A stretch of 64,000 bases of DNA. Source: Chloroflexota bacterium. Lineage in GTDB: Bacteria > Chloroflexota > Dehalococcoidia > Lucifugimonadales > Lucifugimonadaceae. A program made the position numbers and the translations under genes. Positions 1 to 64,000 of this stretch are shown here, one piece after another (the first letter of the stretch is position 1; the number at the start of each line of letters is the position of its first letter). Location of the stretch: the NCBI GenBank assembly GCA_022564545.1, contig JADFLG010000003.1:1-64000 (forward strand), given 5' to 3'. A model generated the notes under the pieces. The model did no database searches. It had not been told where the DNA came from and was given only the letters and a program-made list of their open reading frames with translations.

Positions 1-48
1 CGAACCTGGCAACAGAAAACCACCTGGCTTCGCGCCCGCCACCCAACA

Positions 49-76
49 AAAAAACCCTTCTCTAACGAGAAGGGCC
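49..76. terminator. Intrinsic terminator hairpin downstream of rpmB
   Basis: AAAAAAACCCTTCTCTAACGAGAAGGG: A/T tract plus CCCTTCTC/GAGAAGGG stem. Confidence 0.7.
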
Positions 77-132
77 ATTTCACTTAGTAGCAGATTTTTG
101 CCTGAACAGCGTTTACAACACCCTGCCGCCCC

Positions 133-357
133 CTACACCGAATGCAGCGAAATGCCCTTCTTGTCGAGCGTGCGCATCTCTCGGGCCGTCAGCTTCACCC
201 GGTAGCGCTGACCGTCGATCACGACCCACTTGTTCTGCAGGTTCGGCTTGAAAATCTTGCGGGTTGCATTCAGCGCGTGCGACCGGTTGTGACCGAACAA
301 CGGCTTGGGTCGGGGTCCGAGACCCAGTTTCGCCCTGATCTGGTCGGAGCTTGGCAT
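133..357 (-). CDS. rpmB: 50S ribosomal protein bL28
   Basis: GHNRSHALNATRKIFKPNLQ...RVKLTAREMRTLDKKG matches the bL28 pattern; sits divergent to a DAK2-domain gene, a common bacterial arrangement. Confidence 0.85.
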   Translation of the reverse strand: MPSSDQIRAKLGLGPRPKPLFGHNRSHALNATRKIFKPNLQNKWVVIDGQRYRVKLTAREMRTLDKKGISLHSV

Positions 358-542
358 AACGGTTAAACTCTCGAAATAAGTTCCTGGTGTGGGGGATATC
401 TCTGCCGAACGGTCGAATCACGAACACAGTTCAGTACCGCTCGTTTGAGACCCTAACGATATACGTTAACATGCATATGGAACTGGAACAACAGAACCTT
501 GCCCGGTGAAATGCGAGTCTGGTTGGTCAATCTGAGCTGCAA

Positions 543-2255
543 TTGCTCCGAGATCGCAAAGGAGTAGACCTGGTGCAAAACTCTATGGTCGAGAGCGACA
601 GGACCGGTTCGAAGGTGCTCGTCGAGATGATCCGCGCCACCGCCAGTGCGGTCGAGGCCAACCGGGACACCATTAACGCCCTGAATGTGTTTCCAGTTCC
701 GGACGGTGATACTGGCACCAACATGATGCTCACCCTGCGGTCCGTGGTGGACGATATTGGTGACGACTCGTCAGGAACGATCGGCGATATCGCAAAGAAA
801 ATGGCACGCGCGGCGTTGCTGGGTGCACGCGGAAACTCGGGACTCATCCTCGCCCAATTCTTCAAAGGGCTCTCGGAATCGCTCGGAACATCCGACGGCG
901 AGCCGCTCCTGAGGGGAACGAGCTTCGCCAGGTCACTGCGAATCGCCGCAACGAACTCTTACAAGGCTATCCCCAACCCGGTCGAAGGCACCATGCTGAC
1001 GGTTTACCGCGAATGTGCCGACGTAGCCGAAGCATCTGCAGCGCAAAACGGCTCATTCGAAAACGTGCTCGCGGCAGTAGCGGCAAGTTCACTCGAAACA
1101 GTGCGTCGCACACCCCAGTTGCTGCCTGTGCTTGCGGAAGCGGAAGTGGTCGACTCCGGCGGGTTTGGATTTGCAGTGATGCTCGACGGTGCCCTGCGGT
1201 CGCTGCATGGCAATGAACCGGCTGGGCGGGTGGTCGAAGTCCCCATGCCGGGCGGAACGAAATTCTCTGGCACGGTTAAGGCTGACTTCGTGGATGCGTC
1301 GGAGGAGATTGATTGGGGTTACTGCACCGTGTTTGCGATCCAGTCTGAATCCATCGATCTCGACAAACTTCGCGCCCACATGGACCAACTTGGTCGCTCA
1401 CCAATCGTCGATGGCACTGACGGAATCGCCAAGGTCCACGTGCATATGGAAGATCCCGGAAAGGCTCTCAGCGCCGGGCTCGGGTACGGACAAATCTCGA
1501 ATATCGAAATCGTCAACATGGACGAACAGACAGCTGGCTGGGCTGCCGCCCGTCGAAACAGTGCCGGTCGCAGACGCGTTCCGACGCTTGCCGCCCCCAA
1601 AATAGCGGTAGTGGCGGTTGCCGCTGGAGATGGTCTGACCGATCTGATCATCAGCGCCGGTCTCGGGGCGACATCGGTTGTGGAAGGCGGCGACACGATG
1701 AACCCATCTGTGGCCGACCTGCTGGCAGCGGTCAATGCGGCGCCCTCGAACAAGGTGATCTTGTTGCCGAACAATAAGAACGTTGTTGCAGCTGCACAGC
1801 AGGTACCTGACCTGACCGGTAAGGATGTGCGAGTCGTTCCAACCCGCTCAGTTCAAACAGGGGTAGCAGCCCTCCTGGCGTTCAGCATGGATCTTTCTCT
1901 GGACGAGAACGCAGAAGCGATGAACGACGTCGCCGGTGAAGTTGGTGAAGGCCGTGTTTGCCGGGCATCCAGGGACGTCACTATTTACGGCCGCGAGATC
2001 AAAGCAGGGATGGCGTTCGCAACCTTTGATGACGTGATAGTGACGGTGGGTCGTGATCCGCTGTTCGTGCTTGTCAAACTAATCGAGGAATGCTCGGACG
2101 GCGCGGAAATTGTCACCGTATACACAGGGGAATCTCTCAGTCCAGAGCAGGTTAAGACGACTACCGAAACCCTCGAAGACAAGTTCGCTGACATCGAGAT
2201 CGAGGTCGTACACGGCGGACAGCCGCACTACGACTACCTGATTGCAGTAGAGTAG
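543..2255 (+). CDS. fakA: DAK2/DhaL-domain protein, fatty acid kinase FakA-like (YloV); true start probably 573-585
   Basis: NVFPVPDGDTGTNMMLTL and GARGNSGLILAQFFKG motifs; followed by a DegV family gene. Confidence 0.88.
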   Translation: MLRDRKGVDLVQNSMVESDRTGSKVLVEMIRATASAVEANRDTINALNVFPVPDGDTGTNMMLTLRSVVDDIGDDSSGTIGDIAKKMARAALLGARGNSGLILAQFFKGLSESLGTSDGEPLLRGTSFARSLRIAATNSYKAIPNPVEGTMLTVYRECADVAEASAAQNGSFENVLAAVAASSLETVRRTPQLLPVLAEAEVVDSGGFGFAVMLDGALRSLHGNEPAGRVVEVPMPGGTKFSGTVKADFVDASEEIDWGYCTVFAIQSESIDLDKLRAHMDQLGRSPIVDGTDGIAKVHVHMEDPGKALSAGLGYGQISNIEIVNMDEQTAGWAAARRNSAGRRRVPTLAAPKIAVVAVAAGDGLTDLIISAGLGATSVVEGGDTMNPSVADLLAAVNAAPSNKVILLPNNKNVVAAAQQVPDLTGKDVRVVPTRSVQTGVAALLAFSMDLSLDENAEAMNDVAGEVGEGRVCRASRDVTIYGREIKAGMAFATFDDVIVTVGRDPLFVLVKLIEECSDGAEIVTVYTGESLSPEQVKTTTETLEDKFADIEIEVVHGGQPHYDYLIAVE

Positions 2256-2342
2256 CCTGAACCTCGTTATCGGTCGTATTCAGCTTTCAATCGCGAATAT
2301 GTGGCAGCTATCGGCCAACCTGTGTAGTCCCGGAGCGTAAGA

Positions 2343-3191
2343 ATGAGCATCGCAGTAGTTACCGACAGCACTTCCGACCTGCCCGCAGATCTCGTTGAAA
2401 AGCACGGTATTTCGGTAATACCGCTGAATGTGCACATCGAAGATGAAACGTTCCTCGACGGTGTGACGATCTCGTCCGACGAGATGTACAGGCGTCTGCC
2501 TGATGCAAAAGTGATCCCGACAACTTCGGCGCCGTCGGTCGGGGCATTTGTTGAACTCTACGAGAAGCTCGCGAAGACGCACGATGAAATCATTTCAGTG
2601 CATATCTCGTCGAAGCTGAGCCTGACACATAACTCTGCTGTGAACGCGGTCGCCGAAATGAGTTCGACCACTACCCCGATCGCAGTCGTTGACACTCAGC
2701 AGGCTTCGATGGCCCTTGGCTGGACGGCGGTCCGTGTCGCTGAAGCAATATCCGACGGGGCGTCGCTGGACGATTCGGTCGCCCTTGCAAAGAAGCTGAG
2801 TGAACGGGCAGTTTTCATCGGGATGGTCGACACGCTCAAATACCTTGTTCGCGGTGGGCGAATAGGGAAGGCGCAGGGCTTCGTGGGCTCGCTGCTCCGG
2901 GTGAAGCCCATCCTCACGATCCGGGAAGGTGAAGCGCACCCCCTGGAGCGGGCACGAAATCGCAGCAAGGGAATCGCCAGGATCAAGTCGCTGGTGGCAG
3001 AGTACGCTCCGCTCGAAAAGCTGGCCGTGCTGTATACGACCGATGAGGACGATGCCCGTGAAATCGCAAACGATATCGCTGAGTTCGATCCGGACGGCAG
3101 CCCGGCCGTCGCGCAACTCGGTCCCGTCGTCGGCAATTATCTCGGCCCCGGCATGCTCGGGCTTGGGCTAATCAGGGCTGAACCGAGCTGA
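2343..3191 (+). CDS. DegV family fatty-acid-binding protein (FakB-like)
   Basis: VTDSTSDLPADLVEKHGISVIPLNV, TSAPSVGAF, RGGRIGKAQGFVGSLLRVKPIL. Confidence 0.9.
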   Translation: MSIAVVTDSTSDLPADLVEKHGISVIPLNVHIEDETFLDGVTISSDEMYRRLPDAKVIPTTSAPSVGAFVELYEKLAKTHDEIISVHISSKLSLTHNSAVNAVAEMSSTTTPIAVVDTQQASMALGWTAVRVAEAISDGASLDDSVALAKKLSERAVFIGMVDTLKYLVRGGRIGKAQGFVGSLLRVKPILTIREGEAHPLERARNRSKGIARIKSLVAEYAPLEKLAVLYTTDEDDAREIANDIAEFDPDGSPAVAQLGPVVGNYLGPGMLGLGLIRAEPS

Positions 3192-5776
3192 TGAACGGGC
3201 GCGGAAGTGATTCAGGGCGAAGTTCACCAGAGCCGGCGCCAAATCTGGGGACGGACCGGGCAAAAAATTCGCTCCGCAATATCCTCGAATTAGAGCGAAA
3301 ACTGGAATTCGCCGACCGCGCGGTAATGGGGGGTCTCGACCGGTTCATCGAACAGGCATCAAGTTCACTACCGTGGATCCGAGACATAGAACCTCTCCAC
3401 GGCACAAGCTATGCGGCATTGCAACCGGGGCAGCGGCACAGGTGGGCTTCGGCCGTCATGGGCAAGATAAGTGAAGCGCCGGTCCCGGCGGCACAAAGCG
3501 TGTCCTCGAGGCAGGGCCCAAATCTCACTCCGGCTCCGGCAAGGCCCAGTAAATCCAGGCCGACCTCGCGCAAAAAAACCCAACGCTCAACGCCGCGCAC
3601 CAGGTACGGCCTCGACACCCCGCTTGCCGAACTAAAATTCATCCACAAAGCGACGCGCGGAAAACTCTCACGGCTCGATGTCAAGAACCTCAGGGACATG
3701 CTGTGGCTATTCCCAAACCGGCACGTCGATTACTCGAAAGTCACCAGGATCGGCGAGGTCGAATACGGGGCGTCAACGACCGTTTCAGGTCGTGTAGTCC
3801 GCACTGAAAAAGTCAGGATAGGACCGCCCCCCGGCGCCGCGAAAATTCTTATCAACGACGGCACCGGGCTGCTCGAAGCGACGTTCTTCAGGCAGGCGTA
3901 CCTGGCAGACCGGTTCAAGCGCGGCAGCCTGGTTGCGTTCAGCGGCGAGATTGGCGCGTTTCAGAATCGGGCGCAGATGCAGAACCCCGAATACGATGAA
4001 CTGCCCGATTCGCCTGCACCAGGGCTTGGGTCTTCGGACGACGAGTTGCAGTTGACCCACGCGGGAAATATGCTCCCGGTCTATCCGTCGACCGACGGCC
4101 TGGTGCAACGGTCGATCAGAACCGCCACACGCAAGTCGCTGGACACGGGACTGCCGTTGATCGTCGAGTACCTGCATGACGACCTGAAGCAGCGGCATTC
4201 ATTCCCTGGATTGCGCCCGGCCGTCGAGTCGATGCACTACCCCGATTCGCCCGAAGAACAGCGTCAGGCACGCCGGCGGCTGGCATTCGATGAACTGTTC
4301 ATGTACCAGCTCGCCGCGCTCAAAAAGAAGTCGGAGTGGCGCAACAGGCGAGACGGAATCGTGATTGCCAGAGAAACCGTAGAAAACGGGAGGACCGTGG
4401 TTGAGTCGTTCCTTGACTCACTCGATTTCGAACTCACCACCGATCAACAGGAGTCCCTGGACGTTTTTCTTGGGGACATGGCGAGCGGCGTGCCGATGGG
4501 TCGGCTCCTGCAGGGCGAAGTCGGAAGCGGCAAGACCGTCGTTGCACTGTCTGCCCTGCTGGCGGCAAACACTGCCGGATACCAGGGTGCGCTGATGGCG
4601 CCAACCGAGGTCCTGGCCGAACAGCATTTCTTAAGTATTTCGAACCAGTTGCACGCTGAACCCCTCCCGGGTGAACCACGCGACGCCGTACGCCACGCGA
4701 GCCTGCCCGGCAAGGGAAACCGCCGAATCACGATGGTGCTGCTTATCGGCAGTTTGCAGCGGTCGATCAAATCGAGAATTCAGCAAATGATCGCCGATGG
4801 AGAAGCCGATCTCATCATCGGCACGCACGCCCTGCTGCAAGAGCAGGTGTCGATTCCACGGCTTGGGCTTGCGGTGGTCGACGAACAGCACAGGTTCGGT
4901 GTTGAACAACGGGGGGCGCTCACCCAGCGCACGCCCAGGCCGCACCTGCTCGCCATGTCGGCGACCCCGATTCCACGGACCCTGGCGCTGACTGTCTACG
5001 GCGACCTGGACATCACCACGCTGAAAATCCTGCCGGTGGGCCGCAAGCCGATCACCACGACGCTGGCGAACAGTAAGGCCAGGAAAATTCAGGCCTACCA
5101 GCTGATCAAACAGCAGGTCGCTCTGGGCAGACAGGCGTTCGTTGTCTGCCCGCTGATAGAACCGTCCGAATCCATCGAAGCTGCCTCTGCAGTTCAGGAG
5201 TATGAACGTCTTTCGACCGATACATTCAAGGACCTCCGGGTCGGGTTGCTGCACGGGCGTATGAAGCTGCCCGAAAAACAGGACGTGATGGACCGTGTTC
5301 GGAGCGGGCAGATCGACGTGCTGGTCGCGACGCCGGTCATCGAAGTCGGTGTGGACATTCCCAACGCGACCGTAATGATGATCATGAGCGCCAACCGCTT
5401 CGGCCTCGCCCAGCTTCACCAGCTACGGGGGCGTGTCGGTCGTGGCGAAAGCGAGAGCTACTGCATCCTGGTGACGTCTTCTCACGGCGAAACGGCAGGC
5501 GAGAGGATCAGTGCTGTTCTGGAAAATTCCGATGGCTTCGAACTTGCAGAAGAAGACCTGCGTATACGCGGTCCCGGCGATTATCTGGGTACGCGCCAGA
5601 GCGGATGGGATGTGCTCAAAGTTGCGACTATTGACGATGTAGACCTGCTGCAGCTTGCACGCAGGGAAGCCTCAGACTTGATGGCCGATGGAACGCTCGA
5701 TTCGTTGGACGCATATCCAAAACTGGCTTCCGAGCTGGAACGAGTTACATCGGAACAGATCACAGAATTTTCCTGA
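3191..5776 (+). CDS. recG: ATP-dependent DNA helicase RecG
   Basis: LLQGEVGSGKTVVALSALL, VVDEQHRFGVEQRGAL, SATPIPRTLALTVYGDLD, LHQLRGRVGRGESESYCIL; overlaps degV stop. Confidence 0.95.
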   Translation: MNGRGSDSGRSSPEPAPNLGTDRAKNSLRNILELERKLEFADRAVMGGLDRFIEQASSSLPWIRDIEPLHGTSYAALQPGQRHRWASAVMGKISEAPVPAAQSVSSRQGPNLTPAPARPSKSRPTSRKKTQRSTPRTRYGLDTPLAELKFIHKATRGKLSRLDVKNLRDMLWLFPNRHVDYSKVTRIGEVEYGASTTVSGRVVRTEKVRIGPPPGAAKILINDGTGLLEATFFRQAYLADRFKRGSLVAFSGEIGAFQNRAQMQNPEYDELPDSPAPGLGSSDDELQLTHAGNMLPVYPSTDGLVQRSIRTATRKSLDTGLPLIVEYLHDDLKQRHSFPGLRPAVESMHYPDSPEEQRQARRRLAFDELFMYQLAALKKKSEWRNRRDGIVIARETVENGRTVVESFLDSLDFELTTDQQESLDVFLGDMASGVPMGRLLQGEVGSGKTVVALSALLAANTAGYQGALMAPTEVLAEQHFLSISNQLHAEPLPGEPRDAVRHASLPGKGNRRITMVLLIGSLQRSIKSRIQQMIADGEADLIIGTHALLQEQVSIPRLGLAVVDEQHRFGVEQRGALTQRTPRPHLLAMSATPIPRTLALTVYGDLDITTLKILPVGRKPITTTLANSKARKIQAYQLIKQQVALGRQAFVVCPLIEPSESIEAASAVQEYERLSTDTFKDLRVGLLHGRMKLPEKQDVMDRVRSGQIDVLVATPVIEVGVDIPNATVMMIMSANRFGLAQLHQLRGRVGRGESESYCILVTSSHGETAGERISAVLENSDGFELAEEDLRIRGPGDYLGTRQSGWDVLKVATIDDVDLLQLARREASDLMADGTLDSLDAYPKLASELERVTSEQITEFS

Positions 5777-5842
5777 ACAGCAGACATGTGCCCGGTTCTA
5801 AATCATCCGCAGAGTCGTGCGCAGAATCATTCGAACAAAGAA

Positions 5843-6604
5843 ATGAGTCCATCCAAAATCCTTGTCACTGGAATGAACGGCCTGATCGGAGGCCTTGCAG
5901 GGAGAAAATTTGCTGAGTCGCACGAAGTTACGGCGCTCGGCAGGAGCGAGGTCGAGGGATTTCCGACGACAGTCACAGACATCGGCGACGGCATCGATGG
6001 CATCCTGCCCGCACTCGATAATATCGACATCGTGGTGCACATGGCCGCCTCACGCGGGAACGTTTCTGCGGAAACCCACATCAAGGCAAATATTACCGGC
6101 GTTTACAACCTGTTCGAGGCCTGCCGGCGATCTGGCGTGAAGCGGATAGTTGCTGCCAGTAGCGGAGCGGTCGTTGCTGGGTATGAGCAAGACGAGCCGT
6201 TCAAGTCGATCGTCCACGACCCCGACTTTGTGATGCCAACACCACGACCGATGATCACGGTCGACGCACCAGTTCGACTGCGCGGCTTCTATACCGTTTC
6301 CAAAATGTTCACCGAGAACCTGGGGCAAATGTACTCGGAGCAGTACGACATGTCGGTAATCTGTATAAGGATGGGTAAGGTCGAGATCGATGACGTTCCG
6401 CTGAACGCGCGCAACGCGTCGGTCTGGTGCAGTCATCGTGACATCGTCCAGATGATCGACAGGGCAGTGCATGCTCCGGAAAATTTGAAATACGCCGTCG
6501 TGTTTGCGTGTTCGGACAACCCGACGAGGTACCGCGACATCGATCACGCGAAAAAAGTGCTGGGATTCGTGCCGCAGGACAGTGCGGCCGATCATGGCTA
6601 CTAG
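5843..6604 (+). CDS. NAD-dependent epimerase/dehydratase family protein (listed ORF 5786-6604; likely start [10 protein letters not shown])
   Basis: [15 protein letters not shown] Rossmann motif, [11 protein letters not shown] YxxxK motif. Confidence 0.8.
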
Positions 6605-6612
6605 GAGTTCCG

Positions 6613-7383
6613 ATGGGTAGGAGCCTGAGAGATCGGGAAGACCTCCACGCAATGCACACCCCCGACCGGGTGAGTGAACGGTTGGAGGAAGGGTCTGCTC
6701 AGAGCTATCTCAAAGACCTCGTGTATGGCGGAATCGACGGCACGATAACCACGTTCGCCGTAGTTTCTGGCGTCGTTGGTGCCAACCTCGATACCGGCAT
6801 TGTCGTAATACTCGGCCTCGCCAACCTGCTGGCCGATGGTTTTTCGATGGGCGTCAGCAACTTCCTGGGCACACGCGCCGAGCGGCAATTTCTGAACAAA
6901 GTGAGGATCGAGGAACAGGAGGAGATCCGACTGATCCCCGAAGGCGAACGGGAAGAAATCAGGCAGATCTACTGGCGCAAGGGCTTTGAAGGCGAGCTGC
7001 TTGAACAGGTCGTCGAGGTGATCACGTCAGACGAAAAAGTCTGGGTTGACACGATGCTGCAGGTAGAGCACGGCCTGCTGCTCAAAGGACCGGAACCAGC
7101 TCGTGCTGCATGGTTCACATTTGTTGCGTTCCTTGCCGCAGGATCAGTCCCGATATTGCCTTTCATCATCAATCTGGTCGTTGACGACGGAATACCGGCT
7201 CCATTCTTATGGAGCTCTATAGCGACCGCCGGGACGTTCGTTGCTATCGGAATTTTCAAGGCCCGAGTGGTTGGCACCAGCAGGGCCATGGCAGCAATTG
7301 AGACAGTTGCCGTCGGTGGCGCTGCGGCAGTGCTTGCGTATGGAGTCGGGTGGTTGCTCAGGGGTATTGCCGACGGCCTTTAA
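6613..7383 (+). CDS. VIT1/CCC1 family iron/manganese transporter-like membrane protein (listed ORF starts 6508)
   Basis: [26 protein letters not shown] and [18 protein letters not shown] are VIT1/CCC1 signatures. Confidence 0.85.
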
Positions 7384-7454
7384 GTCGCGCTCAAGTCGCG
7401 ATTGACTGAACCGGTCCAGCAACATAGCCTTCGACTTACTGAACAAAGCGTCCC

Positions 7455-7670
7455 CGGTGTCCGGCGAAAGGCTGCTTTGAGGCTTCGAGCCGGGTGAAAA
7501 GGGAAAGCGGTGGAAATCCGCTGCGGTAGCGCCACTGTTACCGGTTCTGGTGTGTACGAACCCGTTGGCTTCAAAAGCCGGGCCGAAACCCGGTAGCTGG
7601 AAACGAACACACCAATGGCAGATTACTGTCGACCGGAAGCCAGGAGACCTGCCAGGGACGTTTGGGCACG
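7455..7670 (+). promoter_or_regulatory. Cobalamin (AdoCbl) riboswitch upstream of cobO
   Basis: GGTGAAAAGGGAAAGCGGTGGAAATCCGCTGCGGTAGCGCCACTGT core and B12-box GAAGCCAGGAGACCTGCC. Confidence 0.9.
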
Positions 7671-7828
7671 ATCGCTCCTCGCGCAAAAGGGGTTGCTCAA
7701 AGGCCGAATTGCGACTGTGTCGCGTTCGCCACTGGCTTCCCTGTTTCGCAAAGGACCGGGGATTTTTGTGTCCTGGTGATTTTCTGAGAATTTTCTAAGA
7801 CTAAAGGCGTGAACGCCGGAACAACACA

Positions 7829-8401
7829 ATGCCAAAGACCGCACCGACCAAATTCACTCCGCCGCCCAACCTGAAGAAGGTCCGCAAGGGGCTGGTTATC
7901 GTCAACACGGGCAATGGCAAGGGCAAAAGCACTGCCGCTTTCGGGATGATGCTGCGTGCCTGGGGCCGTGGGATGAACACCATGGCGGTGCAGTTCATCA
8001 AGAGTGAAAAATCCAGGTACGGCGAACAGATGGCGGCGGAGAAGCTCGACATCGAGATAATTTCTTCCGGCAGGGGCTTTACCTGGACGTCGAAGGACCT
8101 TTCAGAGGACGAGGCGATGGCGAAGCACGGGTGGGAGATCGCAAAGGAGAAAATCAACTCTGGCGATTACCACCTGATACTCCTCGATGAGATTACCTAT
8201 CCGGTTTCGTATGGCTGGATCGATGTCAACGAGGTGGTCGAAGTGCTCCAGAACAAACCTGAAATGCTGCACGTAGTTCTCACTGGCCGGGACGCTGAGC
8301 CAGAGCTTATTGAGGTTGCCGATCTTGTAACCGAAATGAAGGAAATCAAACACCCCTATGCCGACCAGGGAATCCCGGCACAAAAGGGAGTCGAGTTTTA
8401 A
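7829..8401 (+). CDS. cobO: Cob(I)yrinic acid a,c-diamide adenosyltransferase
   Basis: GLVIVNTGNGKGKSTAAFGMMLRAWGRGM, LDEITYPVSYGWI, VLTGRDAEPELIEVADLVTEM; preceded by cobalamin riboswitch. Confidence 0.93.
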   Translation: MPKTAPTKFTPPPNLKKVRKGLVIVNTGNGKGKSTAAFGMMLRAWGRGMNTMAVQFIKSEKSRYGEQMAAEKLDIEIISSGRGFTWTSKDLSEDEAMAKHGWEIAKEKINSGDYHLILLDEITYPVSYGWIDVNEVVEVLQNKPEMLHVVLTGRDAEPELIEVADLVTEMKEIKHPYADQGIPAQKGVEF

Positions 8402-8649
8402 GGTGCCGACGGGTGCCAACGGCACATTTAAGCCGATAAGGGCGAGACTTATCTGAATCGTTGAGGTTAAGTTGGGGGTCGCGTGAAATCGGCACGCCAC
8501 CTTTACTCCTACAGGGAACCACCGATTTCCCGACCGCAGCGGAGGGACCCCTGAGCAGGGGACGCACTTGCTAACACCACTTTAAGTCGCCTCTGGCGTT
8601 TGCCGCGGGTAAGGTGCCATCATCACCAAAACCATCAAGGAATTCAAGC

Positions 8650-9420
8650 ATGGCAGATTCAAAAAAGGTCCTGGTCACGGGAATGAGCGGGCTGATCGGA
8701 GGGATCGTCGGGCGCCATCTCGCATCTCTCGGCCATGAAATACGGGCACTCAACCGCCAGCCAGTCGAGGGCTTCGACACGGTGCGGGCCGACATAACCG
8801 ACTACGACGCCATTCGACCCGCGTTCGACGGCATCGACACCGTCATTCACCTTGCCGCTTATCTCGGTAATGACGATAAGTCGCAGATCGACGTCAACAT
8901 CACCGGAACGTACAACTTGTTCGAAGCGGCCGGCGATGCCGGCGTGAAGCGCTTCGTTTTCGGGTCGTCTGGCGCAGTCCAGAGGGCGGCCGAACAGTAT
9001 GAACCGATCAAGTCGATGGTCGAGGCGAGAGTCGACGACATCCCGGACCCGCGACCGGTCGTTACTCATCTCGACCCGCCATGGCCCGACAACATGTACG
9101 GCGTTGTGAAAACGGCGGGCGAGGCGATGGCGCGCCTGTTTTCAGAGACATATGGTTCGGCGATAGTGGTCCGGATTGGGCGTGTTCGAGCCGAAGACCG
9201 GCCTGCGAACGCCAGGGAGGCGTCGGTCTACTTCAGCCACCGCGACGTTGAGCAGATGTTCGAGAAATGCGTCGCCGCCCCGGAAGACCTGAAGTGGGAC
9301 GTGTTTTACGGTGTATCCGACAACTTCACTCGATTCAGGGACATCTCGCACGCTAAAGAGGTGATCGGTTACGTGCCGCAGGACGGCATCAGGAGCTGGC
9401 CTCATGGTAATCAGGATTAA
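8650..9420 (+). CDS. NAD-dependent epimerase/dehydratase family protein (listed ORF starts 8614)
   Basis: VLVTGMSGLIGGIVGRHLA, YGVVKTAGEAMARL; paralogous to the 5843-6604 gene. Confidence 0.8.
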   Translation: MADSKKVLVTGMSGLIGGIVGRHLASLGHEIRALNRQPVEGFDTVRADITDYDAIRPAFDGIDTVIHLAAYLGNDDKSQIDVNITGTYNLFEAAGDAGVKRFVFGSSGAVQRAAEQYEPIKSMVEARVDDIPDPRPVVTHLDPPWPDNMYGVVKTAGEAMARLFSETYGSAIVVRIGRVRAEDRPANAREASVYFSHRDVEQMFEKCVAAPEDLKWDVFYGVSDNFTRFRDISHAKEVIGYVPQDGIRSWPHGNQD

Positions 9421-9439
9421 GCTAGAAAAGGAGCAACAT

Positions 9440-9961
9440 ATGAACTCCAGTGAACTGCTGGCCGATGCACTCGGGCGGATAAATGGGACGCTTCACAGGA
9501 CGATCGAACCGCTGGATCCCGAAGCCCTGTCGTTTCGGCCGGACGAGTATTCAAACTCGATCGCCTGGCTGGCCTGGCACCTCACCAGGGTCCACGACGA
9601 CCACGTTTCGGAAATAGCGGGCCGCGGGCAGGCGTGGGTTGAAGATGGGTGGGCTGAAAAGTTTGGGATGGATCCCGATCCTCACGCCCAGGGCACCGGT
9701 GACACGCCAGACGATGTCGCGGCTATTCGAGCCGATGGGGACCTGCTGCTCGGTTACGCCGACGCGGTGCTGGCACGTACGAACGAATACCTGGAAAACG
9801 TCACCGATGAGGAGTTGGACCGGATCATCGACACGAGCTACGACCCGCCTGTGAGCGTGGGCGTGCGGCTGGTTTCGGTCATCAGCGACAACACACAGCA
9901 CGCCGGGCAGGCAGCATATGTGCGCGGGCTATCAGAGGGCCGCCACTGGATGGGTGTTTGA
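9440..9961 (+). CDS. DinB-like / maleylpyruvate isomerase-type domain protein (listed ORF starts 9404)
   Basis: SIAWLAWHLTRVHDDHVSEIAG and DNTQHAGQAAYVRGL resemble DinB/DUF664 metal-binding histidine pattern. Confidence 0.7.
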   Translation: MNSSELLADALGRINGTLHRTIEPLDPEALSFRPDEYSNSIAWLAWHLTRVHDDHVSEIAGRGQAWVEDGWAEKFGMDPDPHAQGTGDTPDDVAAIRADGDLLLGYADAVLARTNEYLENVTDEELDRIIDTSYDPPVSVGVRLVSVISDNTQHAGQAAYVRGLSEGRHWMGV

Positions 9962-10071
9962 GGTGGCGCGCTGGCTCTGATCCAATCTCGTGCCCGATTT
10001 CAGGCGAACGTCTTTGAGGGGAGCGGTACGATGCTCAACGTTAGTTTCCAGATTGCACACGAGATACACCA

Positions 10072-10425
10072 ATGATCTTGTTCAAAGAAAAACACGTTGC
10101 CCCGATTTTGAACGGCGAAAAGACGCAAACACGCCGATTATGGCCTCACGGGTGCCGAGTGAAGCTGAACAGTATCCACATCGCCAAAACGGCCATGATG
10201 GATCCGATGTCCGCGTTCGCCAGAATACAGATATCAGATGTGTTCCAAGAATCGCTGTTGGACATCACAATCGATGACGCGACCGCTGAAGGGTATCCCA
10301 CCATTCAAAGTTACCTGGATACGTTCGCAACGATCAATCGACTCGGTCAAATACCCACGCGCGAGATAAGAAAAATTAGGGTTTGGGTTGTCAAGTTCGA
10401 AGTCGTGGAGTGTATGCGTTTCTAG
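10072..10425 (+). CDS. ASCH-like domain protein
   Basis: MILFKEKHVAPILNGEKTQTRRLW resembles the ASCH-domain N-terminus (F...H...I..G.KTQTRR.W). Confidence 0.65.
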   Translation: MILFKEKHVAPILNGEKTQTRRLWPHGCRVKLNSIHIAKTAMMDPMSAFARIQISDVFQESLLDITIDDATAEGYPTIQSYLDTFATINRLGQIPTREIRKIRVWVVKFEVVECMRF

Positions 10426-11234
10426 ATAGGCAACGGGTACCACAACCCAACTATGATCCAGCTATTCGGATGTGCCCGCATGGTGCCGACGAAAAATGAC
10501 GTATCGAATCTGTCGATCATTTCTTGTTCAAATTTTTGTCTGAATTTCGCCTCCCAACCTGACTTGTATCGCCATCCGAATCGCCGATAGGCCTGTCCCA
10601 TTTCCCAGTCGGTGCAAGAGAGCACGTGCCCTGAGCATGAAGCGTCGTCACATTCAAACTCGTAGGAAAACTTGTATGGCAGTTTCTCCAACTCGCTCAT
10701 CGGAGCATTACCAAACAGGGGGAGCTGCCTCAATCGGGACAGTTGACCAGCAGTCCACTCGCTACTTTCAGCATCAAGTTTTAATCGGTGAATTATTTTA
10801 GGTCGGAAAAACCCGAGCGTGCTGGCCGTTTTGTCATGGCGTTGTGCTTGCTGGAGCTCACACAGGGAACCAGAGCGCATTGGCTCGATGAACTTTTTCC
10901 TACCGTCCCACGTTCTTTTGGGAGGTATCGCACTGATAACTTCTATCGACTCTGGGTCAATCCTGTAACTCTCTGGACGCGGATCGTTGGAGTGTTGGAC
11001 ATCAACGTCGATCCATTGCCATTTCGAGAATCTTCGATCGCTATCTAAAAAACGGTAAGGAATCGGAAACAGCCGAATCCACTGACCGTTATCCGTCACT
11101 CCTGCTGTGCACGAAACCTCGATTCCGTTTTGGGCGGGCGTGGGATACGTGCGCACTGCTATCAAGACGCGCTTTCGCTCCCAGCCGATTTGACCAGATT
11201 TCGCGGGACGCGCAGTCGGTTGTTCACTTGCCAT
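10422..11234 (-). CDS. Conserved hypothetical protein, convergent with and overlapping the ASCH-like gene
   Basis: 270-codon ORF, RVLIAVRTYPTPAQNGIEVSCTAGVTDNGQWIRLFPIPYRFLDSDRRFSKWQWIDVDV; no assigned function recognised. Confidence 0.7.
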   Translation of the reverse strand: MASEQPTARPAKSGQIGWERKRVLIAVRTYPTPAQNGIEVSCTAGVTDNGQWIRLFPIPYRFLDSDRRFSKWQWIDVDVQHSNDPRPESYRIDPESIEVISAIPPKRTWDGRKKFIEPMRSGSLCELQQAQRHDKTASTLGFFRPKIIHRLKLDAESSEWTAGQLSRLRQLPLFGNAPMSELEKLPYKFSYEFECDDASCSGHVLSCTDWEMGQAYRRFGWRYKSGWEAKFRQKFEQEMIDRFDTSFFVGTMRAHPNSWIIVGLWYPLPI

Positions 11235-11316
11235 GAGTCACGCAAGTTTAACTTAGGGCATTAGTTATCCAGAAATATACGTGTCGTCGATATTCGTGAA
11301 TACTCGTCCATGCAAC

Positions 11317-12123
11317 TCACACCATTACCTGGCCGCCGTCGCACTGGATGGTCTGGCCGGTGATGTTGCGAGCTTCCTCCGAAGCTAAAAACACCGCGAG
11401 CGCGCCGATGTCGGAAGGCTCCTGCGGCCGGCCCATAGGAATGACCTCCTTCAGCGACGCCATGAAAACGGCGTACTTGTCTTTGCCAGCCACCGCCTCA
11501 TCGCCCATCGCCTCGCGCTCCTTCATCCAGTCCTGGTGGAACTGGGTCCAGATCCGACCCGGAGCGATGGCGTTCACGTTGATGTTCTCGGCCGCGAACT
11601 CCCGGGCACATGCCTGTGTGTAAGCGATCACCGACATCTTTGTCGTGGCGTAGTAGGCGGTGATGTACTTGGCAGCCCTGGCGGCGACCGACGCAATGTT
11701 GATGATCTTGCCGGACTGTCGTTCGCGCATTTGTGGCAGAACGGCCTCGGTGACATCGGCCAGGCCCTTCACGTTTACCTTCCATGTGAACTCCCAGTCG
11801 ATATCCCGGAACGCCGTTCCGGTCGAGCCCGGAGCGCCTGCGACACCTGCGTTGTTCACGAGAATGTCGATCTGCCCCGCTTCGGCGGTGATACTCCCGA
11901 CCCCGGTGTTGACTGAATCCCTGTCGGTAACGTCCATCCGAGCGGTGTAGGCTTTGCGGCCGAGCGCCTCGACCTGTCTGGCGGCGCTGGCGGCATTCTC
12001 TTCGTTCAGGTCGGCAATGGCGATATCGGCCCCCTGCTCGGCCATCTTCAGCACGATACCGAGTCCGAGGCCCTGCCCGCCGCCGGTCACCAACGCTACT
12101 TTCCCACTCAAATCAGCAAACAT
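11317..12123 (-). CDS. SDR family oxidoreductase
   Basis: ALVTGGGQGLGLGI, NNAGVAGAPG, YYATTKMSV, AIAPGRIWT, GQTIQCDGGQVMV. Confidence 0.92.
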   Translation of the reverse strand: MFADLSGKVALVTGGGQGLGLGIVLKMAEQGADIAIADLNEENAASAARQVEALGRKAYTARMDVTDRDSVNTGVGSITAEAGQIDILVNNAGVAGAPGSTGTAFRDIDWEFTWKVNVKGLADVTEAVLPQMRERQSGKIINIASVAARAAKYITAYYATTKMSVIAYTQACAREFAAENINVNAIAPGRIWTQFHQDWMKEREAMGDEAVAGKDKYAVFMASLKEVIPMGRPQEPSDIGALAVFLASEEARNITGQTIQCDGGQVMV

Positions 12124-12426
12124 TTGTTATTTCCTGCTGTCTCTTCGAAATCGGATGTTCGGCACCAAATATGCGAACCCTCCGGACTCAAACACAAATA
12201 ATTAGACATGCCAATCTACCAAGAAATAGCGATGTTAACTGCGTCTCGACGACATAGTGTCGGCGATGTCCACAACCACGGCCAACATCAAGCGGGTCTA
12301 CATTACCGGCAACCCCGACATTGAGAAAATTCTCAACGTCATTAACTCCAAATAGTGCGCTGGTGGCATTACCATGCGAATCGCGCGTACCCAAGCCCGT
12401 CAAAACCTCCGTTACTGAGGAACTCA

Positions 12427-13461
12427 ATGCAGTCAACCGCGTCGCTGCCCGCCGTATCGTCCGACACAGTCTTTGAGCCAGTTCCACATTGGGCTAAAGT
12501 TCCCCATGGCGTCTGGCTCCGTGAGGCAACTTCTGTTGCGGTCGACAGAGACGACAACGTGTTCGTGTTCAACCGCGGCAATAAGCCGATGCTTGTTTTC
12601 GATCCCGCCGGCAACGTGATCGACATGTGGGGCAATGACAATCCACCTGACGACGTGCGAATTATCCGGGACCCCTACGGGAACGCGTCGCAATTCTGGA
12701 ACACGTGGTTTACACGTCCGCACGCTGTGACTATCGACCACGAAGACAACGTCTGGCTCGTCGACGACAACGGAAACCAGATTCACAAGATGTCGAAATC
12801 TGGTGAATTCCTGATGACTATCGGGACCGGCGAGGCCGCTCCAAAGCAGAGTGGCGAGACGTTCAACCGGCCCACCGACGTGGCGATCTCAAAGACGACG
12901 GGTGAGATATTCATCACCGACGGTTACGACAATTCCCGGATACACCGGTTCGATCCTGAGGGAGTCTTGATCAAGTCGTGGGGCGTCATTGGCACCGATC
13001 CCGGCGAGTTCAACGTGCCTCACAACCTCGCCCTGATTGACGATGAGGAAGTGATTGTTTGTGATCGTGAAAACTACAGGGTCCAGGTGTTTTCTCTGGA
13101 TGGCGAGTTCCGACGGCAGTGGATGGTTCACAAGGCTGTTGCGGTCGAGGTGACCGGCACGGGCGACGACGTCAGGATTTACATCGCTGAACAGGGCCCG
13201 ACGAAGGGATCGCCGAACCGCGGTGAACCGAACCTCGGCAACCGGGTCGGCATCTACGACCGGGATGGCAACCGTATCGCCCGTTTCGGTTCAACGGAGA
13301 TCGGTGAAGAGCCCGACCAGTTCCTGTGGCCGCACAGCATGGCGATCGACTCCCACGGCGATGTGTACGTTGCCGAAGTCTCGTACGTTGAGATAGGCAT
13401 GACACAGAATCCTCGACGGGAAATGGCGTCACTGCGAAAGTGGAAACGCGCGAAGGGCTGA
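12427..13461 (+). CDS. NHL-repeat / six-bladed beta-propeller protein (peptidylamidoglycolate lyase-like)
   Basis: repeated blade motifs such as RPHAVTIDHEDNVWLVDDNGNQIHKMSKSGE, VPHNLALIDDEEVIVCDRENYRVQVFSLDGEF. Confidence 0.8.
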   Translation: MQSTASLPAVSSDTVFEPVPHWAKVPHGVWLREATSVAVDRDDNVFVFNRGNKPMLVFDPAGNVIDMWGNDNPPDDVRIIRDPYGNASQFWNTWFTRPHAVTIDHEDNVWLVDDNGNQIHKMSKSGEFLMTIGTGEAAPKQSGETFNRPTDVAISKTTGEIFITDGYDNSRIHRFDPEGVLIKSWGVIGTDPGEFNVPHNLALIDDEEVIVCDRENYRVQVFSLDGEFRRQWMVHKAVAVEVTGTGDDVRIYIAEQGPTKGSPNRGEPNLGNRVGIYDRDGNRIARFGSTEIGEEPDQFLWPHSMAIDSHGDVYVAEVSYVEIGMTQNPRREMASLRKWKRAKG

Positions 13462-13597
13462 ACGTTAGCGCTCCCCTCGCAATGCCAGAACCCCGCATGG
13501 ACGCCTGCCTGCCCCGGGTACAATTCATTGCCGCCGGGCCTCCGTGCGCGGTCAATATTTGTCGAATACCAACCCGAACAGCCAGGCCGACCTTTTT

Positions 13598-14920
13598 ATG
13601 AGCAACGTAACGATTCGAGATATCAAGACAATCCTCACCGAGCCAGAAAATATCCGGCTGGTCATCGTCAAAGTCGAGACGTCGGAGCCGGGACTTTACG
13701 GTCTGGGTTGCGCGACCTTCACGCAGCGGCCCACGGCAGTAGCGGCGGCGGTCGACGACTACCTGCGGCCCTTCCTGCTGGGTCGAAACGTTGCCGATAT
13801 CGAGGACATCTGGCAGTCGTCGTATGTCTCTTCCTACTGGCGCAACGGACCTGTCTTGAACAACGCCCTTTCCGGTGTCGACCAGGCCCTGTGGGACATC
13901 AAGGGCAAGATGGCGGACATGCCTGTGTACGATCTGCTCGGCGGTCGCGCCAGGGAGGCAGCACCGGTCTACGTACACGCGTCTGGCCCGACCAGGGAAG
14001 AGGTCGGAGATAAGATGCAGGCGTTCCTGGAGCAGGGATTCCATCATGTTCGCATACAGGTTGAAACGCCAGGATACGCAAGTTACGGGACCGGCAGAGG
14101 CCTGACAGAAGCCGACCTTGAGTACGGCCGCGGCGGTGCCGTGGGAGACAAGTCTCTCCCGTTGGAGGGTCCCAGGCCGGTCACGACCTGGGTGCGCCCC
14201 CAGGAAGAGGGCAAAAGATACGCACATCCGGGCGGGGTGTTCGAGCCCAAGCCGTACATGCGATCGACGCTCGATCTGTTCGAGTACGTCCGTGATCGTT
14301 TTGGCTACGGTGTCGAAATTCTCCACGACGTCCACGAGCGGATTCCGCCGATCCTCGGCGTCTGGTTCGCCAAAGAGGTCGAGAAGTACCAGCTCTTCTT
14401 CCTGGAAGATCTTTTCAGTCCGGAAGACAACGATTACTTCCGGATGGTGCGGGAACAGACGTCGACTCCGATCGCCATGGGTGAACTCTGGAACAGCCCC
14501 CACGAAGTGATTCCGATGATCAAGGACCGCCTGATCGATTTCATCCGCATTCACCTGTCACAGATCGGCGGTATTACCCCGGCCAGGAAGATCGCGGCGA
14601 TGGGCGAGCTGTTCAACGTGCGGACTGCGTGGCACGGTCCCGGAGACACTTCGCCGGTGGGTCACGCGGCCAATATGATGCTGAACCTCAACACCTACAA
14701 CTTCGGCATCCAGGAGGCGGCAATTCCGGGCGAGCGCACACGAGAGATGTTTCCGGGCATGCCAACTTTGAAGGATGGCATGATGTGGTCCAATGGCAAG
14801 CCGGGCCTGGGTATCGACATCGACGAGAAGATGGCAGCAAAATTCCCGTTCAAGGAGCGTGAGTTCGGTGGCGCCTGGGACACTGTGCGCCGGGCCGACG
14901 GCACAATGGTGAAGCCGTAG
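13598..14920 (+). CDS. Mandelate racemase/enolase superfamily protein (D-mannonate dehydratase-like)
   Basis: SGVDQALWDIKGKMADMPVYDLLGGRAREAAPVYVHASG; FFLEDLFSPEDNDYFRMVREQTSTPIAMGELWNSPHEV; TAWHGPGDTSPVGHAAN. Confidence 0.85.
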   Translation: MSNVTIRDIKTILTEPENIRLVIVKVETSEPGLYGLGCATFTQRPTAVAAAVDDYLRPFLLGRNVADIEDIWQSSYVSSYWRNGPVLNNALSGVDQALWDIKGKMADMPVYDLLGGRAREAAPVYVHASGPTREEVGDKMQAFLEQGFHHVRIQVETPGYASYGTGRGLTEADLEYGRGGAVGDKSLPLEGPRPVTTWVRPQEEGKRYAHPGGVFEPKPYMRSTLDLFEYVRDRFGYGVEILHDVHERIPPILGVWFAKEVEKYQLFFLEDLFSPEDNDYFRMVREQTSTPIAMGELWNSPHEVIPMIKDRLIDFIRIHLSQIGGITPARKIAAMGELFNVRTAWHGPGDTSPVGHAANMMLNLNTYNFGIQEAAIPGERTREMFPGMPTLKDGMMWSNGKPGLGIDIDEKMAAKFPFKEREFGGAWDTVRRADGTMVKP

Positions 14921-15052
14921 TGTGCGGTGGCACGCTTTCTCCGGCCCATTCGACTTCTCGCAGGACAGGCAAGGTTGGTGTTGGTCGAATCGCCAATATC
15001 AAGCAGGTGCCGACTTACCCATCCTCCAGCGCGGGCGTAGACTCTGCACGCC

Positions 15053-16384
15053 TTGCCAGATTCAACAGATTCGAACACCTCCGTAGATTCCGCGAGTACG
15101 GCTGAGTCGCGATCTGAGGTCCTGAATCAGGTTCAAGATGACAACGCTGACACTGGAGTAAGCATCTCCAGGCCGCCGTCGCTTGCACTGATGTACGGCC
15201 TCTCGGCAGGGCATGGCGTCAAGCATTTCGGGCAGGGCGCGCTGCTCATCATGATCCCGAGCATCAAGGCCACGTTCGGGCTTTCCGATATCGCCATTGG
15301 CGGCATCTGGTCGGCCCAATCCATCTCGTCGGGCGTAGCAAACATCCCTGCCGGCATCCTCACCGACATGTTCCGCAAGAAGGTCGCCTGGATCCTCTTT
15401 GCCTCGATGATGATGGTCGGCGCCGGCTACATCCTCATCAGCGTCTCGCCTGTCTACTGGGTACTGCTCGTCGGCGTCGTCATCATCGGGTTCGGCACAT
15501 CGATGTGGCACGCCCCGGCCTTCGGCACCCTCGCGGCGCGGTACCCCAGGCGACGTGGCTTCGCAATGGCCGCGCATCTTACAGGCGCGCAGATAGGAAA
15601 CACGACCTCGCCACTGATCATCGGCTTCCTCCTGGCCGGCACGATCGGGTCGTGGGTAGTGTTCGGCGGTATCGAATGGCGCTGGCTTGCCGCGTTTGTT
15701 TCGGTGCCAATGATCTTGACCGCGCTCGTTGTGATTGCCAGGTTCAAGTCGGCGGGCGCCGAATCGACGGGTCCCGTCACTCTCGGCCAGTATTTTGCCT
15801 CGGCCAGGCGACTCGTCAGCAATCGCGGCGTGCTCGGCATGGCCCTGCTCGGTGCGATGCGCGGGGCGGTGCACAACTCGTTCCAGGTGTTCCTGGTCAT
15901 TTACATGCGTGAGGAACTCGGCTACTCGAACACCTTCGTGGGCGTCCACATTGCGCTGATAACGATGGCCGGAATTATCTCGACACCAATCATGGGCAAC
16001 GTCTCCGATCGCATAGGGCGTCGCCCGGTGATCTCGTTTGCGATGACCTCGATGACCGTGCTGCTCTTCCTGTTCCTGCAGTTCGATTCAGGACTCGCGA
16101 TGACGATCCTGGTCGCCGTGCTGGGGCTGTTCTTTTTCTCGGTGATGCCGATCATCAACGCGGCTGCGATGGACATGATCGACCGAGGCTCGGAGGGTTC
16201 GGGCACAGCGCTAATGTTTGCTGGCGGTTCGGTGGTCGGATCACTCACCCCGATCGGCGCCGGGTTCGTATACCAGTCGAATGGATTTCACGGCGTCGTC
16301 ATTTTCGCGGGCACCATGGCCACCATCGGGGCAGTCCTCGCCCTGGTCCTCCCAATGAAGAGCCGTTTAACGTCAACTGCATAG
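15053..16384 (+). CDS. MFS transporter; start uncertain because the N-terminus overlaps a repeat element
   Basis: 12-TM-like hydrophobic protein with GNVSDRIGRRPVIS MFS loop motif. Confidence 0.8.
   Translation: MPDSTDSNTSVDSASTAESRSEVLNQVQDDNADTGVSISRPPSLALMYGLSAGHGVKHFGQGALLIMIPSIKATFGLSDIAIGGIWSAQSISSGVANIPAGILTDMFRKKVAWILFASMMMVGAGYILISVSPVYWVLLVGVVIIGFGTSMWHAPAFGTLAARYPRRRGFAMAAHLTGAQIGNTTSPLIIGFLLAGTIGSWVVFGGIEWRWLAAFVSVPMILTALVVIARFKSAGAESTGPVTLGQYFASARRLVSNRGVLGMALLGAMRGAVHNSFQVFLVIYMREELGYSNTFVGVHIALITMAGIISTPIMGNVSDRIGRRPVISFAMTSMTVLLFLFLQFDSGLAMTILVAVLGLFFFSVMPIINAAAMDMIDRGSEGSGTALMFAGGSVVGSLTPIGAGFVYQSNGFHGVVIFAGTMATIGAVLALVLPMKSRLTSTA
15112..15141. repeat. Candidate dispersed palindromic element (translates as VILNLIQDL / EVLNQVQDD)
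   Basis: GTCATCTTGAACCTGATTCAGGACCTC (reverse complement), with TTGAACCTGATTCAG forming an imperfect palindrome. Confidence 0.5.
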
Positions 16385-16684
16385 CTGCGCCGTACTGGGA
16401 TGCGACATAGCCGTGCCGCACACGCCATGTTGAATAGCCGCACCGCACTGTCATGCCGAACTTGTCAGCCCTGAGCACAATCGAATGGGATTCAGTATCT
16501 GTTGCCGGCGCGTCAATACATTGCGGTTCAGTCTTAGCCGAACTTGCTGTAGCCCTTCTCATCTTCTCTATGAGGTCGGAGGGTGACCGACCCTCTAATT
16601 CCCATTTTGCACCGGGCGGACATGCGTCCTTGGGTGCACGCGCAAGCTCCGCGGGGCACGACGGGCGAGGGCGGGAGGAAATAG

Positions 16685-17365
16685 CTAAAGTGCGGAAACC
16701 GAGTACCCGATTCCGCGATGCGCCCGAATCAGACCGTCTTCACGCGAATCCCGGTTCAACTTTTGCCGGAGCCTGCGGACAGCCATGTGCACTGCCGCAT
16801 CCGAAACTGTCGTGTTGCCCCACGCCTTTTGCTTCAACGACGAGTACTCAACCACCACGCCCGGATCCTCTGTGAGCGATAGCAATATATCCCACTCGGT
16901 GAGATTCAGTTCGACCCGATCACCGTCCACGGTCGCGACCTTGCGACTGAAATCGAACAGAAGGCCCGGTGCCGCGAAAGTCGTTCGTTCCGAGATCCTG
17001 CCCGACGTACGGCGGGTGACCGCTTCGACCCGCGCCATCAGTTCGATCGGCTCGAACGGCTTGGTGATGTAATCGTCAGCGCCCATCGCTAGCGCCTTGA
17101 CGACTGACTCAATGGTGTCGTTTCCACTGACGACGATTACCGGCACGTCCGACGATTTTCGGATCTGCCTCAGAACATCCAGACCGTCCATGTCCGGCAG
17201 CCCCAGGTCAAGGAACACCAGGTCCGCATCACGTGACCCCAGATAATCGAGCATGTCGGCACCAAGCTCGAATTCAGCAATGTCGTATTTACGCCCCGAT
17301 ACTGCGAGGCAAACACGAATCGTATCGCGCTGATTGGGATCGTCGTCGCAGATAATGACTTTCAA
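16685..17365 (-). CDS. OmpR/PhoB-family response regulator with winged-helix output domain
   Basis: VIICDDDPNQRDTIRV, LVFLDLGLPDMDGLDVL, ADDYITKPFEPIELMARVEA, VHMAVRRLRQKL. Confidence 0.9.
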   Translation of the reverse strand: MKVIICDDDPNQRDTIRVCLAVSGRKYDIAEFELGADMLDYLGSRDADLVFLDLGLPDMDGLDVLRQIRKSSDVPVIVVSGNDTIESVVKALAMGADDYITKPFEPIELMARVEAVTRRTSGRISERTTFAAPGLLFDFSRKVATVDGDRVELNLTEWDILLSLTEDPGVVVEYSSLKQKAWGNTTVSDAAVHMAVRRLRQKLNRDSREDGLIRAHRGIGYSVSAL

Positions 17366-17698
17366 AGGAGAGGGGGCTCCAATCGAGCCATGCCGGGGTC
17401 AGACAGCGGGGTGGGGTCATGTGAGAACGTGAGAAAACAATATCAGTTTTGGTACTTCGATTGCCGGATCATGTCGAATATTCGCGACGAAGACGACCTC
17501 AAACACACTCGCAATTCCCTGTTTTGAGCGCTCGGTGGCACCACTGAGGCAAACTTATGCGCCAGAACACAGGCGCGGTACTCTTTACTCTGTCTCCGAA
17601 TATTGCTCCAGCTTCGCTCACAATCCGGCCAGCACCATTTTGTTGGGCCCACAAACTCAGGCCGGATCGCCTGACGCCGGTCTGGCAGGAAAAAAAAT

Positions 17699-18562
17699 AT
17701 GAAAGCGATCGATATTCACGCCCACATTCCGAGGATGCCCGGCCTTCCCGAATATGGGATCGAGCGGGGCCTGAGGCGCATGTTCCGGATGGGGGGCGAA
17801 CCCGACGATGTGGCGAAGATGGTCGAGACCTATCGTGCCATCGATACGATGGCTGTGATCTTCTCGGTCGACGCCGAGACCGAAACCGGTGATTTGCCCG
17901 ACCCCAACGATTACGTCGCCGAGACTGTTGCCGCCCACCCCGATGTCCTGATGGGTTTTTGTACCGTCGATCCGCGGAAGGGAGGTGCGGCGGTCGAGGA
18001 GCTCGAACGGTCGATAACCGGCCTCGGTCTGCGCGGGTTGAAGCTGCACCCAATCCACCAGGGTTTCTTCCCCGACGACCCCCAATTCACCCCGCTGTTT
18101 TCGAAGGCAGAAGAACTGGACATTCCGGTGTTGATGCATTCCGGATACGCTGCCGCCGGGGCCAACACGCCCGGCGGCGGCGGCTTTCAGCTTGCCTATT
18201 CGCGACCGATTCCTCACGTCGACTCACTGGCAGCCCGGCACCCCGGCCTGACGATCATCATGGCCCACCCTGCCTGGCCGTGGATCCAGGAGCAGATCGC
18301 GGTGGCACTGCACAAGCCGAACGTCTTCATTGACCTGTCGGGCTGGGCGCCCCGCTATATTCCACAAGAACTTGTTCGTGAAGCGGGCGGCAGACTGCGT
18401 AAGAAAGTCCTGTTTGGCTCCGATTATCCGTACATCTCGCCAGTCACGTGGCTTGAGCAGTTCGAGCAACTTGACATCCGCGACGAGGCGCGACCGTTGA
18501 TTCTTCGCGACAATGCCGCCGGTATTTTAGGGCTTGAGGGGCGCTTGAAGCTTGAATCGTAG
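17699..18562 (+). CDS. Amidohydrolase family (TIM-barrel metal-dependent hydrolase)
   Basis: MKAIDIHAHIPRMPG, GLKLHPIHQGFFPDDPQFTPLF, VLFGSDYPYISP. Confidence 0.85.
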   Translation: MKAIDIHAHIPRMPGLPEYGIERGLRRMFRMGGEPDDVAKMVETYRAIDTMAVIFSVDAETETGDLPDPNDYVAETVAAHPDVLMGFCTVDPRKGGAAVEELERSITGLGLRGLKLHPIHQGFFPDDPQFTPLFSKAEELDIPVLMHSGYAAAGANTPGGGGFQLAYSRPIPHVDSLAARHPGLTIIMAHPAWPWIQEQIAVALHKPNVFIDLSGWAPRYIPQELVREAGGRLRKKVLFGSDYPYISPVTWLEQFEQLDIRDEARPLILRDNAAGILGLEGRLKLES

Positions 18563-18730
18563 TCTGCTTCCTGACACGCCCCGTTTGTTGCTAACGGGAA
18601 CTCACCTGAAACCGGATAAAACCTGTCGCTTTCCCGGGTTGAAGCCGGAGTGATCTGGCCGCGGGGGTTCTCGGTTGGCCGTAAAACTGTTACGGTCAGG
18701 GGACTGCTCCCTGTTGCCCCCTTAAAAAGA

Positions 18731-18763
18731 TGCGCCCCTCCTGAGGCGTGAGTGGAGGGGCGC
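18731..18763. terminator. Hairpin (GCGCCCCTCC...GGAGGGGCGC)
   Basis: inverted repeat GCGCCCCTCCTGAGGCGTGAGTGGAGGGGCGC. Confidence 0.6.
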
Positions 18764-18887
18764 ATGGGCTCTCAGCGGAGACTGAGCCAGTAACTTCCGA
18801 GCCCTGGAAGATTGCTGGCGGCGTGAGGTCTGTGTGTCCGCACAGACCTCAGCATTTCAGATTTTTATCACGCCCATTGGTTGCTCC

Positions 18888-19793
18888 CTAAACCGGAATT
18901 TTTCTTGACAAGAACTGTTTCGGGATTGCAGTTGTGAGGGCAGTGCCCCCGTTCAGGTTGACCAGCGCTGACTTCAGTCGGCTGTCGAGGATTCGCAAAC
19001 TGCTGATCAGCTTCAGCCGCCGGTACTCTGGAATGACCTGCAGCTGCATGGCGTCCAACTCACCGGCAATTTTTAGAACGGCGTTTTCGATCAGCTGGGT
19101 ATCCGCCTCGATGGGGCGGGCCGGCTGAATTACTGGCGCCGGTTCTGGCTGGCGTTCGGGCGCGCGTTTGCCATTTACGACTTCCTCGATGATGTCTTCG
19201 ATCGACAGGCTTGCGGCTGTCTTCGCCCGTCCAACGATTCGTTCGACGTGGACGCTTGAAAGACGGCCCTCAATAAACGGCTGTGCGATTTCTCGCTGCC
19301 TGGCGTGGTCTTCAATGTCGGCGATCGAGCGTGCTTCCTTAAAGGTCAGTTCGCCGCTGTTCACCCTTTCACCAAGACCCGGGTCGAGGGTGCGGATCAG
19401 GCTTTCGTAATGGTGGATGGTGCCTGGCGTAATTCCGGTGCGCCGTGCCAGCTCTTGCTGTGTCACTTCGTGTGTATCGCGGTATTCCATGAACGCACGT
19501 CCAAGGTCCATCGCTGGCACCAGCGAGGAGTGGTACTGCTCCGCCAGGGTCAGCTCCCAGCGCTCCTGCGGAGTAACCTCGTCTTTGACGGTGCATTCGA
19601 CCGCGATCTCGCCGGCCTCTCTCGCCGCCGTGAGTTTCCGTTCGCCCGCGAGGAGCATGTACCCGCTGGTCGTAGACAGAACCACCGGGTCACGTTTTGA
19701 GCGTACGGACCGGGTGCTTTCACGTCGTCCGTTTGCTCCCGTTGGGCGAGGCATATCGGGGTCCTGGAAGATCTGGTCAATCGGAATCTTCAA
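18888..19793 (-). CDS. ParB/RepB/Spo0J-like partition-family protein
   Basis: ParB-N-like region LLAGERKLTAAREAGEIAVECTVKDEVTPQERWELTLAEQYHS followed by HTH TQQELARRTGITPGTIHHYESLIRTL. Confidence 0.82.
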   Translation of the reverse strand: MKIPIDQIFQDPDMPRPTGANGRRESTRSVRSKRDPVVLSTTSGYMLLAGERKLTAAREAGEIAVECTVKDEVTPQERWELTLAEQYHSSLVPAMDLGRAFMEYRDTHEVTQQELARRTGITPGTIHHYESLIRTLDPGLGERVNSGELTFKEARSIADIEDHARQREIAQPFIEGRLSSVHVERIVGRAKTAASLSIEDIIEEVVNGKRAPERQPEPAPVIQPARPIEADTQLIENAVLKIAGELDAMQLQVIPEYRRLKLISSLRILDSRLKSALVNLNGGTALTTAIPKQFLSRKIPV

Positions 19794-19851
19794 CTTGTTG
19801 TCCTCTGTGCGATCCTGGGGCTAACTGGGAGTGCGAATTTGCGAGCCTGGC

Positions 19852-20158
19852 AAAATGGAACGGATTGGAACGTGAAAGTTTGTAGCGAACCGAACTCACA
19901 GTGCATTCCAAATCGTTGGCCCATATTCTCCGCGTTCCAAAAAGCAATTTCATAAACTGTCCCCGGCGGGGAAACCGCATTCCAAACAACATTTGACTTT
20001 GGAATTGCTGGGAGATAGTGTGGTGAGCGCGTAGGCTTGGAATGAGCATTTCCCAGTTCAAATGACCCTTCAAGAACAAACACCAACTATTCCCCCGTAT
20101 GTCCCGTACCGGACATTCCAAACATTTTTGGAATTCCTGCTTGACGAAGGCATTCCAG
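19852..20158. repeat. Cluster of TTGGAAT(G)/CATTCCAA motifs between the parB-like and DUF5343-like genes
   Basis: Sites at about 19865, 19904, 19934, 19978, 19999, 20037, 20114, 20128 and 20151. Confidence 0.6.
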
Positions 20159-20832
20159 AAAGAGTCGATAAATCCGTTTGGGGTCCACGGTTTTCCGGTA
20201 GCTCAGGAACTCAACTGATGACGGCGCTGAAAGTGCTATTGCTTGTCGATTCCGAAGGGCATCCATCCGAGGAATTGGAACAACTTGTTCACGCCGAGGG
20301 TGATGATCGAAGGGCGCTGTTGCGCCGCATTCTCGAGCGGTTTTACACCCCCGTATTCGAGCTCGATTTGCCGCGCGCGAGCCGAGGTCAATTCCATGAG
20401 GCATTCCGGTCGTTCGGGACAAAAGAGGGCGTGCTTACCAAGTGCGAGGCGTTCTTTATCAGGGCAGCACAGGCTGCGGGAATCGAGCTTTCACGCCGCA
20501 TTCTTGCGGGTCGTCACGGAGCAAACCGCACCCGTACTTCACCTGCGGCAGGCCGGTCACGCACAGCCACTGTCCAGGCCGTTGCCCCCGAGAAAAAAAT
20601 CGCACTAATGCAGGCTGAAAGCGTCATTCCCGCGCAGGCGGCCAAGCTTGAACTTGCCGACAGGATCCTGGCTAAATATCCAGACTTCGACCCGTCATGG
20701 GACCCTTCGGTCCAGGCCAGGTGGCTCGAAGGGATGACCCGCCTCTACGAGGGCCTGTCCGTGGGACCGGCAGACCGGCCGGCCGATATAGATCGTGCAA
20801 CCGAAGAAGATCGCCGCGAGTCGAAGACATAG
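20062..20832 (+). CDS. Hypothetical protein with DUF5343-like N-terminal region
   Basis: PYVPYRTFQTFLEFLLDEGIPERVDKSVWGPRFSGSSGTQLMTALKVLLLVDSEGHPSEELEQL resembles DUF5343. Confidence 0.55.
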   Translation: MTLQEQTPTIPPYVPYRTFQTFLEFLLDEGIPERVDKSVWGPRFSGSSGTQLMTALKVLLLVDSEGHPSEELEQLVHAEGDDRRALLRRILERFYTPVFELDLPRASRGQFHEAFRSFGTKEGVLTKCEAFFIRAAQAAGIELSRRILAGRHGANRTRTSPAAGRSRTATVQAVAPEKKIALMQAESVIPAQAAKLELADRILAKYPDFDPSWDPSVQARWLEGMTRLYEGLSVGPADRPADIDRATEEDRRESKT

Positions 20833-20928
20833 GTCTGGCTAAACCTTCGCCCTGGCATGCCCCGGTGAGCTCGCGCGGCTCTATCGCCCAGGTAAGTGTT
20901 CCGATTGCGGCCGGGACACGCCCGGTAA

Positions 20929-21477
20929 CTAACGGTCGGGGCAGATTCGGTACTCGACGATGTTCAGGGTCCGACCGTCTGGCGTGATCCTGTCGTACTC
21001 ATCTTCGATTTCGGCCCCGAGCGACTCAGGAATGTGGCGGCTCGCACCGTTGGCGCGGTCGACAGGATACTTGATGTAGTCACACTCGATTTCGTCCGCT
21101 GCCCAGCTGCAAACCGCCTCCACTGCCTCAAGTCCGAGTCCCAGGCCCTGCGAATCTTCAGCCAGCCATATTCCGATCTCTGGCGTGCGACTTTCCAGGT
21201 GGTGAAGCCCAGCGCACCCCGCAAATTGGTTCGGCGTTTCTTTTCGCAGAATCGTTAACTGAAGGTTCGTGCGGTTGACCATCCCGTCGATCGAATCGGC
21301 GATAAACGACGCTGTCTCGACGCATGACCTGGCGGGTGACGGGAACATGAAGCGTGTCACGCGTTCGTTGAATTTGCTGAAGATTTGATCCAGATCGATA
21401 AAACTGGTCGGGCGTAGGATGAGTCGGTCGGTGGCGATCTCCGCTTCCAGCAGACAGATGTCACGACGCAGCACCAC
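20929..21477 (-). CDS. GNAT family N-acetyltransferase
   Basis: IATDRLILRPTSFIDLDQIF, FAGCAGLHHLESRTPEIGIWLAEDSQGLGLGLEAVEAVCSWA. Confidence 0.85.
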   Translation of the reverse strand: MVLRRDICLLEAEIATDRLILRPTSFIDLDQIFSKFNERVTRFMFPSPARSCVETASFIADSIDGMVNRTNLQLTILRKETPNQFAGCAGLHHLESRTPEIGIWLAEDSQGLGLGLEAVEAVCSWAADEIECDYIKYPVDRANGASRHIPESLGAEIEDEYDRITPDGRTLNIVEYRICPDR

Positions 21478-24400
21478 TACGCGGTATCGACGAGCGTCAG
21501 ACGGTACTCGGCGCTCGTACCTGCCAGTTCAATGATGCTCATTGCTTCGTCCCGTGCTTTCTTTTCGCCGGGGGCCACCGATTCGAACATTGCGATGGTT
21601 TCCGGGTGGCACGTAAGGAACAGAATCTGGAAGCGTTCGGAGAGGTCCATGATGACCCGGCACGCAGCTTTCGCGCGCTCTGGATCGAAGTTCACCAGGA
21701 TGTCGTCCAACACCACCGGCATTGGCTCGGCCTTCCGGGCGTATTCCTCGATTAGTGCAAAGCGCATGGCGAGGAATAGTTGCTCGGCAGTGCCCCGGCT
21801 CAACTCGTTGGCCCGCTTGGTGTGGGCCTCGCCCTCGACGATCTCCAGGTCCTGTTCTTTCTCACCGATGACGGCGCGCACGGCCGTGTAACGGCCAAGG
21901 GTCAGGTCAGACAGATACCTGGACGCAGCCTGCATCAGCGCAGGTTGTCGTTCCCGTTGGAACTCCTCTCGTGTCCGCTCGAAAATATCACGCGCGATTG
22001 TCAGCACGGCCCAGCGGTGAGCGTCGTTATTCAATTTTTCCTCGATCACGTTGATCTTCGAGTGAAGCTCTAATGCCTGCCCGGACTTCTCGAATTCTGC
22101 CTGCTGACGTCGAAGGTTGCCCTGTTCTTCGTGCAGGTGGTCGAGCATTCCCTGCAAGCGCTTTTCCTGGTCCTGGAGTTGTTGTAACGTGGCAACCGCT
22201 TCTTCATTCGGCGTCGCCTCGAGGTCGTCGCGAAACGTCCGTCCGTCGTCGTTGATCAACAGCGGTTCGAGTTCGTGCATCTCTGAAAGTTTGCGCTCAA
22301 GGTCGCGGCGCTCCTGGACCTGTCGTGCGATGGCTTTGAACTCTTCTTGGTCTGCGGTATCGCCCTTTTCAAGGAGTGCTTCGATCTTGCCGTCGACCTG
22401 GCTCAGCCGGTGCTCAAGGTTTGCATGCCCGTTGGCCATAATTTCGAGTTCGGCTGTTATCTGTTTCTGGCGTTCCACAGCCCGATCGTGTGCAAGCAGT
22501 CGTTCGGACAGGTCCTGTAAGACTTCCGTTGCCTTCATCGGGCTTGCGTCCGGCAGCTCCGCCGCTTCGAGGACATCGGTCAGCCGCATCTCGATTTCAC
22601 CGGCGGTGTCGTACATTTGCGATACGCGCGTCCGCAGACTGGCGACGGTCCGCTGCTGGCTCTTCAGTGTGCGAATACTCGCCATGACGTTGGCGGCCTG
22701 GGCTGGATCGAGGTCGATTCGCAGTTCAGTCCGTTCGAGCAGGAGTTGCCAGCGGTTCTGGACATCGGCCAGTGTATTTGAAGCGAGGGCAAGTGCAGTG
22801 TGCGACTCAGTGAGGCGCATGTCGATATTGGCAAGACGGGCAGCGGCAGATTCGAACTCTCGCGCAACGGCCTCAAACCTGCGACGCAGGTCCAGGGACC
22901 GGTCCAGTTCTCCCGCCTTCTCTTCGACATCGCGAATCGTGGGCGTGTTGCTGACGCCAAATTCCTTCGCTATTTCCGATATTTCTTTTGCCACCGCGTC
23001 GAGCCGCTCCTGGACTTCCTCGACCTGGGCAGTGGCAACATCTTTCGCCTCGCCGATTGCGGGTCTGCGAAGCGTGATCTTGAATCCACCAGCCGCCCTG
23101 GCACGTGAAACGAGCATGAACCCGGCCATGAGGGCCAGAAGACCTGCGAGCCCACCTGATAGCTCCTTGCTCATGTAACTCCACGCCATCGAGGCGATAC
23201 CGACGATGACAACAGTCACTGGCAGAAGGATCGAGCCAACAAAACCGCCGATGTCCTCGATCTCGGTTTGAGCCAGAGTGTCTGCGAGATTCTTCTGTGC
23301 GTCGTTCATTTCGGAACGGATCGAACCCGACTCAGCAATCGCGGCCCTGAGGCGCGACAGGCGGGCCCGCTTATTTTCAAGATCGGCGGAAGTCTCCTTT
23401 GGCACATCGGTCAGTGCGTCTCGGGCAGCCGCGAGTTTGAGCGCCTCGTCGGCCATGGTCTCGCGGTCTTCCGTCCGGCTCTGAACGGCGAGTTCGTGCT
23501 CCTGATAGATACGGCGGGCGCCGGTCAGTTCGCGGCCTGCAGATTCCAGGTTTGCCTGGAGGTCCATTGGCGTCTCGAACTCGCCGATGGACTGTTCGGT
23601 CCAGCCACCACCGAGTGCAGCGAGATCGCGATCGAGTTGCGCCTGCTCTTTTTCGAGCTCCTGCTCGACACCCGGAAGGTCGACGACCGCCTTGTTGTAG
23701 TGAGCAGTCTCCATCCCCAGCTTGCGGGCGTCGCCGCCGCGTTCGATAAACGCATCTACTACACCAACCGACTCGGCTTCCTGTTCGCGCTCTTTCTGGC
23801 GAAGAACGCTCTCGTCCAACTGGCGCTGCAGGTCGCTCTTCTGCTCGTCCAGGCTTTCCATCTGGTGCTCAGCGTTTTCGGGAACCGAGTCGTTTGTGGG
23901 AAGATCGGAAATCTGGCGCTCAATTTCAGTCTTGCGTTCCCACCGTTTGCGCAGACCGACAAGCGTTTTCTGTCGCTCGATATCCGATCGGGTGTCTTCT
24001 AATTCCGCGGTCTGTGAGTCGATGTTCTGAACGACCTGTTCGAAATTATTGGACAGTTCGGCGTACAGGTCGCTTCCACGCCGGGTTTCTTCGAGGCTCG
24101 CCCGTGCTTCGGCCAGATCCTTTTCCAGCTTTCTGATCCGGCCCGCTCGCGGGCTCCGCAGTTTTCGGAGTTCATCGTCAAGTTCGCTGCGGGCGTCTGT
24201 TAGCGAAACATTCGCCAGTCCGAGTCCAACCGAGTAGATCTTGTCCCTGATTTCGTCTGAATTCAGCGACGACAACGCCTGAAGTTCGCTTAGAGAAATT
24301 GAAAATACGTTCGTATAAAGCTCGCTGTCGATTCCTCCAAGCAGGGTATGGAGCAGATCGTCGCTCCCAGTTGCGACGCCCTCAATTGTGTTGGCGGTAA

Positions 24401-24707
24401 TGGCTACCTCGCCGCGCCTCTTCCCGTCCCGCCGGTGGACATTGAAACTCGCACCTGACGAAGTGGTGAGCGAGATCGAACCAGATCCAGCCTCTGGCTT
24501 GAAGTGGCGGTAGAGGAACAACTCGCGGAGCGCCGCCCGGTCGTTCTTGTTCACGTAGCCGAACAGAGTAGACCGCAAGAATGCCCGAATCGCCGACTTA
24601 CCCGCTTCGTTCGGGCCGTGGAGCAGCGTGAGCTTGCCGGACATGTTGCTGAATTCCCTGTCCGCGAAGGGCCCGAAGTTCTCGATGTTGATGCCTGTCA
24701 GTCGCAA
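21477..24707 (-). CDS. YhaN/SbcC/Rad50-like AAA ATPase (listed ORF starts 24821; likely TTG start at 24707 giving MRLTGINIENFGPF)
   Basis: Walker A LLHGPNEAGKSAIRAFLRSTLFGY, long coiled coils, LSRGTAEQLFLAMRFALIEEYA signature, PVVLDDILVNFD Walker B. Confidence 0.88.
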   Translation of the reverse strand: MRLTGINIENFGPFADREFSNMSGKLTLLHGPNEAGKSAIRAFLRSTLFGYVNKNDRAALRELFLYRHFKPEAGSGSISLTTSSGASFNVHRRDGKRRGEVAITANTIEGVATGSDDLLHTLLGGIDSELYTNVFSISLSELQALSSLNSDEIRDKIYSVGLGLANVSLTDARSELDDELRKLRSPRAGRIRKLEKDLAEARASLEETRRGSDLYAELSNNFEQVVQNIDSQTAELEDTRSDIERQKTLVGLRKRWERKTEIERQISDLPTNDSVPENAEHQMESLDEQKSDLQRQLDESVLRQKEREQEAESVGVVDAFIERGGDARKLGMETAHYNKAVVDLPGVEQELEKEQAQLDRDLAALGGGWTEQSIGEFETPMDLQANLESAGRELTGARRIYQEHELAVQSRTEDRETMADEALKLAAARDALTDVPKETSADLENKRARLSRLRAAIAESGSIRSEMNDAQKNLADTLAQTEIEDIGGFVGSILLPVTVVIVGIASMAWSYMSKELSGGLAGLLALMAGFMLVSRARAAGGFKITLRRPAIGEAKDVATAQVEEVQERLDAVAKEISEIAKEFGVSNTPTIRDVEEKAGELDRSLDLRRRFEAVAREFESAAARLANIDMRLTESHTALALASNTLADVQNRWQLLLERTELRIDLDPAQAANVMASIRTLKSQQRTVASLRTRVSQMYDTAGEIEMRLTDVLEAAELPDASPMKATEVLQDLSERLLAHDRAVERQKQITAELEIMANGHANLEHRLSQVDGKIEALLEKGDTADQEEFKAIARQVQERRDLERKLSEMHELEPLLINDDGRTFRDDLEATPNEEAVATLQQLQDQEKRLQGMLDHLHEEQGNLRRQQAEFEKSGQALELHSKINVIEEKLNNDAHRWAVLTIARDIFERTREEFQRERQPALMQAASRYLSDLTLGRYTAVRAVIGEKEQDLEIVEGEAHTKRANELSRGTAEQLFLAMRFALIEEYARKAEPMPVVLDDILVNFDPERAKAACRVIMDLSERFQILFLTCHPETIAMFESVAPGEKKARDEAMSIIELAGTSAEYRLTLVDTA

Positions 24708-24708
24708 G

Positions 24709-25965
24709 TTACCTGCCCTGCTCCAGCAGTTCCGCAAGATACCAACGCGCTTCTTCAGCCCATGCCGAAACCTGCTCATCGTCTGGCTTGTCGAGTCCGT
24801 TCCGTCGACCGCTGTACACATCTGAAACGACTTCGGTCAGCCGGTCGATTTCATCCGATTCAATCGATGAGAGCAGTGCTCGTTTCAACGTGGTACCCAG
24901 GAAGTCGTCCTGCTTTGCGCGGGACTCGATGTCGATGGACGGGCGTGTCGAGTCGACGATGCGCTCGACCCATACCCACGGAGCGCCACCGCTCCAGCTG
25001 CTGCGGGCCGCTTCGAGCAGATCGTCGACCGCTCCATCTGCGGCAAGCTGCTCGTGCAGCGGACCCCTGCCAACGAGATTGACCCGGCAGACCACATCTC
25101 TGTCCTCGGCCTGGGCGCTCAGGTTGTCGGTCTGCTGCCTGATGGCAGAATCGAGACCGTCGATTGTCTCGAGGCTGGAAATATCGACTTCGCTGTGTTC
25201 CCACCTGACGACATCCAGGGGAACGAACTCGGTCTTCGAAGCCCCGCTCGGGTCGACATCGACAACCAGTGCACCGCGCGCTCCGGTTTCGTTCGGGTGT
25301 CGGCCCTGGGTATTGCCCGGATAGGCGATCACTGGTGCTGCGCGCTTGAGCGTTTGGCGGGTATGGACGTGACCGAGCGCCCAGTAGTCGATACCGGACG
25401 CCGAAAGGTCTTCGACCGTGCACGGCGCGTAGTTTTTATGTGCACTGTTGGCCCCGACGTTGGCGTGGAGCAATCCGATAGCGAAAATGCTGCCCGACGG
25501 GGGCGGGCTGAACTGCACGGCCAGGTTATCGACAACTTCGCGTGTGGGATAGCTCATGCCCTGCACGGCAGCCACCACTTCGCCGTTCTTTTCGATGTTC
25601 TTCCACTCGGGGGTAGCGCCGAAGATATGAACACCGTCGGGCCACGAAATGGACGATTGCCAGCCGTCGAGGGGGTCATGGTTGCCGTGGACCACGAAAG
25701 TCTGAATACCTTTGTCAGCGAGCCTGGAAAGTCCGTCTCGGAATCGAAGTTGCGCCCGTACTGAGCGGTCTGCGCCGTCGTAAACGTCACCCGCTATGAC
25801 GAGGAAGTCAGCATCGGTACTAATGCACAGGTCGACCAGGTTCTGAAAGGCTTCGTACGTAGCCTCTCGAAGACGGGTCGCAACGCGGCCATCGACATCA
25901 CCGATACCCGAAAAGGGTGAATCGATGTGAAGGTCCGCCGCGTGCACAAAGCGGAAAGAATCCAT
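24709..25965 (-). CDS. YhaO/SbcD-like metallophosphoesterase DNA exonuclease (listed ORF starts 26034)
   Basis: FRFVHAADLHIDSPFSG, VIAGDVYDGADRS, FVVHGNHDPLDGW, YWALGHVHTRQTL, YPGNTQGRHPNETGARGALVVD. Confidence 0.9.
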   Translation of the reverse strand: MDSFRFVHAADLHIDSPFSGIGDVDGRVATRLREATYEAFQNLVDLCISTDADFLVIAGDVYDGADRSVRAQLRFRDGLSRLADKGIQTFVVHGNHDPLDGWQSSISWPDGVHIFGATPEWKNIEKNGEVVAAVQGMSYPTREVVDNLAVQFSPPPSGSIFAIGLLHANVGANSAHKNYAPCTVEDLSASGIDYWALGHVHTRQTLKRAAPVIAYPGNTQGRHPNETGARGALVVDVDPSGASKTEFVPLDVVRWEHSEVDISSLETIDGLDSAIRQQTDNLSAQAEDRDVVCRVNLVGRGPLHEQLAADGAVDDLLEAARSSWSGGAPWVWVERIVDSTRPSIDIESRAKQDDFLGTTLKRALLSSIESDEIDRLTEVVSDVYSGRRNGLDKPDDEQVSAWAEEARWYLAELLEQGR

Positions 25966-26165
25966 ATCGGGCGCAGACCAGTTGGAAGGCCCGTTTCGTG
26001 CACCAAAATGGAGCTCCGATTGCGGGTTCGACATACCGCAAAATACACGATCGGCCTTCTGCTGCTGTCAGTTTAGCAACGGGCGGGGCTATCACATCAG
26101 AGTGCTGTCACTTACAACCCGTGTGGGGGGCAGCACATGCGTGAACAAGGCAACGAGCGGCCTTC

Positions 26166-26867
26166 TCACGATTTTCGCCCGATATACAGGCCGCGGCCGG
26201 TAAGTCCGGGTTGAATATGCTCGGTGGTCAGGCCGGCTTTTTTGAAGGCCGACACGTACTCTAAATGGGTGAACCAGCCCATTTCATGGGTTTCAGATAC
26301 CCGACTGATCCCGTTCGAACCACCGATCATATACTCGAATACGACCCGTCCGCGTTCGACCGGCTCAGCGACCATCATTCGGGTCACGACGAACTCGTCT
26401 GTTTCGACTGTTGAAGAGTGGATCTTTCCCACGATCCACGACTCCGGAGTTATCCACGGCTCCACTACGAGAATCCCACCCGACAGGACGTGAGAAGCCA
26501 TGTTCGCCACTGCACGATTCATGCGCTCGACAGTCCTGGCGTAACCGATCGACGAAAAAAGACATGCGACTACGTCATACTCGACATCGAGCGCAAAGTC
26601 GCACATGTCCCCGGCGTAAAAGATAGCCGCGGGAACCCGTTCTCTCGCAATTGCCAGCATCTCGTGGTCCAGATCCACCCCTGTGCAATCGAACCCTGAG
26701 TTCTGGGCGAGATGTTCGAGGTGGCGACCCGTTCCGCAGGCCACGTCGAGCAGTGTTTTAGCCTCGGGGACCCACTTGCGAATTAGCGACGCCAGTTGTT
26801 TCGACTCGTCTGCGTAGTCCTTGCCGGAATAAACAGCGTCGTAGTGTTTTGCCGTTTTAGTGAACAT
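26166..26867 (-). CDS. Class I SAM-dependent methyltransferase
   Basis: LLDVACGTGRHLEHLAQ, GVDLDHEMLAIARERVP. Confidence 0.9.
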   Translation of the reverse strand: MFTKTAKHYDAVYSGKDYADESKQLASLIRKWVPEAKTLLDVACGTGRHLEHLAQNSGFDCTGVDLDHEMLAIARERVPAAIFYAGDMCDFALDVEYDVVACLFSSIGYARTVERMNRAVANMASHVLSGGILVVEPWITPESWIVGKIHSSTVETDEFVVTRMMVAEPVERGRVVFEYMIGGSNGISRVSETHEMGWFTHLEYVSAFKKAGLTTEHIQPGLTGRGLYIGRKS

Positions 26868-27264
26868 GGGTGCAGGATAGTTGAGTGGCGTTGCGTCCGG
26901 GGGTGTGAGGGCGTGGTGCTGAAATATGTCATCCCGACCTTGCCGGAGGGATCTGAGGTGGTCGATGCGGGTGTCGGCGGTCGAACGGATTCGGTGGTTG
27001 CTTGCGTGCGGCAGTCGCCAGCAAGTGAGCGTCAGATTCCTCCGCCCTTCGATGTGCTCAGGATGTACTGCGGTCGGAATAACGGTGTTGTGTGCGTTGG
27101 TCGCCGGACGCAGGCGTCAGGCTTTGAGCTTGGGCCTTGGTCCAGATCGGGACACCTGGTCGCGTATGCAGCGCCGCGGGGCAGGGTTTGTCACGGGGTG
27201 TAGAACTTGGACGTTATTTATACAGCTCCGTGACGTACGCCCGGGCAGTATGTGTCAAATAACA

Positions 27265-27297
27265 AAAAAAGGGCCGCTCCAACACGGAGCGGCCCTT
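27265..27297. terminator. Intrinsic terminator downstream of groEL
   Basis: AAAAAAAGGGCCGCTCCAACACGGAGCGGCCCTT. Confidence 0.8.
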
Positions 27298-27332
27298 CGA
27301 GTTTCGCTTTTGTTCTGCCTGTGTGGGCAGGG

Positions 27333-29003
<1,671 letters not shown>

Positions 29004-29300
29004 CTAGCCGACGATCGCGAGGATGTCGCTTTCTCGAACGATCAGGTAGTCGACGCCGTCTTCCGTGTACTCGGTACCCGCGTACTTCGAGTAGATGACG
29101 TTCTGGCCGACCTTGACGGGCATGTCGATGACCTTGCCTTCGTCGGTGGTCCGGCCCGGTCCGGCTGCGATAACTTCGCCCTGCTGGGGCTTTTCTTTCG
29201 CAGTGTCGGGAATGATGATTCCGCCCGGTGAGGTCTGTGCCTCATCATCGGATGGCTCGATGATCACCCTGTCACCGAGCGGTGTGAGGTTCAATGCCAC
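29004..29300 (-). CDS. groS: Co-chaperonin GroES
   Basis: LTPLGDRVIIEPSDDEAQTSPGGIIIPDTAKEKPQQGEVIAAGPG. Confidence 0.98.
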   Translation of the reverse strand: MALNLTPLGDRVIIEPSDDEAQTSPGGIIIPDTAKEKPQQGEVIAAGPGRTTDEGKVIDMPVKVGQNVIYSKYAGTEYTEDGVDYLIVRESDILAIVG

Positions 29301-29402
29301 TGGTTAATTTCTCCTTGTCGTGACGTGCGGGTCCGGCTCGTTGAAGTTCGGTCGATCTGTGCGGACACACGATGCCGAGTTCAATTACAGCCGTATCCAT
29401 GA

Positions 29403-29452
29403 TTAGCAGTCGACCCGTCCGACTGTTAGCAGTCGAGGGCTTTGAGTGCCAG
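29403..29452 (-). promoter_or_regulatory. Two overlapping CIRCE-like (HrcA) operators upstream of groES
   Basis: TTAGCAGTC-N9-GACTGTTAG (29403-29429) and TTAGCAGTC-N9-GAGTGCCAG (29426-29452); CIRCE consensus is TTAGCACTC-N9-GAGTGCTAA. Confidence 0.75.
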
Positions 29453-29608
29453 CGTTGGAAATTCTATGAACGGATACCCGCCGAGTCAACCCGTGATGAC
29501 AAGCCATTAGGCGCAGCACGGCTGAAGTGGGGGCTTATTTTATTGAGTGCGAGCTGGTGGGCGTGGGTGCCGATCCGATGGCCAGCGGCAGTTCCCGCGC
29601 TAGCTCGC

Positions 29609-30304
29609 TTACGGCTTTCTGAGGCGCATGATGTAGTGCCGGCCGCCACGGGTGTAGGGGGCGATGCTCTCGTTCATGATCGAGATAAGTTCTCTGGCAC
29701 CGATCATGTCTGAGTCGTGAAGGAGCCTCGCCTCGGCTTCCTTGGCCCTGTTGAAGGCGAATGCGAGGTCTGTGACGTCCAGGGATGACTCCAGCTCGAG
29801 CCCCCAGTTTGAGGAGAGCTGCACCGGGGTCACCTTCGGGTCTTCCACGAGTGAGATCGCGATAAAGCTGCCACCCGGCTTGAGGACCCGGTTCACTTCA
29901 GGCGGGTCGAACAGGTCGGTGGTAATGACCATGTCGAACATATCGTCGTCGAACGGCAGGTCGTCGACCGGGGCTTTCACGAACGTGCAAAGGTCGGAAA
30001 TGTCCTCGATCTCGGCAAGGTCGCGTGCCACCGTCAGGGCTTCTTCATCAATGTCGTTGCCGTACACCGTGCAGCCGTATAGAGAGGCCATCCACCGGGC
30101 GTTTCCCCCAACTGCGCATGCCGTGTCCAGGATTCTGGTTTCCGGCCCTATCTCCTGTTCCTGGAGCGCGATTCTAAAAATCGTCTGATTAGCCCCAACG
30201 TGCATGAACTCGCCGTACGACGCGTGATCCCACCTCGGGTGTTCATCGAACCACCGTTGCAGACGCTGCGTTTTGTTGGTCGGGCGTTGATCCATTTTCT
30301 GCAA
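29609..30304 (-). CDS. SAM-dependent methyltransferase
   Basis: RILDTACAVGGNARWMASLYGCTVYGNDIDEEALTVA; VITTDLFDPPEVNRVLKPGGSFIAISLV. Confidence 0.82.
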   Translation of the reverse strand: MQKMDQRPTNKTQRLQRWFDEHPRWDHASYGEFMHVGANQTIFRIALQEQEIGPETRILDTACAVGGNARWMASLYGCTVYGNDIDEEALTVARDLAEIEDISDLCTFVKAPVDDLPFDDDMFDMVITTDLFDPPEVNRVLKPGGSFIAISLVEDPKVTPVQLSSNWGLELESSLDVTDLAFAFNRAKEAEARLLHDSDMIGARELISIMNESIAPYTRGGRHYIMRLRKP

Positions 30305-30461
30305 TTCCTGCGCGGCGATTTTTCTGGGGGCAATTCTGGCAGGTCGAGTTGAACAGAGGGCGAATTGACATTGTATGGCTGGCGAACAGTTTGACAGAAA
30401 CCGGGGAGCATTGAGGGACCGGCAGTGAATCCGGGCGAAGCTTACTGTGATCTGGGCGCGA

Positions 30462-30495
30462 GAAACGCCCCCAAATTGCGGTAGGGGGCGTTTCC
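30462..30495. terminator. Intrinsic terminator downstream of 30522-31181
   Basis: GAAACGCCCCCAAATTGCGGTAGGGGGCGTTTCC. Confidence 0.7.
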
Positions 30496-30521
30496 AGTGG
30501 GAGGTCTGGGCCAGAAACTGC

Positions 30522-31181
30522 TTAGAAGTTTATTTCTGAGCCGTCTGGCAGGGTGAACGTGGTTCCAGTCCCGGGGTCAGGAGATGGCTGGCCAAACTGA
30601 CCGAAGCCACCTTGCCCGTGGAAGCCCCTGGGCCCTCCGAAGCCGCGGCGACCGTGCTGACCGCGCCGACCGTCCCGTTCACTGCGCAACTCCTGGCGGA
30701 GCTCATCGAGGTACTCGGGTTTTGCGTTGTGCCAGGCGAGAATCTCGTCGGCATCGTCCCGGGTGATGACTTCCTGCTCGACGAGGGCGTCAAGCCTGGC
30801 CTCAATGGCGTTTTCGTCGGCCGGAGGCATTGAGCCCTGGCCGTGACCCTTGCCCCTGCCGACCAGCTTCAGTTCATCCACTACGTCTGGACGGGCATCC
30901 TGCCAGGCGTCGATCTCGTCGGCTTGCGCCTGGGTGATCACTTCCTGTTCAACAAGTTCAGCGAGTTTTTCTTCCTGTTTGGCGTCCCTGTACTCGTTTC
31001 GGGCCGTCTTCGTGGCGGAATCGAGGTCCGCGCGGTCGATTCCGAGAATCTCTGCGACACGGTCCTTGATGGAGTCGCCACGAGTGCCGTCTGCAGGGCC
31101 TTCGTGAGCAAAGGCGGCCCCGGCAATGGCAAGGGCGCCGATAAGTCCTGCGCTCGCACCGAGCATAATCTTGCGTTTCAT
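30522..31181 (-). CDS. Secreted hypothetical protein with internal duplicated ~35-aa helical motif and Gly-rich tail
   Basis: Sec-type signal peptide MKRKIMLGASAGLIGALAIAGAAFA; repeats LAELVEQEVITQAQADEIDAWQDARPDVVDEL and LDALVEQEVITRDDADEILAWHNAKPEYLDEL. Confidence 0.75.
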   Translation of the reverse strand: MKRKIMLGASAGLIGALAIAGAAFAHEGPADGTRGDSIKDRVAEILGIDRADLDSATKTARNEYRDAKQEEKLAELVEQEVITQAQADEIDAWQDARPDVVDELKLVGRGKGHGQGSMPPADENAIEARLDALVEQEVITRDDADEILAWHNAKPEYLDELRQELRSERDGRRGQHGRRGFGGPRGFHGQGGFGQFGQPSPDPGTGTTFTLPDGSEINF

Positions 31182-31444
31182 TTTCTAATCCTCTTGCCGC
31201 CAGACCGGAGCACCGGAAGAACGGCAGAAATGATTGCCTGCAACCAAAGTTAGAAAACGAATGTGTGGTTCCTGTTCAGGGAATGTGAAGAAATCTCAAA
31301 TAGCGGGGTTTGCTGACGAACACTGTCATGACACAGTTCGACCCCATTTTGTCGCTGCGGGGACTGAACAATCAGTCCCGCTGCCGGCCTGGCTGGCCTC
31401 CCGTTGCCGGCATTGACGCCTTTTGTGAGCCGCAATATCCTGTG

Positions 31445-31640
31445 TACGTTGTTGGTGGCCGGGGGTGACAGTCGGCCTGAAAAGGGACCCCGGTGTGATT
31501 CCGTGGCTGCCCCGCAGCGGTAGGCGAGAACGAACTCCGTCATGAACGTCGGCCAGTGGCCGGTAAACGGCGGACAGTATGAAATCCGAGTAATGCCGGG
31601 TGCTCACGAGCCCGAAGACCTGCCAGCGTGTCGTGTCTCT
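31445..31640 (+). promoter_or_regulatory. Cobalamin riboswitch upstream of metE
   Basis: GAAAAGGGACCCCGGTGTGATTCCGTGGCTGCCCCGCAGCGGT core and B12-box GAGCCCGAAGACCTGCC. Confidence 0.92.
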
Positions 31641-31876
31641 GTAATGGAGAGCGCCTGACAAGGATGCCTCGAGGGAAGGCTGGTGCGTGCCACACGGTCA
31701 TGCGTGCGATCGCGTGCTTACACTACTCTTTTCGCAATATTCGTCCCGGTCGCGAAAGGGGATTTGCAGCCGCGTGCCGCTGACGCGGCCGAAGTAGCTT
31801 CACACTTCTTGTCCGACTATTAAGGCGTCATGCACAGTAGCCCTGCCGCGGGCAGGGCCAGAAGAGGGATCATCAC

Positions 31877-34177
31877 ATGGCCGTACTCTCATCTTGTCTG
31901 GGGTTTCCACGCATCGGCGCCAATCGTGAGTTGAAGCGTGCGTTGGAAAGCTACTGGAACGGGAAGTCGTCCGCTGGATATCTCCTGCAGACCGCTTCCG
32001 ATCTCCGTGAACGCCACTGGTCCCAAATAAAGTCGGCGGGCATAGACCATATTCCGTGCAACGACTTTTCACTCTACGATCAGATGCTCGACATGGCGGT
32101 AATGGTCGGTGCCATCCCGCGCCGCTACCGCGCTATTGACGACCCGCTGACACAGTACTTCGCAATGGCGCGTGGGATGCAGGACGAGGCACAGGGTGTC
32201 GACGTTCAGGCCATGGAGATGACGAAGTGGTTCGACACCAACTATCACTACCTCGTCCCCGAGTTGGAGCCGGACCAACAGTTCACTCTTGACGCATCAA
32301 AGCTCATTAATGAGCTGACAGAGGCGAAGTCGCTCGACATTGCGGTGCGTCCCGTCGTGATCGGGCCTGTCACCTTTCTGATGTTGTCCAAGACGGTCGG
32401 TGATGTTTCAACATTAGAGTTCCTGGAATCCTTACTTCCGGTCTATGAGGAGTTGCTGGAGATACTTGTTGACAACGGCGTTGAATGGGTCCAGCTGGAT
32501 GAGCCGTGTCTGGCCCTCGATCTCGACAACGACGCATGGGAGGCTTACCGCGTTTCACTGGACAGGCTGACGGCGTTGGTGAAGCGGCCCCGCATCATGG
32601 TCGCAACCTACTTCGGCCCGCTGCGAGAAAACATGTCGCTCGTCACTCAGTCGGGCTGCGAAGGTCTGCATATCGATGTAGTCAGGGCCAGGGAACAGCT
32701 CGACCAGGCCCTCGAACAGATCGGATCAGAAACCGTTCTCTCGCTCGGAGTGGTGGACGGACGCAACGTCTGGCGTACAAACCTGGACGAAGCGCATGCG
32801 CTGATTGGTCGAGCTGTCGTGGAGCTTGGCGAAGAGCGCGTGATCGTCGCCACATCGTGCTCGCTCCTCCATGTCCCGTTCGATCTCAATGCCGAGCCCG
32901 ACCTTGACCCTGAACTAAAAACGTGGCTTGCCTTCGCCGTGCAGAAGCTGGACGAGGTCAAGTCGCTGGCTGTGGAGGCGGCTTCCAGTTCTCCGGCAAG
33001 CGACGCCTTCACAGAATCGAGGCAAGCCCTCGCCGTCAGGGCGGTCTCACCACGTGTCCGAGATTCTGAGGTAAGGAAACGGGTAGGCGAAGTGGACGAG
33101 TCGATGTTGCGTCGGGCAACACCGTTCGCTGAACGCGCCAGGAAGCAACGTGCCCGGTTCAAGCTGCCCGCGCTGCCGACGACAACCATCGGATCATTCC
33201 CACAGACAGGAAAGGTGCGGCGCGCACGCGCTGCGTGGCGGTCTGGAAAGACTGCAGACGCCGACTACCTGCAGTTCGTGAAAGAGGAGACCCGGCGCTG
33301 CATCGAGAAACAGCTCGAACTGGGACTCGACATGCTGGTGCATGGCGAGTTCGAGCGCAACGACATGGTCGAGTTCTTTGGTGAACAGCTGTCTGGTTTC
33401 GCGTTCACTTCAAATGGTTGGGTGCAGAGCTACGGCTCTCGCTGTGTCAAGCCTCCGGTGCTCTATGGCGATGTGTCCCGGTCCCGGCCAATGACGGTCG
33501 ACATCGCCCGTTATGCACAGTCGCTTACCACCGTTCCTGTGAAGGGCATGATCACCGGTCCGGTCACCATCTTGCAGTGGTCCTTTGTACGCGACGATCA
33601 GCCACGTCGCGACACGTGCATGCAGGTTGCACTGGCGCTACGTGGTGAGGTCATGGACTTGGAGGCGGCGGGCATTACTGTGATACAGGTCGACGAACCG
33701 GCGATCCGGGAAGGTCTTCCGTTGCGAAGAGACGACCGCGATGCCTACCTCAAGTGGGCTGTGGAGTCTTTCCGACTGACCACAGCCGGGGTGCTTGATG
33801 ATACGCAGATCCACACCCACATGTGCTATTCCGAGTTCGGGGACATCCTGAAGGCCATAGGAGAAATGGACGCCGATGTGCTGTCGATAGAGACGTCGAG
33901 ATCAAGGATGGAACTGCTTGGAGATTTCGCTGAGCAGGGCTATCCGAACGATGTCGGGCCAGGTGTGTACGACATCCACTCACCGCGTGTTCCTTCAGTA
34001 GAAGAGATGACCGGTCTACTGAAGCGTGCAGCAAAGGTCTTGCCAGTGGACAGGCTGTGGGTGAACCCGGACTGCGGTCTAAAGACCCGCGGCTGGCCGG
34101 AAGTAGAGATGTCGCTGAGAAACATGGTTGAAGCGGCACGGCAGGTGCGCACTGAACTGACCGGAGCGTCAAAATGA
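31877..34177 (+). CDS. metE: Cobalamin-independent methionine synthase
   Basis: LGFPRIGANRELKRALESYWNGK; TTTIGSFPQTGKVRRARAAWRSGK; VKGMITGPVTILQWSFVRDDQPRRDTCMQVALALRGEV; WVNPDCGLKTRGWPEVEMSLRNMV. Confidence 0.97.
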   Translation: MAVLSSCLGFPRIGANRELKRALESYWNGKSSAGYLLQTASDLRERHWSQIKSAGIDHIPCNDFSLYDQMLDMAVMVGAIPRRYRAIDDPLTQYFAMARGMQDEAQGVDVQAMEMTKWFDTNYHYLVPELEPDQQFTLDASKLINELTEAKSLDIAVRPVVIGPVTFLMLSKTVGDVSTLEFLESLLPVYEELLEILVDNGVEWVQLDEPCLALDLDNDAWEAYRVSLDRLTALVKRPRIMVATYFGPLRENMSLVTQSGCEGLHIDVVRAREQLDQALEQIGSETVLSLGVVDGRNVWRTNLDEAHALIGRAVVELGEERVIVATSCSLLHVPFDLNAEPDLDPELKTWLAFAVQKLDEVKSLAVEAASSSPASDAFTESRQALAVRAVSPRVRDSEVRKRVGEVDESMLRRATPFAERARKQRARFKLPALPTTTIGSFPQTGKVRRARAAWRSGKTADADYLQFVKEETRRCIEKQLELGLDMLVHGEFERNDMVEFFGEQLSGFAFTSNGWVQSYGSRCVKPPVLYGDVSRSRPMTVDIARYAQSLTTVPVKGMITGPVTILQWSFVRDDQPRRDTCMQVALALRGEVMDLEAAGITVIQVDEPAIREGLPLRRDDRDAYLKWAVESFRLTTAGVLDDTQIHTHMCYSEFGDILKAIGEMDADVLSIETSRSRMELLGDFAEQGYPNDVGPGVYDIHSPRVPSVEEMTGLLKRAAKVLPVDRLWVNPDCGLKTRGWPEVEMSLRNMVEAARQVRTELTGASK

Positions 34178-34423
34178 CCATGCCCAATCCCGACCCGCGG
34201 GCCTGCCGTTGTGCCAGGGCGCAATCAACCGTGGAGCAGCCCAGGTGCTGATGGCCTGCCGGTATTTCAGAATTAAGATACCGCCGAAGGTCTCGCAGAA
34301 CATGCCATCTGTAGCAGTGAACCGGGGTGTGTTCGTCAGGGCTGCCTAACTGCTGCCGTGAGGAGCAAGAGTTAGGCTGGGATCCGGGATTCGACAACAA
34401 CCCGGGGCTTGGCAACTATCCCA

Positions 34424-34455
34424 AAACCCCCTCTCCCCGGGGAGAAGGAATTTCA
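34424..34455. repeat. Dispersed palindromic element copy A
   Basis: AAAACCCCCTCTCCCCGGGGAGAAGGAATTTCAC; second related copy at about 55909. Confidence 0.45.
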
Positions 34456-34926
34456 CTTCGCCTATTAATGTGTTTTGAGATGGTTTCTTAGTGCAAATTA
34501 ACCGGCCGTCCTCTGTAAAAATTGGCAAACCCGGTTCTGGCGGAGTCTGCCGGTCCGGCAGTACCTGAGCCAGAAATTTCACGTGAAGTCCTCGACGATG
34601 AAAACGCAGTTCTGGTCAAAGTAACAAGCCGCAGCCCAAGCGAATCATCGGCATGCGGTGGCGGAAAAAGCGGCCAGAGTGCCTGGTCCGCCTGGTTTCA
34701 GGAGCGCATGCGTTGTGCCGGTCCGGTCCCCGTGGTCATTCGGATTCAAATGCCGTGTCCCGGAGCTGTCAGGCACGTCAGCAGCGGGAGACCGGCCAGG
34801 CCCGGTAGACCCCTCGGTAATGACGAGCCGGGCATGCCCGCCGGGACAGAGCGCAATTATTGCTGCCCCTCGACTCAAATCGTGCCAGTGATCGTCGAAG
34901 CGGTTGCTGCAGTCCAGGCTGCAAAG

Positions 34927-35628
34927 TCAGGACGAAACTTGAGCGGTTTCCTGCAAGTAGACGAGCGTCGCGCGTACTCGCTGGTCGACTGCTCCGCTTT
35001 CGTCTATGTGAAGATCGGCGTAGATGGTTTGAAGCAGGGGTCCGACCAGGTCTTCGTCAATTAGCAGTTCGGCTGCGATCGCCGAATCTGCGTATCCGGA
35101 AGCTATGAACATCAACGCTTCCAACTGATTGTGCGTCAGTCGTTCGAGAAGCGATATCTGACGTGGGAACAGGTCGTTCATCACTGCCGGGTCCATCGTG
35201 ACCTGGCCGGCGGCTGCCGATTCGATAGCCCGTACCAGGGAATGGATATCGGCCACGCTCTGCTTTAGCAGGAATGACCAGCCGATCGTTCCTTCGTCAA
35301 GGAACCCTGCAAGGAACTCCTTGTCGCGGTGCGCAGAGAGTATGACGATGCCGGTTTCGGGGGAGGCATTCTTAATTTCGGCGGCAATTACGATGCCGTT
35401 CGGGCCGTCGCCGAGTTCAATATCCATCAGGACCACATCGGGAGTCGTAACTTTGACCAGTTCGATGGCCTCTGTTCCTGACGCAACAGCGCCTACTACA
35501 TTGATCAAGGGTTCCTTGTGGAGTGCAGCGACCAGGATTTCTCGGAAGAGAGACTCGTTGTCGCATACCAGAACGTTGATCGGGGACACCGAAGAACCAT
35601 CAGTGAAATCGAACTGTTCCAGGTCCAT
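34927..35628 (-). CDS. Response regulator, NarL-like receiver with degenerate C-terminal HTH (listed ORF starts 35700)
   Basis: INVLVCDNESLFREILVAAL, DVVLMDIELGDGPNGI; LTHNQLEALMFIASGYADSAIAAELLIDEDLVGPLLQTIYADLHI resembles LuxR HTH without the canonical TV..H motif. Confidence 0.8.
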   Translation of the reverse strand: MDLEQFDFTDGSSVSPINVLVCDNESLFREILVAALHKEPLINVVGAVASGTEAIELVKVTTPDVVLMDIELGDGPNGIVIAAEIKNASPETGIVILSAHRDKEFLAGFLDEGTIGWSFLLKQSVADIHSLVRAIESAAAGQVTMDPAVMNDLFPRQISLLERLTHNQLEALMFIASGYADSAIAAELLIDEDLVGPLLQTIYADLHIDESGAVDQRVRATLVYLQETAQVSS

Positions 35629-35796
35629 ATGAATTTGATTCCTCGCCGTAGGATCTTTTTTTTGGCCTGCTGTTGAATTCAACGTTAGTGTGGTCCGCAT
35701 GCTGGCGTGGTTACGTCGGGGTCACTCCTGTGAGCCACGGGGCTCGAACGTATTACGCTGTCGGCCGGGCATGAACAACTGGGTAAAACCCGCAAT

Positions 35797-35833
35797 ACGC
35801 AAAAAAGTCCGCACTCAGGCCGAGTGCGGACTT
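35797..35833. terminator. Intrinsic terminator at the 3' end of the response regulator / archaellum-side operon
   Basis: AAAAAAGTCCGCACTCAGGCCGAGTGCGGACTTCG. Confidence 0.75.
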
Positions 35834-35880
35834 CGCTTGTTCGTACGGGCAATTCGTACTGATCGTACCGGGATTTTTGG

Positions 35881-36561
35881 CTAGATCAGACCGCGACGCT
35901 GAGCTTCGGACACAGCGTGGGCGCGGTTGCTTACGCCCATCGCATCGAAAACATGCCTTAGTTCGCGTTTCACTGTCGCAGGACTCAGGAACAGGTTTTC
36001 AGCAATCGCCTTGGTAGTCTCGCCACCTGCGACCATCCGCAACACCTTCGCCTGTCGCTCGGTCAGGCTCTGGCTATCGGAGGTTTGATTCTGAATCTGA
36101 CGGTATCGGTCTACAAGCAAAGCATTCAGCGCCGGCGAGAGCGGAGAACCACCGCTAGCAGCGTCTCTTACTGCTCGTACCAGCTCTTCCTGCGAGGCCC
36201 GCTTCAGCAGGTAACCAACGGCACCAGCTTCGAGGGCCAGGCCGAGATGGGTGTCGCCGAACGAACTGAGCATCACAACGCGAATGTGCGGATACTTCTC
36301 CATCACGCCGCGGGTGGTTTCGATACCGTCAATTCCTGGCAACATGACATCGCACATAACCACGTCTGCAAGACCCAGTGCGGGGTCGTTGATAGCGTCC
36401 TCGCCGGTGCTGGACTCGCCGATAATCGTTGCCTGACCATCCAGTTCTAACAGGCGCCTGGTGCCCTCACGAACGACCTGGTGGTCTTCAATCAGGAAGA
36501 CTTTGACGGGTAGTGGAGGCTCTTGAGGTGACTCTACTATTGAATAGTCGCGCTGGTACAT
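35881..36561 (-). CDS. NarL/FixJ-family response regulator
   Basis: VFLIEDHQVVREGTRRLL, CDVMLPGIDGIETTRGVM, GAVGYLLKRASQEELVRAV, LTERQAKVLRMVAGGETTKAIAENLFLSPATVKRELRHVFDAMGV. Confidence 0.92.
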   Translation of the reverse strand: MYQRDYSIVESPQEPPLPVKVFLIEDHQVVREGTRRLLELDGQATIIGESSTGEDAINDPALGLADVVMCDVMLPGIDGIETTRGVMEKYPHIRVVMLSSFGDTHLGLALEAGAVGYLLKRASQEELVRAVRDAASGGSPLSPALNALLVDRYRQIQNQTSDSQSLTERQAKVLRMVAGGETTKAIAENLFLSPATVKRELRHVFDAMGVSNRAHAVSEAQRRGLI

Positions 36562-36625
36562 GACTTGTATCTATTCTGCTGTGGTTGTTGCTACGATCAC
36601 ATGACTGCTGGCGTACCGTCAGCAG

Positions 36626-38278
36626 CTAACTGGCTTTTCTTGCCGTTTTCATCTGGGTCAGTCCCGCATGCAGGTTCGGTCTTCCCGACATATCAGTTTC
36701 GGTCAGGCGTTGCTCTTTGAGGACCGCGAACCTGTCCATGCTTTGCCTGAGTTCTTCTAGGCTGAAGGGTTTGTGGAGAACTTCCACGCGTGTCTGCTCC
36801 AAGAACGAGCGCGTATCAGGCGAAACAGTGTCACCGGTGATAAACAACACCCTGCCCGCCAGGTCGGGCCTCAGCACCTCAAGGCTGCGGAATACTTCTG
36901 AGCCTCCCAGACCCGGCATTCGGACGTCGAGGAGGATAGCGTCGTATTCGTTGAGGAACAGTGTCCGGAGCGCTTCGGCGCCATCGTTGACGACATCGAC
37001 ATCGTGGCCCTGCGCGGTCAGTGCGCGATTGAGCAGCGTTGTGACTGAGCGTTCGTCGTCGACTGCAAGGACCCTCAGCCTGGTGTAGCTGTTGGGCAAT
37101 GCCGGTACGGTTGGCGATAGAATTTTCGTCTCTTCCGGGACGTCGACAATTGGGATTTCCACGACGAACGTGGTTCCGCGGCCAAGTGCGCTCTCAACCC
37201 GAATAGCGCCGCCGTGGTCTTCAACGATGCCTTTGCAGATCGAAAGACCCAGGCCGGTCCCTTTGCCGACCGGTTTCGTCGTGAAGAACGGATCAAAGAC
37301 CTTCCTCTGATTGGCCTCCGAAATGCCGGGACCATCGTCGGTGATGCTTACCCTGATCATGCCCTGGTCGTGAACGACGCCAACTGTGATCGTCCCATGA
37401 CCGGCTTTTTCACCAATTGCGTGGATGCTGTTTCCGATCAAGTTCATGAAAACTTGTTCCATCCGGTGAGAATCGGCCAGTGTCAGCGGTGTTTCAGCGT
37501 CGAAGTAGGTCACGACTTCGATGTTGTTCACCCGGCATTCGTAGTCACGCAGATCGAGGATCTTTTGCAGCGACTCGTTGATGTTCAAGATTTGCGAGGC
37601 AGCGCCGGAGTCGGACGCTCGTGCGAAGGTAAGCAGGTTGTCGACAATCCGGCCGGCGCGCTCGGCTTCATCGGCGATCGATTCAAGGTCTCGTTTGAGC
37701 GTATCGTCGGTTGCCTGGCGCAATGCCAGCTGCGAGAAGCCGAGTACCGCTGTCAGCGGGTTGTTCAGTTCATGTGCAACGCCGGCCGCCATCTCGCCGA
37801 CAGAGACAAGGCGGCTGTTTGCGATCATTCGGTCCTCGCGGTCGGCCCCTTCCGTGACGTCGTCGATAAGCAGCAGGAACCTGGTCTTCAGTTCGATATC
37901 CAAATGGGGTGTCACGGTAACGTTGTAGTTGGCCTCGGGGTCGTTCGGATTTTCAGCCGGGACCACAAGTTCGCGTGTTTCGACTGGCTTCCCGGTAATC
38001 GACGTCTGCTTGAAGAGGTTCCTGAGGCCCGGCGGGTCGAAATGGTCGGATAGACGGTCACCAACGTTGCTCTTGCCGCACATGCGGTCGAAAACGGAAT
38101 TGGTCAAGATGATGCGTCGCCGTCCATCGAGCGCCGCCATTGCCTGTGGGATTGACGTGATGAGAGCCCGGACGAGGTCTTTCTGGCCCGCCGATTTAGA
38201 GCGCGACTTGAAGACAGAAATATTCCTGCTCTGTGGTTTTGGGCCCTTGCGCCCGGTAGCGCCCGGCACAGCCGCCAT
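36626..38278 (-). CDS. Hybrid sensor histidine kinase (PAS-HisKA-HATPase_c-REC)
   Basis: VGEMAAGVAHELNNPLTAVLGFSQLALR, QVFMNLIGNSIHAIGEKAG, ITDDGPGISEANQRKVFDPFFTTKPVGKGTGLGLSICKGIVEDHGG, C-terminal REC DAILLDVRMPGLGGSEVFRSL; TAATG overlap with the upstream small gene. Confidence 0.93.
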   Translation of the reverse strand: MAAVPGATGRKGPKPQSRNISVFKSRSKSAGQKDLVRALITSIPQAMAALDGRRRIILTNSVFDRMCGKSNVGDRLSDHFDPPGLRNLFKQTSITGKPVETRELVVPAENPNDPEANYNVTVTPHLDIELKTRFLLLIDDVTEGADREDRMIANSRLVSVGEMAAGVAHELNNPLTAVLGFSQLALRQATDDTLKRDLESIADEAERAGRIVDNLLTFARASDSGAASQILNINESLQKILDLRDYECRVNNIEVVTYFDAETPLTLADSHRMEQVFMNLIGNSIHAIGEKAGHGTITVGVVHDQGMIRVSITDDGPGISEANQRKVFDPFFTTKPVGKGTGLGLSICKGIVEDHGGAIRVESALGRGTTFVVEIPIVDVPEETKILSPTVPALPNSYTRLRVLAVDDERSVTTLLNRALTAQGHDVDVVNDGAEALRTLFLNEYDAILLDVRMPGLGGSEVFRSLEVLRPDLAGRVLFITGDTVSPDTRSFLEQTRVEVLHKPFSLEELRQSMDRFAVLKEQRLTETDMSGRPNLHAGLTQMKTARKAS

Positions 38279-38490
38279 TAACTGCCCTGCCTTATCTTGA
38301 GTTCTTCGAGTACGGCCTCGGTTTCCGCTGCAATTTCGGTCATCGTCAGTTGCTCAAGATCGGCGAACGCCTTCAACCGCTCGGAATCCTCGGTCTCTTC
38401 TTCGGCGAAAATGTCGTCGAAAATGTCGTCAGTTCCGCCTTTGGCTTCGTCGTCTTTTTCGGTTGTTGCTTCGGTGTCCGGAGAGGCCAC
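38278..38490 (-). CDS. Small acidic hypothetical protein (70 aa) between arlJ and the histidine kinase
   Basis: ORF translationally coupled (TAATG) to the kinase and about 47 nt after arlJ; DIFDDIFAEEETEDSERLKAFADLEQLTMTEIAAETEAVLEELKIRQ. Confidence 0.65.
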   Translation of the reverse strand: MASPDTEATTEKDDEAKGGTDDIFDDIFAEEETEDSERLKAFADLEQLTMTEIAAETEAVLEELKIRQGS

Positions 38491-38536
38491 TGCACTTCGT
38501 CTTTCTCGCCTGGCCGGCTGGCGCTACGCCGTTTGA

Positions 38537-40111
38537 TCAGGTTGCGGGTGCCGAAATCGTGGCGAAGACCATTCTTGATGCCGGTGGGATCAGCGTCAAC
38601 ATCAGGCCCGATACAATCATCATCACACCAAGTTGGTATCCGGCACGCATACGGTGTCCACCACTGGCGGCCCATGGAGCCACCGCATTTGCGATGGTAA
38701 AAACCACCACTACGGTAATGATGATTAAGTTCAGGAACTCAAAATTTACGTTGGCAAACGTGTTGAACCCGCTCGAGTTAGCGATGTCGGGTATGTTTGC
38801 TCCTGAAGCGGATGGGTCGACGGTATCCGTATCCAATAGCATGCTCGAGGCGAATAGTTGCATCACATTTACGATGAAAACCAGGAGCCCGACCATTGCT
38901 GCATGAAGCGGAATCGTAAGGTATCCGAACGTCTGGGCCACGAGGGCGCGCTTCTCCCGGAGAACGCTGATTTCGGCCGCGAAGAATGCGGCGGTCTTGC
39001 CCGTGATCAGCGGATTGCCACCGATTGTGAGAGCGTCCCAGAAAATGTTGATGGTCCGCTCAATCAGTTCGGAGCCGGTTTCGTAGATGAGGTGGTCCCA
39101 GCACCGGTTGGGCGTGATGCCTGAACGTATCCGGACTTCCAATCGCCGGAAGTAGGGCTCCAGCGACCCAAGAGACCGCCGGTCGATTTTGCTCAGGGCG
39201 TCGCTCACGGTCGTTCCAATCGCGTCGGTTACACCGCCGAGCATCCGGGTCGCCGTCGCGATGTCGGCGTCGATTCTGAGAAGCCGTTTCGAGTCGCGGT
39301 TCATGAGGAAACCAGACGGCAACAGGCTCAGTCCGAGAACTATGAAACCAATGCCCAGCTGGCCCTGTGTGATGGCGATCGCCGCCAGGCCCAGTACAAA
39401 TCCCGCCGGCACCAGGTACTTGAACAGTTTTATGGCTACCATCTGGTTCGGGGCGCTCAGGCCCGCAGTCCGCGTGTAGCTTTCCTTGGGAGCCGCAAGA
39501 TAGATAGTCCAACTGCCGATGATCGCTATCATCATGGTGACCATGCCCGTCATCAGAATCATTCCGGGCCCGAGGCTGTAGATCATCATCGAAATGATCG
39601 AGACCACGACAATCAGGCCAGCTGATACGATCATGGCCGAGTAGGCATCGGTCCACTTGCGCAGCGATTCGATGTTTGTCTCGTACGTGGCGCGGTACAA
39701 CTCGGCCATCACGGCCGCTTCGCGGGTAAGGAACTCTTCTTCGTCTTCACCGGATGAGAGAGAACCCGACATTCTCAGGAGAAGCGTCGAGACCTCATGT
39801 TCCTTCGTGCGGTCGGCAACCGCGCGGCAGGCTTCCGAGTAGTCGTACTTCAGCCGGTTCACAAGCGTGTTGATATCGACGAAGTACGGGGTAGTCGACA
39901 GGTTTAAGCGAGCGGCGTAACTGAACATGACATCGCGCGAGGCCTTGGCTGTGGCCATCGACGCCATGTAAGAGATGTGTGTAAAGAGGTCGAAGGCGAG
40001 CGTTTTCTTGTCGACTTTGCGCCTGTTTGCGATCGCGCTTAGCGCGTTGTCTTCAACTGCCTTCTTGGCTTTGTCGCCGAACCCCAGACGGGAAATAATG
40101 CCCAGTGCCAT
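38537..40111 (-). CDS. arlJ: Archaellum platform membrane protein ArlJ (FlaJ), T2SF/TadC-related
   Basis: 524-aa polytopic protein directly downstream of arlI; SLESLRKWTDAYSAMIVSAGLIVVVSIISMMIYSLGPGMILMTGMV and R-rich cytoplasmic loops typical of FlaJ/TadC. Confidence 0.85.
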   Translation of the reverse strand: MALGIISRLGFGDKAKKAVEDNALSAIANRRKVDKKTLAFDLFTHISYMASMATAKASRDVMFSYAARLNLSTTPYFVDINTLVNRLKYDYSEACRAVADRTKEHEVSTLLLRMSGSLSSGEDEEEFLTREAAVMAELYRATYETNIESLRKWTDAYSAMIVSAGLIVVVSIISMMIYSLGPGMILMTGMVTMMIAIIGSWTIYLAAPKESYTRTAGLSAPNQMVAIKLFKYLVPAGFVLGLAAIAITQGQLGIGFIVLGLSLLPSGFLMNRDSKRLLRIDADIATATRMLGGVTDAIGTTVSDALSKIDRRSLGSLEPYFRRLEVRIRSGITPNRCWDHLIYETGSELIERTINIFWDALTIGGNPLITGKTAAFFAAEISVLREKRALVAQTFGYLTIPLHAAMVGLLVFIVNVMQLFASSMLLDTDTVDPSASGANIPDIANSSGFNTFANVNFEFLNLIIITVVVVFTIANAVAPWAASGGHRMRAGYQLGVMMIVSGLMLTLIPPASRMVFATISAPAT

Positions 40112-40114
40112 TGC

Positions 40115-42058
40115 CTAAAACACTCCGTCTTTGATGGCTTTGGCGATTGTGCGGTAGACCTCCTGGTAACCCTCAAGGCCCGATGCGGCCAGCTTTTCCA
40201 GGATCCTGGCACGGCGCTTTACGAGCGAGTAGATCTGGCGTCGTCGCGCAGGTGGGTATCCACGGGCCGGCGCGATGATCTGTTCGAGGAGATAACTGTT
40301 GTTAAAGCCGGTAAATTCGAATGTGTCGGTAACCGGGTCCCACTGAAACACTTCGACGAATGAGAACGCATCGGCCGCCGAATCGTAGTTCACGATTTCG
40401 TTTATCGAGATGGCCCGCCTGCCCACGGATCCGTCTGGCAGCCGGACGGCAACCTGCATCACCGCGATGTTCAGGTTGTCGATGTAGTTCTTGGGCACCA
40501 GGATCGGGTCACCGACGAGACGCTGGATAAGCTTCTGGACTGAAGACGCGTGGAAGGTGGCCATGACCGGGTGACCGGTCTGCATGGCCTGGAATGCGAT
40601 AAGGCCTTCTTCACCGCGGATCTCACCAATGATGATGAATTCGGGGCGTTGCCGCAGTGCGGCCCGCAGAAGGTCGAACATTCCGACGCCCGAATCGGTC
40701 TCGCCGGATTTCGGCTTTCGGGTCACTTCCTTGATCCAGTTCTGGTGCGGTACGTTCACCTCGGCCGTGTCTTCAATGGACACGATCTTGGCGTTCGGTG
40801 GGATGAACGTGCAGAGCGCGTTCATAAGCGTCGTTTTGCCCGACGCAGTTTCACCGGACACGAACATGTTCATGCCGTCTTCGATCATGATCGAGAGATA
40901 TGCAGCCATCTCCCAATTCAGGGATCTCCACTTGCAGAGCTGGATGATGCTGATCGGGTCTTCTGAGAACTTACGAATTGTGTAGTTCGTGCCCCGCAGC
41001 GAAACGTCCTGGCCGTAGACGATGTTGATACGTGAGCCATCGGGAAGCGAAGCGTCGACTACTGGCTGCCGGAATGTAACCGGCTTCTTGATGCGTTCCG
41101 ACAACCTCAGGACGTGTTCGTCGAGTTCGGCGTGTGTCTTATACCCGAACGAGGCCTTCATCGACAAGAAAATCTTGTGCTCGATGAATATCTGACCGAC
41201 GCCACTGCACGAAATATCTTCGATGTGGTGATCGTTGATCATCGGCTGCAGCACGCCCAGGCCGACTTTTTCACGGACCATCGAATACTTGATTCCTTCA
41301 AGGTCGTCTTCGTTCAGGCCGTACTTTCCGGCTATGTCAAGCGTGCTCTTCGACCCGCCGCCGAAGAGTTTCACGAGCGGGGCTAGCAGGCTCGACTTTT
41401 TCTTTGGCCTGGCAACTGCCGTTTCGGTTTTCTCAGCTACAGCGACTGCAGTTGAATTAGATTCGCCCCCTGCGTCTGTTCCGGCCGAATCTTCCGCACC
41501 TTCTGGGAGAGCAGGCGGTTCGTCTTCGGCCTTTTTAATCTCTTCACCGAGAAAGCCCTTCGGTAATGCGAGGATCTCATCGATCTCCATCTCGACGGGT
41601 TGTTTGAAGATTTGAGCAAGCACCCAGCGCAAAATTCCGGCGAGCTGCTGATCTCCTTCGGCGGCTTCAAGTTCGTCGGTGTATTCGATCAGGCCTTCTT
41701 CAATGTCGGCCATGATCTGAGGGAACTTCGGGTGCTCTGCCGATGGTTCGATCGCTATGTACCAGTCGCGAATGCCCTCGGGGTCGGCGAAAACGTGGAT
41801 GAACGTTCCACCTGCATGCGCCTTGTAAATGATGTTCGGACTATCCTCGTCGCCATCGCTTTTTTCGAGTTCCTCGTGGTACGTGGGGATGCCGATTTCT
41901 GCGATCGGCAGGCTATGCAGGTAACGGAGCAGGAATGAGTTTTCGAGTGCGGCTTCCCTGAGCGCGGTCGGGAGTTGCTGGACGAGCTCGCAACTTTCGC
42001 TATCGCACTCGTGATCGCGGGTATCGATCACATTGAACGGGAGTTCGAATACTGCCAC
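40115..42058 (-). CDS. arlI: Archaellum assembly/rotation ATPase ArlI (FlaI), type II/IV secretion ATPase superfamily
   Basis: FVSGETASGKTTLMNALCTFIPPNAKIVSIEDTAEVNVPHQNWIKEVTR, FIIIGEIRGEEGLIAFQAMQTGHPVMATFHASSVQKLIQRLVGDPILVPKNYIDNLNIAV. Confidence 0.92.
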   Translation of the reverse strand: MAVFELPFNVIDTRDHECDSESCELVQQLPTALREAALENSFLLRYLHSLPIAEIGIPTYHEELEKSDGDEDSPNIIYKAHAGGTFIHVFADPEGIRDWYIAIEPSAEHPKFPQIMADIEEGLIEYTDELEAAEGDQQLAGILRWVLAQIFKQPVEMEIDEILALPKGFLGEEIKKAEDEPPALPEGAEDSAGTDAGGESNSTAVAVAEKTETAVARPKKKSSLLAPLVKLFGGGSKSTLDIAGKYGLNEDDLEGIKYSMVREKVGLGVLQPMINDHHIEDISCSGVGQIFIEHKIFLSMKASFGYKTHAELDEHVLRLSERIKKPVTFRQPVVDASLPDGSRINIVYGQDVSLRGTNYTIRKFSEDPISIIQLCKWRSLNWEMAAYLSIMIEDGMNMFVSGETASGKTTLMNALCTFIPPNAKIVSIEDTAEVNVPHQNWIKEVTRKPKSGETDSGVGMFDLLRAALRQRPEFIIIGEIRGEEGLIAFQAMQTGHPVMATFHASSVQKLIQRLVGDPILVPKNYIDNLNIAVMQVAVRLPDGSVGRRAISINEIVNYDSAADAFSFVEVFQWDPVTDTFEFTGFNNSYLLEQIIAPARGYPPARRRQIYSLVKRRARILEKLAASGLEGYQEVYRTIAKAIKDGVF

Positions 42059-42066
42059 TTAGAAAC

Positions 42067-42774
42067 CTATGCCGATGCCTTGGAGATCGGGATAATTTTC
42101 ATGCCGAGGTCCGGCTCGATATCGAACGTGACGATATTTCCTGTGGTCTTCGTAGCGCCGCGGATTTTCGCCACCTCGAGAATTTTCACGAGCTGGTCGC
42201 CAACTTCCTCCGTGCGGAGGGTCAGGTGGGCGTCACACATTGAACGGAGCCGCGCCAGCGTTGTGTCGTCGAAGGCGTAGGTAGACGCCACGTTGATGAT
42301 GGTGCGTGCCTCGCCGACCAGCACCTGGCACGCTTCGAAGTAGGCGGCGGTGTCTTCCCATGAGCCACGTGTGACGAACGTCGTGAGCGAATCGACAACG
42401 ATCAGGTCTACGCGGGGGCCGTGGGCGATATTTCGGAGTATGGTGTCGAAGACCTGTTTCGGCGTGAGCTTGTTCTTACCGACAGATATGGGGTAGATCT
42501 TGAGCCGGCCCAGCAGTAGAAATTGCATCACCTCGAGGTTCAGGCTGCTCATCTGCCGCAGGAGGCTCTTGGTGGTGTTCTCAGTGGTAAACAGGGTTAC
42601 CGTCAGGCCGGCCTGGAGCGAACCCCACATGAGTTGCTGGGAAACCACGGATTTTCCGGAGTCGGACTGTCCTTCGAGCAGCGTGAGAGACCCGAGTGGA
42701 ATTCCTCCACCCATCTTTTTGTCCAGTTCGGGTTGACCCGTGGATACGCTTACTAGACCTTCTGTGCCTGCCAT
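42067..42774 (-). CDS. arlH: Archaellum regulator ATPase-fold protein ArlH (FlaH), KaiC/RecA-like
   Basis: LGSLTLLEGQSDSGKSVVSQQLMWGSLQAGLTVTLFTTENTTKSLLRQMSSLNLEVMQFLLLGRLKIYPIS; DLIVVDSLTTFVTRG. Confidence 0.9.
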   Translation of the reverse strand: MAGTEGLVSVSTGQPELDKKMGGGIPLGSLTLLEGQSDSGKSVVSQQLMWGSLQAGLTVTLFTTENTTKSLLRQMSSLNLEVMQFLLLGRLKIYPISVGKNKLTPKQVFDTILRNIAHGPRVDLIVVDSLTTFVTRGSWEDTAAYFEACQVLVGEARTIINVASTYAFDDTTLARLRSMCDAHLTLRTEEVGDQLVKILEVAKIRGATKTTGNIVTFDIEPDLGMKIIPISKASA

Positions 42775-42826
42775 GATTGGTTTGCGTCTTACCCGGTGGG
42801 GCTGTCACACCTCACCGATTAGTGGG

Positions 42827-43357
42827 TTAATTGGTGAAAATCGCGGTGACCGTCACACCCTGCTCTACGGCCAGTGTCACCGTGTTTGACGAGCTGGTGG
42901 CCGCTGCGGGCCCCAGTTCGGCTCTGATAATGAATTCTTCACCGGGATTCACGATTCCGGGTTGGTATACCTCCGGGTCCAGGGTAGCGGCATCCTCATA
43001 AATTCCGGTGAGTGTCCACTCCCCCGCAGAAGGAGTCGCAGAGGTCGTGTATGTGAGCCATTCGATTTGCAGGCCACTTCCCGATGCTCCTTCGTACCAG
43101 ACAATGAGGTCCCAGTCGCTAATCTGGCGCAGTTGCGACTGCCCACTGTTTGCGACTGTGAAATCGAGCCTGGAGTTCGATATCACCGAGGTCCCCAACG
43201 ACGAGACACTCGTGCGAGATATCTCGCCAGTCTTATCACGCACGGCCTTTACGCTGACGGTGATCTTGTCCTGCGAGTTGACAGAGCTGGTCGCATAACC
43301 GGCCATGGCAGCCAGGATGATCATTACGGCGAAAAGGGCCACTATAAGACTGGCCAT
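42827..43357 (-). CDS. ArlF/ArlG-like archaellum stator/pilin-like protein, copy 1
   Basis: N-terminal hydrophobic helix MASLIVALFAVMIILAAMAGYATSSV then beta-rich domain (LDFTVANSGQSQLRQISDWDLIVWYE); between arlH and a paralogous gene. Confidence 0.75.
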   Translation of the reverse strand: MASLIVALFAVMIILAAMAGYATSSVNSQDKITVSVKAVRDKTGEISRTSVSSLGTSVISNSRLDFTVANSGQSQLRQISDWDLIVWYEGASGSGLQIEWLTYTTSATPSAGEWTLTGIYEDAATLDPEVYQPGIVNPGEEFIIRAELGPAAATSSSNTVTLAVEQGVTVTAIFTN

Positions 43358-43407
43358 GATTCACCCCCATCCCGGTGATAAGAGCGTTTGATTAGCGTGT
43401 GCATAAA

Positions 43408-43941
43408 TCAGCCATCGAAAAAGATGGTTCCGGTCAGGCCAGTTGGCGTGGTGACGGTAACTTCGCCGGTCGTCGAAGCCTCGACACGTGGGTTGAGACG
43501 GACCCTCATCAGCATCTCTTCCAGGGGGTTGAGCCTGCCTGGTTCGATCAACTCAGCCACAGAGTTGTCGTAATCGATCCAGAACGAGGCGTCGGTCCAC
43601 GTGTTGTCCGATTCGGTCGCCGAATACGAAAGGTGGATAACGGTTTCGCCAGGTGCGCCGCGTTGTTCGTACCGTACCGTCACATCCCAATCTTCGAACG
43701 ACCCCAGGCTCCGGCGCCCATCGTTGGTGATCACGATGTCTACCCGGGTGGAGCCTGCATTGGTATACGCAGTTGTCGATACCAGGCCGATGGACGTTTC
43801 CAGCTCGGCCACCAGTCGTTCATTGCTAACCGCAAGAGACAACGTCCTGTCGCTGCCTGAATCCAGGACGGTATTGACCGCGGTCATCGTTGAACCGATA
43901 ACCAGGAACAGGGCGATTAGTGAAGTTAAAGCTGTGCCCAT
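43408..43941 (-). CDS. ArlF/ArlG-like archaellum stator/pilin-like protein, copy 2
   Basis: MGTALTSLIALFLVIGSTMTAVNTVLDSGSDR plus VDIVITNDGRRSLGSFEDWDVTVRYE; shares N.G...L....DWD..V.YE and P..NP.EE...R..L with copy 1. Confidence 0.75.
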   Translation of the reverse strand: MGTALTSLIALFLVIGSTMTAVNTVLDSGSDRTLSLAVSNERLVAELETSIGLVSTTAYTNAGSTRVDIVITNDGRRSLGSFEDWDVTVRYEQRGAPGETVIHLSYSATESDNTWTDASFWIDYDNSVAELIEPGRLNPLEEMLMRVRLNPRVEASTTGEVTVTTPTGLTGTIFFDG

Positions 43942-44000
43942 GGCGTATTTTTGGGAAACCGGGTTTTACGAAGCTGGCACCGTGTAGCCGGCTTTGCCGG

Positions 44001-44627
44001 CTACATCGAGAAGTAGCTCTCCGCAGCGACTCCGTTCGGTGTAATTACCCGTATGAAGTAGGTACCGGTCGGTTTGGTGCATGCGCCGGGGCAGCCATCG
44101 TCGAACTTGATGTCGAATTTGACCGTCGTGGCGATGCCCCATTCCGTCGCGCCACCCTCAAGCGTGTACGACCACTGGGGGTAGCCGCCGCCAGCATCGT
44201 CTTCGTGCGGGATCCGCTCGATGCCACCCGGCTGACCGAAGAAGATGTCGACCTCGGCGATGGCGGGAATTCGGATGTTGCCTACGTTTTTGCTCCACAC
44301 GTAGAAGTCGAACAACGAGTTGGAGTTTGTATCGACCCAGCTGCTTGCGGAGTCGAGTTCTCCGACTGATTGGACGACGGTAATATTCGTTCTTATTCGC
44401 TCGTCGACCGTGCCAGAGGCAGAAGCGACTGCACTGGAACTGCGAGTTACAGCCGGGTAAACGGCGTTCATCACGGCGACCGCGGCTATGATGCCGGCGA
44501 TCGTGAGCAGCATGGTCGTAATTGCTTTATCGATGGCGGTCTCTCCTGGGGCTGGACGTGTGTGGCAATTGCCCTGGTTTCCCTGGCTGTTGCCAGGCGC
44601 GGAATCCCCGGCCAACTTGCACTTCAT
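44001..44627 (-). CDS. Archaellin-superfamily (ArlF/G-like) protein; start uncertain, conserved region begins at DKAITTMLLTIAGII
   Basis: DKAITTMLLTIAGIIAAVAVMNAVYPAVTRSSSAVASASGTVDERIRTNITVVQ then beta domain FDFYVWSKNVGNIRIPAIAEVDIFFG. Confidence 0.72.
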   Translation of the reverse strand: MKCKLAGDSAPGNSQGNQGNCHTRPAPGETAIDKAITTMLLTIAGIIAAVAVMNAVYPAVTRSSSAVASASGTVDERIRTNITVVQSVGELDSASSWVDTNSNSLFDFYVWSKNVGNIRIPAIAEVDIFFGQPGGIERIPHEDDAGGGYPQWSYTLEGGATEWGIATTVKFDIKFDDGCPGACTKPTGTYFIRVITPNGVAAESYFSM

Positions 44628-44721
44628 TCAATGATGAAATGCGCCCCGTATATCTACGCGGGAATATGTTGTGGGTTAGGTGGGGACGGCAGAAGTCCGA
44701 GCGTAGAAGCTGGTGCTTTTC

Positions 44722-45702
44722 CTACGCGATCAAGCGGTCGAGTGGATCGTCTTCGACATCCATCAACATGCTCAGGAGTCGGTTGCTGTCGGTGCCGGCG
44801 CTGGTGTCCAGAACGCCTTCCATGCGCACCATCGCCGATACGATTTCGCGCACCGGTACCTGCACGGAAGGATCTTCTTCCGTAAGTGCCATCAGGTGAT
44901 GGAGGACTACCCGGGTCGAAGGTGCAATGCGTCCCGCGGCCTCGAATGCGTCGAGCATTATTTCCGTTCGGTTCGCACCGAGCCGATCGGTGGTGACGGC
45001 GACCCAGCGTACCAGCCCGGCCATCGTGAGGACGTCGAAGTTCGCCGTGACCGGCGCCAGGGCGCTATCAGCAGCCCCATCAGCCCCGTCAACGGCGTCG
45101 GTGCCGTCCTGTGCCTTTCCGGAGCCTTCGAGTTCGGGCTCTTGTCCTGTATTTGCCGGTTCCTCATCCAGCTTGAATTCTTCCTCGATTTCTTCAGGAA
45201 TCTCTTCCTCTTCTTCGAAGTATTCGTCCGGATCGGACACCGCTGACGGCATTCCCCCGCCGCCCCCGCCGTCATCGATGATTTCTTCCTCGACGTAGCC
45301 GCCGTCGGGAATTTCCTCGATGATTTCGTCAACAGGGTCGTCCGCGGCGTCATCAAGGTGTTCTTCGACTGATTCCCCGTCCCCGTCTGCGCTTTCGAGG
45401 TCTTCGTCCCCGTCGCCTTCTCCGTCGTCACCGTCGCCTTCGCTTACAGCCCCGGCGGCCCCGTCGGCCCCGGCAGTTCCTTCGGCCCCGGCAGGGCCAC
45501 TGCTGCCACCGCCCATGAGGTCGTCAAACTCGATCTCGTCCTCGTCTGTCAGGGCATCGTCGACCGCGTTGAACGGGTTGGTCACGTCTAAAATGTGCTC
45601 GCGGATATCGAGCAGCGTTTGCTGGACCTGGTTCTTGATGAGATTAAGCTCGTCCTCGGCGGTCTTCAGACCAGCTTTTATGCGAGCGTCTTCAGCAGCC
45701 AA
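44722..45702 (-). CDS. ArlC/D/E-like archaellum accessory protein with long acidic low-complexity linker (TTG start)
   Basis: N-terminal EDELNLIKNQVQQTLLDIREHILDVTNPF; Asp/Glu/Gly-rich middle; C-terminal LTMAGLVRWVAVTTDRLGANRTEIMLDAFEAAGRIAPSTRVVLHHLM resembles the ArlD/E domain. Confidence 0.75.
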   Translation of the reverse strand: MAAEDARIKAGLKTAEDELNLIKNQVQQTLLDIREHILDVTNPFNAVDDALTDEDEIEFDDLMGGGSSGPAGAEGTAGADGAAGAVSEGDGDDGEGDGDEDLESADGDGESVEEHLDDAADDPVDEIIEEIPDGGYVEEEIIDDGGGGGGMPSAVSDPDEYFEEEEEIPEEIEEEFKLDEEPANTGQEPELEGSGKAQDGTDAVDGADGAADSALAPVTANFDVLTMAGLVRWVAVTTDRLGANRTEIMLDAFEAAGRIAPSTRVVLHHLMALTEEDPSVQVPVREIVSAMVRMEGVLDTSAGTDSNRLLSMLMDVEDDPLDRLIA

Positions 45703-45704
45703 TG

Positions 45705-45836
45705 CTAGAACTCATCCCCTGGTGAGAGAACCCTTGCGCGAATGTCGGCGATCAACGGGAACACCAATTCTTTAAGAAGCCGTATCTCTTCTTCCAGATT
45801 TTTCAGACGCTGTTCCAGGTCCATTTCTTCGGCCAT
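45705..45836 (-). CDS. 43-aa coiled-coil mini-protein resembling the ArlC/D/E N-terminus (not in the supplied ORF track)
   Basis: Manual translation MAEEMDLEQRLKNLEEEIRLLKELVFPLIADIRARVLSPGDEF*; ends 2 nt before the next gene's TTG start. Confidence 0.65.
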   Translation of the reverse strand: MAEEMDLEQRLKNLEEEIRLLKELVFPLIADIRARVLSPGDEF

Positions 45837-45979
45837 GGTGCTTGCGTCTCCCGGGTATCCTGTATCTATGTTTCGTAAACGGTGTTGATTTAGGTTCAGC
45901 TAAAAGCGAATGTTTCGCCAATTCAGTCCTGGTTGCCGGTAGCTGACCAGGAGCACCGAATTGTTACGAGGCTGAGTCT

Positions 45980-46696
45980 TTACTTGAGGTCCATGACCGT
46001 GTCGAGCCTGGGTGGTGAGGTGCGTTGGATTGTCAGCACTGCGCCGCTCTCTGGTTTGACTTCGAGGGTGAACTGGTCGTTTGTACCAATGAGTGTGCCG
46101 GAATCCTGCAGGATTCCTGATGCGCCGTTGACGTCTACAGCGGCATACTCGCCAACACTATCGTCGGATCCTATTGCAGTACCTGTATTGCGTTCGAGCA
46201 ACCAGACGGTGATTTCCGCCTTTTCGCCCTCTTCCAGCAAGCTGTCACCGTTGTCGTTACCTACCCAGTCAAGTGTCCACGGGACATCTGGCAAATGCTG
46301 GTTCTTGTCTGTGAACGAGATGACTGTCCTGTACTCGGCGTTAGATACGATGTCCGGGTCAGTACCGTCCTCGCCTTCAGTGTAAGGCGCTGTCAGGTCG
46401 ACAGGCTCACCTGCAATGGCGTTAGATACGAAGAACGACACTTTGTAAAGTGTCTCTGTGGAACCAACCTTGCCCTTGTAGGCTATGACTGACCCTCGTG
46501 GTTCGATGGAACTCTTGGCTTCTTCGAGGCCTGCGAACACCGTCTCTTTGGACCGCTCGGAGGCGAATATGCCTGTCGAGAGGACCGTGAAAGCGAATAC
46601 GGACGCCACGACCACGAATGCAATGAGAATGATTGCGGTCTCGAGACCGGTGATTCCCTTTTCGTGCATTGGCGCACCGAACTTGTGCGTAAACAT
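45980..46696 (-). CDS. arlB: Archaellin 5 (operon-proximal)
   Basis: HEKGITGLETAIILIAFVVVASVFAFTVLSTGIFASERSKETVFAGLEEAKSSIEPRGSVIA...VKPESGAVLTIQRTSPPRLDTVMDLK; SD AGGAGA. Confidence 0.9.
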   Translation of the reverse strand: MFTHKFGAPMHEKGITGLETAIILIAFVVVASVFAFTVLSTGIFASERSKETVFAGLEEAKSSIEPRGSVIAYKGKVGSTETLYKVSFFVSNAIAGEPVDLTAPYTEGEDGTDPDIVSNAEYRTVISFTDKNQHLPDVPWTLDWVGNDNGDSLLEEGEKAEITVWLLERNTGTAIGSDDSVGEYAAVDVNGASGILQDSGTLIGTNDQFTLEVKPESGAVLTIQRTSPPRLDTVMDLK

Positions 46697-46842
46697 TTAC
46701 GTGTCTCCTGGTTTCCGCCTCCAAGGGGCGTGGCCTGAATGGTCTTCCTCATTTGCTGTCCCGGTGGCGACATACGACCGTATTGCCCACCGGGTAATTT
46801 CGGCCACACGTTCAATGTATTTGGAAACCGGATGGTCAAACA

Positions 46843-46857
46843 TTGGGGGCACCCCAA
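46843..46857. promoter_or_regulatory. Dyad element upstream of archaellin 5
   Basis: TTGGGGGCACCCCAA perfect inverted repeat, 147 nt upstream of ATG. Confidence 0.6.
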
Positions 46858-46893
46858 CGCCGGGGGTGGGCAAACCCACACAGAACACGCACG

Positions 46894-46927
46894 AAAACAG
46901 CCACCTGGCTTCCCAGGTGGCTGTTTT
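46894..46927. terminator. Intrinsic terminator of archaellin 4
   Basis: AAAACAGCCACCTGGCTTCCCAGGTGGCTGTTTT. Confidence 0.85.
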
Positions 46928-46953
46928 GGCAGTGCTTTTATGTTCGACCGAAC

Positions 46954-47676
46954 CTACTTGAGGTCCATGATCGTGTCGAGCCTCGGCGGAGCAAACCGCT
47001 GAATCGTCAGCACCGCGCCGCTTTCCGGCTTCATCTCGATGGTGAACTGGTCGTTCGTCGTGATTGCCGTATCGGTCGAAAGCATTCCCCGGGCGCCGTT
47101 AGTGTCGGCAGACGGGTAGTACTTTGCGCCACCTGTGGCTGTCGGGTCGGAGGCCTGGGTCAAGAAGTCACGTGTGAGCAGCCATACTGTGATCTCGGCC
47201 TTCTCGCCTACTTCCAGGAGGTTGTCAGAGTTGTTGTTTCCAATCCATGAAACCGTCCATGGGACGTCAGACAGGAACTGGTTTTTGTCGATGTACGAGA
47301 TAACTGTCCTGTACTCGGCGTTCGCGACGATGTCCGGGTCGGTGTTCGAGTCGTCCGTATCGTACGGAGGAGTCAGGTCGACCGGCTCACCGGCAATGGC
47401 GTTAGAGACGACAAAGGACAGCTTGTAGATGGTCTGGTTAGTGCCATCGTGCCCTTTATATGCGATAACCGAACCGCGGGGTTCGATCGAGCTCTTCGCT
47501 TCTTCCAGACCCGCGTAAACCGTCTCTTTGGACCGCTCGGAGGCGAATATGCCCGTCGAGAGGACCGTGAAAGCGAACACGGACGCCACGACCACGAATG
47601 CAATGAGAATGATCGCGGTCTCAAGACCGGTGATTCCCTTTTCGTGGCCTGGCGCACCGAACTTGTGCGTAATCAT
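46954..47676 (-). CDS. arlB: Archaellin 4
   Basis: HEKGITGLETAIILIAFVVVASVFAFTVLSTGIFASERSKETVYAGLEEAKSS...EMKPESGAVLTIQRFAPPRLDTIMDLK. Confidence 0.9.
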   Translation of the reverse strand: MITHKFGAPGHEKGITGLETAIILIAFVVVASVFAFTVLSTGIFASERSKETVYAGLEEAKSSIEPRGSVIAYKGHDGTNQTIYKLSFVVSNAIAGEPVDLTPPYDTDDSNTDPDIVANAEYRTVISYIDKNQFLSDVPWTVSWIGNNNSDNLLEVGEKAEITVWLLTRDFLTQASDPTATGGAKYYPSADTNGARGMLSTDTAITTNDQFTIEMKPESGAVLTIQRFAPPRLDTIMDLK

Positions 47677-47825
47677 TAACGTGTCTCCTAATTTCCGCCT
47701 TCACAGGGCGGGGCCAGGTCGATCTTCTTCATTACTGCCACCATGCGCGTAACTCTGGCCTTGCGCTTCCCGATGGTCGTTGCAGCTCTGTACTCAAAGC
47801 TATGCCCGCATATTTCCAGAAGGTA

Positions 47826-47840
47826 TTGGGGTCACTCCAA
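47826..47840. promoter_or_regulatory. Dyad element upstream of archaellin 4
   Basis: TTGGGGTCACTCCAA, 150 nt upstream of ATG. Confidence 0.6.
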
Positions 47841-47876
47841 CTCCGTGGGTCGGATAGCCCACACACGGGGATAAGC

Positions 47877-47908
47877 AAAACGGCCACCGTAACGCCGGTG
47901 GCCGTTTT
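47877..47908. terminator. Intrinsic terminator of archaellin 3
   Basis: AAAACGGCCACCGTAACGCCGGTGGCCGTTTT. Confidence 0.85.
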
Positions 47909-47931
47909 GCTGGTTGTGTCGAGACCTGGAT

Positions 47932-48654
47932 TTACTTGAGGTCCATGATCGTGTCGAGCCTCGGCGGCGCAAACCGCTGAATCGTCAGCACTGCGCCACT
48001 TTCCGGCTTCATCTGGACCGTGAACTGATCGTTGGTGGTCAGGAACGTATCGGTCGACAGCAGGCCCCGTGCGCCATTGGCGTCGGCACCGGTGTAGTAA
48101 TCAACGCCGTTGCTGGCCGTTGCTATGAAGGTGTTGTCGCGCCTGAGGAGCCAGACCGAGATCTCGGCCTTCTCGCCCACTTCCAGGAGGTTGTCGGAGT
48201 TGTTGTTGCCAACCCAGGAAACGGTCCACGGGACATCCGCGAGATACTGGTTCTTGTCGATGTACGAGATTACCGTCCTGTACTCAGCGCCAGAGACGAT
48301 GTTGGGATCGGTGCCCGTGTCGCTTGCCGTATAGGGCGGGGTCAGGTCGACCGGTTCACCGGCAATGGCGTTGGAAACTACAAACGACAGCTTGTAGATG
48401 GTGTCGGTGGCAGACGTTGTGTCGATCCGGCCTTTGTAGGCGATAACCGAACCGCGGGGTTCGATCGAGCTCTTGGCCTCCTCGAGCCCGGCGTAAACCG
48501 TCTCTTTGGACCGCTCGGAGGCGAATATGCCTGTCGAGAGTACCGTGAAAGCGAACACGGACGCCACGACCACGAATGCAATGAGAATGATCGCGGTCTC
48601 AAGACCGGTGATTCCCTTTTCGTGGCTTGGCGCACCGAACTTGTGTGCAAGCAT
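47932..48654 (-). CDS. arlB: Archaellin 3
   Basis: same N-terminal class III signal peptide and C-terminus; VQMKPESGAVLTIQRFAPPRLDTIMDLK. Confidence 0.9.
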   Translation of the reverse strand: MLAHKFGAPSHEKGITGLETAIILIAFVVVASVFAFTVLSTGIFASERSKETVYAGLEEAKSSIEPRGSVIAYKGRIDTTSATDTIYKLSFVVSNAIAGEPVDLTPPYTASDTGTDPNIVSGAEYRTVISYIDKNQYLADVPWTVSWVGNNNSDNLLEVGEKAEISVWLLRRDNTFIATASNGVDYYTGADANGARGLLSTDTFLTTNDQFTVQMKPESGAVLTIQRFAPPRLDTIMDLK

Positions 48655-48806
48655 TATGCGTGTCTCCTACGGTCCCCATTCAAAGGACGGGGCCAGACTG
48701 ATCATCCTCAACACTGCTGCTGTAAGCACGGTCCTGGCATTGAACTTCGCCACGGTCGTTGCAGTTATGTATCTGTCAAGTTATGTCGAACAGGTTTCCC
48801 CTGATA

Positions 48807-48821
48807 TTGGGGACACTCCCA
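48807..48821. promoter_or_regulatory. Dyad element upstream of archaellin 3
   Basis: TTGGGGACACTCCCA, 153 nt upstream of ATG. Confidence 0.55.
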
Positions 48822-48858
48822 CATCGTGGGCCGGACAACCCACACGCGGGTTAATGAG

Positions 48859-48887
48859 AAACAGCCACCGTGGTCCCGGTGGCTGTT
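48859..48887. terminator. Intrinsic terminator of archaellin 2
   Basis: AAACAGCCACCGTGGTCCCGGTGGCTGTT. Confidence 0.8.
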
Positions 48888-48912
48888 GCATTGGCTGTAT
48901 CGATTCCTGGAT

Positions 48913-49644
48913 TTACTTGAGGTCCATGATCGTGTCGAGCCTCGGCGGAGCAAACCGCTGAATCGTCAGCACCGCGCCGCTTTCCGGTTTCATCTCGAGG
49001 GTGAACTGGTCGTTCGTGCCGATAATTGTGTCGGTAGACAGCAGGCCACGGGCGCCGTTTACATCGGCGGCAGCATAGTATTCGACACCGTTGTTGGCGG
49101 TCGGGTCAGTGGCCTGTGCTACGAAGTCGCGCCTGAGGAGCCAGACCGTGATCTCTGCCTTCTCACCCACTTCCAGAAGGTTGTCGGAGTTGTTGTTGCC
49201 AACCCAGGAAACGGTCCACGGCACATCAGAAAAGAACTGGTTCTTGTCGATGTACGAGATAACTGTCCTGTACTCGGCGTTCGCGACGATGTCCGGGTCA
49301 GATCCCGCGTCGTTAGTTGTGTATGGAGGTGTCAGGTCGACCGGTTCACCGGCAATGGCGTTGGAAACTACAAACGACAGCTTGTAGATGGTGTCGGTTG
49401 CCGTCGATGTATCAACCCGGCCTTTGTAGGCGATAACCGAACCGCGTGGTTCGATCGAGCTCTTCGCTTCTTCCAGCCCTGCGTACACCGTTTCCTTTGA
49501 TCGCTCTGAAGCGAAAATACCGGTGGACAGAACGGTAAATGCGAATACGGACGCCACCACCACGAAGGCGATGAGGATAATGGCGGTCTCAAGACCGGTA
49601 ATGCCCTTTTGTGACTCTGCCTTCGCACTCTTTTTGAACAACAT
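48913..49644 (-). CDS. arlB: Archaellin 2 (listed ORF starts 49788; likely start MLFKKSAKAESQKG)
   Basis: SQKGITGLETAIILIAFVVVASVFAFTVLSTGIFASERSKETVYAGLEEAKSS...EMKPESGAVLTIQRFAPPRLDTIMDLK. Confidence 0.9.
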   Translation of the reverse strand: MLFKKSAKAESQKGITGLETAIILIAFVVVASVFAFTVLSTGIFASERSKETVYAGLEEAKSSIEPRGSVIAYKGRVDTSTATDTIYKLSFVVSNAIAGEPVDLTPPYTTNDAGSDPDIVANAEYRTVISYIDKNQFFSDVPWTVSWVGNNNSDNLLEVGEKAEITVWLLRRDFVAQATDPTANNGVEYYAAADVNGARGLLSTDTIIGTNDQFTLEMKPESGAVLTIQRFAPPRLDTIMDLK

Positions 49645-49823
49645 CACTAAGATCTCCCTTTTCTCGGACCTGGTCTCCTGAAGTCCCCCACTGCGTAAAT
49701 GGCTGCATTGCCTCGGCGCGGTGGGTGACATTTCTCCTGCTTCCAAAGTTAGGGGTGGACAGGGTTCTGGTCGGTCGGGTCGGCACACAAACTGCGGTGT
49801 GCTGACACCAATGCGGTTAACGA

Positions 49824-49855
49824 AGCACGACCAGCGGAATTCCGCTGGTCGTGCT
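49824..49855. terminator. Intrinsic terminator of archaellin 1
   Basis: AGCACGACCAGCGGAATTCCGCTGGTCGTGCT. Confidence 0.75.
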
Positions 49856-49878
49856 TGCGATTGCTGAGCAACACCGGG

Positions 49879-50604
49879 CTATTTCAGGTCCATGATGGTG
49901 TCGAGCCGGGGGGGTGCAATCCGCTGAATAGTCAGTACTGCACCGCTGCTCGGTTTTACCTGGAGCGTGAACTGGTCGTTTGCATTGAGGAGCGATCCCG
50001 CCGTTAAAATGCCGCTGGCCCCGTTGACGTCGGCGGTTGTATATTTCGCAACGCCATTATTGTCGGTCGCATTGGTCACGGCGTTGTCGCGCCGTAGCAG
50101 CCACACAGTTACCTCAGCCTTCTCTCCCTGTTCAAGCAGGCTGTCAGAGGAGGACTGCCCCAGAATCTTTACAGTCCACGGAACATCCGACAGGTACTGA
50201 TTCCTGTCCTGGAAAGAGATGATCGTTTTGTACTCGGCGCCACTCGAGATATCTGGATCTGATCCCGAGTCGTCAAATGTGTAGGGCGGCGTCAGGTCGA
50301 CCGGCTCACCGGCAATTGCGTTGCTCAGTACGAACGAAATCTTGTAAATGGAATCTTCGGCCGCACTGGTCCCCGCGCGTCCTGTGAACGCAATCACGCT
50401 TCCGTGAGGTTCGAGAGAGCTCTTGGCTTCCTCCAGACCCGCGTAAACCGTTTCCTTGGACCGTTCGGATGCGAACACGCCGGTCGAAAGGACCGTAAAC
50501 GCGAAGATCGAAGCTACAACGACGAACGCGATCAGGATGATCGCGGTTTCCAGTCCGGTGATTCCGCGCTGCTGGTAGTCAATGCCCAGCTTTCTGTTGC
50601 TCAT
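49879..50604 (-). CDS. arlB: Archaellin 1 (array-distal; listed ORF starts 50679; likely start MSNRKLGIDYQQRG)
   Basis: QQRGITGLETAIILIAFVVVASIFAFTVLSTGVFASERSKETVYAGLEEAKSSLEPHGSVIAF...LQVKPSSGAVLTIQRIAPPRLDTIMDLK. Confidence 0.9.
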   Translation of the reverse strand: MSNRKLGIDYQQRGITGLETAIILIAFVVVASIFAFTVLSTGVFASERSKETVYAGLEEAKSSLEPHGSVIAFTGRAGTSAAEDSIYKISFVLSNAIAGEPVDLTPPYTFDDSGSDPDISSGAEYKTIISFQDRNQYLSDVPWTVKILGQSSSDSLLEQGEKAEVTVWLLRRDNAVTNATDNNGVAKYTTADVNGASGILTAGSLLNANDQFTLQVKPSSGAVLTIQRIAPPRLDTIMDLK

Positions 50605-50753
50605 CTCTGGGATGCTCCTCGAAGTGTTGGCAAGTTCAGGTCCTGTCGCGCCCTGTGCGCAGTTAAGGGGTTTGTGCACGAGAGCGCGCTGGACGTGAAC
50701 GTCCGGTTTCCTGCGTTATTGCGAACTTTACTTAGAGAATCTCGGAACCGGCA

Positions 50754-50768
50754 TTGGGAGCACACCAA
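50754..50768. promoter_or_regulatory. Dyad element upstream of archaellin 1
   Basis: TTGGGAGCACACCAA, 150 nt upstream of ATG. Confidence 0.55.
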
Positions 50769-51040
50769 TACTCGCGGCGGGTCTGCCCACATGAACCGCG
50801 GGGTGCGGTGCACGACGTTGACATGGGAACGCACTCAGGTACTGCCACTCAGGTTGACGCGTGGACGGCGCTAACGACATATAAGCAATTGACGGAGAGC
50901 ATCAGGGGATAGGTTTGGTGGACAACGGCCAGCAATTCCCGGCATCAGCATTGCGTTTTTGACCAGTTCCACTCGGTAACGGGGGCAAGTGTTCAGGTCT
51001 CTACTATTCAGCAGCCTGAGCGCAAACAGGGGAAATTTGA

Positions 51041-51769
51041 ATGCAAACGATATCTATTATCATCGCGGACGATCACGAATTGACTCGTGAAAGCCTGGCC
51101 GTTCTTCTGGACCGGGAACCTGGAATCGAAGTGGTTGGCGTCGCTGCCGACGGGCGAAGCGCAATTTCGATGGCCAAGTCTCTGCAACCGACAGTCGCCA
51201 TTCTTGATGTCAACCTTCCGTTGATCAACGGCATCCAGGTCGCTCGCCAAATACGTGTGGACAGCCCGCATACCGGCCTTGTCATGTTGTCTAACCACGA
51301 CCGTGGTGAGTACTTGAAGGAGTTCATGCGCGACGATTCGGCGGGCAAGGCTTTCTTGCTCAAAGCAACACTGCGCAACACCCGTGACATCGTTCGCGCA
51401 ATCGAGGATGTGACTGCGGGTCGAACCGTACTCGACCCTGTAATGGTGTCGAAACTAACTTCCGACGATGGACTCAGGCTTAGCGGCGCGCTGAAGAACC
51501 TCAGCCCGCGAGAACTCCAGGTCCTGGGCCTGATGGCAAGGGCACACTCGAACCGGGCGATCGCCGAGGCGCTGTTCATTCAGCCCCGGACAGTTGAGCA
51601 CCACATCAGCAGCGTGCTGGCAAAACTCGGGTTCAATTCGAACGGCGAGAAACATGGCCGTGTGTTCGCCATCCTCACTTACCTGGAATCTACCGGCCAA
51701 CTGCCGGTGCACGAGTCCGAGCTTGAACATGGAACGGACTTTGTTTCGCCGATTCAGATGACTGCATAG
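51041..51769 (+). CDS. NarL/LuxR-family response regulator divergent from the archaellin array
   Basis: SIIIADDHELTRESLAVLLDREPGIEVVGVAADG; LSPRELQVLGLMARAHSNRAIAEALFIQPRTVEHHISSVLAKLGF. Confidence 0.92.
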   Translation: MQTISIIIADDHELTRESLAVLLDREPGIEVVGVAADGRSAISMAKSLQPTVAILDVNLPLINGIQVARQIRVDSPHTGLVMLSNHDRGEYLKEFMRDDSAGKAFLLKATLRNTRDIVRAIEDVTAGRTVLDPVMVSKLTSDDGLRLSGALKNLSPRELQVLGLMARAHSNRAIAEALFIQPRTVEHHISSVLAKLGFNSNGEKHGRVFAILTYLESTGQLPVHESELEHGTDFVSPIQMTA

Positions 51770-51798
51770 CCGGGACGCCAGCATGCCCGGGCATGCAC

Positions 51799-51830
51799 AA
51801 AGGGCCGATGCGCTGCATCGGCCCTTTTCC
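51799..51830. terminator. Intrinsic terminator downstream of the response regulator
   Basis: AAAGGGCCGATGCGCTGCATCGGCCCTTTTCC. Confidence 0.85.
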
Positions 51831-51972
51831 GTTAAGCGATTGCTGACAGGTGATTTCGCAGACGGCGCTGCACGTTACTGCCGGGTTGGTCACGGCAGCA
51901 AGCCGGATAGAGCGCCTGCGTTGACCACGGATTGACACCATCGGTCCAGGCAGGTACGCATGAAGGTTAACT

Positions 51973-54021
51973 TCACGCGTTGTGCCTGTCGAACCAGTCG
52001 ATCATTCTGCGGAAGTACTCCCTTCTTATCAGCGGGTGCTTCGCCCTGAAAATTCCGTGGCCGGTCCCAGGGAGCCGCACAAACTCGACTTCTTTGCCGT
52101 GACGCTTCAACGCCACGAAGTACTGCTCGGATTGTTCGATCGGAACACGCACGTCCTCTTCTCCATGAAGCAACAATACCGGTGTGTTTACATTGCGGGC
52201 GTAGGTGAGCGGCGAGTGTTTTCTGTAATGTTCCAGCCTGTCAAAGCGCTCCCCACCGAACTGGGTTTCGGTGAAGTTCACCCCGATATCGGAAGTGCCG
52301 TAAAAACTCGGCAAGTTCGTCACCGGTGCTGCTATGACCGCTGCGTTGAACCTGTCGGTGTGCCCCACTGCCCAGCTCGACATGAAGCCTCCATAGCTCG
52401 ATCCGTGGATCACAACCCTGTCCTCGTCGATGTAATCACGTGCGGCAACTTGTTCCATCGCCATCATCACGTCTTCGTAATCTCCGCCGCCCCAGTCGGT
52501 GTGGACTGCTGTCGCAAAGTCGAGTCCGTATGTTGACGACCCGCGGGGGTTAGGCGCCACAACGACGTAGCCAGCGCCGGCCCCCACCTGGTGAATCGGA
52601 TAGAACGCGTCGTAGAACGCGCTGTGTGGCCCGCCGTGGACATCCAGTAGCAGGGGGTACTTTTTGGTTGAATCTCCGGGGTCAAAATCGGGTGGGAACC
52701 AGACCCTTACCTCGATCTCGAACCCGTCTCGTTCGAACGAAAATTTTTCGAGAGTCGCTGGCGGGTGATTCTCGAAAAACCCCGAATTTAAACGGGTGAC
52801 GCCATGGATTTCGCCTGATTTCGTTTCCACCAGGTGTAGTTCACCGAACGAAGTCGGCGATGTTGCCGCTACGACTGCGAACGCCGAATCGGAACTGCTG
52901 ACCATCTCGGTAATCTGCCACCCGTCGGTAATGCGCTGAACATCTCCAGCCGCTTCGGGGTTGGCGATGCACACGTGCGACTGCCCGCGGGAATCGGCCC
53001 CGAACACGATGCCCTTATCGGTCCATGCCATAAACGGACTGCTGGCATTGACCGGTGATCCCGTCCCCATTGCATGAGGCCTTAACGAATCATCGGTAAG
53101 TTTCACCGGTTCTGTTCCACGTTCCAGGATGTAGACGCTGGACTGGGCCGTCAGGCCGTACCCACCAACCTCCGAACGGTCTTTTCCGCCCGTGACGGCA
53201 ATTCGCTTTGAATCGGGAGACCATGCGATCGATTCGACCATAAACAGGTCGCCCGACCACTGCTCAAGCGCCGATCCATCGGCGTTGCGCACGAACAGTT
53301 CGGTTTTCGAAATCAAGTCTCGTTCGTCGTTCCGGTCGGAAATGAATGCAATCCGCTTCCCATCTGGCGACCAGACGGGCGGCCCATCGTCGCCATCCCT
53401 TCCAGTGATTTGCGCTACCTCACCAGAGGCAATATCGAGAACGAACAGGTGATAGAACGAGTCGCCCCGCCAACCGACTCCGTCCTGCCTGTACCGGATA
53501 CGGCGGGCGACGCGTATTTTCGGTTCCGATGGGTCGGCTCTGACTGCCTGAAGCTCGTCGGGACCGAGGACCAGCGAGCGGAACGCGATTCTCCTGCCGT
53601 TTGGCGACCACGCGATCGCATCTACATCTGCCAATCGGTGCGTCAATTGGGCCGCACCTCTGCCCCCGGGAGCAAACCACTGGACGAAAATCTGATTTAC
53701 ACCTTCGTCGTCGAGGTCGATATAAGCAATTTGCCGTCCGTCCGGCGACCAGGCCGGCTTCGCAGCGTTGCCTGACCAGGTGAATTGAATCGGCTCGCCA
53801 GAATCGCCAGAATCGCCCAGCTGCATCACGAACACATCGGTACTTGCCGCCTTCGAATCTGGTGAGTCCGACGGATCCGGGGCCCTCGGGTTGCCCGATG
53901 CGTTTGGTTCCGGGTCAAACTGGTGGACGATAAACGCGACGGTGGAATCGTCGGGGCTGATCGCCGGGTTGGAGGCGGTTTTCAGGTGGTAGTGATAGTC
54001 GGGCTGGATTGTTCTGGTCAC
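51973..54021 (-). CDS. S9 family peptidase (prolyl oligopeptidase/acylaminoacyl-peptidase-like) with WD40-like beta-propeller
   Basis: SPDGKRIAFISDRNDERDLISKTELFV; NPRGSSTYGLDFATAVHTDWGGGDYEDVMMAME; VIHGSSYGGFMSSWAVGHTDRF; LLLHGEEDVRVPIEQSEQYFVALKRHGKEVEFVRLPGTGHGI. Confidence 0.95.
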   Translation of the reverse strand: MTRTIQPDYHYHLKTASNPAISPDDSTVAFIVHQFDPEPNASGNPRAPDPSDSPDSKAASTDVFVMQLGDSGDSGEPIQFTWSGNAAKPAWSPDGRQIAYIDLDDEGVNQIFVQWFAPGGRGAAQLTHRLADVDAIAWSPNGRRIAFRSLVLGPDELQAVRADPSEPKIRVARRIRYRQDGVGWRGDSFYHLFVLDIASGEVAQITGRDGDDGPPVWSPDGKRIAFISDRNDERDLISKTELFVRNADGSALEQWSGDLFMVESIAWSPDSKRIAVTGGKDRSEVGGYGLTAQSSVYILERGTEPVKLTDDSLRPHAMGTGSPVNASSPFMAWTDKGIVFGADSRGQSHVCIANPEAAGDVQRITDGWQITEMVSSSDSAFAVVAATSPTSFGELHLVETKSGEIHGVTRLNSGFFENHPPATLEKFSFERDGFEIEVRVWFPPDFDPGDSTKKYPLLLDVHGGPHSAFYDAFYPIHQVGAGAGYVVVAPNPRGSSTYGLDFATAVHTDWGGGDYEDVMMAMEQVAARDYIDEDRVVIHGSSYGGFMSSWAVGHTDRFNAAVIAAPVTNLPSFYGTSDIGVNFTETQFGGERFDRLEHYRKHSPLTYARNVNTPVLLLHGEEDVRVPIEQSEQYFVALKRHGKEVEFVRLPGTGHGIFRAKHPLIRREYFRRMIDWFDRHNA

Positions 54022-54198
54022 GTGTGAAACTTTCTTTATCTGGATTATTCGGCCTGCTTTTGCTGGCCTGACGACAGGGTGAAGCGATGGTTCTGGATTG
54101 TATTCCAGCCAACTGCCTCTACGGAGAGGAAGTAGAATTTCCGGCGGTTAGGGTGGCCCGCGTTTACGTGGATGATGTGAATCAGTTGGAGCAGCGAG

Positions 54199-55344
54199 AT
54201 GAAGATCGCCGATGTCAGGACCGTGGTTGTCGGAAATCCGTGGAAGAACTGGATTTTCATAGTTATCGAAACCGACGAAGGACTGATTGGCGTTGGCGAA
54301 GCGACCGGTGGATCGGAGACTCAGCCGCGGGTGGCCGCAATCGAAGAGATAAAGCACCTGGTTATCGGCATGGACCCCCGGAACGTCCACGAGATATTCC
54401 ACAAGCTCTACCTGACGGCCTTCATCAGGGTAACTCCGGCCATCGCGGGAATCGAGATGGCGTGCTGGGACATTCTCGGAAAGTCGCTCGGCGTGCCGGT
54501 ACACCGGCTGCTGGGCGGTAAAGTGCGCGACAACGTCCGGGTATACGCCAACGGCTGGTACTCGGGCGACCGCACGCCGGAGGGTTTCGCTGAAAAAGCG
54601 TCGGAGGTCGTTGCGAAGGGCTACACGGCACTCAAGTTCGACCCGTTTGGCGATGCGCACATGCAGTTGTCACGCCGGGATACAAGAGAGGCGAAGGCCC
54701 TGGTTGGCGCGGTTCGGGACGCAGTCGGTGAAGACGTGGACATACTGATCGAGGCGCACGACAGGTTCAGTACGTACGCGGCGATCGAAATTGGCAACTG
54801 GCTGAAGGACTACGAAGTGACGTGGTTCGAGACGCCGGTGCTTTCGACCGATGTCAGTGCACTCGTTGAAGTAGCCCGCCGTGTGCCGGTGCGGGTGATC
54901 GCCGGTGAGCGTATGCATGCGATTCACGAGTTCGGCGAGTTTCTTTCGCACAACGTCACGGACGTGATCAACCCGGAGCCGCTTGGGGTGGGCGGGATCT
55001 GGCGGTCGCTGCAGATAGCCGGTATTGCCGAGGCGCACCATGCCGAAATCGCCCTCCACAACGCCGAGAGCCCGTTCAAGACAATGGTGGCCCTGCACAT
55101 CGACGCGGTAACTCCAAACGTGTTCATTCAGGAGTGTTTTGACGACTTTTTAGAGCCGTGGGTGTCCGATGTGCTTACGGGATTCCTGCGGGTGAAGGAC
55201 GGCCACCTCGAAATGCCGGACGCGCCGGGGATCGGGGTCGAGCTGAACGAAGAGGAAGCGAAGAAACACCCTTACGGCAAGAGCAACTTCCTGCGCATGT
55301 TCACACCCGGCTGGGAGAAGCGCGACACGGCCAGACAGGAGTAG
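54199..55344 (+). CDS. Mandelate racemase/enolase superfamily protein (galactonate dehydratase-like)
   Basis: AGIEMACWDILGKSLGVPVHRLLGGKVRDNVRVYANGWY, GYTALKFDPFG, NPEPLGVGGIWRSLQIAGIAEAHHAEIALHN. Confidence 0.88.
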   Translation: MKIADVRTVVVGNPWKNWIFIVIETDEGLIGVGEATGGSETQPRVAAIEEIKHLVIGMDPRNVHEIFHKLYLTAFIRVTPAIAGIEMACWDILGKSLGVPVHRLLGGKVRDNVRVYANGWYSGDRTPEGFAEKASEVVAKGYTALKFDPFGDAHMQLSRRDTREAKALVGAVRDAVGEDVDILIEAHDRFSTYAAIEIGNWLKDYEVTWFETPVLSTDVSALVEVARRVPVRVIAGERMHAIHEFGEFLSHNVTDVINPEPLGVGGIWRSLQIAGIAEAHHAEIALHNAESPFKTMVALHIDAVTPNVFIQECFDDFLEPWVSDVLTGFLRVKDGHLEMPDAPGIGVELNEEEAKKHPYGKSNFLRMFTPGWEKRDTARQE

Positions 55345-55350
55345 ACGAGT

Positions 55351-55911
55351 TTGCCAGGCCACATCCTGCTAATTACAGGCCCTGCCGGCGCGGGCAAGAC
55401 GACGGTCGCCGATGCCTGGGCGAGGACGAGAGTTGACCGGCGCGCTCATGTGTCGCTCGATTCGTTTCGGTTGCTGGTCAAGTCTGGATATCACGATCCT
55501 CGGCTCGGCTGGAACGACGAAGCGCAGAGGCAGCTTAATATTGCGAGATCAAATGTCGCATCTGTGGCCGCCCGGTTTACCGAGTCCGGAATAAGCTGCG
55601 TGATCGACGATGCGGTATTTCCGAACTGGGAGCCGGTGGGTCTTGACCGGTGGAAACGGGCCCTCGGGCCCATCGACATCGACCTGGTCGCAATCATTCC
55701 CCAATGGAGTGTCATTTGCGATCGGAACACCGCCAGAGACGAGGCCGATCGGATTCCGCAGGAGATGCTTCGGAAGATTTACGACGATATGGCCGGATGG
55801 AGAGACCGACCGGGCGTTCCGGTGATAGACAACTCAAATCTCAGCGTTGCCGAGACCGTTGCTGAGATCGCACGCCTGTTTCCCTCACAGTGTGAACGAC
55901 CCACCCCCTAA
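55351..55911 (+). CDS. P-loop kinase-like protein (AAA_33 / chloramphenicol phosphotransferase-like)
   Basis: HILLITGPAGAGKTTVADAWA Walker A, HVSLDSFRLLVKSGYHDPRLGW. Confidence 0.75.
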   Translation: MPGHILLITGPAGAGKTTVADAWARTRVDRRAHVSLDSFRLLVKSGYHDPRLGWNDEAQRQLNIARSNVASVAARFTESGISCVIDDAVFPNWEPVGLDRWKRALGPIDIDLVAIIPQWSVICDRNTARDEADRIPQEMLRKIYDDMAGWRDRPGVPVIDNSNLSVAETVAEIARLFPSQCERPTP

Positions 55912-55939
55912 ACCCCCTCCCTGGCAGGGAGTCGGAATT
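55906..55939. repeat. Dispersed palindromic element copy B
   Basis: CTAAACCCCCTCCCTGGCAGGGAGTCGGAATTTTG; compare about 34424. Confidence 0.45.
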
Positions 55940-55956
55940 TTGCGGCGCCACAAGCC

Positions 55957-56703
55957 CTAGCGCGTGCGTACGCTGCCCTTGACCATGCTGGCATCGTCGC
56001 TGGCCAGGAAGGCGTACACCTTCGATATTTCGTCGGGCGAGACGAGTGCGCCGATCTTCTCTTCCAGGTTGCCCGCGCTGCCACCTGCCTCGTGCATGAT
56101 TTTTACCTGGGTGATCTTCAACGGTGTCGCGACCTCGCCCGGCAACACATCGTTGACACGGATTCCGTGCTCGGAAAGGCGTGCCTCCATTACGAGCGCC
56201 AGACCGTGGACGCCGCCCTTTGACGAACCGTAGGCGAACGACGAACTGCCCCCGAGCACACCGGCTCCCGATGCCGTGAGGATAATTACGCCTGAACCCT
56301 GCTTCTTCATCACCCCGGACACGTATTTTGAGACTGTGAAAGAGCCGCGCAGGTTGATGTCGATAACGGTGTCCCACATATCTTCCGGGAATTCGTCGAG
56401 ATCGACCGCCGCACCCTGCAGCACTCCGGCCACGTGGATCAGCACGTCAATGCCCCCGAGCCAGGTTTCTGCGGCAGCGACCGCACCTGCCACGGCCGCT
56501 TCGTCTCGCACGTCAACATGCCAGTAGCGGGCATCGCCGCCTGCTTCGTTTGCGTCGCTGATAGTCGCCGCGCCGTCCGCATCGTTGACATCGAAGGCTG
56601 CCACTTTGGCGCCGTTGGCGGACACCCGCAGCGTCGTTGACCGGCCGATACCGGTTGCAGCTCCGGTCACTACTATTCGCTTGCCGGTGAGATCGGCGGG
56701 CAT
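55957..56703 (-). CDS. SDR family oxidoreductase
   Basis: IVVTGAATGIGRSTTLRVSANGAKVAAFDV, HVAGVLQG, YGSSKGGVHGL. Confidence 0.92.
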   Translation of the reverse strand: MPADLTGKRIVVTGAATGIGRSTTLRVSANGAKVAAFDVNDADGAATISDANEAGGDARYWHVDVRDEAAVAGAVAAAETWLGGIDVLIHVAGVLQGAAVDLDEFPEDMWDTVIDINLRGSFTVSKYVSGVMKKQGSGVIILTASGAGVLGGSSSFAYGSSKGGVHGLALVMEARLSEHGIRVNDVLPGEVATPLKITQVKIMHEAGGSAGNLEEKIGALVSPDEISKVYAFLASDDASMVKGSVRTR

Positions 56704-56833
56704 TTGTTAACTCCTGGAATGACCTGATTATGGATGATCTGCCGAATCTGGCGAGGGTCTCAGGCTGGTTTTACATTCAGGCAAGACTCTTTGCGTTGGG
56801 GTGAGCACCGATTTTGCTGGTCAGTGGTGGAGG

Positions 56834-57697
56834 TTAGTCCCATTCAACGCCGACCCGATCGGCAACGCGGCGAATCCCCGCGGCCGCGAGCGGAATCTTA
56901 TCGTCGGGCAGGTGTTCAACAAGCACATGTGCATGCGGGTTCACCTTTTGCAGACCCAGCAGCAGCGCCTCGTTATCGAGCATGCTTTTCGGGTCATCGA
57001 TGATCGATTCCTCGAAGTGTGTAAGAAGCCCTTCGATTACGGTGAAGTCCTTGGCGTGGGCTCCGAGAATCCGGTCGGGAATCAACTCGTAAAACTCGTT
57101 GATCAGCGACGTGGTGTCGTAGGCCGTGTCGAGCGAGTCGATGAAGTTGACCGGGTCCATGTTCAGACCGAGGTTTTTCGATCCGACGGCATCAATCAGG
57201 TCCTTCATCTTTTGCGGTGAAGACACGGGGCACACCGTGCCGCCTTCGACGGCGATCATGATGCCCTCGTTTTCTGCAACCCTGCAGATCTGCTTTGTGC
57301 TGTCGACGAGCCGGTCCCAGACCTCCGGCGAGTGGTTCCGCGGGTGCGGCATCCAGCCGCCCTTCGGGTTGAGGCTGCCGGGACGCAGATATGTGTTTGG
57401 ACTGCCGAGGCGGGCGGTCAGGTTCACCATTCGCTTGACGAACTTGATCTCCTCTTTGCGTTCGGTTTCGTCTTCTGCAATCAGCCTGCCGCCATAGTTG
57501 CCGACGGTTTGCGGCATTTTGAACCCGCGCCCGGCGAACATCGACTTGAGCCTGGCGACGTCCGGGTCCTTCAGCGACAGGGGGTCACTTACGCGAATTT
57601 GGACGGTCTTGAACCCATGTTCGGCAACATTGTCGAGGACGGCCCCATCGATCGATTTCCAGTCACCCGGTACCAGACCCGCAACTCCCAGCAGCAT
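56834..57697 (-). CDS. Sugar phosphate isomerase/epimerase (xylose isomerase-like TIM barrel)
   Basis: GLNMDPVNFIDSLDTAYDTTSLINEFYELIPDRILGAHAKDFT; IMIAVEGGTVCPVSSPQKMKDL. Confidence 0.82.
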   Translation of the reverse strand: MLLGVAGLVPGDWKSIDGAVLDNVAEHGFKTVQIRVSDPLSLKDPDVARLKSMFAGRGFKMPQTVGNYGGRLIAEDETERKEEIKFVKRMVNLTARLGSPNTYLRPGSLNPKGGWMPHPRNHSPEVWDRLVDSTKQICRVAENEGIMIAVEGGTVCPVSSPQKMKDLIDAVGSKNLGLNMDPVNFIDSLDTAYDTTSLINEFYELIPDRILGAHAKDFTVIEGLLTHFEESIIDDPKSMLDNEALLLGLQKVNPHAHVLVEHLPDDKIPLAAAGIRRVADRVGVEWD

Positions 57698-57886
57698 TTA
57701 AGGACCTTTCCACGAATGTCACACCCCTGCGCCAGATGAACCCACGTCGCTGACATAATCCTACGGTCGTTCCGCATTCCGATGCGTAGTTCGAGAGGCT
57801 AACGGTGACCAAGCTTATCTACAACCGGGCAGAGGCGGGACACATTCTGGTCATCATTTGAGCAACCGGAAATAAAAAGGTTACGA

Positions 57887-58741
57887 ATGACGGATTCGAC
57901 CAACTTGCCCAGGTTCAACGCCACACAGGCCGGGGCTGCGTGGAAAACGACTGTTGAAGCGGAACACGAGCAGTCCGATCGGATTCGCGAGGGAGCAGCC
58001 TCCGATGACTTCTGGCGCCCGATTGCACACCGGTTCGCTCCCCCGAAAAAGGGTGAGGCAGCGCCTGACGACACGTTCGAACGACTTGCCGGGCTGGTTT
58101 CTTCGAGTGGCACGGTTCTCGATGTCGGAGCCGGGGGTGGCCGCCTGGCGATTCCGCTGGCTGAAGTTTGTGCCCGGGTCACGGCGGTCGAGCCGTCGGA
58201 GGGCATGCGAGAACAGCTTATCGCCACCGCCGCGGCATGGGATGTGAGCAACATCAATCTGGTGGCTGGTACATGGGAAGACGCCGAGGTCGCACCTCAC
58301 GACCTCGTGATATGCGCACATGTCGTTTACACGGTCAGAGAGATCGAAAATTTCGTAAGAAAGCTGATCGCACATGCTCGGCAAACCGTGGCGTTGGTCG
58401 TCTTTCAAAGACCGGCCATGTCGTCGTATCTGCCGCTCTGGCCGAAGGTTCACGGTGAAGAGCGGATTCCACTGCCGGCTCTCCCTGAGATCGAGCAATT
58501 GTTGCCGCAAATGGGGATCGAGTACCGAAAGATTCCTCTTCAAGAGCGGGTTTCGCAACCGTTCAAAAGCCGCGCACAGGCGGTTGATGAGTGTCTGGCG
58601 CGATTGTTCATTGCGCCAGGTTCAGATAAATCGGCGAAGCTCTCAGAAGTGCTCGACGACTGCCTGCTCGAAGTCGATGGCGGGTACGGGTTCGAGTGGG
58701 CCGAGCCGCGCAGGCCGTGGATTATCGCATGGGACGTTTAG
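57887..58741 (+). CDS. Class I SAM-dependent methyltransferase
   Basis: GTVLDVGAGGGRLAIPLAEVCARVTAVEPSEGMREQL. Confidence 0.88.
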   Translation: MTDSTNLPRFNATQAGAAWKTTVEAEHEQSDRIREGAASDDFWRPIAHRFAPPKKGEAAPDDTFERLAGLVSSSGTVLDVGAGGGRLAIPLAEVCARVTAVEPSEGMREQLIATAAAWDVSNINLVAGTWEDAEVAPHDLVICAHVVYTVREIENFVRKLIAHARQTVALVVFQRPAMSSYLPLWPKVHGEERIPLPALPEIEQLLPQMGIEYRKIPLQERVSQPFKSRAQAVDECLARLFIAPGSDKSAKLSEVLDDCLLEVDGGYGFEWAEPRRPWIIAWDV

Positions 58742-58828
58742 GCCGCGTCCGAACGGGCATTCATTGACGCTCGGATAGTACGATAACGCCGCCACCCTTC
58801 TTTGATTCCTTTGATAACGGTGCCATAT

Positions 58829-60256
58829 ATGCCCAAGGGGCCTGAGCGCGAATTCGTCAAGGACCCGGACTCTGAACCACAGGTCCTGGTTTCCGGCGCG
58901 CCCGACGCTGAACAACTCGACGAGATCCAGGAGTCGATTGAAGGGCATTTTGAGGCTGGTGATGAGCAGCAGGCACTGTCCGAGCTCCAGGAGTTGCGCG
59001 ACCCCGACAAGGCGGAGGTGCTGGCCGATCTTGGGCCGGAAAACCGCAGGACACTGCTCGGCAATCTCTCGAACGACGAAATCGCCGACGTACTCGAACA
59101 CATGGACGTAAACGAAGCGGTAGAAGTTTCGGGTTTGATCGATGTTGATCGCATGGCCGGGGTGCTCGAAAGCGTGTCCAGCGATGTGGCCGCCGACGTG
59201 CTGCGCGGAATCGACTGGGCCGATGCCAGCCAGATACTGGTGCGCATGGAAGACCGCTCGGCGGTCGGCAGCCTGCTGTTGCACAAGGACGATGACGCCG
59301 GTGGTCTCATGTCCACCGAGTTCGTCTCGATGCGCCAGTCGTGGTCGACCACGCGAGCAATCAACGTGCTGAGAAATTCCAGGCTTGACCCACGGGACAT
59401 GCGGCAACTGTTCGCGGTGGACGATGACGGCGTGCTTGTCGGAGTGCTCGAACTGCCCGAACTGGTTTTCGCGACGCCGGGCTCGAACGTATCTGACGTT
59501 ATGAATTCCAATGTGGTTTCGGTCAAGGCAGGCACTGACCAGGAGGAAGCCGCCCGGTTGATGCAGCGCTACGAGGTCCGCTCGATACCGGTTGTCGACC
59601 GTAACGGGCGCCTCGAAGGCACGATAGCGATCGAAGATCTGGTCGACGTGGTCGAATCGGAAGCCACGGAAGACATGTTCCGGATGATCGGTGTGCGAGG
59701 CGATGTGCGGAGCATCGAGACGGTCCGGGGGTCGGTGCGAAACCGGCTGCCGTGGCTCATGGTCAACCTCGCTACGGTGCTGGCCACTGGATTCGTGCTC
59801 AGTCTGTTTGCCAGGACGCTGGATTCACTGACGATCCTCGTGGTTTACCTGCCGGTCGTGATGGGGCAGGCCGGAATTGCTGGAACTCAAACGCTCACGA
59901 TCATCGTGCGTTCAATGGCCATTGGCGAGGTCGTTACAGGCGACGTCCGAAAGTTGTTGATACGCGAAGCTTTGCTGGCGATCTCGCAAGGTGTGGTCGT
60001 GGCGATAGTGATCGCGCTTGTGGTGTTCGTGTGGCGTGGGGACGTTTACCTGGCGGGAATCGTTGCCGGGGCGCTGTTCCTGAACCTGTTCGTGGCCGCG
60101 CTGTCGGGTGTGTTGATCCCATTCACGCTCCGGGCCTTGAAGGTTGATCCCGCAGCCTCGTCGGCGGTGTTTCTGACCACGGTAACCGATATCGTGGGAA
60201 TCGCCGCATACATGGGCCTGGCGACGGTGTTTCTGTCGGTGCTCGACAAGGGCTGA
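58829..60256 (+). CDS. mgtE: Magnesium transporter MgtE (listed ORF starts 58802)
   Basis: MgtE_N helical repeats, CBS pair (RSIPVVDRNGRLEGTIAIEDLVDVVESEATEDMFRMIG), TM region RLPWLMVNLATVLATGFVLSLF...VVYLPVVMGQAGIAGTQTLTIIVRSMAIGEV. Confidence 0.95.
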   Translation: MPKGPEREFVKDPDSEPQVLVSGAPDAEQLDEIQESIEGHFEAGDEQQALSELQELRDPDKAEVLADLGPENRRTLLGNLSNDEIADVLEHMDVNEAVEVSGLIDVDRMAGVLESVSSDVAADVLRGIDWADASQILVRMEDRSAVGSLLLHKDDDAGGLMSTEFVSMRQSWSTTRAINVLRNSRLDPRDMRQLFAVDDDGVLVGVLELPELVFATPGSNVSDVMNSNVVSVKAGTDQEEAARLMQRYEVRSIPVVDRNGRLEGTIAIEDLVDVVESEATEDMFRMIGVRGDVRSIETVRGSVRNRLPWLMVNLATVLATGFVLSLFARTLDSLTILVVYLPVVMGQAGIAGTQTLTIIVRSMAIGEVVTGDVRKLLIREALLAISQGVVVAIVIALVVFVWRGDVYLAGIVAGALFLNLFVAALSGVLIPFTLRALKVDPAASSAVFLTTVTDIVGIAAYMGLATVFLSVLDKG

Positions 60257-60278
60257 CCGGCACCACAGCCCGAGACGA

Positions 60279-61793
60279 CTATTTATCGTTGGTGCTGGCG
60301 AAAGCAGCGGCCATGTGCCTGCGCTGGATCTTCCCGGTAGCGGTCCGCGGCAGCTCATCTGCGATGTAAACCACGTCCGGCACCTTGAAGTCGGCCATGT
60401 GCTCACTGCAGTGCGCTCGGATCGACTCCTCGTCAGCTTCGCCCTTCAGAACGACTGCCGCATGGACGACTTCGCCATACTTTTCATCGGGAACTGCGAA
60501 ACAAACTGCTTCAGCTACCGCCGGGTGTTTTAGCAGGATGCCGTCGATTTCAAGTGGAGAGATCTTTTCGCCCGCACGGTTAATCAATTCCTTGATGCGA
60601 CCGGTGAGCGTCAGGTAACCGGTTTCGCTGAGGAAGCCCTGATCGCCGGTCCGGAACCAGCCATCGACGAACGACTCGGCGTTGGCCTCGGGATTGTTGC
60701 TGTAGCCGTGCATCACGTTTTCGCCCTTGATCACGATCTCGCCGGTTTCGCCCGCAATTTGCAGATCGCCTCTGGCTTCCATGTCCATGATCGCGATCTG
60801 AACGCCGGTCGCCTTGCCGACGGTCCCGGGGATCCGCTCACCCGGGGGCATCGGGCTTGAGGACATCTGGTGCGACGCCTCGGTCATTCCGTAGGCTTCC
60901 AGCACGGGTGCACCGAACCGATCTTCCAGTTGCTCGAACACGACTGGCGCCAGCGCCGACGAGCAGGACCGGATAAAACGGAACGACTCGCGCGGCGCGT
61001 TGTCGTCATCGGCACGCATTAACAGGACCTGGTGGATAGTCGGGACTGCCGAGTACCAGGTGCCTGAGTTTTCGTGCGTGATGTCCCAGAAGGTAGAAGC
61101 AGAAAATCTTAATGGGATCACGAGTGATCCGCCCGAGTTCAGGGTCGAAAGTGCAGCGCCCATCAGGCCGTGCACGTGGAACAGCGGCATCACGATGATC
61201 GAGGTGTCGTCGGGCGTGAGCTCGTAGTGGTTCTTGATGTTGTTGATCGACGCCATCAGGTTGGCGTGGGTTAGCGGTACGCCCTTGGGCCGGCTGGTCG
61301 TGCCCGAGGTATGAAGGAACAGAGCGACGTCCTGTTCGGACGGGGGCTGGGGGTCTGCAGACACTGTGAGTGTTGAGCCGGCCCTGCTGAGGACGACAGA
61401 GTCGACGTCGAGAGACGCGTCGAGAATCGGGATACCGAGTGTGGCAGCGGCGTCGCGGCCGACGTGGGCTCCGGGAGGCACGATTACCAGTTGCGAATCG
61501 GCGTCTGCCATGAAGAACTTGAACTCATCGACCGTGTAGGCAGAATTCAATGGTGCAGCCACTGCCCCGGCGCGTGCCACGGCCAGAAACATGACCATGA
61601 ATTCGAGCGAGTTAGCCAGGATGATCGACACCGGTCGCCCCGGCGTTACGCCAGCGCCCGCAAGCAGTCCGGCAACACGCTCGATCTCTTCGCCGTACCG
61701 GGCGTAAGAAAGCGTTGGACCACCGGGGATGATGATCGAATCGTCGGTCGGTGAAGAGGGGTGCAGGAGGTTTGCAAGCGTGTTTGTTGACAT
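60279..61793 (-). CDS. AMP-dependent acyl-CoA synthetase/ligase (listed ORF starts 61904)
   Basis: ALFLHTSGTTSRPKGVPLTHANL, AYGMTEASHQMSSSP, GWFRTGDQGFLSETGYLTLTGRIKELINRAGEKISPLEID, PRTATGKIQRRHM. Confidence 0.95.
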   Translation of the reverse strand: MSTNTLANLLHPSSPTDDSIIIPGGPTLSYARYGEEIERVAGLLAGAGVTPGRPVSIILANSLEFMVMFLAVARAGAVAAPLNSAYTVDEFKFFMADADSQLVIVPPGAHVGRDAAATLGIPILDASLDVDSVVLSRAGSTLTVSADPQPPSEQDVALFLHTSGTTSRPKGVPLTHANLMASINNIKNHYELTPDDTSIIVMPLFHVHGLMGAALSTLNSGGSLVIPLRFSASTFWDITHENSGTWYSAVPTIHQVLLMRADDDNAPRESFRFIRSCSSALAPVVFEQLEDRFGAPVLEAYGMTEASHQMSSSPMPPGERIPGTVGKATGVQIAIMDMEARGDLQIAGETGEIVIKGENVMHGYSNNPEANAESFVDGWFRTGDQGFLSETGYLTLTGRIKELINRAGEKISPLEIDGILLKHPAVAEAVCFAVPDEKYGEVVHAAVVLKGEADEESIRAHCSEHMADFKVPDVVYIADELPRTATGKIQRRHMAAAFASTNDK

Positions 61794-62085
61794 GGGTACC
61801 TGGATGGTGGATAGAGTGAACCACATTTCGCCCAATTCGGCGTGCGAGATTATGACTGGTGAGCGAGTCCACGAATGTCGGCCGTCAGCAAATGTGGGAC
61901 ACATATCGGGGCTGAAATAAGAGAGCGATCGGCGGGTTTGGGCTCCCTGGGATAGATTCCGGATGTAAGGAAAAAGACCGTGCCCGAAATCGATGCCGCT
62001 GACGGAACCAGGCCTGCCGTTGAGCTGGCCGAAAAGCGCACTGAAATTAGCATTCTATAGTTTGCGAGCTTCGATGTAATGCAAT

Positions 62086-62865
62086 TTACAGAAAATCGGA
62101 AATTGACTTCCAGGTTTTTTCAAAATCGTAAATATCGTTGTGCCCCGCTCCATCGATAATAATGAATTCTTTATTCGGAATGTTTATATTTTCAAAAAGC
62201 GCCTTTCCGTGCTTGAAAGGTATGACGTTATCCTTTGCGCCGTGAATAATTCTCAAATCTCCTGTGTAATCTCCCAAAAGCGCCAGGTTGTCGTAGTTTT
62301 CTTTTGAAAGTTTTTCCAAAAGAAACATGGGAAATACAGGAAATTTTGTTTTTGCCACATTAACTAAAGAATCAAACGGAGCGATAAAAAGCATTCTATC
62401 TACTGGCATCAGTGTTGCGTGATAGCTTGCTACACCAGAACCGATACTTTCGGCAAACAACAGGGTTTGCGTGTAATTTTTTGTCTTCAAAAAAGAAACA
62501 ATGTTTTCGGCGTCCCTGAATAAAAGTTCGCGCGACGGTTTTTTATCATCTCCTCCATACCCGGCGTATTCCACGAAAAGGTATGAATATTCATTCTCCT
62601 CAAAAACGTTCTTAAGATGCGACCTGTCGCAAGCAGACCCGGCGTTGCCGTTATACACAACTACAATTCTGTTGCCCGTATGTTTGTAATACGCCCTTGT
62701 GCCGTTCGTGTTTATTTTTTCGCTGTCGTCGAATGCGGGGCAATCGTAGAAATTACGTTTGATGAGATTAGGATGATAAATCATACTTCGGTGGAATATG
62801 AGTATGAGCGCACCAACAACCAGATAGACCAAAAGACCAATGTAAAGTATTCGTTTAATGTACAT
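62086..62865 (-). CDS. Alpha/beta hydrolase (BEM46/ABHD13-like), AT-rich
   Basis: FVEYAGYGGDDKKPSRELLFRDAENIVSFLKT, LLFAESIGSGVASYHAT, IIHGAKDNVIPFKHGKALFE, GAGHNDI; N-terminal TM helix. Confidence 0.82.
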   Translation of the reverse strand: MYIKRILYIGLLVYLVVGALILIFHRSMIYHPNLIKRNFYDCPAFDDSEKINTNGTRAYYKHTGNRIVVVYNGNAGSACDRSHLKNVFEENEYSYLFVEYAGYGGDDKKPSRELLFRDAENIVSFLKTKNYTQTLLFAESIGSGVASYHATLMPVDRMLFIAPFDSLVNVAKTKFPVFPMFLLEKLSKENYDNLALLGDYTGDLRIIHGAKDNVIPFKHGKALFENINIPNKEFIIIDGAGHNDIYDFEKTWKSISDFL

Positions 62866-62906
62866 TCAAGTCGAATTGCCAGATCGAATCAACGGAGCGA
62901 GCAGGC

Positions 62907-63641
62907 TCAGGTTCTTCGCACAGTAGCAGCTGCAGCAACCAGCATTCCAATCGCGAACAACGCGAGCACGCCTATCTCGGGCAAAACGTCGGACAGCGAC
63001 GCACCCCGCAGCATGATGTCTCTCAGTGCCCGGTTTGCGTAGGTCAGCGGCAGCACACCGCTCACGGCCTGGAAGTAGCCGGGAAGCTGTGATGTCGGAA
63101 GTATCACGCCCGACAGGAAAATTTGCGGCGCCAGTATCAGCGGGATGAACTGCACCACCTGGAATTCGTTCTTCGCGAACGTGGAAACGAAAATTCCCAT
63201 ACTGACCGATGTTACGGTGACCATCAGGAGGATCAGGACGATGTCCCAGATCTTCCCGGCGTAGTCAACGTCCACGACGAACAGCGTGTACATCAGGATG
63301 ATGATCGACTGGATAAGGGCGAACAGCAGGAACCCGGCAAGGTATCCGACGAGCAGGTCAGATCGGGTAACGGCGGTCGAGAGCAGCCGTTCGAGAGTGC
63401 CCTGCGACCGCTCTCGCAGGAAGCTGATGGCGGTGAGCACGAATACGAAGAACATTGCCATCGTGGCGATGAGCGCGGGGGCGACCTGGTTCAGAACGGA
63501 TTTCTGGTCCTGGAAACTGAACCCGATAAGCGACATAACGATGATTGGCGCGCCGATTATCATGGCCACCGAGCGGCGGTCGCGCCGGACTTCCCGCACT
63601 ATTCGCCCCGCGATCGCGAATTTCCGATCGAACAACATCAT
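62907..63641 (-). CDS. ABC-2 type transporter permease
   Basis: SFLRERSQGTLERLLSTAVTRSDLLVGYLAGFLLFALIQ; LILAPQIFLSGVILPTSQLPGYFQAVSGVLPLTYANRALRD. Confidence 0.92.
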   Translation of the reverse strand: MMLFDRKFAIAGRIVREVRRDRRSVAMIIGAPIIVMSLIGFSFQDQKSVLNQVAPALIATMAMFFVFVLTAISFLRERSQGTLERLLSTAVTRSDLLVGYLAGFLLFALIQSIIILMYTLFVVDVDYAGKIWDIVLILLMVTVTSVSMGIFVSTFAKNEFQVVQFIPLILAPQIFLSGVILPTSQLPGYFQAVSGVLPLTYANRALRDIMLRGASLSDVLPEIGVLALFAIGMLVAAAATVRRT

Positions 63642-64000
63642 GCACTCGCTACTGACTTCTGGGACAGGTGGAGAAAGGCGTCTTCCAGCGTGGAATCGGG
63701 CTTGCCGGTCGACTGCCGGAGCTCGTCCGGTGTGCCGGTGGCGATGAACTTGCCGCCCCGCATGAAACCCAGGGTGTCGCAGTGAGCTGCATCGTCCATC
63801 GTGTGGCTCGAAATCAAGATCGTCGTGCCCGAGCGGGTCATTTCTTTAAAGTGCTGCCAGAACATGTTGCGCAACTCGGGGTCGAGGCCGACCGTAGGTT
63901 CGTCGAGGAGGAGCAATTCGGGTTTGTGAATCAGCGCAGCGCCGAGGCTCACCCGCTGTCGCATGCCGCCGCTAAGCTCGGATATCACGCTGTCCGCACG
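63638..64000 (-). CDS. ABC transporter ATP-binding protein (truncated by the window end)
   Basis: ELSGGMRQRVSLGAALIHKPELLLLDEPTVGLDPELRNMFW signature/Walker B; ATGA overlap with the permease. Confidence 0.92.
   Translation of the reverse strand, partial: RADSVISELSGGMRQRVSLGAALIHKPELLLLDEPTVGLDPELRNMFWQHFKEMTRSGTTILISSHTMDDAAHCDTLGFMRGGKFIATGTPDELRQSTGKPDSTLEDAFLHLSQKSVASA

Follow-up and report, generated by a model that had tools for sequence, protein, structure and literature searches.

What does a bacterium do with five tandem archaellin genes that lead into a complete archaellum operon, on the same strand and contiguous with it? The window, a stretch of 64,000 nucleotides, comes from a marine bacterium of the SAR202 group (Chloroflexota, same genus as Ca. 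Lucifugimonas) with a 195-contig genome assembly. Its ArlH is 92% identical to the counterpart in Ca. Lucifugimonas marina JH1073 (G013), which has a closed 3.09-Mb chromosome and is listed in the same genus. The first-pass annotation placed the array in an archaeal context, which is wrong, since the host is a Chloroflexota bacterium from a genus already known for tandem archaellins (PMC10444878). Tandem archaellins in SAR202 were published in 2023, including six tandem and six scattered copies in Ca. Lucifugimonas JH545; no filaments were seen on the cultured SAR202 cells, which were described as non-motile (PMC10444878). A Chloroflexota archaellum was demonstrated to work in 2025 (PMC12488501). 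The flaB array of Ca. Lucifugimonas marina (PMC10444878) and the one described here have genus, gene order and approximate spacing in common, but the former comprises six tandem and six scattered copies before flaGFHIJ, whereas here five are in tandem. The array as such is of an already known type. The new part is comparative and concerns regulatory units, slot histories and selection; promoters, terminators and gene conversion are all unmentioned in the main text of PMC10444878.

The five minus-strand open reading frames are present as first annotated, with starts at 50604, 49644, 48654, 47676 and 46696 and ends at 49879, 48913, 47932, 46954 and 45980, and the start spacings are indeed 960, 990, 978 and 980 (~0.96-0.99 kb). 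Also borne out are the common sequences, [KR]GITGLETAIILIAFVVVAS[VI]FAFTVLSTG[IV]FASERSKET and the C-terminal PPRLDT[IV]MDLK, and the differing central region, where an alignment of the five copies places the greatest divergence in a loop at about residues 167-200. The genes are as follows:

49879..50604, minus strand, archaellin A1 (slot 1), 241 aa; PF01917; single orthologue conserved in six species
48913..49644, minus strand, archaellin A2 (slot 2), 243 aa; PF01917; slot-2 promoter and leader, slot-3-type body
47932..48654, minus strand, archaellin A3, 240 aa; PF01917 over cut-off
46954..47676, minus strand, archaellin A4, 240 aa; PF01917; 9i5h match E=7e-39
45980..46696, minus strand, archaellin A5 (last slot), 238 aa; PF01917; last-slot promoter, penultimate-slot body of relatives

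All five proteins exceed the curated cut-off of PF01917 (Arch_flagellin; 76.6-83.5 bits versus 29.5, profile 1-162) and carry a class III signal peptide, [KR]G followed by ITGLETAI (ITGLE, with its E at +5, is preceded by a basic residue and G). Among solved structures, the closest in sequence is the bacterial archaellin of Litorilinea aerophila (PMC12488501; PDB 9i5h), the mature chain of which starts at the same I as predicted for A1-A5. Litorilinea likewise has a bacterial archaellum with the arlGF order; compared with 9i5h, the SAR202 archaellins contain an extra variable stretch of ~35-40 residues (about 167-202) and are encoded in a five-copy array. A D-x-LLE-x-GE motif is found in all five copies and was considered with regard to an outer-domain metal site at the level of the motif only. 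An AlphaFold model built from 17 array archaellins had a mean pLDDT of 45 and was set aside. Five more archaellins are scattered over other contigs, one of them truncated by a contig end, so that the genome encodes five tandem and five scattered copies.

The array is followed by the motor genes and flanked by putative regulators:

51041..51769, plus strand, LuxR/NarL-type response regulator, divergent from A1; PF00072 and PF00196
45705..45836, minus strand, possible ArlC-like protein, 43-aa ORF; 88-93% identity in four relatives, genus-conserved
44722..45702, minus strand, probable ArlD/E-type switch protein, acidic, 326 aa; from position and synteny
44001..44627, minus strand, ArlG stator protein; NCBIfam ArlG E=1e-7, below curated cut-off; PF01917 weak
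43408..43941, minus strand, ArlF-like stator protein, copy 1; NCBIfam ArlF E=0.0012, below cut-off
42827..43357, minus strand, ArlF-like stator protein, copy 2; PF01917 and FlaF_Ig-like weak; resembles copy 1
42067..42774, minus strand, ArlH (KaiC-like); NCBIfam FlaH PRK06067, 257.7 bits, cut-off 194
40115..42058, minus strand, ArlI motor ATPase; NCBIfam NF058587, 627 bits, cut-off 550
38537..40111, minus strand, ArlJ platform protein; PF00482 T2SSF, 29.5 bits, cut-off 25.2
36626..38278, minus strand, PAS hybrid histidine kinase; domain matches, syntenic in genus
35881..36561, minus strand, LuxR/NarL-type response regulator; PF00072 and PF00196

The linked motor genes include those for ArlH and ArlI, which score over their NCBIfam cut-offs, and for ArlJ, which passes that of PF00482. 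arlG precedes arlF (arl2 order), with family scores of ArlG and both ArlF-like proteins below the curated cut-offs. The arlCDE position is occupied by two syntenic ORFs without family match: the 43-aa ORF has none in Pfam and the acidic 326-aa ORF no significant one among Pfam/NCBIfam profiles. Much of the gene order of the locus is retained within the genus. The response regulator at 51041..51769 adjoins the A1 counterpart in all five relatives checked and is a candidate regulator of the upstream boxes described below. The prepilin peptidase is encoded outside the locus, by one Peptidase_A24 gene on contig C185. A search of the host genome yielded no bacterial flagellin, and an Rfam search of the locus gave a chance-level match only (STnc350, 23.4 bits versus a 60-bit threshold).

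A side observation concerns the connection between chemotaxis and the motor. According to PMC12488501, Chloroflexota are without CheF, and CheY may be connected to the motor in some other way. In the host genome, neither CheF nor flagellar FliM/FliN C-terminal domains were found. A 275-aa protein encoded elsewhere in this genome, near cheA-cheC-cheD-cheB-cheR, has a FliM-N-like N-terminus, MDNGAVLSQDAIDALLN, resembling the EIDALL motif of FliM, which binds CheY-P (PMC9126983). Strong matches to this protein were found only in six genomes of the genus, all six with archaellins, and the FliM-like peptide does not vary among the four aligned species. Since the peptide has no PDB or Pfam matches, the likeness to FliM is one of visual motif similarity; a literature search with its motif string returned unrelated papers only. 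We regard the protein as a candidate CheY-to-archaellum adaptor, a lead rather than a demonstration.

Each archaellin gene seems to be equipped with a bacterial-style regulatory unit of its own, composed of an upstream box, a TAnnnT -10-like motif, a Shine-Dalgarno site and a hairpin after the stop codon. The boxes fall into two classes. Class I, near TTGGDGYGNYCCCAAT, is found upstream of slots 1 and 3-5, whereas slot 2, unlike the other slots, has the class II box TGTGYCGACCCRACCGAC:

50753..50768, minus strand, class I box of A1 (TTGGTGTGCTCCCAAT); exact TTGGDGYGNYCCCAAT match, conserved in six species
49770..49787, minus strand, class II box of A2 (TGTGCCGACCCGACCGAC); the genome's sole exact match; slot 2 of five species
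48806..48821, minus strand, class I box of A3; one mismatch
47825..47840, minus strand, class I box of A4; exact match
46842..46857, minus strand, class I box of A5; exact match

Genome-wide, exact box matches are almost confined to the array. In the scan of the host genome, exact class I matches occur at three array genes only, with fewer than 0.1 expected by chance per genome (our own arithmetic, uniform bases). As the motifs were derived from the array genes, such scans test specificity rather than discovery; independent support comes from conservation of the boxes across species despite synonymous sites near saturation (pS 0.6-0.85). Beyond the array, one exact class I match (G007 contig 54) falls within a long membrane-protein ORF and was attributed to chance. 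Shared ancestry of duplicated units might explain part of the upstream conservation, but the cross-species comparison of slot 1 argues against this being the whole cause. In the aligned upstream regions, the TAnnnT motif is located downstream of the box, and most starts are preceded by AGGAG or another SD-like sequence. A consensus scan gave no matches to the canonical sigma-70 promoter.

Hairpins follow the genes:

49823..49856, minus strand, terminator-like hairpin after A1; perfect inverted repeat, -35 kcal/mol, z -6.8
48860..48887, minus strand, terminator-like hairpin after A2; inverted repeat, folding, cross-species compensatory changes
47874..47911, minus strand, terminator-like hairpin after A3; inverted repeat, folding, compensatory changes
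46894..46927, minus strand, terminator-like hairpin after A4; inverted repeat, folding, compensatory changes
45910..45979, minus strand, weaker hairpin region after A5, before the motor operon; -23.7 kcal/mol, z -2.9

After A1-A4, the inverted repeats are perfect over 11-17 bases; these stems have 11-16 perfect pairs, versus 9 in the longest stem of 1,100 shuffles, and the z-scores on folding as RNA are -3.6 to -6.8. Compensatory changes are found across 22 hairpins from six species, one position being occupied by GC, CG, TA and AT pairs. The T-runs after the window hairpins are short (2-4 T in 8 bases), and for this reason we treat their terminator role as putative.

Hairpins between colinear genes could also belong to an archaeal-style operon with one promoter before A1, in which they would grade downstream output by terminating leakily or by stabilising the RNA. 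Such a scheme has been proposed for Pyrococcus furiosus, where arl transcripts begin upstream of arlB0 and terminator sequences between the genes tune them (PMC10665913). That operon likewise contains several archaellins with termination signals between the genes; however, the signals there are poly(T), whereas the array in the window has hairpins, and each gene is preceded by a box. Per-gene boxes would be superfluous in a pure operon, and thus the conserved boxes and TAnnnT motifs before every gene, together with the separate box class of slot 2, make this explanation unlikely.

The histories of the slots differ. A protein tree of 56 archaellins unites the slot-1 copies of six species, one from each, in a clade (100/100), and the DNA agrees. 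Runs of identical silent codons, compared with shuffles for the ten pairs of A1-A5, are longer than expected in A2/A3, A2/A4 and A4/A5 (shuffle P 0.001-0.002, passing the ten-pair correction) and borderline in A3/A4 and A3/A5, whereas A1 has no such signal against A2-A5. Over the first 30 codons of the mature region, A3 and A4 are 98% identical in DNA; A5 is 96% identical to both over its first 30 codons and, from codon 60 on, mostly resembles a positional relative found in other species. Upstream of the gene, A2 groups with the slot-2 sequences of four other species (100/100), but its body joins A3; similarly, the upstream region of A5 groups with the last slot (99/99), but its body falls with the penultimate slot of two relatives (96/90). 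A slot-2 body clade and a last-slot body clade were rejected with p-AU of 0.031 and 0.0002, respectively, values that are somewhat optimistic because the tested groups were picked after seeing the protein tree. Judged from these trees, promoters and bodies of A2 and A5 are of different ancestry, and both genes differ in their promoter/body pairings from the Ca. Lucifugimonas marina array. The combined patterns point to patchy gene conversion in slots 2-5 and to a stable orthologue in slot 1.

Conversion-like tracts among A2-A5, near-identical N and C termini and a copy number that varies from 4 to 6 among the complete-looking arrays of relatives would suit a dosage array, in which functionally equivalent copies, kept alike by gene conversion, would allow a single filament protein to be strongly expressed. 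Yet slot 1 is a separate lineage lacking the conversion signal, the outer loop is divergent and promoter classes differ, so that we consider pure dosage improbable. All window copies compared with relatives have pN of 0.06-0.16 versus pS of 0.59-0.80, and purifying selection on every copy argues against decaying silent copies. Thus, the decay that the first-pass annotation named as evidence against its reading has left no sign in the sequence, where five intact genes are found. Silent-cassette variation like pilE/pilS, with one expressed locus and promoterless donors, could produce the patchwork conversion and the promoter/body discordance of A2 and A5, but it is disfavoured and highly improbable, given that all five copies have a start codon, an SD-like site, an upstream box, an intact frame and purifying selection, and none lacks a promoter or start as a donor would. 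Finally, despite the fragmented host assembly, the chance that the array is an artefact or a collapsed or expanded repeat is negligible, since the independently assembled genomes of related species, among them the closed JH1073 chromosome, retain the same array with 5-6 copies at ~0.95-0.99 kb spacing rather than collapsing it, and the window copies are only 66-83% identical in DNA.

We favour separately controlled subunits over one operon, pure dosage and silent cassettes. From the earlier interpretation of the array, the notion of several distinct subunits stands, in line with the slot-1 clade, the intact selected copies and the two promoter classes; its archaeal framing does not. With a rough probability of 0.62, the locus is a SAR202 archaellum filament array in which the archaellins are their own transcription units, giving several similar subunits in controlled proportions. 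Each unit would run from a promoter with its upstream box through a 5' leader carrying the Shine-Dalgarno site and the gene itself to a hairpin terminator. The cell would add several subunits to one filament, or to different filament sections or states. Slot 1, with its class I box and stable orthologue, and slot 2, with its class II box, would be specialised or differently timed subunits, and slots 3-5 an expandable bulk set. Gene conversion would keep the N-terminal helix (the assembly core) and the C-terminus alike among copies with differing outer loops, and gene bodies would move between promoter slots now and then. The sequence itself shows the genes, motifs, hairpins, orthology, conversion patches and purifying selection; separate transcription, terminator function, control by the adjacent response regulator and incorporation of several subunits into filaments are what we infer from them. 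There are archaeal precedents both for two subunits alternating within one filament and for conditional use (PMC8821640); in Methanocaldococcus villosus, which is archaeal, two archaellins alternate in one filament (PMC8821640), whereas the SAR202 filament is predicted from its genes.

It is conceivable, though doubtful, that the promoter slots are fixed and differently regulated and that outer-domain bodies are exchanged among them by recombination. If so, lineages would alter the exposed face of the propeller (e.g., as a defence against phages or grazers) with regulation and assembly core unchanged. Under the favoured reading of separately controlled subunits, an archaeal motility filament moved into bacteria and was apparently given bacterial-style gene control subunit by subunit. 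The comparison names the conserved subunit, slot 1, and the exchangeable ones, and since Ca. Lucifugimonas marina is a cultured close relative, the subunits per filament are directly testable.

Five scattered archaellin genes (L009, L010, L011, L012 and L013) lie on contigs of the same genome, and some of them have orthologues in other species. One example is the C15 type, which has orthologues in G005, G007, G012, G013 and G014. None of the five scattered genes carries the class I box, the conserved upstream element of tandem genes A1, A3, A4 and A5. A separate gene for the first ArlF-like copy (window 43408-43941, minus strand) was not detected in G014 and G007, possibly reflecting gene loss or divergence.

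Other relevant loci of this genome are:
L049:1940-2752, Peptidase_A24 gene, the only one found in the genome
L074:6753-13381, chemotaxis operon CheA-CheC-CheD-CheB-CheR with an HD-domain gene
L074:5768-6595, gene for a 275-aa protein in a chemotaxis operon (contig C187, outside the window)

The peptidase contains a bacterial A24_N domain, unlike the archaeal-like PibD described in SAR202 members (PMC12488501).

The chemotaxis operon resides in a bacterium without flagellin, and a CheW gene is located apart from it, on contig C118. At its N-terminus the 275-aa protein bears a peptide resembling that of FliM (LSQDAIDALLN). It also contains a segment that looks like a coiled coil and perhaps a zinc ribbon, and its strong matches are confined to archaellin-bearing members of the genus. 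Since searches of the genome recovered neither CheF nor FliM/N, this protein is a candidate for the missing link between CheY and the archaellum.

Follow-up and report, generated by a model that had tools for sequence, protein, structure and literature searches.

Gene clusters for the archaellum are known in the Chloroflexota from Litorilinea aerophila and 'Candidatus Lucifugimonas marina', with the same genes and the same tandem arrangement of archaellins as in the cluster considered here (PMC12488501, PMC10444878). No archaella were observed on cultured SAR202 cells despite the presence of archaellum genes (PMC10444878), and neither the term "promoter" nor any archaellum regulator was found in these two papers (PMC12488501, PMC10444878). 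More generally, we found no published description of the control of the bacterial archaellum. The Arn network of Sulfolobus likewise controls archaellin expression; archaeal promoters, however, are built on TATA and BRE elements and are served by other regulators, whereas the promoter and the regulator considered below appear to be of the bacterial type.

On the bacterial side, the DevR/DosR promoters of Mycobacterium tuberculosis contain at least two close-packed sites that are bound cooperatively, the proximal one overlapping the -35 region (PMC3029386), and the archaellin element resembles them in having close-packed sites with the proximal one over the place of the -35. DevR is a response regulator of the NarL subfamily and belongs to the closest solved relatives (3c3w, E 1e-24) of the regulator encoded beside our cluster, hereafter 51041. 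However, some 50 dormancy genes are under the control of DevR (PMC4601167), whereas the archaellin element was found at one cluster only, its box sequence TTGGaGTGnnCnCAAT is unlike the DevR sites, and there is no hint of a hypoxia signal here. Similarly, 51041 shares its domain architecture with VraR and NarL, its best solved matches (E 1e-25 and E 5e-21, respectively), but is distant from them in sequence, and targets, signals and operator sequences differ.

The window, i.e. the whole stretch of 64,000 nucleotides that was analysed, is a contig of a marine SAR202-type member of the Chloroflexota, which is kin to 'Candidatus Lucifugimonas marina' and whose archaellum is a motility organelle of archaeal descent. 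Five archaellin genes are arranged in tandem on the minus strand, at 45980..46696 (archaellin 1; PF01917, E 5e-22), 46954..47676 (archaellin 2), 47932..48654 (archaellin 3), 48913..49644 (archaellin 4) and 49879..50604 (archaellin 5; PF01917, E 7e-22); five more archaellins are dispersed in the same genome. Read along the archaellin (minus) strand, the element upstream of the tandem genes consists of box A (TGTGGG-N4-CC-N2-CC), followed after 22 bp by box B (TTGGaGTGnnCnCAAT) and then by a -10-like hexamer, TAnnnT, which starts exactly 38 nt after the start of box B. In copy 1, box B (TTGGGGTGCCCCCAAT) is at 46842..46857, box A (TGTGGGTTTGCCCACCC) at 46864..46880 and the hexamer TACATT at 46814..46819; with a predicted start near 46807, box B would be the proximal activator site (about -50 to -35) and box A the distal one (about -72 to -56). 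The same order, also on the minus strand, is found in copy 2 (box B TTGGAGTGACCCCAAT, 47825..47840; box A TGTGGGCTATCCGACCC, 47847..47863; TAGCTT, 47797..47802; predicted start 47790), copy 3 (box B TGGGAGTGTCCCCAAT, 48806..48821; box A TGTGGGTTGTCCGGCCC, 48828..48844; TAACTT, 48778..48783; predicted start 48771) and copy 5 (box B TTGGTGTGCTCCCAAT, 50753..50768; box A TGTGGGCAGACCCGCCG, 50775..50791; TAAAGT, 50725..50730; predicted start 50718). Copy 4, which belongs to archaellin 4, has diverged into a variant of its own on the same strand, with a variant box A (TTGGTGTCAGCACACC, 49796..49811) that is conserved in four orthologues, a variant box B (TTTGTGTGCCGACCCGACC, 49773..49791) and the hexamer TAACTT (49746..49751) 40 nt after the latter. 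Hairpins that probably terminate the preceding archaellin genes are located, again on the minus strand, at 46894..46927 (a strong hairpin followed by TTTT; -33.9 kcal/mol, z -6.1), 47874..47911 (-32.1 kcal/mol), 48860..48887 (-22.5 kcal/mol) and 49823..49856 (a 17-bp perfect stem; -31.9 kcal/mol).

The first-pass annotation of this DNA had described four dyads located 147-153 nt before the archaellin start codons, and all four were recovered, each as box B of its copy, at distances, measured from the lower edge of the dyad to the first base of the ATG, of 147 (46843-46696), 150 (47826-47676), 153 (48807-48654) and 150 nt (50754-50604). The diverged dyad that it had placed at 49796 also lies within this range (152 nt; 49796-49644) but aligns with box A, not box B, of the other copies, and the second dyad that it had assigned to copies 3-5 is actually box A, found at 46864, 47847, 48828 and, in part, 50775. 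The assertion that every archaellin is preceded by the dyad holds for the tandem cluster; all five dispersed archaellins of the genome lack the box A/B element. The most informative part, the TAnnnT hexamer at its fixed distance of 38 nt from box B, had been omitted.

The constancy of this spacing extends beyond the window. The upstream regions of 24 archaellin genes from six genomes could be aligned without gaps over 73 columns, with the TA and the T of the hexamer invariant in 24/24 sequences, which are not independent because the genomes are related and the paralogues share common descent. In this alignment, the information content amounts to 19.3 bits in box A, 25.9 in box B and 11.9 in the -10 element, as compared to 3.5 in the spacer, which is nearly random in sequence and constant in length; between the copies in the window, spacer identity is 0.29 versus 0.70-0.80 in the boxes. 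Duplication without function can be rejected, since the boxes and the length of the spacers were preserved although the sequence of the spacers has decayed to background level. Of 41 held-out archaellins, 13 had a TAnnnT precisely 38 nt downstream of the best box B and 19 had one at 37-39 nt, with other offsets averaging about 0.2. In the negative control, the archaellins of genomes that lack 51041, the exact distance was seen in 0/19 (against 13/41; Fisher p 0.005); a wider window of 36-41 nt yielded 5/19 in this control, so that only the exact spacing is informative.

Counted from the predicted transcription start, box B covers the -35 region, with its center near -43, and the center of box A is near -65. 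No sigma-70 -35/-10 pair was found in the region (0 vs 2.4 expected), and the column profile contains no -35 hexamer. The symmetry axes of the two boxes are 22-23 bp apart; each is the best of its own region, yet only about 2 sd above the mean. When box A was compared with box B as a direct repeat, no more than a broad peak (21-25 bp) emerged, so that the resemblance between the boxes is only suggestive. Box A is the less regular of the two, and its dyad shifts register in copy 1.

In the six genomes, the element is, furthermore, confined to the archaellin cluster. With at most one mismatch, TTGGNGTGNYCCCAAT occurs four times in the window, always at archaellins, versus 0.02 occurrences expected, and a chance motif is rejected on these numbers; a looser pattern with three mismatches is not enriched (8 vs 9.8 expected in the window), hence the strictness of the motif matters. 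In the organism's own genome and in those of five relatives, the archaellin cluster was the only place matched by the profile of the element (E <= 1e-7, the next match having E 0.27). Other members of a regulon were also considered and rejected: a one-mismatch site (C132) falls within a coding frame, and no further gene was detected with the profile. The element is also present in the genome of L. marina JH1073 (locus L023). Across 197 genomes of the order, the profile gave few weak extra matches, one of which (G187, E 0.006) falls between an archaellin-family gene and an orthologue of 51041; here, too, TA is found at +38. In some genomes that encode archaellins and 51041, the group-I profile stayed below significance.

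The gene for 51041 (51041..51769, plus strand) is divergent from archaellin 5 and encodes a NarL/LuxR-type response regulator with a receiver (PF00072, E 3e-19) and a GerE domain (PF00196, E 2.5e-14). In an alignment of 19 orthologues, the DD, (I/M)(L/M)D, S and LLK motifs, which represent the phospho-acceptor Asp, the Ser/Thr and the Lys, are conserved, with DG instead of DD in the orthologue at L047, and the recognition helix QPRTVEHHI is invariant in all 19, down to 46% overall identity. In 13/13 testable genomes from four families, the orthologue divergently adjoins an archaellin-family gene; several of the metagenome-assembled genomes (MAGs) have fragmented contigs. In the distant families, a TTGGGTAnCnAC-like box is kept 39-40 nt before a TAnnnT; since the boxes change in sequence from one family to the next, it is synteny and the shared TTGG half-site that tie them to one regulator. 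There is one case of co-loss, in G165, a genome of the same genus. It is devoid of the cluster, with neither ArlI nor the element, and a transposase insertion has cost its 51041 orthologue the receiver.

Given the predicted start, the layout of the element is that of an activator-dependent class II promoter. The reading that we favor, with a probability of roughly 0.7, is that the archaellin promoters are activator-dependent and class II-like, with tandem sites for dimers, and that the activator is most likely 51041, the best candidate on the sequence evidence. The sequence evidence speaks well for the suggestion of the first-pass annotation that a dedicated regulator, possibly 51041, has its operator in the dyad: the geometry is class II-like, the distance to the -10 is fixed although the spacers are unrelated, the element is exclusive to the cluster, and there is synteny and co-loss with 51041. 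Under this scenario, each tandem archaellin gene would form a separate transcription unit, served by an activator-dependent bacterial promoter with a TAnnnT -10 and no -35. Boxes A and B would bind dimers of one activator on the same face of DNA, box A being 22 bp (two helical turns) upstream of box B, and, since box B overlaps the place of the missing -35, the dimer bound there would bring in RNA polymerase in the manner known from class II promoters. Phosphorylated 51041, encoded divergently beside the cluster, would switch on the archaellin promoters of the cluster together; read-through from copy 1 would probably extend to the downstream machinery genes.

The same promoter architecture could be served by another binder, either an unlinked activator or the second NarL-type response regulator at the other end of the cluster (35881..36561, minus strand), and we consider this rather unlikely. 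In the product of 35881, both the receiver and the GerE domain are intact, its gene adjoins that for a hybrid histidine kinase (36626-38278), and orthologues are found in the archaellum clusters of close relatives. However, an orthologue (E <= 1e-40) is absent from G169, which has both the element and 51041, and also from G137, G125, G065 and G036, where MAG incompleteness could account for some of the absences, and G115 and G041 have homologues of only about 41%, on other contigs. Hence, of the two flanking NarL-type candidates named initially, 51041 is backed by synteny and co-loss, whereas 35881 is less well linked. It is very unlikely that the boxes are operators of a repressor that blocks polymerase at a constitutive promoter: box B does overlap the -35 region, where repressors bind as well, but a constitutive promoter would need the -35 hexamer that the column profile lacks, and two in-phase sites near -43 and -65 at a fixed distance from the -10 are the usual layout for activation. 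Still less probable is a dedicated alternative sigma factor that would read boxes A and B as an unusual upstream core element without any separate activator; the invariable spacing and the exclusivity to archaellin genes would suit such a factor, but two imperfect dyads 22 bp apart fit dimeric activators better, TAnnnT retains precisely those positions that characterize -10 elements of the sigma-70 type, and the genes inspected (31.9-54 kb) included none for a sigma factor next to the cluster. Finally, the structured 5' leader that had been proposed as an alternative, with the dyads forming hairpins in the archaellin mRNA, can practically be dismissed despite the foldability of single copies (z -1.9 in copy 1, -2.0 in copy 2), because in copies 1-4 only 7-13 nt separate the end of the terminator hairpin from box A, with no space for a promoter upstream, and because pairing in the boxes is no better than in shuffles (72.3% vs 71.6%) and shows no excess covariation, the inner pair 30-36 being broken in 22/24 sequences and no Rfam family reaching threshold.

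Only recently has the bacterial archaellum been recognised as an instance of an archaeal motility machine at work in bacteria, and the element and its regulator imply that the borrowed genes are expressed from promoters of the bacterial type. It is likely that the switch and its probable master regulator, the gene next door, have been inherited together in related bacteria. With somewhat better than even confidence, we further suggest that an archaeal organelle, acquired horizontally, came under bacterial control through the capture of one dedicated two-component regulator. In this view, 51041 would be the master switch of the SAR202 archaellum, every archaellin duplication would have carried along a copy of the tandem site, and the site and its regulator would have co-evolved and, in several families, disappeared together. 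If the switch depends on an activator, this would account for the fact that no archaella have been seen on cultured SAR202 cells, and the element, together with its regulator, predicts exact start sites, binding sites and a co-regulated gene set in a cultured, sequenced organism.

The window is part of a 2.9-Mb Chloroflexota MAG (G000, contig C17), whose closest named relatives are SAR202-type Dehalococcoidia, including 'Candidatus Lucifugimonas marina' JH1073 (CP046147). The archaellum cluster occupies the minus strand (genes 40115-46696 plus four upstream archaellin copies) and runs from five archaellin (PF01917) genes through small and acidic open frames and archaellin-like genes to the ArlH-type and ArlI-type ATPases. 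Beyond archaellin 5 lies a divergent NarL-type response regulator (51041-51769, plus strand; hereafter 51041); at the opposite end are a hybrid histidine kinase (36626), a second NarL-type regulator (35881) and a receiver protein (34927-35700, minus strand). The latter is 35% identical to 51041, no recognisable LuxR-type HTH remains in its C-terminal part, and it is possibly a decoy or phosphate sink within the cluster.

The first-pass annotation had placed four dyads and a diverged fifth 147-153 nt ahead of the archaellin starts; the positions agree, and the distances are exact. In the 64 kb, four matches to the strict motif stand against 0.02 expected, and all four are at archaellins; a loose form is found in the window at chance frequency. 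A second dyad, previously assigned to copies 3-5, is real and is found at copies 1-3 and, in part, 5; the diverged dyad at 49796 is likewise present, as the equivalent of this second dyad (box A), not of the first (box B). Aligned on the archaellin strand, 24 upstream regions from the window and its relatives (loci L021-L025) match without gaps across 73 columns: box A (TGTGGG-N4-CC-N2-CC) comes first, then, 22 bp from its GTGGG, box B (TTGGaGTGnnCnCAAT), then 20-22 bp of almost random sequence, and finally an invariant -10-like TAnnnT, 38 nt past the box B start. The information content is 19.3 bits in box A, 25.9 in box B, 3.5 in the spacer and 11.9 in the -10, and the window's own copies share 29% identity in the spacer and 70-80% in the boxes. 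Such a spacer, kept in length and not in sequence, is the mark of protein-DNA geometry. In copy 4 and its orthologues the element takes a variant form, TTGGTGnCAgCACaCC followed by TTTGTGTGCCGACCCGACC and, in four of the five, by a TA at +40. Since this diverged promoter, with its CGACC repeats, is kept in 5/5 genomes, archaellin 4 (48913-49644; orthologues in L021-L023 and L025) may be expressed differently from the other archaellins.

A sequence profile of the element was run against the genome itself, five relatives and 197 genomes of the order. The profile matched the archaellin cluster only, with 4 matches in the genome and 20 in the five relatives (E <= 1.1e-7; next best, 0.27); matches to the training sequences are expected by construction, so that the informative part is the absence of others. 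The element is absent from the five dispersed archaellins of the same genome (C110, C15, C86, C75, C88; L115-L119), which are probably controlled separately; L. marina likewise has six dispersed archaellins without it. Across the 197 genomes, six weak matches were found besides the cluster itself. One, in G187, has a 51041 orthologue on one side and a divergent archaellin-family gene (PF01917, E 3e-8) on the other, and its TA stands at +38; G137 has the same layout. In these two genomes (L120 4959-5654; L121) the adjoining gene (GITGTETAIVIAAGA) has its own box B and -10, and ordinary archaellins reside on other contigs.

Could the dyads instead form a structured 5' leader, as the first-pass annotation had suggested? 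The predicted leader is about 110-117 nt, from intergenic distances, if transcription starts 12 nt past the T of TAnnnT. At copies 1-4, box A is preceded at 7-13 nt by the end of a hairpin (-22 to -34 kcal/mol) with a T-rich stretch after it; we infer that these hairpins are terminators of the preceding gene, and any promoter ahead of the boxes would have to fall inside one. Moreover, the boxes pair internally no better than shuffled sequences do, and one of the inner pairs in box B cannot form in 22/24 sequences. The leader RNA was accordingly rejected.

With the assumed start, boxes B and A of the promoter element are centred at about -43 and -65, and no -35 hexamer was found in the promoter region. 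Two in-phase sites, the nearer of them lying where the -35 is missing, are, at the sequence level, the class II layout for dimeric activators, and a dimeric activator bound to both boxes would activate the archaellin promoter in this manner. DevR/DosR, of the same protein family as the NarL-type regulator here, works in this class II way, binding cooperatively to close-packed sites of which the proximal one overlaps the -35 (PMC3029386). The machinery genes downstream of archaellin 1 lack the element, and the hairpin after archaellin 1 is only a modest one, so these genes would probably be transcribed by read-through from copy 1.

The geometry recurs in 41 archaellin upstream regions outside the motif definition. 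With the best box B chosen there independently of the -10, TAnnnT stands at exactly +38 in 13 of them and within +37 to +39 in 19, other offsets numbering about 0.2 each. Among archaellins of genomes without 51041, TAnnnT was at +38 in 0/19. Orthologues of 51041, the best candidate for the activator, are divergent neighbours of an archaellin-family gene in all 13 genomes with a readable neighbourhood (families f1, f30, f6, f36), and their recognition helix is invariant across 19 orthologues, at identities down to 46%. The ArlI-positive genomes that carry 51041 are the nine whose ArlI is closest within the order. Distant families keep a TTGGGTA-type box 39-40 nt ahead of a TAnnnT; in one (L122 5717-5770), two near-identical GGGTGTAATTACCAACACGCTT copies upstream of an archaellin are perhaps further regulator sites. 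G165, of the same genus, lacks both ArlI and the element, and its 51041 orthologue (L153 on C18, 4076-4925) is cut: a transposase (HTH_Tnp_1, then HTH_21/rve) stands in place of the receiver part, and the far-side flanking genes are retained. Eight more genomes of the genus without ArlI also lack 51041. For the other NarL-type regulator, 35881, several genomes with the element or 51041 contain no orthologue.

A literature search turned up no account of any promoter or regulator for the bacterial archaellum. Both the type of promoter and the family of the regulator are already known; what is new is the target, the archaellin genes of the bacterial archaellum. How a horizontally acquired organelle is controlled can thereby be tested directly in a cultured organism.
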